A stretch of DNA of 24,033 bases. Source: a virus. The stretch is taken from IMG/VR virus record IMGVR_UViG_3300047490_000097, positions 1-24,033 of that record; one strand, given 5' to 3'. Each line of letters starts with the position of its first letter. Position 1 is the stretch's first letter. A program made the translations under genes and the position numbers. The notes under the pieces were generated by a model that had not been told where the DNA came from, searched no databases, and saw only the letters and a list, made by a program, of their open reading frames with translations. Shown here in pieces: positions 1-24,033 of this stretch.

Positions 1-1476
1 TGGTTGGTTTTCAGAAAACGCTTCTAAAACTTCTTGCGGAACAATTTCTGATGCCATCGTTGCGATTTCTTCTGCAACTGGCGCGGCTTCTGTGATGGTT
101 GGAGCAACCTTTACTGGCTTCCTTCTTACTCCAGCGAATACATCAAATACCCCAGTCTGTCCTCCGTAGGTTCCCTCTGCGGTCTGTTCTTCAATCGTTG
201 GCGCGGTTGGTAGTGGCAGTGGTCTTGTAGTAGGTTCTTCTACTATCGCCTTGGCTAACTCGGCTTGCTGACGCTCAGCTTCTGCTACTGGATCAGCGGA
301 TTCAATGATACTATCTACTTGGCCTTGTGCTGCCGCAAGGATGGCTTCTTTTTCTTTCAGTTCCAGCTTCAGCTTCTGTGCTATTGGATCAGTTGATTCG
401 ATAGCTTGTAGGACTTGTTTGGCATCCGCGATTTCTTGTTCTAACTTCTGCTTGTTAGACAGCACTGCTTTACCCTGCGGATTATCGTTTCCGATAAAAA
501 GATTTTCAGCTTCTTTGTTTGCGCTCTCGTTAATCTTGGCTTCTGCAATTTGCTCTGGTGTAAATGGTGCAGCAATAGTGGTAGCTGCCGCGCCTGCTCC
601 ACCGCCAATCAAGGCTTCACCGATAGCTTGTTTAGGACTGACCTGTATTCCTTTTTCAGTTTCTATAGTCTCACCAACTTGTTGAGTGAATGATTGCAAT
701 CCTTCTGGAATGCCTTCACCAATGAAAGAAGCAGCAAGTCGTTTAGCAAATGAACCAACTGCCTTCTCGCCACCCGGAAGATACTTTGCACCAAACGCAT
801 TTAGCAAACCAGAACCAGCAGCGGTTGCGATTGCATAAGCCATGTCCTTATCTGTGGGTTCTGTGTAACCATTATTTTTAGCTCGCTCCAATGCAACTGG
901 GCCAACAATCTGTGCCGCCTCAAACAACGCTGGGCCTGCAAATGCACCCGCTGCTGCACCAGCGGCAGCACCTCCGACACCACCTATCAACCCGCCAAGA
1001 CCACCAAGAGTTACCGCGCCAGCAAGACGTGATCCAATACTACCAATAAGTTGTCCAGTCTGTTCTACAACAGCCCTTGGTGCATACTGAGGCGCAAACC
1101 CTGCAATCTGGAACTCACCTTCTTTGGGAGCCATGAAGCGTTCACCCGCTGATACATAACCTTCTGGCTCTTGAATCGCACCTTTCAATGCTGTGGCTAC
1201 TGCGGGGAATCCAGCAACTTGTGCCGTCTCTCCCATAGCTTCAAGCGGTTGACCAAACGATTGCTTGAGTGCCGCTGGTATTTGCGAGATTTCCTGACCA
1301 ATAGAAGTGTCAGCTGGTTTTTGACTTGAAAAATATGTAGCTACTTCATCCAGTGAATAACCTTCTGATTTAGCAGCATTAAATCTGTTATCAATAGAGC
1401 TAACATGACTCCAGATTTCATCATCTGAATATCCAGCGTCCCGTGCCTCTTTAAGTTTGTCTGCTGTAAAGATCAT
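1..1476 (-). CDS. Large internal virion (ejection-type) protein, 3' end outside window
   Basis: The frame is open from the ATG at 1476 to the window edge: 492 codons, with the C-terminal part missing. It begins MIFTADKLKEARDAGYSDDE, an N-terminal motif common in large phage internal proteins. Around residues 140-175 there is a Gly/Ala-rich membrane-like stretch (GGLGGLIGGVGGAAAGAAAG), and from about residue 330 a charged, probably helical segment. Its ATG overlaps the stop of the preceding gene (ATGA), so it belongs to the same operon as two other Ala/Gln-rich proteins. By analogy with T7-type phages, proteins here enter the capsid and form a channel through the host envelope at infection. 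That role is inferred from position and composition; no catalytic domain is visible in the part present. A copy of the dispersed palindrome lies inside this gene at 482-497, where it encodes I-G-N-D-N. Confidence 0.7.
   Translation of the reverse strand, partial: MIFTADKLKEARDAGYSDDEIWSHVSSIDNRFNAAKSEGYSLDEVATYFSSQKPADTSIGQEISQIPAALKQSFGQPLEAMGETAQVAGFPAVATALKGAIQEPEGYVSAGERFMAPKEGEFQIAGFAPQYAPRAVVEQTGQLIGSIGSRLAGAVTLGGLGGLIGGVGGAAAGAAAGAFAGPALFEAAQIVGPVALERAKNNGYTEPTDKDMAYAIATAAGSGLLNAFGAKYLPGGEKAVGSFAKRLAASFIGEGIPEGLQSFTQQVGETIETEKGIQVSPKQAIGEALIGGGAGAAATTIAAPFTPEQIAEAKINESANKEAENLFIGNDNPQGKAVLSNKQKLEQEIADAKQVLQAIESTDPIAQKLKLELKEKEAILAAAQGQVDSIIESADPVAEAERQQAELAKAIVEEPTTRPLPLPTAPTIEEQTAEGTYGGQTGVFDVFAGVRRKPVKVAPTITEAAPVAEEIATMASEIVPQEVLEAFSENQP
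482..497. repeat. Dispersed palindrome copy 1 (intragenic)
   Basis: The sequence TTATCGTTTCCGATAA has perfect 6-bp arms around TTTC. It lies inside the partial large virion gene and not at a gene junction. On the minus strand it shares 19 nt with the copy at 6143, three bases beyond the palindrome itself. Confidence 0.75.
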
Positions 1477-2918
1477 GTGTTGACAAATATATCAGTCATT
1501 GGCTTGCGTTGTCCAGATTTTTGAGGCGTTGATTTAGGGATTTCTTGAGTCTTTAAACGAATAAACTTAGCATTGTGAGTATTTGCAGCGGCAGTTTGAG
1601 ATTGAAGCATTTCAACCTTTTTAGCAAGCTCATCTGGAACTAGAATTTTAGTTTCTGGTTTATTGCGAATTTGAAGTTGCGCTGGAACTTGTCTGCCTAA
1701 TGTATTTTTTCCTGTAGATGGGATAATATCAATAGCCAAAGCATCGTTGTTTGCTTTTGCAAAAAGATCACGCAATTCCGCATTTGATCCAACTGCTATT
1801 GAAGCATTTTGCCAATCCCTTAACCAATTCAAAGCAGCTTTAGCTTCAGCATCTCCTTCTATTTTTTTGCTTAAACTCATACTTACTGTTCCATCTTTAC
1901 CTACATTAAATGATGGAGCGTATTGTTCAATTGCCTTGGGAAGTTCAACTTGGTCTTTAAGTCCCGGAACGCCAAGTGCTGCGGATGGAGAAAGAGTAAC
2001 TACAGTCCTACCTTTAGGAGCTTTATATTTTGAAAGCATTTCTTCATTTGGGAAAATAATCGAATTATTATCCATTTCAGCCTTTTGCTTTTCAAATGGC
2101 AATGCCGCAAACTTATCTTCAAACCTAATGAATTTTTCAAGAACATTCTTAGGTGGAGGTTCTGCTTGAAGATCATGTAAAAGTGCATTTTCTGGAGTAA
2201 CACCTTTAAATGCTCCAATGCCCGGCGCGGTTGGTGTAGTAGGTGTAGCTGCTGGCAATCTCGCTGCTTCCGCCGCATCAATTTCTTCTCTTGTTTGCGG
2301 AGTTCCGGTTGGTGTAACTGCTGGCAAGCCTGTTGCTGCTGCTTGAGCGGCAATTAATCTTGGTGTCATTCCCATGCCGCGTTGAGTCTGAACATTTTTC
2401 GGGTTAATCAATGTTGCTGGAAGCCCGCCTGCAACCACAGGGTTGATACCTTCTGGATTTACTGTTTCATCAACTTCAACAACTCCACCATCACCACCAT
2501 TTATAATGTCTAAAATAGTTTGTGGGTCAAATCCTCCTCCACCAGTTCCGCCGCCATAACGAGCTTTATAAGCCTCAATCTGACTCTTCCTCAAGAAGTC
2601 ATCCGCTGCAATTTGATTCATCTTAATTCCAGCTTCCAATGCTGGCATCATAAACGGATTCCTCGCAACCGATGGATCAGTCAAGAACGGCATCAACTTC
2701 GCATACGCTTCACCAGTCTTACCTGATCCAGCAAGTGTCATCGACTCCTGCATACTCTGCTGCAAGAATGGTAGCATCTCTTGCGCTTGCTTCTGCTGCT
2801 CGCGTTGAGCCAAGGCTTGCCCTACATTCTGACCAAGTTTAGCCAAAGAATTTCCGACCCATGCGGTAGATTCCGATGCGCGGTTGGTTCCTGTCATTAT
2901 GAGTTCTGCGATAGACAT
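1473..2918 (-). CDS. Putative internal virion / DNA ejection protein (481 aa)
   Basis: This 481-aa protein is rich in Ala and Gln. The N-terminal 60 residues look helical (QREQQKQAQEMLPFLQQSMQ). A Gly-rich linker sits near residues 120-130, a Pro/Thr/Ala-rich stretch spans about 180-235, and the C-terminal region is charged. No enzyme motif is visible. The ATG at 2918 follows the upstream stop with a 3-nt gap (TAATTTATG), and the gene ends in an ATGA overlap with the next one, so it is translated with its neighbours. Composition and position between head-tail genes and a larger internal protein suggest an ejection protein of the T7 gp14/15 or P22 gp7/20 kind. This is inference from context; I do not recognise a specific family. 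Confidence 0.7.
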   Translation of the reverse strand: MSIAELIMTGTNRASESTAWVGNSLAKLGQNVGQALAQREQQKQAQEMLPFLQQSMQESMTLAGSGKTGEAYAKLMPFLTDPSVARNPFMMPALEAGIKMNQIAADDFLRKSQIEAYKARYGGGTGGGGFDPQTILDIINGGDGGVVEVDETVNPEGINPVVAGGLPATLINPKNVQTQRGMGMTPRLIAAQAAATGLPAVTPTGTPQTREEIDAAEAARLPAATPTTPTAPGIGAFKGVTPENALLHDLQAEPPPKNVLEKFIRFEDKFAALPFEKQKAEMDNNSIIFPNEEMLSKYKAPKGRTVVTLSPSAALGVPGLKDQVELPKAIEQYAPSFNVGKDGTVSMSLSKKIEGDAEAKAALNWLRDWQNASIAVGSNAELRDLFAKANNDALAIDIIPSTGKNTLGRQVPAQLQIRNKPETKILVPDELAKKVEMLQSQTAAANTHNAKFIRLKTQEIPKSTPQKSGQRKPMTDIFVNT

Positions 2919-2921
2919 AAA

Positions 2922-4022
2922 TTATGATCTTCCATATACCCCAGATGGGTCATAGTAATAACCGCCACTGGTTCCACCAATACCCATAAATCCACCTGTA
3001 GGTTTTTGATATGATAATTGTGATGGGGCTACCTTGTATGCGTTGGCCGCACCTATTTCTCCACCATAGAATCCTCCTGCATTTGGTGTTGTTGATGTTC
3101 CCATCATTCCGGCAGCACCACTCATACCCATCAACGCACCAGAGGTAGCCTTACCAATGTCAGAGACACCTTGGCCAACTGCTTGCTGTGCGGCATAGCT
3201 TGCAGCGATGTTTTCTTTATTCGCTCCGTAGATTTGATCTGCCAAACCGGATTGTGCTGCGTAAATGTTCTTGAACACATCACCTGTCATCTTAGCTTTC
3301 TGCAAACCAACTTCTGCTTGGGCGGTTTGGTATCCAAGTTGCAGCTTTCCTACATCAAGCGGGTCTGCTGTAAATGCTCGCGCCAATTGCTGCCAGTTCA
3401 TTGCTGTGTTTTGGATAGACGGGATTGCTGCCAATCCTTGTCTTTGAATATCAAGTGAAGTTAGTCCAAGGTTACGCGCCATCTGACCTTGTGCTGCTTG
3501 GAATCCACCAGCCCTTCCTGCCGTTGCTGGATTGAATCCTGCTCCTGCACTCTCAGCAACATTGCGCGTGATCTGATCTTTAACATCTTGTGGGATATCT
3601 CCTTTAAGATATTGTGAGATGACATCCATCGCTTGCCCGATTTGAGTTTGCGCTTGCTGCCGTTGCTGTGCTGCTCCGGGCTGGAATGTTTCAAGTTGCT
3701 TTCTATAATAATCTGAAATCTGACCAGCATCACCGATCATTGCTCCAAGGTTATACTCTGGAGCTTTAACTTCGTTAATCATTCCTTGGACTTGTTCTTG
3801 TCCCTTAACAAATCCTTTGGTAGCTTTTCTCTGTTGTTTTTGAAATGCTTTTGAAGCTGCACCTTGAGCTTTCTTTGCCCTATTCGCTGCCGACATGGAG
3901 ATAGCCGCCGAACCTGCCGCCGCACCTACCGCTACCACACCAGCAGCAATAGCGAATCCACTGGTATGAAACATCTGTGAATGCTTATCGTTGCCTAATG
4001 GGTCTGGTAGAAGAAATCTCAT
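2922..4022 (-). CDS. Putative internal virion protein with N-terminal hydrophobic segment (366 aa)
   Basis: Residues 22-44 form a Gly/Ala-rich hydrophobic segment (GFAIAAGVVAVGAAAGSAAI). A Lys/Gln-rich, probably coiled region follows (about 48-75), then Ala/Gln-rich helices, and the C-terminus is rich in Gly, Tyr and Ser. This layout is typical of small podovirus internal or ejection proteins that insert in the host membrane. The ATG at 4022 overlaps the stop of the cupin-like gene (AAATGA). A start at internal Met17 is possible, but the overlap supports the first ATG. The function is inferred from membrane segment, composition and position before two other internal-type proteins. Confidence 0.7.
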   Translation of the reverse strand: MRFLLPDPLGNDKHSQMFHTSGFAIAAGVVAVGAAAGSAAISMSAANRAKKAQGAASKAFQKQQRKATKGFVKGQEQVQGMINEVKAPEYNLGAMIGDAGQISDYYRKQLETFQPGAAQQRQQAQTQIGQAMDVISQYLKGDIPQDVKDQITRNVAESAGAGFNPATAGRAGGFQAAQGQMARNLGLTSLDIQRQGLAAIPSIQNTAMNWQQLARAFTADPLDVGKLQLGYQTAQAEVGLQKAKMTGDVFKNIYAAQSGLADQIYGANKENIAASYAAQQAVGQGVSDIGKATSGALMGMSGAAGMMGTSTTPNAGGFYGGEIGAANAYKVAPSQLSYQKPTGGFMGIGGTSGGYYYDPSGVYGRS

Positions 4023-4507
4023 TTGATTAAGTCGGTTCGGTTATGCCGCCACTTCTGCACCCTTGGGTCTTCCTTGGCGATGTGAGGATTAAAGTCTCTT
4101 GAAGTGATTGTGTCAATAATTTCGTCTGGATCAGTTAAGTCTGTGACATGGCAGGTAGTCCAGATTGTGTCTCGATGGGTATAGAGCATTCGCCTTGTTC
4201 CTGCTTCTGTAATGCCACTGTAGCCCGTTTTGTAGCGGTGGGCAGGAATTCCATGATACCAGACAGTCACATCACCCTTCATCACAAAGAATGGATGCGT
4301 TGTCAGATGGAGCAAGGTTGTGAGAATCGTATCCTTCGGCATATAGATTTCCCGAATATACATCCCCGGAGTGAACTTGTGAACAAGCGGACATTCCCTT
4401 GGAGGTAGTTTCAGAATCTCCAAGTCCATCAAGTTGAGTTCGTAGTCTGGATCACCATATCCAACTACGTTCCTTGCATCAATCTTGTCTGGGATTGTCA
4501 GCGTCAT
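4019..4507 (-). CDS. Cupin-like phage protein (162 aa)
   Basis: The central part (about residues 45-120) reads as a small single-domain cupin beta barrel. It starts HKFTPGMYIREIYMPKDT, then LLHLTTHPFFVMKGDVTVW (the His-rich strand with a Gly turn), then YSGITEAGTRRMLYTHRDTIWTTCHVT. Such cupin-like proteins occur in phage structural operons, often next to head-tail genes; their role is unknown. Candidate metal or ligand positions are His67, His71 and the downstream His, but the classical cupin metal set is not complete enough to claim an enzyme. The start overlaps the stop of the adaptor gene (CGATGA) and the end overlaps the next gene, so it is embedded in the tail operon. It may be a small virion component. 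Confidence 0.65.
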   Translation of the reverse strand: MTLTIPDKIDARNVVGYGDPDYELNLMDLEILKLPPRECPLVHKFTPGMYIREIYMPKDTILTTLLHLTTHPFFVMKGDVTVWYHGIPAHRYKTGYSGITEAGTRRMLYTHRDTIWTTCHVTDLTDPDEIIDTITSRDFNPHIAKEDPRVQKWRHNRTDLIK

Positions 4508-5466
4508 CGGTAGAGGAAGTAGTCGTTTGGTGACGGAGAGAGTAGATCAGACCCGATTAGGTTTTCTGCTCGACTATAGTTTGCGAAGCGGATCGGCCCT
4601 GCCGTTGGGATTTCGATGTTCTCCATCTCTTTCTCTTGCTCTTGCACTGCAAGCGCGAGGTTACTCAAGAACTCTTGCGCCTTACGATTCTCACGCGAGT
4701 TCAATGCGAGAACCGCATAGATCATCGCATCAGGAATGAACTCGACCAACTCCTTCGGATCGGTCAGATCAAAGTATTTCTTCGATGCGTAAAGCGTGAT
4801 ACACTCGCAGGTCTTGGGTGCTTTGAATCGGCGGAAGGTAGGATTAGCATCGTTCGGTTGATAGATTGCTATCAGCGTCTTGGCTTCCAACGCAGTATCG
4901 TAGGCATACACACGAATCCTGCCTTTGGTCACAGGCTTGCTAACTGCGCGAATACCTTTCACAAGGAGATCGGATTTCGCCAGCGTTGGAGGATTGGCAG
5001 TAGTCACCTTAACCTTGTGGTAGGTGTCATACTGGTCTTGCGCTTCAAACATCAACTCTACGCCGATGTCTTCAGCTTCTTCGGCCATTACTCCGATTTG
5101 GTATGGATGCGTTGTGTAGTCGCGGAAGAGGACATGAAGTCCCCCTACCTCTACGATCCCCCTATGGCATGAGTGATCCGCATGAAGAGCAAAAGCGTTG
5201 GTCGCATTGAACCATTCATCAGCGAGGCTCGCAGAGTTATCCCCGATCCAAGCAAGTTTGATTTGCTCGTATCGGGCTGGAAGCGTGAAGCAATCGTTCA
5301 CGCAACAAATCTGGACATACTCTTCTTGGCTACTCCACGCTCTCTTATTCCAGAGCAATCGTCTTGCTTGGTTTACGGCCTTGACTCCGCGCTCGTATGA
5401 ACACGTCCCACTGTCACCACAAAATCCCTTAATCATCTCAACCATTTCTTCCAATGTGTCAGCCAT
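4504..5466 (-). CDS. Putative tail tubular / head-tail adaptor protein (T7 gp11-like role)
   Basis: This 320-aa protein starts with an acidic helical N-terminus (MADTLEEMVEMIKGF), then VKAVNQARRLLWNKRAW, the helical pattern often seen in podovirus tail tubular A-type adaptors. Beta-rich segments follow (CVNDCFTLPARYEQIKLAWIG), and a helical part near residues 255-285 (IPDAMIYAVLALNSRENRKAQEF), also typical of the family. The length is larger than T7 gp11 (about 200 aa) but usual for related environmental phages. It contains 8 cysteines. The ATG at 5466 is only 2 nt after the HNH endonuclease stop, and the gene ends in an ATGA overlap with the cupin-like gene. The role, connecting portal and nozzle, is inferred from family resemblance and position. 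Confidence 0.65.
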   Translation of the reverse strand: MADTLEEMVEMIKGFCGDSGTCSYERGVKAVNQARRLLWNKRAWSSQEEYVQICCVNDCFTLPARYEQIKLAWIGDNSASLADEWFNATNAFALHADHSCHRGIVEVGGLHVLFRDYTTHPYQIGVMAEEAEDIGVELMFEAQDQYDTYHKVKVTTANPPTLAKSDLLVKGIRAVSKPVTKGRIRVYAYDTALEAKTLIAIYQPNDANPTFRRFKAPKTCECITLYASKKYFDLTDPKELVEFIPDAMIYAVLALNSRENRKAQEFLSNLALAVQEQEKEMENIEIPTAGPIRFANYSRAENLIGSDLLSPSPNDYFLYR

Positions 5467-5468
5467 AT

Positions 5469-6137
5469 TTAGATTAAGTTTAATTGTTCCTCTATCAAAT
5501 TGTCTGCTTTAATAAGATTGTCTTTTGCCCATAAAGGACGAAGGTTTGTATAGTGGTTTAATCTTATTACATCTTTCTTTGTTTTGGCTTTCGAGTGTGG
5601 AATAATATGGTCGATGTGCCATTCATTACGATTCTCCCACGACATACCATCTTGGAATCTGGCTTCAATATATGATTTCAAAAACCCCCATGAGCAACCA
5701 AGTATTTTTTCAGATTTAGATTTTTTTTTGTATCCATTTAATCTAAATGCTTGAGCAATAATACACCTCATACTGCATTTAAGCCTAAATAGCTCGTCGG
5801 TAGCCCTTCTTATTTTGTTTTTTTCACTTCTGTATTTATTGTCTTTTTCTCTAAACTCTGGGCTTTTTCTTTGATTTTTTAAATACTCATTGTGCCTTTT
5901 TCTATACTCTGGATTTTCCCTATGCTTCCTTTTCCTTTCCCTGTCTCTTGCAAGCCTTGCTGATCGTTCTTTATCGTAAACATCTGGAGATAGCCATTGC
6001 TCATAAACAATAATTTGCCCAAGACTATTTTTCTTTTTTTGATATTGTGAAAAACGATAGCCATCCTCTCTGGTATCGCCAACTTTAAATTTGCGATCCA
6101 AAGAAGATGAGCAACAACTATCGTTTACGGATACCAT
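5469..6137 (-). CDS. Free-standing HNH endonuclease (homing type)
   Basis: This 222-aa basic protein has a C-terminal HNH signature: W173-H-I-D-H177-I-I-P, then H195-Y-T-N198-L-R-P-L-W-A-K-D-N207, the His/Asn/His-type metal-dependent nuclease core common in phage homing endonucleases. Before it, residues 55-115 are a very Lys/Arg/Glu-rich helical region with repeated NPEYRK/SPEFRE-like units, probably DNA-binding. The gene is more A/T-rich than the tail adaptor beside it, as expected for a mobile gene. It sits between a 54-aa protein and the tail adaptor without interrupting either, so it looks like an intergenic insertion. A palindrome copy (6143-6158) ends 5 nt before its ATG and no Shine-Dalgarno sequence is present. 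An inactive or domesticated nuclease cannot be excluded, but the key residues are there. Confidence 0.85.
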   Translation of the reverse strand: MVSVNDSCCSSSLDRKFKVGDTREDGYRFSQYQKKKNSLGQIIVYEQWLSPDVYDKERSARLARDRERKRKHRENPEYRKRHNEYLKNQRKSPEFREKDNKYRSEKNKIRRATDELFRLKCSMRCIIAQAFRLNGYKKKSKSEKILGCSWGFLKSYIEARFQDGMSWENRNEWHIDHIIPHSKAKTKKDVIRLNHYTNLRPLWAKDNLIKADNLIEEQLNLI

Positions 6138-6142
6138 AGGGA

Positions 6143-6158
6143 TTATCGTTTCCGATAA
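6143..6158. repeat. Dispersed palindrome copy 2 (before HNH gene)
   Basis: TTATCGTTTCCGATAA, extended by A/T to 18 bp of dyad symmetry (6142-6159). It starts directly after the stop codon of the 54-aa gene and ends 5 nt before the HNH ATG, so it fills the whole junction. On the minus strand the centre reads GAAA, which would make a GNRA-like loop if it folded as RNA. Confidence 0.85.
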
Positions 6159-6323
6159 TTATTTCGAGCCAACGGGCTTTCCAGATTTAGGAAGCGGTGC
6201 GCTGGAGTATGGATTCTTCCCGTTGTTAGGAGGGTTCATGTTGCCCATACCTTCACGGATCATTCCGCGAGTAGGTGCGCCGCCGCTAACGAGTTTAGGA
6301 TCAGTTCCTTTTAGTGGTGTCAT
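6159..6323 (-). CDS. Small hypothetical protein (54 aa)
   Basis: A 55-codon frame from ATG 6323 to TAA 6159, beginning MTPLKGTDPKLVSGGAPTRG and ending SGKPVGSK. It is rich in Gly, Pro, Asn and Lys and probably disordered. It starts 25 nt after the stop of the coiled-coil fibre gene, behind a purine-poor, A-rich leader (ACTAAACATATG) like those of other genes here. No family is recognised. Its support is that it fills the gap between two clear genes in the same direction, has a leader like its neighbours, and its stop abuts the palindrome exactly. It may be a small virion or assembly protein. Confidence 0.55.
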   Translation of the reverse strand: MTPLKGTDPKLVSGGAPTRGMIREGMGNMNPPNNGKNPYSSAPLPKSGKPVGSK

Positions 6324-6348
6324 ATGTTTAGTTTTTCTTTGTGATGGC

Positions 6349-6870
6349 TTATGGTTGTGAGGTATGAACCGCCATCCAGTTCAAGCTCGTAATTTCTGCA
6401 ATGTTGTTATCAACACGAAATGTAAATCCAGATGTATTTTGTGCTATAATCGTATAAAGCGGTGTTGATGCTGGAGTTCCAGAACCATAGATGGGAGTCA
6501 ACGAAATCCCATAAACAGCAGATGGAAGAGGGGAACTAAATATGATTCCGATAGATGTTGTGTCTCCAGCAGAAATTGGAGAGTATGTGCCGTAACGAAC
6601 TTTAACAGTTGGAATTGTAGCAACAGTTGCTTCCAATGTATCGACTCGCGTATCGAGTGCGCTAATCTGATTCTGCTGGTCAGCCAAGTCTTCGTTGATT
6701 TGGTTAATCTGCGCTGGCGTTACATCACCCAATCCGGGAACATTGATAGTTCCGTTAGTAAGAACTTCATCAATGAATACTTGGAATACATTCTGCCAGT
6801 TACCAGTTGGACAGAAGTCATCTGGAACATTTGGAAATGTAAGTGCTGGCGATGAAGACTGATTGTCCAT
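6349..6870 (-). CDS. Coiled-coil fibre-like virion protein (173 aa)
   Basis: The protein has an N-terminal part (FPNVPDDFCPTGNWQNVFQ) probably used for attachment to the virion, and a segment VPGLGDVTPAQINQINEDL. A heptad-repeat coiled coil follows at about residues 55-90 (DQQNQISALDTRVDTLEATV) that should trimerise. The C-terminal beta domain of about 80 residues (VRYGTYSPISAG to TSLNWMAVHTSQP) resembles small lectin-like or fibre-tip domains. It starts 3 nt after the nozzle gene stop. Trimeric stalk plus compact C-terminal domain suggests a short tail fibre or head fibre; the sequence does not tell which. I cannot name the tip family with confidence. Confidence 0.65.
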   Translation of the reverse strand: MDNQSSSPALTFPNVPDDFCPTGNWQNVFQVFIDEVLTNGTINVPGLGDVTPAQINQINEDLADQQNQISALDTRVDTLEATVATIPTVKVRYGTYSPISAGDTTSIGIIFSSPLPSAVYGISLTPIYGSGTPASTPLYTIIAQNTSGFTFRVDNNIAEITSLNWMAVHTSQP

Positions 6871-6873
6871 AGG

Positions 6874-8880
6874 TTAATTGACGATATTGTAGTTCCAGTA
6901 TTTCTCTTGGCAACACAAAAATGGTTCGCACTCTTGATTTTCTTCTGGGCAGTCACCAACTGGAGAGTCATCGTTGTTCTTGATGTTTGCCATCAACCTT
7001 ACTCGGTCAACTGTAGCCGCACCAGTTAGATTGATTCTGATTTGGAATTCTGATCCTTCTACCGCTGGGATGCCTGCCAAGTCATTGCACTCGCTTGGGT
7101 CTGGCGTGTTAAACTTGTATCGTTTGTAGCGATTACCTCCTCGTTGCGGGAAGCATTCAGTTACTACTGGTGAGCATGGGTCGCACCCGAATGTAGTAGG
7201 GACTTTCAGTTCTGACCAGCAAGGATTGGAGTCCGCTCTGAATTCGGCTGAACTATGGACTTCTCCTTTAATCTCACTCATCCACATTTCTCCACCAGTG
7301 ATCTTTTTGCGTAGGAACTTGTTCGTAGCCCCGCTTCGGTTGAAATCATACCTTCCAGTTGTGAAGAAAGATTCGATCTGCCTAGTTCCATTCGGGCCGT
7401 AGTCGTCTCCTTGTGAGATTGTGAACTCGTATAGTCGGTTCTTGTTGTCTTTGTCGAATGAGAATCCGAATCCCCGCTTTTCGCCTTGGATGAGTGCAGT
7501 CAGGAGTTGAGTTGGTCTGATACCTGTCCATACTCCATTCCAGCGGAATGATAGTTGTGCGTCAGGTGCTGGCGTTGAGGATTGGTCTAGGTCGAGAACA
7601 ACCATCCCACGATGATACCTGTTCAGTCCCTCTACTCCTTCTGCTCGGTAGGTCTGTGGCGCAACTGTATTGATGAGGTAGTTGTTGAAAAAGATAGTCG
7701 AAGCGAATTGCTTCATCCACGGAGTATCATTTGATACCCACTTGTTCACATCTCTGGATAGCTTACGGAGCGAGAAGTATCTATTGAACTCGGATTGGGT
7801 ATTGGAATAGAACGCCCAACCATCGTGTGATCTGAACCAAAGTTCGGAGTTTACCAATGCAAGATTAGGGCTGGTGCATCCGCGCCCAAGGAGTGAGATT
7901 CGCTGGATGTTTGATGTGTTCCATTGTGACCTTGGTAGAGAGACATCCATTGAGAATGCTCCGTTCCCAGTAAGGACTACTAGCTGACCTTGGCCGCGAA
8001 GGTTGTATCCAAGCTCTGGCATGACCTTCATCCCTGTGATGTTTCCCATCATGGCTGGAGTCGAGAACGCCCCACCTTCTGCCCAGTATCCAATCTCCGT
8101 GAAGTTCTCGGTATTTTTGGTGTCGGTAAACCCACCGCCATAGATGATGTCAGATGCGTAAATTTGATTGAATCTATCAGAAACAAATACCCGCCCGAAG
8201 GCATACTCCATGATTGTTCCAATCGGCATCTTTGCCAAGTATGGATTCAGTCGGTAGGCGGGTAGCTTAACTGTTCCTGTCCCTGTTCCTCTTTGAGTAT
8301 CTGTGATGACTGCTGTGAACTTAACTCCAATCGTATTGGATGGCGCACCTATCAGAGTAAAGTTTGTAGTTCCAACCGATACAATCTCGCAGTAGTCTCC
8401 GTTTTGGATTTCGTTTGCCGTTAGTGTTCCTAATACTCCATCCCATGCGATTGCATTCTGGTAGCCATTTTGGATATACGCTCTATCTTCGGCTTGCACG
8501 AACCATGTGTGCATCATGCCCGGATCGTTTCCTTCGATGATCTTGTAGGCGAATGCGCGGTTGTTTACGATCTTCAGAAAGTAGATAATCCCAGATACCG
8601 ATAGCAGGATTCCATCGTTCGTTCTGTAGTTAGTAGCCCGATATGGATACGCGCCTTGGAAGTTACCACCAAGAATATCGTTTACGATAGTCTCGGCTTC
8701 TCCATCTCCAGCGATAATCGGTATGTTCCGAATGCTTGGCCTTGTCCGGTTAATGCCGCCTCGGAATGTCCTATTAACCGACTCTGATACTACAGACTCC
8801 GGTAAATACGATGGATGAGTATCTGCGTCTTGCGCTACGATACTTGTGAACCCATCAAAGACTGATCCTTCTGCTGGCAT
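6874..8880 (-). CDS. Tail nozzle-like protein (T7 gp12 / tubular B role), beta-propeller type
   Basis: This is a 668-aa protein from ATG 8880. An in-frame TTG at 8910 would add 10 residues and overlap the upstream gene; I prefer the ATG. It begins with FTSIVAQDADTHPSYLPES...VNRTFRGGINRTRPSI, then blade-like repeats such as ILLSVSGIIYFLKI, FVQAEDRAYIQNG, AIAWDG, and IGTIMEYAFGRVFVSD. This pattern is found in podovirus tail proteins that form the nozzle or stabiliser. A module of about 45 residues (about 159-203, YCEIVSVGTTNFTLIGA to GTGTGTV) interrupts the usual AIWDG to P-x-GT-x-M-Y spacing. The C-terminus is Cys-rich (DCPEENQECEPFLCCQEK). It follows the 104-aa gene by 17 nt. Confidence 0.75.
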   Translation of the reverse strand: MPAEGSVFDGFTSIVAQDADTHPSYLPESVVSESVNRTFRGGINRTRPSIRNIPIIAGDGEAETIVNDILGGNFQGAYPYRATNYRTNDGILLSVSGIIYFLKIVNNRAFAYKIIEGNDPGMMHTWFVQAEDRAYIQNGYQNAIAWDGVLGTLTANEIQNGDYCEIVSVGTTNFTLIGAPSNTIGVKFTAVITDTQRGTGTGTVKLPAYRLNPYLAKMPIGTIMEYAFGRVFVSDRFNQIYASDIIYGGGFTDTKNTENFTEIGYWAEGGAFSTPAMMGNITGMKVMPELGYNLRGQGQLVVLTGNGAFSMDVSLPRSQWNTSNIQRISLLGRGCTSPNLALVNSELWFRSHDGWAFYSNTQSEFNRYFSLRKLSRDVNKWVSNDTPWMKQFASTIFFNNYLINTVAPQTYRAEGVEGLNRYHRGMVVLDLDQSSTPAPDAQLSFRWNGVWTGIRPTQLLTALIQGEKRGFGFSFDKDNKNRLYEFTISQGDDYGPNGTRQIESFFTTGRYDFNRSGATNKFLRKKITGGEMWMSEIKGEVHSSAEFRADSNPCWSELKVPTTFGCDPCSPVVTECFPQRGGNRYKRYKFNTPDPSECNDLAGIPAVEGSEFQIRINLTGAATVDRVRLMANIKNNDDSPVGDCPEENQECEPFLCCQEKYWNYNIVN
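8272..8406 (-). other. Inserted GTT-x-F-x-x-IGA beta module inside nozzle gene
   Basis: This stretch encodes NGDYCEIVSVGTTNFTLIGA followed by a segment ending GTGTGTV. The same pattern (Y-x-I-x-S-x-GTT, then IAG/IGA, FTA, GNGAA/GTGT) occurs in the N-terminus of tailspike 1 at about 12576-12713. It is a small exchangeable beta module known from many phage fibre proteins. The boundary positions are approximate. Confidence 0.5.
8676..8689. repeat. Degenerate dispersed palindrome (intragenic)
   Basis: TATCGTTTACGATA has 5-bp arms and the same centre as the copy before the portal gene, but its flanks (A and G) break the outer pair. It lies in the nozzle coding sequence (I-V-N-D-I), so it may be coincidental. 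Confidence 0.4.
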
Positions 8881-8897
8881 TAAACTTGAGCGTGATT

Positions 8898-9212
8898 CTA
8901 TACCTCCCAAGGAAGAGGCACTGTTTCTTGTTTAGATTGAGATTCTATTGTTTTTTGTGCAACTCGCTTTTCAAACTTGTCTACATTACTGTATTCTTTT
9001 TCAACTAAATGATCTAGCGCATCTTTTACCCAATTTATTACTTGTTCTTCTGTAATATTTTTAAGTTCTGCAAATGATTTTGAATTTGCTGGCAATAGAT
9101 TTGTATCACTTTCAATTGTCGAATTTCCATCTGAAACTGAAAATGACACATTTACAATTTCTCCAACAAGTATATCGTTTTTAACTTTGATTGATTTTAT
9201 TTTCCAGTTCAT
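8898..9212 (-). CDS. Small tail-associated protein, DUF7936-like (104 aa)
   Basis: The protein begins MNWKIKSIKVKNDILVGEIV and ends with ITEEQVINWVKDAL...KFEKRVAQKTIESQS...PLPWEV. A beta N-terminal half followed by a helix with Glu-x-x-Val-x-x-Trp-Val-Lys and a terminal Pro-Trp fits the small phage protein family I know as DUF7936, found beside tail genes of podoviruses and cyanophages; the function is unknown. The ATG at 9212 is preceded by AGACTAT with no Shine-Dalgarno. It lies between tailspike 2 (7-nt gap) and the nozzle gene, which supports a role in tail or spike assembly. The family assignment is from memory of the pattern and should be treated as tentative. Confidence 0.6.
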   Translation of the reverse strand: MNWKIKSIKVKNDILVGEIVNVSFSVSDGNSTIESDTNLLPANSKSFAELKNITEEQVINWVKDALDHLVEKEYSNVDKFEKRVAQKTIESQSKQETVPLPWEV

Positions 9213-9219
9213 ATAGTCT

Positions 9220-10794
9220 TTAGCTTACTACTGCCAGTTTTCTAGGATTCCCTGAATCATCTAAAATATATATAAATCCAGATAATGTTTCAGTTGTAAT
9301 TGCATTGTGATTTCCAAATTGAATTGATCCGCTTCCTTTTGCTTGGAGTTTAAGATTAATATTAGCATCCAATCCTCTTGATCTTATTTCTGGAGAAAGA
9401 CCTGTAGATTTTCCAATCAGTTCAAGTCCATTTGCTTTCCCATATACATTCAATACTTCACCTTTTGAGTATACATTTGAATTATTTGTTCCTAAATCTA
9501 ATATTTCGTTTGTAACTCCTTCAAATGTATTATTTATGAATGTGCAGTTTTGAGATAGAGCGTCAGCTTTATTTGCTGTAATTGTTAGTTTAAAGATATT
9601 TGAATCTGATTTGATTCTATTCCCTTGATTTATTGAAACTCCAATATTTGATGTTGGATACCCAATTGCATTAAAGATATTTTGAGAAATAATTATATCC
9701 TCATTATATGTTCCTCCAATATCAATTCCAATCCATCCTGTTTTTGGCCCAGTTGTTCCTATTCCTGCATAGATAAGATTTCCAGAAATAAATGATTGGA
9801 GTCCATCTATTATTCTAATTCCACACTCATTTGTGTTGATATGTGAATTTGTAACGAACAACAGCGGCTCCGATCCAGCCGAAGGCCCGTGGTCTTTTAG
9901 GATTCCTACAATACAATTAACACAAGTGCATGACTCGATATTAACTCCCTCTCCTTCTCCTTCTATTATCCAGCCATTCTGACTTGAGAATGCTTGGCAA
10001 TCTTTGAAGATATTAGTAAAAGACGAACCAGAAATCTTAAAGCAATATTGTGAACTTGTTTGATTTAGATCAACCATTACGGAGTTAATTGACGCATTGC
10101 TTGTTCCGTTTAGTGATATGCCACCATACCAATAACTTCCTCCTGCTCCATATATGTTTACATTTTCAATGTATGTCCAGCAATGAATTATTGGCCCGGC
10201 TCCGCTAATGCTGATTGCTGGACTTGTTGTAGATACATTTGATTTAGATATTTTTATATTTGATATAAAAGATGAATCTTCAATATCTGGAGAGGTTATA
10301 GTTATTTCAATCCCAGCAGATGCTCCTATAAAATTTAATATGGTAGAAGTTTGATTTTCTCCTTGGATAGATACTGGTTTATTTGAAACCAATATTTTAC
10401 TTGCAATATTATATGTTCCATTTGGAAAGAAAATAGATTGACCTGACGCAATGGCGTTTTGAACTGCCGCCGTATCATCAGCAACGCCATCTCCTATTGC
10501 CCCAAAGTCTTTAACATTTACTAGGTCTGAAAACCTTGTTACTAGGTTTCGTTGGGCAGTAGTTCCGGTAGCCGTGAATGGTGTATTCTCGTCAAATAAA
10601 GTTCCAACTTCAGCTTTCCATTTAAGTCCATTATCCCATGTTAGGGTAGATGGAGTAGATGGTGATGCCAATGTCTTCTGGCAAGCAGCAGAATCTTCTA
10701 CTACCAATCGTTTTCCATTGGCAGTTGTTTCGAGTGGTTCACACAACAACGGAAACTCCGTGTCGCATGGTGGGCATGGTGTGCAGTAGCTCAT
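9220..10794 (-). CDS. Tailspike 2, pectate-lyase-like beta helix (524 aa)
   Basis: The N-terminus is Cys-rich (MSYCTPCPPCDTEFPLLCEP, with further Cys), probably the virion anchor. At residues 92-112 lies VNVKDFGA-I-GDGVADDTAA, the cap motif of the pectate lyase superfamily domain used in tailspikes. Then a long series of short beta rungs with many Asn, Ser, Gly and Ile runs to about residue 450 (right-handed beta helix). The C-terminal part (INLKLQAKGSGSIQFGNHN to SGNPRKLAVVS) resembles a trimerisation or tip region. Such spikes bind and often cleave host surface polysaccharide; the substrate cannot be predicted. The gene is A/T-rich compared with the capsid gene, in line with exchange of host-range genes. 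It starts 4 nt after the 89-aa gene. Confidence 0.85.
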   Translation of the reverse strand: MSYCTPCPPCDTEFPLLCEPLETTANGKRLVVEDSAACQKTLASPSTPSTLTWDNGLKWKAEVGTLFDENTPFTATGTTAQRNLVTRFSDLVNVKDFGAIGDGVADDTAAVQNAIASGQSIFFPNGTYNIASKILVSNKPVSIQGENQTSTILNFIGASAGIEITITSPDIEDSSFISNIKISKSNVSTTSPAISISGAGPIIHCWTYIENVNIYGAGGSYWYGGISLNGTSNASINSVMVDLNQTSSQYCFKISGSSFTNIFKDCQAFSSQNGWIIEGEGEGVNIESCTCVNCIVGILKDHGPSAGSEPLLFVTNSHINTNECGIRIIDGLQSFISGNLIYAGIGTTGPKTGWIGIDIGGTYNEDIIISQNIFNAIGYPTSNIGVSINQGNRIKSDSNIFKLTITANKADALSQNCTFINNTFEGVTNEILDLGTNNSNVYSKGEVLNVYGKANGLELIGKSTGLSPEIRSRGLDANINLKLQAKGSGSIQFGNHNAITTETLSGFIYILDDSGNPRKLAVVS

Positions 10795-10798
10795 GGTA

Positions 10799-11068
10799 TT
10801 AGCAATCTACTGCATCAGCAAACTCTGGCAAGGTTTTAAGGTATTCGTATCCTTGGGCAATTGCATTCTTTGAATTGTCTGATACAGAAGAATCAAAGAT
10901 AAATGTATCAATGCTAATTGGAAGTTCTGTTCCATCTTTGTAAAAATGAACTTTTCCTATCGCTTTCTTTTTAGAAAAAAGAACTTCAGCTACTTTAATA
11001 TAAGCGTTTTTGATTTCAGTATCTTCACCAAAATTATTTTTTAATTTTATTGTTTTTTGTAATGCCAT
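10799..11068 (-). CDS. Small hypothetical protein between the two tailspikes (89 aa)
   Basis: The 89-aa product begins MALQKTIKLKNNFGEDTEIK with alternating residues that suggest a beta-rich fold (NAYIKVAEVLF, IGKVHFYKDG, ISIDTFIFD). It ends with a short helix (AIAQGYEYLKTL). Small proteins of this look (MALxKTIxxxNNFG...) are common in phage tail regions; none has a role I can name. The leader is CTAAATAATATG, SD-less. Its place between two tailspikes suggests it helps attach or fold them, which is inference from position only. Confidence 0.6.
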   Translation of the reverse strand: MALQKTIKLKNNFGEDTEIKNAYIKVAEVLFSKKKAIGKVHFYKDGTELPISIDTFIFDSSVSDNSKNAIAQGYEYLKTLPEFADAVDC

Positions 11069-11090
11069 ATTATTTAGATGTTAAATGTTA

Positions 11091-12800
11091 TTATGTCCTT
11101 GAAATTTCAATCCATTGAGAACCTGCCCTCATAAGTGAAAGAGTTTTACCCGCAGGCATTGCATAAGTAGATGTTGATAAAAGCATCGACCCTGATCCTA
11201 TTATTGTGCTATTTGAATCTCCAGCGAAAATTGTGATAACTTGACCATCATATCCATTCAAGAAATCTGTTACATTTGTGGGAGATGATTGCGTAAGATA
11301 GATTGCTCTTTTTAAAGTAAATCCAAATTGACCAGAATTTATTGATGGAGTTGCGCCACTTAATGGTAGCATTCCAGTTGATCCAGCAAAATTTCCTTCT
11401 ACAACATTATTAAATGAACCATCATATACAAGAATTGAGACATTCATTCCACTATTATTCTGGACTTTATTTTCAGAACAAAGATTTAACATGAATATTC
11501 CATACCTAATATTTGTTCCGTATGTTGATTGTTGTCCAATAATGTTTGAGCTTACAATAGTTCCAACTGCTGATCCTTCAAGTATAATTCCATCCATTGG
11601 TTCCGCTGAAAATGCTCTTGATACATTGTTACAAGATATAATACCAGAATCATAAGGGCCACTTGTTGTCCCATCAATCTTAATTCCAAATAGATCAGAA
11701 GGGCCATGGGATGCTGAAGGATCATCAACTCCATCAATTCTATTTGTTTGAATTAATGCAGTTCTTGATTTAGCATAAATTCCATATTTATATATTTGGA
11801 AATAATTACTTGTTATTTGAACTAAATCAGTTGGAGCTTCAATCGTTACTCCTCTATAGCAAGCTGTAAAGTTATTTGATTCAATAACTGTTCCACCCGG
11901 AGAACTTGGCCCTGTAGAATATATAGCATCTTCAAATGCGGCAAAATCACAATTATTGATTACTGGGAAAAAAGCATTAAATCCTGTTGCTAAATGTATT
12001 CCTTTTGTTAAAAGCGGTATTCTTGAAGCAAAATAACAATTGTTTGCGCTAAATCTTCCCGCATCTTTCGCATACACACAAGTTGTCCATCCTCCTTGAT
12101 TAACACCCAAGGATATTTCTGGTCTTATTTCAACTCTTAATAGTTTAAGAGTTGTTTCTATAGTTGTTTCAAGGCTTGGATACACAACATTTAATGCTGT
12201 TCCTGCCATTTGAGTTACACTTAATGGATCAGGAAACGCTTTAAGTGATAAATCTTGCATTAAAAATGGCTGGAAATCTGTATTAGTATAGTTGATACCA
12301 TTTTGTCCAACCATTCCAACTCCAGTCCATTTTAGAATAGAAATACCAATTCCTGCTCCAAAAATAGAAATTGGCTTGTTTGAAATATTAAGTGTGCTTG
12401 TAATAATGTAAGTTCCTTTGGGGATAATAACTTCACCTCCACTTGCAGGAACAAAATTAAATGCCGCTTGGATAGCCGCAGTATCATCCGCAACTCCATC
12501 TCCAACTGCACCGAAATCTTTTACATTTACCACATCAGCAAAGCGATTCGCCAATGTCCTTGCTACTGCTGCCGCTCCATTGCCAGAACTTGCTCCATTG
12601 GTTGCTGCTGTAAATAGCGAGCCTACGACATAAGTTTGTCCTGTGGTTCCAGCAATAGTATTCCATTGCCCTTGTGTTGTTGTTCCAAGAGAAGTGATCT
12701 TATATTGCTGTCCTACTTGAAATGATCCTGCGGATACTCCAGTTGATCCAGTAGAAACAATTCCTTCGATTACATTTTGTGTTGCTTTAGTTAGTGGCAT
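11091..12800 (-). CDS. Tailspike 1, pectate-lyase-like beta helix (569 aa)
   Basis: Residues 1-20 (MPLTKATQNVIEGIVSTGST) form a short anchor. Residues 30-75 are a module with YKITSLGTT...TAATNGASSGNGAA, related to the one inserted in the nozzle protein. At residues 91-111 stands VNVKDFGA-V-GDGVADDTAA, the pectate lyase superfamily cap, followed by VIIPKGTY and NISNKPISIFGAG, then beta-helix rungs to about residue 480. The C-terminal part (TDFLNGYDGQVITIFAGDS to GSQWIEISRT) looks like a tip domain often found at the end of phage spikes. Expected role: host glycan binding or degradation. A/T content is high. It follows the 114-aa gene after 2 nt, so the two are probably translated together and may form one spike. 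Confidence 0.85.
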   Translation of the reverse strand: MPLTKATQNVIEGIVSTGSTGVSAGSFQVGQQYKITSLGTTTQGQWNTIAGTTGQTYVVGSLFTAATNGASSGNGAAAVARTLANRFADVVNVKDFGAVGDGVADDTAAIQAAFNFVPASGGEVIIPKGTYIITSTLNISNKPISIFGAGIGISILKWTGVGMVGQNGINYTNTDFQPFLMQDLSLKAFPDPLSVTQMAGTALNVVYPSLETTIETTLKLLRVEIRPEISLGVNQGGWTTCVYAKDAGRFSANNCYFASRIPLLTKGIHLATGFNAFFPVINNCDFAAFEDAIYSTGPSSPGGTVIESNNFTACYRGVTIEAPTDLVQITSNYFQIYKYGIYAKSRTALIQTNRIDGVDDPSASHGPSDLFGIKIDGTTSGPYDSGIISCNNVSRAFSAEPMDGIILEGSAVGTIVSSNIIGQQSTYGTNIRYGIFMLNLCSENKVQNNSGMNVSILVYDGSFNNVVEGNFAGSTGMLPLSGATPSINSGQFGFTLKRAIYLTQSSPTNVTDFLNGYDGQVITIFAGDSNSTIIGSGSMLLSTSTYAMPAGKTLSLMRAGSQWIEISRT

Positions 12801-12802
12801 AT

Positions 12803-13147
12803 TTAATGAGTAGTTATTGTTATTTCAGACCCCGCTGGAACTGGAGTTGACATAATAAGCGTTTTAGGTGCTGTATTGTTTATTGAATAATTTGATGGCT
12901 TTTGATATACTCCATCAATGTGAACAATATATCCTCCACTAACTTGGCTTATGCCAGTTGATATATCAAAAATTGTTTGAGTTCCATCAGAAACATATTC
13001 CCAAGTTTCCGGTTCGGTTGTGGCTTGATTAACAGCTTCAACTGCGATGCGAGCGTAGTAAGCTGCACGATTAGCAATCGAATTCATTGCCGCCTCACTT
13101 GGGCCGCACGGATTGCATTTAGAACTTTGGGAATTTCCGCAACTCAT
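12803..13147 (-). CDS. Tail fibre/spike connector-like protein (114 aa)
   Basis: The N-terminus is Cys-rich (MSCGNSQSSKCNPCGPSEAA), followed by a helix (NRAAYYARIAVEAVNQA). After it comes a beta module of about 65 residues: WEYVSDGTQTIFDIS, then GGYIVHIDGVYQKPSNYSI, then LIMSTPVPAGSEITI. This D-G-x-Q/T-x-x-F ... V-x-x-DGVxQxPxxY ... PxxGxxI pattern is a frequent module in phage tail fibres. The gene is first in the tailspike block and is preceded by a palindrome copy ending 5 nt before its ATG. Cys-rich N-termini here and in tailspike 2 suggest a shared docking site. Likely an adaptor or short fibre; the exact role is unknown. Confidence 0.65.
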   Translation of the reverse strand: MSCGNSQSSKCNPCGPSEAAMNSIANRAAYYARIAVEAVNQATTEPETWEYVSDGTQTIFDISTGISQVSGGYIVHIDGVYQKPSNYSINNTAPKTLIMSTPVPAGSEITITTH

Positions 13148-13152
13148 AGTTT

Positions 13153-13168
13153 TTATCGGTAACGATAG
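13153..13168. repeat. Dispersed palindrome copy 3 (before 114-aa tail gene)
   Basis: TTATCGGTAACGATAG matches the consensus at 11 of 12 arm positions. It ends 5 nt before the ATG at 13147 and begins 12 nt after the endolysin stop at 13181. A TTGACA hexamer (13179-13184, minus strand) overlaps that stop codon, 10 nt upstream of the palindrome, but I see no convincing -10 box at the right distance. Confidence 0.75.
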
Positions 13169-13180
13169 TTAAGGTTTCTG

Positions 13181-13726
13181 TCAAGATGTTTGTTCCACCA
13201 ATAGATATGGAATCGTTTTTTGGTTGTATCGGTTCATCTCCGAATAAACGAGGTTGATGAATCCATCCCATTGCGGCGGGTAGATCGTCTGGCAACCTAA
13301 TGAACTTGTATTGTTGTAACTTCCTTTATGGATGTTTATCGCAGTCCCCATCGAATCACCTTCACCATCTCGCGTAACAGGGAGTTGTTCTTTTGCGTTA
13401 GCAGGTCGCAACGCTGGGTAGCCGCCTCCGGGTTTACTGATACCATGATTCCCCTTACGATACCTGTGAACGCCCGTTTTAAGAACCGCAATACCTTTTC
13501 GATATACAGATGGATCAGTATTTGCATTGAATGTAGCATGGACTGAAGGTGATAAAAGAATAATCGCGTCATCATACAAATTTCGGTCATTCTTTCCTTT
13601 TACACCCATCGAGTCTGCATAGTACCCCCTTATTCCTACCAAAGCAACGCGATCCTCAATCCCTGCACGGATAACCATAGCAAGGGTCTTCTCTTTCGCT
13701 TGTTGCGGTCTGGAATTCGGAACCAT
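13181..13726 (-). CDS. Putative endolysin, L,D-transpeptidase/YkuD-like motif (181 aa)
   Basis: The C-terminal third contains AINIH133KGSYNN-TSS142LG144C145QT, then YPPQWDGFINLV. His...Gly followed by Ser-x-Gly-Cys is the catalytic pattern of L,D-transpeptidase (YkuD-type) folds and related peptidoglycan peptidases. The N-terminal part (GIEDRVALVGIRGYY) has no recognised domain or signal peptide. It is the last gene of a cassette of small membrane proteins and starts 2 nt after the stop of a holin-like gene, which supports a cell-wall lytic role. The downstream SLGCQT/QWDGF variant differs from the common SHGCIR form, so another peptidoglycan-related activity is possible. The lytic function is inferred; the bond cut is not known. 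Confidence 0.6.
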   Translation of the reverse strand: MVPNSRPQQAKEKTLAMVIRAGIEDRVALVGIRGYYADSMGVKGKNDRNLYDDAIILLSPSVHATFNANTDPSVYRKGIAVLKTGVHRYRKGNHGISKPGGGYPALRPANAKEQLPVTRDGEGDSMGTAINIHKGSYNNTSSLGCQTIYPPQWDGFINLVYSEMNRYNQKTIPYLLVEQTS

Positions 13727-13728
13727 GA

Positions 13729-13899
13729 TTAGCCTTTACGGATTACATTGATGAGTCCGACAAGTCCGAGTCCTGCGACAAGAATAGCTTCTTGGAGTTC
13801 TGGTTCGATCTTCACTCCAACTGCCGTAGCAATCAGAATCAATCCGCGCCATGTGCTGTTTTCACTCAAGCGTTGAAGTAATATATTTACGATTTTCAT
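13729..13899 (-). CDS. Small holin-like membrane protein (56 aa)
   Basis: A 57-codon frame from ATG 13899, overlapping the lipoprotein stop (ATGA), to TAA 13729. It starts MKIVNILLQRLSENSTWRGL; residues 19-31 (GLILIATAVGVKI) and 38-52 (AILVAGLGLVGLINV) are hydrophobic, and it ends with a basic IRKG tail. Short proteins with the pattern S-E-x-S-T-W-x-G-L, a hydrophobic stretch, then E...A-G-L-x-L-V-G-L are widespread in phage lysis cassettes and usually called holins. It is followed 2 nt later by the endolysin gene, the classical holin-endolysin order. A second membrane protein upstream (14051-14227) could be the holin instead, with this one an antiholin. Confidence 0.7.
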   Translation of the reverse strand: MKIVNILLQRLSENSTWRGLILIATAVGVKIEPELQEAILVAGLGLVGLINVIRKG

Positions 13900-14054
13900 T
13901 TCTTTGTTCCTTTTGGTTCGGGAAGTTCATATGTAAAACTTCCGTATTGTGTCTGTAGGGAAATTCCAAGTGTCTCGCACCCTGTCAAAAATGCCATTGC
14001 GAGAAATGCAAGCGAGATGATAACTAATCCAAGTGCGATTTGTTTAGGGTTCAT
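13896..14054 (-). CDS. Small lipoprotein, putative outer-membrane spanin subunit (52 aa)
   Basis: A 53-codon frame from ATG 14054, in ATGA overlap with the upstream gene, to TGA 13896. The sequence MNPKQIALGLVIISLAFLAM continues AFLTGCETLG: a short basic n-region, a hydrophobic core and a lipobox L-T-G-C (Cys26), so it should be lipidated. The mature part is only about 27 residues (CETLGISLQTQYGSFTYELP, then PEPKGTKK), a size like Rz1-type outer-membrane spanin subunits. It lacks the strong Pro-richness of lambda Rz1. Position inside a lysis cassette supports a spanin-like role, which would imply a host with two membranes. No clear inner-membrane coiled-coil partner is visible. Confidence 0.65.
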   Translation of the reverse strand: MNPKQIALGLVIISLAFLAMAFLTGCETLGISLQTQYGSFTYELPEPKGTKK

Positions 14055-14227
14055 TGTTTGCGGATTTTGTTGAACATATACACTGCCGTAAGAATACCTG
14101 CAATAAGAGAAACAAACAATCCGCTCACACGCAATCCAGTTTCGATGTGCGGCATCATGGAAACCATAAACCCCGTGAAACTTGTGGTGGTTCCCAAAAT
14201 GCCTGTGATTGTCGTATTATCGTTCAT
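14051..14227 (-). CDS. Small membrane protein, possible holin (58 aa)
   Basis: A 59-codon frame from ATG 14227 to TGA 14051. The sequence begins MNDNTTITGILGTTTSFTGF; residues 8-25 are weakly hydrophobic and residues 34-52 (VSGLFVSLIAGILTAVYMF) form a clear membrane segment, followed by a basic end (NKIRKQ). Its start overlaps the end of the 57-aa gene by 11 nt, and its stop overlaps the lipoprotein start (ATGA), so the set is translationally coupled. Size, one or two membrane helices and a positive C-terminus fit a holin or antiholin. The start region contains a half-site of the palindrome (ACGATAAT on the minus strand), possibly by chance. Confidence 0.65.
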   Translation of the reverse strand: MNDNTTITGILGTTTSFTGFMVSMMPHIETGLRVSGLFVSLIAGILTAVYMFNKIRKQ

Positions 14228-14390
14228 CTTCTTGTGGTTTGTATTTGATTTTTGAAAAGTCTACTTCGTTTCGTTTAACTGCGTATGTTCCTTCTGGCAA
14301 AGGCCAAGTTTCCGTATTGCCGTCCCAACGGATGACCATCTCGATCCAGTTTCCTTCTTTGTTAATAATTGCCCAGTCGTCGATTTCCAT
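14217..14390 (-). CDS. Small hypothetical protein after the fibre gene (57 aa)
   Basis: The most likely start is ATG 14390, 2 nt after the fibre stop; an upstream in-frame ATG at 14501 would overlap the fibre gene by more than 100 nt and encode an unlikely MWWWRRR stretch. The product (MEIDDWAIINKEGNWIEMVI to KPQEDER) is acidic, contains four Trp, and has a beta pattern (WIEMVIRWDG, ETWPLPEGTYAV). Small fibre-adjacent proteins with N-x-V-x-W-D-G and W-x-x-P-x-G motifs occur in many phages. It may be a fibre chaperone or a minor tip protein. It overlaps the next small membrane gene by 11 nt. Confidence 0.55.
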   Translation of the reverse strand: MEIDDWAIINKEGNWIEMVIRWDGNTETWPLPEGTYAVKRNEVDFSKIKYKPQEDER

Positions 14391-14392
14391 AG

Positions 14393-16084
14393 TTAGAAGT
14401 AAGTTGTGATTACTACAATTCCGGGTGCGCCTGCGCCTCCGTTGCCTGCCACAAAACCAGCAGTATTGCTGGAGCAAGAACCTCCTCCTCCACCACCACA
14501 ACCAAATCCAGTGCCATTGCCGCCTGCGCCTCCATTGGATGTTATTGATGATCCTCCACCTGCGCCTCCTCCACCATTCATAACCAATGATGGAATGTTA
14601 ATTGGTGTAACTGTGCCGCCTGCCCCGCCACCCAATGTTCCTGCTGTAGCTTGAGGCAACCCTGTGATAGTGTTATTTCCACCATTACCGCCAGCAAATG
14701 CTGCCGTTGTAGATGTCCCCCCACCAGAACCTCCAGCACTTGGCCCATAGTTATTTGCTCCACCAGAACCCGTTGTTCCTCCTGCTGCTCCTGCTGTTCC
14801 TAAAAGCCCAGCAACTCCGCCCGGAATTCCCGCCAGACCTCCTGTTGAATTGCCCGGAGTAGCTCCAACTCCACCACCAGTGCCTCTTTGAGCAAAGATA
14901 AATTGTCCAAGAGTGCTTCCAGCAACAGATGAATTTGTTCCCGGCCCTGCGCCTGCACCACCAGCAGTTCCACCAGACCCTCCTGCCCCAACTGTTACTG
15001 TATAGGTAGCATCTGTTAAATCAGCAGCATTGATTGTTGCGCGGGAATATCCACCAGAACCTCCAGCAGCACCGCCAGAAGAAATTGTAGCAGCAGCAAC
15101 TTTTATTCCAGCACCACCACCGCCACCGCCTGCAACGCATTCGATAACTACTTGCTTTGCATTTGCTGGCTTTGTCCAAGTAGTTGATCCAGTATAAATG
15201 TCAATTTGAGGAGAAAGCGTTCCGCCAGTTGCTCCAGTCGCGCCTTGCGTTCCGACTCCAGTAGCTCCAGTGCTACCTTGTTCTCCAGTCAAACCCGTTG
15301 CTCCTGTTGCGCCTTGAGTTCCTTGTATACCTGTAGCCCCAGTGGCTCCAGCAATACCAGCCGCAAATACTATGAAAGCAAGGTTGTGATTGTTAGAAAA
15401 CCCAGTCGTTCCTGTTCCAGCAGATGTGACGAATGTTACGGGATACTCAACATATCCAGTCTGAAGAACTGGAGTTCCAGATACAGTCCACTTTTGGTAA
15501 TTGTTGCTATTGTTGATGTCTTGAAGAATGAGCGTATCTCCAGATTTAATGAGAGCTAAAAACACATCTACATCTACATTGTTTTTGTCTATGTGAGAGA
15601 CATTAATCTGTGTCGATGAAATTTGGGCGGCGTTGTTCCACAACAAATAGGTATTCCCCGGATCGCCGCTAATGCTGCCAGTATTTGCTTTATAGTCGAA
15701 GAAAGATGTCGATTGTCCAGCCGCGCCCGTTGCTCCCGTTGCGCCTGTGGCTCCATCAATGCCAGCGACACCCGTTGCGCCTGTTGCTCCAATTCCAGTC
15801 GCGCCAGTCGATCCTGTAGCTCCTTGAATCCCGCTTGATCCTGTTGCACCAGTAAGACCAGTTGATCCTTGGATTCCAGTGGCTCCGGTAGAACCAACAT
15901 TACCTTGAATTCCTTGAATACCTGTTGCACCCGTAGAGCCTTGAAGTCCGGTTGCGCCTTCGCCTGTAGCTCCAGTTGCACCAGTCAATCCTGTTGCGCC
16001 TTGTGGGCCAGTAGCTCCGCTTGCTCCAATAGAACCGCCAGTAAAATCAAGTTTGCCAGTAAATGGATTAAATGTGATTGCCAT
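14393..16084 (-). CDS. Collagen-like, glycine-rich virion fibre (563 aa)
   Basis: The N-terminus [16 protein letters not shown] is a recurrent phage fibre anchor. Residues 20-124 are Gly-X-Y repeats dominated by GAT/GST/GIQ units. Residues 125-243 form a globular beta domain ([36 protein letters not shown]). A second collagen-like run covers 243-287. From about 294 a C-terminal glycine-rich domain begins [20 protein letters not shown], followed by [10 protein letters not shown], and ends [12 protein letters not shown], a type found at the tips of phage fibres and in adhesins. Collagen-like stalks trimerise, so this should be a long thin trimeric fibre. Its place after the capsid and decoration genes fits a head fibre as well as a tail fibre. 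The repeated codons make the DNA here (about 15230-15345 and 15715-16020) an array of imperfect 9-bp units, prone to length change. Confidence 0.85.
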
Positions 16085-16087
16085 ATT

Positions 16088-16354
16088 TTATGGGTAAGCT
16101 ACAGACACAGTTGTCAAATTAGCATCGTTGGCAACTGGAGGCTGAATAGCGTAGGTAAGAGTTAGCGTTGCAACTGGAGTTCCATCTTTCAAATACTGCA
16201 CTGTGGCAATATTGTTAGTCGAACCATAGTAACTAATATCAATCTGATCGTATGCAGGAATCTCAAATCCTGCAATTTCTTTCAAAGATTCGTAGATATT
16301 GTAGTTCTGTTGATCTTGAGTTAGATCGGTAAAGCAGGGTTGAGAGAGTGCCAT
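16088..16354 (-). CDS. Small virion-associated protein (88 aa)
   Basis: This 88-aa protein has a helical N-terminus (LTQDQQNYNIYESLKEIAGF) and a beta C-terminal half (YDQIDISYYGSTNNIATVQY, PVATLTLTY). The pattern Y-D-x-I-x-x-x-Y ... Y-x-x-G-T-x-V-A-T-L-T-L-T-Y is recurrent in small proteins next to phage fibre genes; its function is unknown. It starts 6 nt after a palindrome copy and ends 3 nt before the fibre ATG, so it heads the fibre/lysis block. It may be a fibre adaptor; this is inference from position. Confidence 0.6.
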   Translation of the reverse strand: MALSQPCFTDLTQDQQNYNIYESLKEIAGFEIPAYDQIDISYYGSTNNIATVQYLKDGTPVATLTLTYAIQPPVANDANLTTVSVAYP

Positions 16355-16360
16355 AAGATT

Positions 16361-16376
16361 TTATCGGTTACGATAA
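16361..16376. repeat. Dispersed palindrome copy 4 (before 88-aa gene)
   Basis: TTATCGGTTACGATAA, perfect 6-bp arms. It begins at the base after the stop codon of the 85-aa gene (16377-16379) and ends 6 nt before the ATG at 16354, filling the junction. No Shine-Dalgarno sequence or clear -35/-10 pair is visible next to it. Confidence 0.85.
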
Positions 16377-16634
16377 TTACACAAGAGCCGCAGCAAGAGC
16401 CTCGTTAGTGAGGAAGTATTGCTGGTCTTCAGTTTTTTGCACAAAGCAGTTTTCAGTAACTGGGGATAGGCCACCGATTGTGGCGAGTCCGACATAAAAT
16501 TGGTAAAGTTTTGCTGCATCACTAGCAGCATCGTAGCATCCGAATGATACTGGATCAATACCGGCAGCAGATGCGATTGTTTGAACGAAAGGGTAGGTTT
16601 TGTCCCGATAAGGGAGAGAGGTAAAACAAGCCAT
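16377..16634 (-). CDS. Small hypothetical protein after decoration gene (85 aa)
   Basis: The 85-aa product begins MACFTSLPYRDKTYPFVQTI and ends TEDQQYFLTNEALAAALV. It is mildly hydrophobic, with three Cys, and has no membrane segment strong enough to call. I do not recognise a family. The gene follows a GC-rich hairpin and an A-rich, SD-less leader (TTTTAAAAAATATG) almost identical to that of the decoration gene. Its stop codon directly abuts a palindrome copy, so it is the last gene of the capsid block. It may be a minor capsid or assembly protein. Confidence 0.6.
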   Translation of the reverse strand: MACFTSLPYRDKTYPFVQTIASAAGIDPVSFGCYDAASDAAKLYQFYVGLATIGGLSPVTENCFVQKTEDQQYFLTNEALAAALV

Positions 16635-16652
16635 ATTTTTTAAAAGGGTTGT

Positions 16653-16681
16653 GGGTGGAGGAGATTAGAACTCCCCCACCC
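16653..16681 (-). terminator. GC-rich hairpin after decoration gene (partial terminator)
   Basis: The minus-strand RNA can form an 11-bp stem with one G-U pair (GGGTGGGGGAG with CTCCTCCACCC) and a 7-nt loop. Only four T follow, after a gap, so it may act as a weak terminator or as an RNA-stability element between the decoration gene and the 85-aa gene. Confidence 0.6.
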
Positions 16682-16688
16682 AAGTTGA

Positions 16689-17303
16689 TTAGAAGTAGAT
16701 ACCAACAACGTAGGCGTTCACATAAAGTGCGCCAACGCGACCTGCTGTATCAGCACCAGAAGCAACGTCAGCACCAGCGTTTGCATAGGTGAACGTGGTT
16801 GCGTCAACAACAGTGACTTCAGCTTGAACATCGTTGAACGAGCTATCAGTCATGCTTGCGATGGTGATAACATCACCAGTAGCAAAACCATGAGCGGCAG
16901 CAGTAACGATCGTTGCAACTCCAGCAGTGCGGGAGCGGGTAGCCGTAGCTTGACCAGCACCAACAGTGGATTTGAGCAAGCGAAGTTTACGTGAACCAGT
17001 GATAACAAAAGGATTGGCGGCAATCGCAAGAGGATTGTAGCGGCCTTGGTTATCAAGGGCATCAGTAAGAGTCAACGAGCTAGTGATGTTTTCTCCAGTC
17101 GTGCCAGTGTCAACAACTACAACTGGATCAGTTGCGGTCGTACCGCGAGCATAGGCTGTTTCGAGAACGATGCTAGTTGGAAAGAACTTAGTATCTTCGT
17201 CGTTAAGGACGAGGAGTTCAGCGTCTCCAGAAGCGAGTAGATTTACAGGGATCGGGCCAAACAGGTTAACGCGATCGTAAGCGAGTGGTCGTGAATTAGA
17301 CAT
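16689..17303 (-). CDS. Putative capsid decoration protein with inserted Ig-like module (204 aa)
   Basis: The protein directly follows the major capsid gene. Residues 1-115 and the last 15 residues (ALYVNAYVVGIYF) are beta-rich and look like one domain (FPTSIVLETAYARGTTATDP, SRKLRLLKSTVG). Between them, residues 122-190 form a self-contained module: RTAGVATIVTAAAHGFATGD, VITIASM, ATTFTYANAG. The pattern G-V-A-T-(I/V)-x-T-x-A-x-H-G-x-x-x-G-D-x-(V/I)-T-I ... T-x-F-T-Y is a common small beta-sandwich of phage surface proteins. Position, Ala/Thr/Val-rich composition and stable-looking fold suggest a decoration protein on the capsid surface. The leader is A-rich and SD-less (AAATAAAAAATATG). The name decoration protein is inference. 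Confidence 0.65.
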   Translation of the reverse strand: MSNSRPLAYDRVNLFGPIPVNLLASGDAELLVLNDEDTKFFPTSIVLETAYARGTTATDPVVVVDTGTTGENITSSLTLTDALDNQGRYNPLAIAANPFVITGSRKLRLLKSTVGAGQATATRSRTAGVATIVTAAAHGFATGDVITIASMTDSSFNDVQAEVTVVDATTFTYANAGADVASGADTAGRVGALYVNAYVVGIYF

Positions 17304-17322
17304 ATTTTTTATTTAAGGTTAT

Positions 17323-17346
17323 GGGGAGAGGCTTTCGCCCCTCCCC
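17323..17346 (-). terminator. GC-rich GAAA-tetraloop hairpin after major capsid gene
   Basis: On the minus strand a 10-bp stem (GGGGAGGGGC with GCCTCTCCCC, one G-U pair) closes a GAAA tetraloop, 8 nt after the capsid stop codon. No U-tract follows; the next bases are ATAACCTTAAAT. It may be an mRNA-stabilising or processing element, or a weak terminator that lets some transcription into the decoration gene. Confidence 0.65.
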
Positions 17347-17354
17347 TGTTTAAC

Positions 17355-18764
17355 TTAGGATGGCACAACGATGTCACCCACACCAGCACAGCTATAGCAG
17401 TCCGTGAGGTCTTGAGGAACGATGTACTCATTCAATGGGCAGCAGCTACCATAGAGGTTTTTGCTCTTAGGCAGACGATGCAAGAACGAGTGCATGATCG
17501 TTGGGTCTTTAACTTGAGCGGCGAGACGGAACTGGGCTTGATAGAAGCCCGATTTGCGCCAGCGGTTGCATTCCCAATCTGGGTTCTTCCATTCCCAATC
17601 ACCAGCGTAGTTCTGGGTCATTTGTTGGGCTTGGCCGTAACCAGTCGAGGATGGCATGGTCCATTTGACCATCGCTTTGTTCACCATAGCAACCGAGATA
17701 CCGAAGTCGGCATTGCGGTAAGCTTTGTTAGGAATGTAAGCGCATCCGTTTTCGAGGACAGTTTTGATGTAGCGTGGAACGCGAACGAGACGTGCCCATG
17801 TAGCAGGATCAGCTTCGTTGAACGGAGCGAGCGATGCGTTGAAGGCAGTGTCAGCGTTGAAGCGAGCGGCGTTGATGTCGTAACCGAAGGCGTAGTCGCC
17901 GATGATACGATTGATGCCGAGCTTCAGACGGGTAAGACGCTCATCGAAGTCCGTGTTAGCATCCCAGTAGCCATTGTTGCGCTTGGCTTGGAAGTAAAGC
18001 GCACGGCCAACTTGAGGATCAGGGATAACGATGTCGAGCAATGGCTGACCAGTCGCATCTTGGAGATCAAGACGGAAAGCGTCATCTTCGTCTTGGAGGT
18101 CAACGAGAGCATCGTCGAGCATATCAAGCGAAAGATAAGCGATTTTGTTGAGGTCAGCAGGAGCGATCTTAACGCGAAGGGCGCAGAGATCATAACCAGC
18201 TTCGTTGTTGAGCGAATGCTCTGGAACGAACCAAGATTGGTCGTCAACCAGTCCGCAATACGTGCCGTCATCAGTCGTGATGCCGAGCCACTTGTGACCA
18301 GAACCACCAATGTAGTTGGAACGAAGGAACTCTTCGTGGACGTTCTTGGTGATACGAGCGTTGGACTCTTCAAACTGGAGGATTTCTTCAGCAGGGAAGA
18401 GGCGGTAGAGCAAGCTCTCAACGCAAATCCAGTCAGTGGTCATCTCCTTACGGAGCAATTCAAAAGTGTAGGATTCCGTGCCGGGGCGTTGGATCACTTC
18501 TGGTTTGCTATCGCAAGAATCAGTCTCGCAGTAGGTGTCGGTGATGGTGCGGAAAGGGCTGCAAGGATCGTGGAATCCACGGCCAAAGCGGAACGCTTTC
18601 TGTTCGGTTGTGTGGTTAAGAGGCCATGCTTGCTCCTCGAAACGCGTGAAATATGCGGAGTTTGTGACGAGCTTTTTCACATAGAGGTCGTTGAAATACT
18701 CGCGGCCCTCGCGGAAGAAACTGTCAATCTCTGCACAGCTATTGAAGTATAGTTGTTCTGACAT
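17355..18764 (-). CDS. Major capsid protein (469 aa)
   Basis: The gene lies between scaffold and decoration genes, has its own promoter and leader, and encodes a 469-aa protein of the size expected for an HK97-fold capsid subunit. Visible features are the helical N-terminus (EIDSFFREGREYFNDLYVKK), a Phe/Arg-rich segment AFRFGRGFHDPCSPF, a long helix-like stretch about residues 110-150 (LLYRLFPAEEILQFEESNAR), and an acidic stretch DLQDEDDAFRLDLQDA. It contains 13 Cys, unusual for a cytoplasmically assembled shell. Codon use is more G/C-rich than in the spike genes, as expected for a highly expressed gene. The ATG follows an A-rich leader with repeated CTAAAC units and seven A. The call rests on position, length and context; the fold itself cannot be proven from sequence reading. 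Confidence 0.8.
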   Translation of the reverse strand: MSEQLYFNSCAEIDSFFREGREYFNDLYVKKLVTNSAYFTRFEEQAWPLNHTTEQKAFRFGRGFHDPCSPFRTITDTYCETDSCDSKPEVIQRPGTESYTFELLRKEMTTDWICVESLLYRLFPAEEILQFEESNARITKNVHEEFLRSNYIGGSGHKWLGITTDDGTYCGLVDDQSWFVPEHSLNNEAGYDLCALRVKIAPADLNKIAYLSLDMLDDALVDLQDEDDAFRLDLQDATGQPLLDIVIPDPQVGRALYFQAKRNNGYWDANTDFDERLTRLKLGINRIIGDYAFGYDINAARFNADTAFNASLAPFNEADPATWARLVRVPRYIKTVLENGCAYIPNKAYRNADFGISVAMVNKAMVKWTMPSSTGYGQAQQMTQNYAGDWEWKNPDWECNRWRKSGFYQAQFRLAAQVKDPTIMHSFLHRLPKSKNLYGSCCPLNEYIVPQDLTDCYSCAGVGDIVVPS

Positions 18765-18948
18765 TTTTTTGTTTAGTTTAGGTTTAGTTTACGCACTCCA
18801 TGACAAATCCGAAGATAGCCAAAGCGAGTGCTTTGTTTTTCTTCGGCTGGAGTCTACCCCGAAAACCTTCTTATGAAGGCTGTCCAGAAACAGCTTTTCA
18901 TACGAGTGCTGTTACTCGTCAGCCAGAGTGCGGCTGAATCCCTAATGA

Positions 18949-18964
18949 TTATCGTAAACGATAA
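18949..18964. repeat. Dispersed palindrome copy 5 (capsid gene leader)
   Basis: TTATCGTAAACGATAA, perfect dyad with 7-bp arms around AA. Unlike the other junction copies it lies 184 nt upstream of the ATG, about 17-32 nt downstream of the predicted transcription start of the capsid promoter, a position suited to an operator. Confidence 0.85.
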
Positions 18965-18987
18965 AGTTCGGATTTCTCTTATGCGCA

Positions 18988-19016
18988 AATATGCAAACGC
19001 TATTTTATACTGTCAA
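18988..19016 (-). promoter_or_regulatory. Sigma70-type promoter for the major capsid gene
   Basis: On the minus strand a perfect TTGACA (19011-19016) is followed after exactly 17 nt by CATATT (18988-18993, 4 of 6 matches to TATAAT). It lies directly after the scaffold terminator and upstream of the capsid leader, so it should restart transcription for the capsid block. Predicted start near 18981. Confidence 0.7.
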
Positions 19017-19026
19017 GTTGTTTTTT

Positions 19027-19063
19027 AAAAAAAGTTGGGGGAGGCAGTCCATCTACCTCCCCC
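19027..19063 (-). terminator. Rho-independent terminator after scaffold gene
   Basis: The minus-strand RNA has a perfect 8-bp G/C stem (GGGGGAGG with CCTCCCCC, 11-nt loop), followed by AAC and seven T. It begins 27 nt after the scaffold stop and separates the portal/scaffold unit from the capsid promoter. Confidence 0.9.
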
Positions 19064-19090
19064 ATGCTATCCAGAATCAAGAATTATGGG

Positions 19091-20374
19091 CTATGCCGTA
19101 ACTCGATTTTGCGGTGAGAACCTTGCGATCTTTGCCGCCAGTCCCTCAGATACACTCATCCTTGACTTCTGGGAATCCGATGCATTCGATGATGAATTTA
19201 CTTTAGATGATCCTTTTAACGCATTAATGTAATCATTCTTTTCTTTCAGCATTTCTTGCAAAGCTTTGATGTAAGCTTGTTGCTTCTTATACGCCTTACC
19301 TTGATTGATAAGACGATTCATATCATCCACGCTTGCTACTTCTTCACTTTGCTGAGTCGCGGCGAGTGCGATAGCTTCGTCTTTAGTAGTATCGTATTTG
19401 ATTCCCTTGTCGTTCATGTAGGAATAAACTTCATCTGGAATGAATACTTCCTTCTTGATGATGCTTTCCTGTTCTTGGAATGAGTTCCTCCATTGTTTCA
19501 AGAAGTTAGAACGCGCTTCTTGTTCTTTCTGTTTTGCTGTCCTTGTGATTTCTTCCTTGGTTTTCTGATAGTCAGACAATGCGATATTGTGGCGCTCGGT
19601 TGCTTTCTCAAAGTTTTTGATAGCATCAATGAACTTTGCTTTGTCGTAGTCATCCAAAGAGTTTGTTACTTCACGCAATGCTTCGCGGCGTTCTTGAATC
19701 GCGGCCAACCTTTGCTCATCTGATGTAGCAGAAAATACAGCTTGATTTGCAAGCACCGCACGATTGAACATAGCAGAGATGTTAGCATCTCCTTCATTAT
19801 CAATGATGGATTTAGCATCAAGATAATGTTCCTTCATTGGCTCAACGTATGTTTTCTGAAAGTCCGGGTTACTTGAAAGATCATGGAAATCCAACTTGTT
19901 ACGAAGCTCTTGAATCTGCTGAGTATACTGAGACTCAAGTTGAGCTTTCTGCTCGTTCGCTTCATTGAGTTGTTTCTGGTAATGGTTAGCTTCAGCCGTT
20001 GATTTGCTGTCTTCTACCAATCGCTCCAACTCTTGAATCTTACTTTCAAACTTTGGAATCTCGTTTTTCTTTACGTTCTCCAACTCTTCTTTGAGCTTGC
20101 GGTTCTCTTCAATCTGACGCTCAACGAATCCTTTCTTCTTTCCTGTGCGGTCCGAAGTGATCTCAGATTCAGTTACTCCAGTTGTTTCTTCTGGAGGTTC
20201 TTCCTCATTGTATTTAGGAATGCCAAGGTTAGGATCGCCAACATTAGTAGCACTTGGCTTACCTTCGTCAGTTTGTTGCTGACTGAACTTTTTCAAGAAG
20301 TCAGATGTATTTCCCTTAATAGGAACTTGTGGTTTAGATTTTAGGTCGCTGATGATTTCTTCAGTTGTTGCCAT
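19091..20374 (-). CDS. Capsid scaffolding protein (427 aa)
   Basis: A highly charged, low-aromatic protein with a single Trp. Residues 35-75 are disordered and acidic (EEEPPEETTGVTESEITSD). From about 85 to 160 there is a long coiled coil (FVERQIEENRKLKEELENVK, then IQELERLVEDSKS and QQIQELRNKL). Helical segments continue to about 390, and the C-terminus is Ser-rich then basic (GLAAKIARFSPQNRVTA), the usual capsid-binding end of scaffolds. It sits between portal and capsid genes, the standard place. It starts behind CATAATATG with no Shine-Dalgarno, 1 nt after the 80-aa gene, and is followed by a strong terminator. No protease domain is visible. Confidence 0.8.
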   Translation of the reverse strand: MATTEEIISDLKSKPQVPIKGNTSDFLKKFSQQQTDEGKPSATNVGDPNLGIPKYNEEEPPEETTGVTESEITSDRTGKKKGFVERQIEENRKLKEELENVKKNEIPKFESKIQELERLVEDSKSTAEANHYQKQLNEANEQKAQLESQYTQQIQELRNKLDFHDLSSNPDFQKTYVEPMKEHYLDAKSIIDNEGDANISAMFNRAVLANQAVFSATSDEQRLAAIQERREALREVTNSLDDYDKAKFIDAIKNFEKATERHNIALSDYQKTKEEITRTAKQKEQEARSNFLKQWRNSFQEQESIIKKEVFIPDEVYSYMNDKGIKYDTTKDEAIALAATQQSEEVASVDDMNRLINQGKAYKKQQAYIKALQEMLKEKNDYINALKGSSKVNSSSNASDSQKSRMSVSEGLAAKIARFSPQNRVTA

Positions 20375-20375
20375 A

Positions 20376-20618
20376 TTATGATTCGTTTAGGTCTGGATCG
20401 ATGTTTGATTCTGGTTGTTGTGTTTTGGAGGAAGATTTGATTTTCTTAAATTCACCATCTGCATTTTCGCCAATGAAGTGAATATGGCTTAGTGCATTGC
20501 GTAGTGTGTCGATTCCAGAACTTGGAGCAGATACCATAAGCAAGTGAGCTTGTAGCCTGTCCCAGTCATCATGCTTCACAATGGAAGCGCATAGTTGTTT
20601 TATTTTATCTGTATTCAT
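20376..20618 (-). CDS. Small hypothetical protein between portal and scaffold (80 aa)
   Basis: The 80-aa product begins MNTDKIKQLCASIVKHDDWD and ends QQPESNIDPDLNES. The first 55 residues look helical (RLQAHLLMVSAPSSGIDTLR), and the last 25 are polar and disordered. The ATG overlaps the portal stop (CAATGA), so it is translationally coupled to the portal gene, and the scaffold follows at once. No family is recognised. Small proteins at this position in podoviruses are usually virion or assembly proteins; that role is inference. Confidence 0.65.
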   Translation of the reverse strand: MNTDKIKQLCASIVKHDDWDRLQAHLLMVSAPSSGIDTLRNALSHIHFIGENADGEFKKIKSSSKTQQPESNIDPDLNES

Positions 20619-23101
20619 TGTTGCATTGGTGTGATTTTATTCTCCATCTCAACTTCTTCAGTTCCTTCTGGAGTCTCTACCTCTTCGGTTTCCATCTCCT
20701 CTGGTTCTTCGGTCTCTTCTTCTTCCATCTCTACCTTTTCTTCCATTGGCATCTCTGCTGCCATCTTGCCTTTGGCTTTTTGAATCTCAGTACGTGCCTT
20801 TGCCTTTTGCAGTGCAAGTTGGGTAATACCCTGTTCCTTGCGTTGCTCTGTGCGTTGTGCGTGACTGACTGCCGCCTTGCCAATTGAGATATCGGCAAGT
20901 TTCTGCTTGGTATCAATTTCGATGCCAGATTTAGCAGCGAGGTATTGAAGTTTAAGTTCTTCTTCGGAGGATTGTTTGCCTTGCTGACTTTGTGCGAGTT
21001 CTTGGTAAACAGCACCGATTTCGTCTGCGGCTTTTTGAGCTTGCTGCATTCCACCCATAAACTGCTTGAGGAAGTCTTTCTTCGATGGGTCTTTTGCAAT
21101 GAACTCAACGTGCGCCATGATGTGGCCGCCTTTGAATTGAATGGAACGAACAACCAATCCGAGTTCATCAATATCTGGTTGACCAGCTTGAATAGATTGC
21201 ATACTCGACTGAATCTGCATCATCATATCCTGCAAATGAGCAGTTGCGTGTTCGATATGCGGATCAGTTGGTAATACTGGGAAGTTTGCTGGGTTGACGA
21301 ATGCATCAGTCATTCCAGCATTTTCAAATCCGATTACACGTTTGGCTTCGCTTACTTTTGGTGACTTAGTGTTGCGATAGCGAACTACGTTATCCCTGCC
21401 GGCAAGTGCCGCGATTGCGTCTTTAACTGCGTTCTCTTGGCCTTCGTTTGCTGGAGTGATTGCTGTGATCTGCAATAACTTCTCTGCTGTGATAAGTTTG
21501 AACGATGGACTACCTGCTCCGTTGATAAGGTTAGAACGGATCGAAGTTACATTCTTCATCGATGCCGCTTCTTTCGGAGTTCCGAGTTCTTCTAACTTAG
21601 AGTAAAACTTTTTAACATACTCATACCCATCGTCGTTAGATGTTGACGATACGAACCTGCGATATAATTCTCGGAAGTATAATGTTTCGCACTCATTAAA
21701 GCGACGAATTTGAGTTCCAGAAAGTTTTGCGCTTTCAGCGGCATTCAATTCTGCTTCACCTTTTGTGCGCTGCTTTCCTCCAGATGTTGGTGCGTCAATT
21801 CGGTATTGTCCAAGTCCGCGATAAAGATCGCTCATGAAGTACTGCATGAATCCAAGTCCCTCTGAAACTGGCAACTGGAATCGATTCTGAGTAAACTTTG
21901 CGCCATCTGGCATTACGCTAATTGGCAACCACTCCATTTGCTTTAGCATCTTGGTTGCGTCTGGACCTTGACCCTCAATGAGTAGCATGGAGTTGAGACG
22001 TACTGCGTCAACCAGTCCGTTCATCGTAAAGTCATACTGACGGCAAGCGACGAATGCTTCTTCAGCTTGGCTCTTGATATCATGGAACAATCCAGACCCT
22101 ACTGAATCAGTCAACATATACATCATCTCTGACCAATCTTTAAACTGGCCTACTTTTAGCATCATAAATCCATGATTCTCGCGCACTGTCATGTCATCGA
22201 TCTTTTCTGATCCTTTGACATATTTGTTAAGATACTGGCTGATTGGTGTGTAATCTTGAAGAATAATGCATTTGCTAATGCTTCCATCGAACTCGCGCCA
22301 ATACACTTCATACAGGTCGATCTTCTCGTTTACAGAAAGTGACCAGTTAAATCCAGCTTCACTAATTGTTCGGAAGAAATCCTCACGTGTTTTGTTGTGC
22401 TGGTTAAATGCTTTGTGAAATCGAATAGCGTCAATCGTTGCGTCCACGTTCCATCCCATATCTTCAGCAGCACTGCGATTCTCAATCTTTTTATACAACT
22501 GATATGGTGTAAGTCTTACTCTTCGGGCAAACTCCTCAAGGTTAGAAAAGTCGATGCGGATGTCGTCTGGGAAAAGCAGGTCGGAAAGGAACACGTGTTC
22601 TGGAATCCACCCAACATTTGACGGCCACATACCAATCCCTTTTCCGTAAAGAAGCATCTCTTCAAGGTCTTGTTCTGTATTATACAGGTATCCGGGCCAC
22701 TCGCGGATCGCATGATCGAAGGCAATTGAAATGTTTTCAGAGTTAACTAAGCGTTCTTTTTCGTTTCCAAATTTGGTTGTTATGGAACAGCAAGCTTGCC
22801 GCTCCGTAATCACATCGTAATAACTTGATTTCTGATTATCCACGATGAATGCCATTTGACCCCAGTTAACGTCTGATTGCCAAGGTAGCTTCTTTTCGGC
22901 AAGCCTGCTGTATCCAGTAGGGGGAAAGCGTTTGTATGATTTGTAAATTCGGATGCGTTTATTCTCGCGGCCTACGTTTGCAAGTTTAAGATTGTTTGCG
23001 ATATTCCAAGCATGATTTGCGCTTGCAATGCGTGTTTCTGGAGGCTCGCCATCTTGTCCTAATGTGCGAAGTGTGAAGTTTTCGTTTCCAATTGAGATCA
23101 T
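20615..23101 (-). CDS. Portal protein (head-tail connector), 828 aa
   Basis: The length fits large podovirus portals. Typical segments are the N-terminal helical part with KKLPWQSDVNWGQMAFIVDN, a region with EQDLEEMLLYGKGIGMWPSN, a wing-like part (IDLYEVYWREFDGS), and the stem/clip region with GGKQRTKGEAELNAAESAKL followed by FNECETLYFRELYRRFVSS, common in podovirus portals. A long helical barrel region follows (about 640-780), and the last 50 residues are extremely acidic (MEEKVEMEEEETEEPEEMET). The portal forms the dodecameric ring through which DNA is packaged. The ATG at 23101 stands 6 nt after a palindrome copy and lacks a Shine-Dalgarno; the gene starts the portal/scaffold unit. Confidence 0.85.
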   Translation of the reverse strand: MISIGNENFTLRTLGQDGEPPETRIASANHAWNIANNLKLANVGRENKRIRIYKSYKRFPPTGYSRLAEKKLPWQSDVNWGQMAFIVDNQKSSYYDVITERQACCSITTKFGNEKERLVNSENISIAFDHAIREWPGYLYNTEQDLEEMLLYGKGIGMWPSNVGWIPEHVFLSDLLFPDDIRIDFSNLEEFARRVRLTPYQLYKKIENRSAAEDMGWNVDATIDAIRFHKAFNQHNKTREDFFRTISEAGFNWSLSVNEKIDLYEVYWREFDGSISKCIILQDYTPISQYLNKYVKGSEKIDDMTVRENHGFMMLKVGQFKDWSEMMYMLTDSVGSGLFHDIKSQAEEAFVACRQYDFTMNGLVDAVRLNSMLLIEGQGPDATKMLKQMEWLPISVMPDGAKFTQNRFQLPVSEGLGFMQYFMSDLYRGLGQYRIDAPTSGGKQRTKGEAELNAAESAKLSGTQIRRFNECETLYFRELYRRFVSSTSNDDGYEYVKKFYSKLEELGTPKEAASMKNVTSIRSNLINGAGSPSFKLITAEKLLQITAITPANEGQENAVKDAIAALAGRDNVVRYRNTKSPKVSEAKRVIGFENAGMTDAFVNPANFPVLPTDPHIEHATAHLQDMMMQIQSSMQSIQAGQPDIDELGLVVRSIQFKGGHIMAHVEFIAKDPSKKDFLKQFMGGMQQAQKAADEIGAVYQELAQSQQGKQSSEEELKLQYLAAKSGIEIDTKQKLADISIGKAAVSHAQRTEQRKEQGITQLALQKAKARTEIQKAKGKMAAEMPMEEKVEMEEEETEEPEEMETEEVETPEGTEEVEMENKITPMQQ

Positions 23102-23107
23102 AATAGT

Positions 23108-23123
23108 TTATCGTTTACGATAA
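23108..23123. repeat. Dispersed palindrome copy 6 (before portal gene)
   Basis: TTATCGTTTACGATAA, a perfect dyad with 7-bp arms around TT, and the exact reverse complement of the copy at 18949. It ends 6 nt before the portal ATG and contains the stop codon of the 125-aa gene (TAA at 23115-23117), so it overlaps coding sequence. Confidence 0.85.
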
Positions 23124-23492
23124 TTTGTTAAGTGCTGCTCTACGTTTGTTACAAGAACTACACCCTCTTGCACGATGTTCAAGCTTTGTTCCTAAAACTT
23201 TGTCAGTTAATTTTGCTGCACCATGAATCACACTGGCGATTGTATCTCCCAATGCAGGTTCATACCAGCACCTATCTCCCGGTTGACGCTGGCAGATTTG
23301 ATCTTCAATCTGCCATGCCAAATCTTCTGGAACGTGATACGAGTTTGACAACATATCTTTCTTTGTGTTCGCAATCAACTTGTCGAGCGATTCGCCATAG
23401 ACAGTAGCTGGAAATGTGAGATTACCCCTCTTAATAGTGTATTTATAGTACCAGCCACCGACAGGCGCACGTTTGTTGTCTTTCAATTTCAT
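23115..23492 (-). CDS. Small phage protein with C-terminal CxxC motif (125 aa)
   Basis: The best start is ATG 23492 (MKLKDNKRAPVGGWYYKYTI); a start at 23567 would run into the divergent terminase gene. The protein has WYYKYTIKRG, a helical middle (ESLDKLIANTKKDMLSNSYH), then QIEDQICQRQPGDRCWYEPA, and ends RARGCSSCNKRRAALNKLS. The terminal C-x-x-C-x-x-R-R-x-x-L-N is a recurrent ending of small phage proteins and may bind zinc or iron with the upstream Cys pair (QICQRQPGDRC). The function is unknown. It is divergent from the terminase (35-nt gap) and in line with the portal gene, and its last codons and stop lie in the palindrome. It could be a packaging-related or regulatory protein. Confidence 0.65.
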   Translation of the reverse strand: MKLKDNKRAPVGGWYYKYTIKRGNLTFPATVYGESLDKLIANTKKDMLSNSYHVPEDLAWQIEDQICQRQPGDRCWYEPALGDTIASVIHGAAKLTDKVLGTKLEHRARGCSSCNKRRAALNKLS

Positions 23493-23527
23493 CTTGCGTG
23501 AATAAAAATTTATTGCATTATGAGAAT

Positions 23528-24033
23528 ATGTCAAGAGGAAAAGGAATACAGAAATACGGCATCTCATTCCCAGAAAATATGGATGATCTCGCTATTGAAC
23601 TATACTGTTACGCTATCACCAGAGGGAACTATGGAAAGACATACTGCATCAAAAATAATATTGATATTTCAGAGTTTAAACTTCTTTCTCCTTACGAACA
23701 TTTTTTAAAAGCAGTAAGACTCCAATGGCCTACTGAAGTTGTTCTCGAAAGCAGAGGATACACCAATACTCAGATTCTTCGTACACTTGAAGAGTTGTGT
23801 ATGAACGATGATACTGTTCTTGCCGGAGCTGCATCAATGGGAAAATCGTATCCAGTTGGATTATGGGTGTATCTTGATTGGTGTTCAGCCCCGCATTGCA
23901 CGTCATCATGGGTTGCTACTACTACACTTGGTGCTTCTGAAGATCGTATTTGGGGTATCATCTCTAAGCTTTACAAGTCTGCTGCTCAAAAATATGGTAA
24001 CTTGATTGACTATCGCCACATGATTGTTTGGGG
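23528..24033 (+). CDS. terL: Terminase large subunit, N-terminal part (runs off window)
   Basis: The frame is open from ATG 23528 to the window edge (168 codons). Features: KYGISFPENMDDLAIELYCY at the start; a region SPYEHFLKAVRLQWPTEVVL; then a Walker A-like P-loop G100-AASM-GKS107 preceded by VLA; then GLWVYLDWCSAPHCTSSWVA followed by TTTLGASEDRIWGIISKLYK. The P-loop followed by a Trp-rich D-W helix and the S/T-x-T-T-L-G-x-x-x-x-R-x-W-G segment is characteristic of phage terminase ATPases. The nuclease domain should lie beyond the window. It is the only clear gene on the plus strand. The ATG at 23520 is in another frame. The leader is A/T-rich and has no Shine-Dalgarno. TerL packages DNA into the prohead through the portal. 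Confidence 0.8.
   Translation, partial: MSRGKGIQKYGISFPENMDDLAIELYCYAITRGNYGKTYCIKNNIDISEFKLLSPYEHFLKAVRLQWPTEVVLESRGYTNTQILRTLEELCMNDDTVLAGAASMGKSYPVGLWVYLDWCSAPHCTSSWVATTTLGASEDRIWGIISKLYKSAAQKYGNLIDYRHMIVW

Follow-up and report, generated by a model that had tools for sequence, protein, structure and literature searches.

A conserved structured leader RNA, possibly a two-state switch, upstream of the presumed capsid gene in a group of uncultured phages

The window, by which we mean the whole 24,033-nt stretch of DNA that was analysed, is a 24-kb virus record (IMG/VR IMGVR_UViG_3300047490_000097). On its minus strand, a gap of 326 nt separates the presumed capsid gene from the genes upstream and holds every element of the leader described here. 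The flanking genes are as follows.

20615–23101, minus strand: portal-sized gene, from the open reading frames of the window; a small gene lies between it and the scaffold-like gene
19091–20374, minus strand: scaffold-like gene, from the open reading frames of the window, 5′ of the leader
17355–18764, minus strand: presumed major capsid gene, 469 amino acids, placed by gene order only

That the 469-residue product is the capsid protein is presumed from gene order alone. The protein had no match in Pfam, PHROG or the PDB, and AlphaFold2 models of it reached pLDDT values of 27 and 31, giving no support for a fold. In one relative, the neighbouring gene in divergent orientation encodes a terminase large subunit (phrog_2, E 2e-7). 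No protein of cultured phages matched the presumed capsid or portal, and capsid-alignment scans of GTDB genomes for a host returned no relative. The presumed capsid is 79–100% conserved among the best 80 of 151–205 relatives per scan, yet has no family match. These water phages thus appear to form a deeply divergent group without a cultured member in the collections searched.

Related loci were gathered from IMG/VR by capsid-based scans, each taking the best 80 of 151–205 relatives in overlapping sets, and by one DNA-pattern scan, with capsid identities of about 79–100%. Six capsid-scan loci had too little upstream DNA to count. Within this sampling, the leader RNA was present in all 87 distinct capsid-start stretches, that is, in every relative found with a readable leader. 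By pattern, it was recognised in 365 of the 368 capsid-scan loci whose start was readable and whose upstream DNA reached 230 nt or more, or 86 of the 87 distinct stretches; the three misses belong to one record, L203, in which a covariance model finds the RNA. The set of 83 leaders used below has one row per distinct core, with loci of too little flank dropped and L203 missed by the pattern. The covariance model R1, built from 62 leaders, gave one match per source in 43 of 48 sources, at E 1.2e-27 or better, many of these matches being training rows. The five sources without a match comprised two other parts of record G002 and three unrelated sequences, into which the DNA pattern had fallen. 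Beyond the training set, R1 found the RNA in 26 of 26 further loci searched (L203–L304), always with E 1e-17 or better; these include a few identical or nearly identical leaders. The leader was not found in cultured phages; a DNA search with two leaders returned nothing for one and, for the other, only 24 bp matched (E 0.7), within scaffolding genes of E. coli and Salmonella phages, a match that we took as chance. In record G001 (58,120 bases), the leader model matches two stretches, L006 and L132, one of them near the record start, which suggests a terminally repeated, near-complete genome although the record is classed as linear.

Transcription signals occupy the upstream part of the gap.

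19036–19064, minus strand: intrinsic terminator predicted to close the scaffold/portal transcript, a 12-bp stem with a T-run
19011–19016, minus strand: −35 box TTGACA, invariant in 83 of 83 distinct leaders
18988–18993, minus strand: −10 box CATATT after a 17-nt spacer, read from the sequence

The stem at 19064–19036 is the strongest terminator-like site of the window, and of the 82 leaders with enough upstream DNA, 72 have a terminator-like hairpin with a T-run no more than 75 nt ahead of TTGACA. The promoter match is by itself ordinary, with 31 such sites in the window against 33.1 expected, and the −10 boxes of the 83 leaders are TATNTT-like at 15–18 nt spacing, many of them weak. TTGACA itself sits 60–71 nt 5′ of the sequence TTAG in all 83 distinct leaders. 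An initial annotation of this DNA had described a strong terminator followed by TTGACA-N17-CATATT and had proposed that the capsid gene has its own promoter; the arrangement is found as described, and the invariant −35 box and recurrent upstream hairpin support the proposal. The transcript would start near 18981, giving a leader of about 217 nt, in line with the approximately 215 nt originally estimated.

The window leader folds far better than shuffled sequences (z −5.34, 0 of 200). Across relatives, the conserved unit consists of the TTGACA promoter, a structured RNA of about 160 nt, a G-poor linker and the ATG. The following helices were defined, with pairing percentages taken over alignment cells.

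18966–18970, minus strand: 5′ arm of helix P0, CCGAA, pairing with TTAGG (18945–18941) around an inner G·A mismatch; pair variation
18941–18945, minus strand: 3′ arm of P0, TTAGG; pair variation
18920–18936, minus strand: hairpin P1, CAGCC-GCACTCT-GGCTG; 99.3% paired, two-sided changes in 5 of 5 pairs
18902–18919, minus strand: hairpin P2, ACGAG-TAACAGCA-CTCGT; 98.7% paired, two-sided changes in 2 of 5 pairs
18883–18887, minus strand: 5′ arm of P3, CTGGA; 100% paired, a two-sided T-A/C-G change in 25 of 62 leaders
18847–18851, minus strand: 3′ arm of P3, TCCAG; pairing in alignment A3
18866–18879, minus strand: hairpin P4, CCTTC-ATAA-GAAGG; 99.4% paired, two-sided changes in 4 of 5 pairs
18820–18835, minus strand: hairpin P5, CAAAGC-ACTC-GCTTTG; 99.0% paired, one pair changed on both sides and the others invariant

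Alignment A3, made with MAFFT from 62 distinct leaders, covers P1, P2, P3, P4, P5 and the two pseudoknots PK1 and PK2 described below. In it, 90.2% of cells are paired and 20 of 36 pairs are changed on both sides, with a covariation score of 0.276 against 0.108 when letters were dealt anew (0 of 500 as good). When partners were slid by 1–3 columns as a control, pairing dropped to 26–42% (at most 41.6%). A measure of further pair types was not above shuffles, either in A3 (274 of 500) or in a second alignment fitted to the model (404 of 500). A3 contains one-base shifts in PK2 of one type and in P1 of short variants, and the PK2 columns are only 70.5% paired in it because MAFFT shifts that type by a base; the P1–P6 counts of the second alignment lean towards the model because it was fitted to it. 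P4 is missing from 29 of the 62 leaders. The outermost pair of P0 is C-G in 58 and A-T in 25 of the 83 leaders and broken in none, and only this short P0 is supported, since a longer outer helix GAAATCC/GGGATTC was matched by 426 of 500 shuffles. Two other candidates were set aside by eye: a hammerhead-like CTGACGA in P2 of the window reads CTGGCGA in relatives in A3, and a pairing of the P1 loop with GTGC near the ATG is good in the window and not kept in relatives. Covariation among relatives, which the initial annotation had named as one check of its leader, was strong over P1–P5 and both pseudoknots, and we consider a conserved RNA structure of the capsid leader near-certain.

The first of the pseudoknots, PK1, is H-type and joins the P2 loop to a strand that follows an A-rich linker.

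18908–18913, minus strand: 5′ strand of PK1, AACAGC, in the P2 loop; covariation
18889–18894, minus strand: 3′ strand of PK1, GCTGTT; covariation

All 62 leaders form the three core pairs (columns 36–38), which show 23, 30 and 8 two-sided changes, and distant leaders add matching pairs such as ACCG/CGGT and CCA/TGG. In a strand test with 36 strand combinations, own partners beat partners dealt anew (0 of 500); such tests score the best possible stem within fixed stretches. They misparse P1/P2 of L064, and in some leaders their top-scoring PK1 stem is out of register; the counts in register given above come from A3. The pairing of AACAGC with GCTGTT had been noticed at the outset and is real. 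It had also been cast as one side of a switch, opposed by a hairpin of GCTGT (18894–18890) with ACAGC (18883–18879), and read as a possible attenuator. Both pairings are present in the window, but PK1 is kept in every leader, whereas the rival hairpin is a peculiarity of a few leaders and no better than chance across 54 combinations (7.69 against 7.51 ± 0.24, 119 of 500 shuffles as good). An attenuator of the terminator type is in any case unlikely, since on the minus strand of the window no T-run hairpin separates the RNA from the ATG, and we regard one that sets PK1 against this hairpin as hardly credible.

A different pair of mutually exclusive folds is conserved. Strand S, which follows P3, pairs either with a strand in the P3 loop, forming PK2, or, exclusively, with a strand after P5, forming hairpin P6.

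18859–18863, minus strand: 5′ strand of PK2, TTCGG; 26 strand combinations, 0 of 500 shuffles as good
18842–18846, minus strand: strand S, CCGAA, common to PK2 and P6; eight S sequences in relatives
18809–18815, minus strand: 3′ strand of P6, TCTTCGG, partner of CCGAAGA (18846–18840); 41 combinations, 0 of 500

The eight S sequences are CCGAAGA, CAGAGGA, CTCGAAA, CAGAGAA, CCTCAGA, TAGGAAA, CAGGGAC and CTCAAAC, and every one of them is matched by a strand on either side. Leader L211, for example, offers TCCTA/TAGGA for PK2 and TAGGAAA/TTTCCTA for P6, and L209 offers GAGG/CCTC and CTCAGA/TCTGGG. The weakest case is L295: its PK2 is reduced to GAG/CTC in register, and P6 brings no gain in estimated energy. 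The gain from P6 is −0.3 kcal/mol in L211, and some leaders (L067, L147, L038) have mismatches in P6. In the model-fitted alignment, P6 shows two-sided changes in three of four columns. Mean energies of the two states are comparable, at −5.4 kcal/mol for P6 and −6.6 kcal/mol for the PK2 duplex, as rough values that exclude the loop cost of the pseudoknot; the S class of the window gives −11.4 and −6.7 kcal/mol, respectively. The notion of two exclusive folds thus fails for PK1 and the GCTGT/ACAGC hairpin and stands for PK2 and P6, so that the label 'switch-like' was right for another reason. Regulated switching between PK2 and P6 is plausible.

A tree of the capsid gene covered 78 of the 83 leaders, those for which 900 or more bases of the gene were available. 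On it, the S class has undergone a minimum of 28 changes and the PK1 triplet a minimum of 25. This suggests that whole leader blocks are frequently exchanged; allowing for such exchange, the independent cases number closer to the eight S classes plus six PK1 classes than to the 83 leaders. Halves of different leader types are combined within one leader in L067, L036 and others.

Downstream of the structured RNA, the message runs into a tract of unusual composition.

18765–18790, minus strand: G-poor linker ahead of the start codon, without a Shine-Dalgarno sequence; base composition

G makes up 1.5% of the last 35 nt before the start over the 83 leaders, whereas the figure for 20 other window genes is 14.3%, and by eye no Shine-Dalgarno sequence was seen on any of the window's listed genes. 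Such a nearly G-free linker is as expected of an unstructured landing tract for ribosomes; in prediction it is not clearly open, with a mean unpaired value of 0.67 for the linker and 0.53 for the start codon. A leader peptide was considered and rejected, since an ATG stands at the candidate place in only 45 of 83 leaders. In all 83 leaders the next gene is a capsid-like open reading frame, 58–86 nt after P5. The conserved structured RNA is therefore located in cis, as the initial annotation had suggested, and it likely acts in cis on the capsid message. A phage RNA acting in trans, such as a packaging RNA or a small RNA that happens to precede the capsid gene, would suit the compact, ornate fold and its single copy per source (no second copy was seen in the covariance-model search of 48 sources). 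The RNA nonetheless stands directly upstream of the capsid reading frame at a narrow spacing in 83 of 83 leaders, and no terminator-like site was found on the minus strand of the window between it and the ATG, which makes a trans role improbable. Lying directly behind the promoter of a long row of genes on the same strand, the RNA might instead be a promoter-proximal, put-like antitermination element for the structural operon; no strong terminator-like site lies downstream on the minus strand, so antitermination has no evident need to meet, and we consider it very improbable.

The window gave no hit at the gathering threshold in Rfam 15, and six leaders searched at E up to 1 or 10 gave only scores far below gathering. 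Among the open-access PMC papers listed in literature searches, none describes such a leader in its title or abstract opening. By these searches, the leader RNA belongs to no catalogued family and appears to be a new one. Short leader variants, in which UAG/CUA is combined with AAAAA, presumably resemble the preQ1-I riboswitch; an identity with preQ1-I was rejected for want of an Rfam match. Like riboswitches such as preQ1-I, the leader has an H-type pseudoknot, an A-rich third loop and a strand shared by two exclusive helices, and two exclusive, conserved folds of the kind sought in a riboswitch are found in PK2 and P6 on S. Unlike riboswitches, its pseudoknot sequence is freely variable, and it lacks a terminator or Shine-Dalgarno platform, so that no recognised expression platform was seen.

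The manA and wcaG motifs of cyanophages are likewise leader RNAs of phages with a defined structure, discovered through comparative genomics. They lie upstream of metabolic genes (PMC2864571), whereas here the gene is a presumed capsid gene and there is no Rfam match; the text of that paper does not contain the word 'capsid'. A likeness in layout is seen in the gene 32 operator of T4 and RB69, in which a 5′ pseudoknot precedes less structured A-rich repeats to the start (PMC535899), as the pseudoknots here precede an A-rich, G-poor tract. That operator is a single pseudoknot of about 28 nt on a gene for a single-stranded DNA-binding protein with a Shine-Dalgarno sequence, whereas the leader here spans about 160 nt with two pseudoknots, a two-partner strand, a presumed capsid gene and no Shine-Dalgarno sequence. 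By analogy, the capsid, scaffold or another phage protein could bind the pseudoknot, spread over the linker and repress translation, in the manner of gp32 in T4. Capsid genes need dosage control and the layout is the same, but the domain is much larger than that of gene 32 and holds two pseudoknots, and we judge an autogenous operator unlikely.

In E. coli tisB, a 5′ pseudoknot is needed for standby binding of S1 and the 30S subunit, and a distant single-stranded region is thought to load ribosomes (PMC7708055). The tisB transcript is a toxin mRNA with a sequestered ribosome-binding site, and the likeness drawn here is one of layout. It provides a precedent for reading the leader as a constitutive 5′ stabiliser or ribosome standby element in which the passage from PK2 to P6 is a mere folding pathway; the pseudoknotted domain would then shield the message, load ribosomes onto the single-stranded linker, or both. 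A 5′-proximal pseudoknot with a G-poor linker behind it, and the absence of visible Shine-Dalgarno sequences on the window's listed genes, would suit this reading, to which we give even odds, but it leaves unexplained why all eight sequence classes of S have remained complementary to both partners.

We read the element as a structured leader RNA of a new family, acting in cis on the mRNA of the capsid gene, possibly as a two-state switch, with a probability of roughly 0.62. On this reading from comparative sequence data, the terminator would cut off the upstream genes and the invariant TTGACA promoter would restart transcription, and the first 175 nt or so of the transcript would fold into P0, P1, P2/PK1, P3/P4/PK2 and P5, with a nearly G-free linker leading to a start codon that lacks a Shine-Dalgarno sequence. 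S could then leave PK2 to form hairpin P6. During transcription PK2 would form first, because the transcript already contains both PK2 strands when the P6 partner, about 25–30 nt after S, has yet to be copied; one partner before S and one after it is what a co-transcriptional switch would need. Whether S sits in PK2 or P6 may alter how readily ribosomes reach the linker past the 5′ domain, or how well the 5′ end is protected, and the position of S could thereby set capsid output. A bound protein or metabolite favouring one state would make the leader a regulator; without one, it would be a constitutive, expression-tuning leader.

In a more ambitious form of this proposal, which we hold to be unlikely though worth stating, the double-pseudoknot domain would sense an assembly protein or host metabolite and place S in PK2 or P6 as a feedback switch for shell building, turning capsid translation up or down without Shine-Dalgarno sequences. 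If so, phages throughout this uncultured group would possess a riboswitch-like control of a capsid gene. To our knowledge, structured regulatory RNAs on phage structural genes have rarely been described. The leader offers a ready covariance model and a clear two-state hypothesis in which each strand is named. It could serve to study how capsid dosage is set in tailed phages that lack Shine-Dalgarno sequences and, with near-total sequence freedom under fixed pairing, is a clean case for work on RNA structure.

The apex of P0 carries a feature that recurs beyond the leader.

18949–18964, minus strand: palindrome TTATCGTTTACGATAA at the P0 apex, one of the dispersed TTATCGKNNMCGATAA sites; repeat counts

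The palindrome has 7-bp arms, TTATCGT/ACGATAA, around TT and spans about +18 to +33 from the proposed start, close to the +17 to +32 given in the initial annotation, which had called it operator-like. With up to three mismatches it has 13 matches at 7 places in the window (482, 6143, 8675, 13153, 16361, 18949 and 23108, some imperfect), against 0.15 expected. TTATCGKNNMCGATAA occurs in 4–17 copies per record in 23 of 23 records, and a reversed-pattern control in none. Several copies in the window lie 5–6 nt before start codons, and in the window and G002 together 8 of 21 perfect sites lie 5–12 nt before the ATG of a reading frame of at least 60 codons. Other copies sit inside long genes (L198 at 12773 and 15876; L199 at 636, 10933 and 18344; L200 at 1560), so the dyad is not confined to start sites. 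Both half-sites of TTATCGKNNMCGATAA show a K preference, which fits a dimeric DNA-binding protein, and the dispersed dyad is likely a genome-wide operator or stoperator-like site, if a putative one. An operator role is thus plausible in general; at this locus, the palindrome caps an RNA helix, being present at the P0 apex in 57 of 78 leaders and replaced in the other 21, a sister group, by a GNRA-type mini-hairpin, GC-GNGA-GC. Mycobacteriophage stoperators, short repressor sites scattered over the phage genome (PMC9283540), share the many dispersed copies of one site; they are asymmetric, whereas the dyad here is symmetric and 16 bp long.

Elsewhere in the window, GC-rich hairpins without a clear T-run were seen by eye at 16635–16690 and 17304–17354, directly 5′ of two further structural genes, and are possibly processing or stabilising hairpins.
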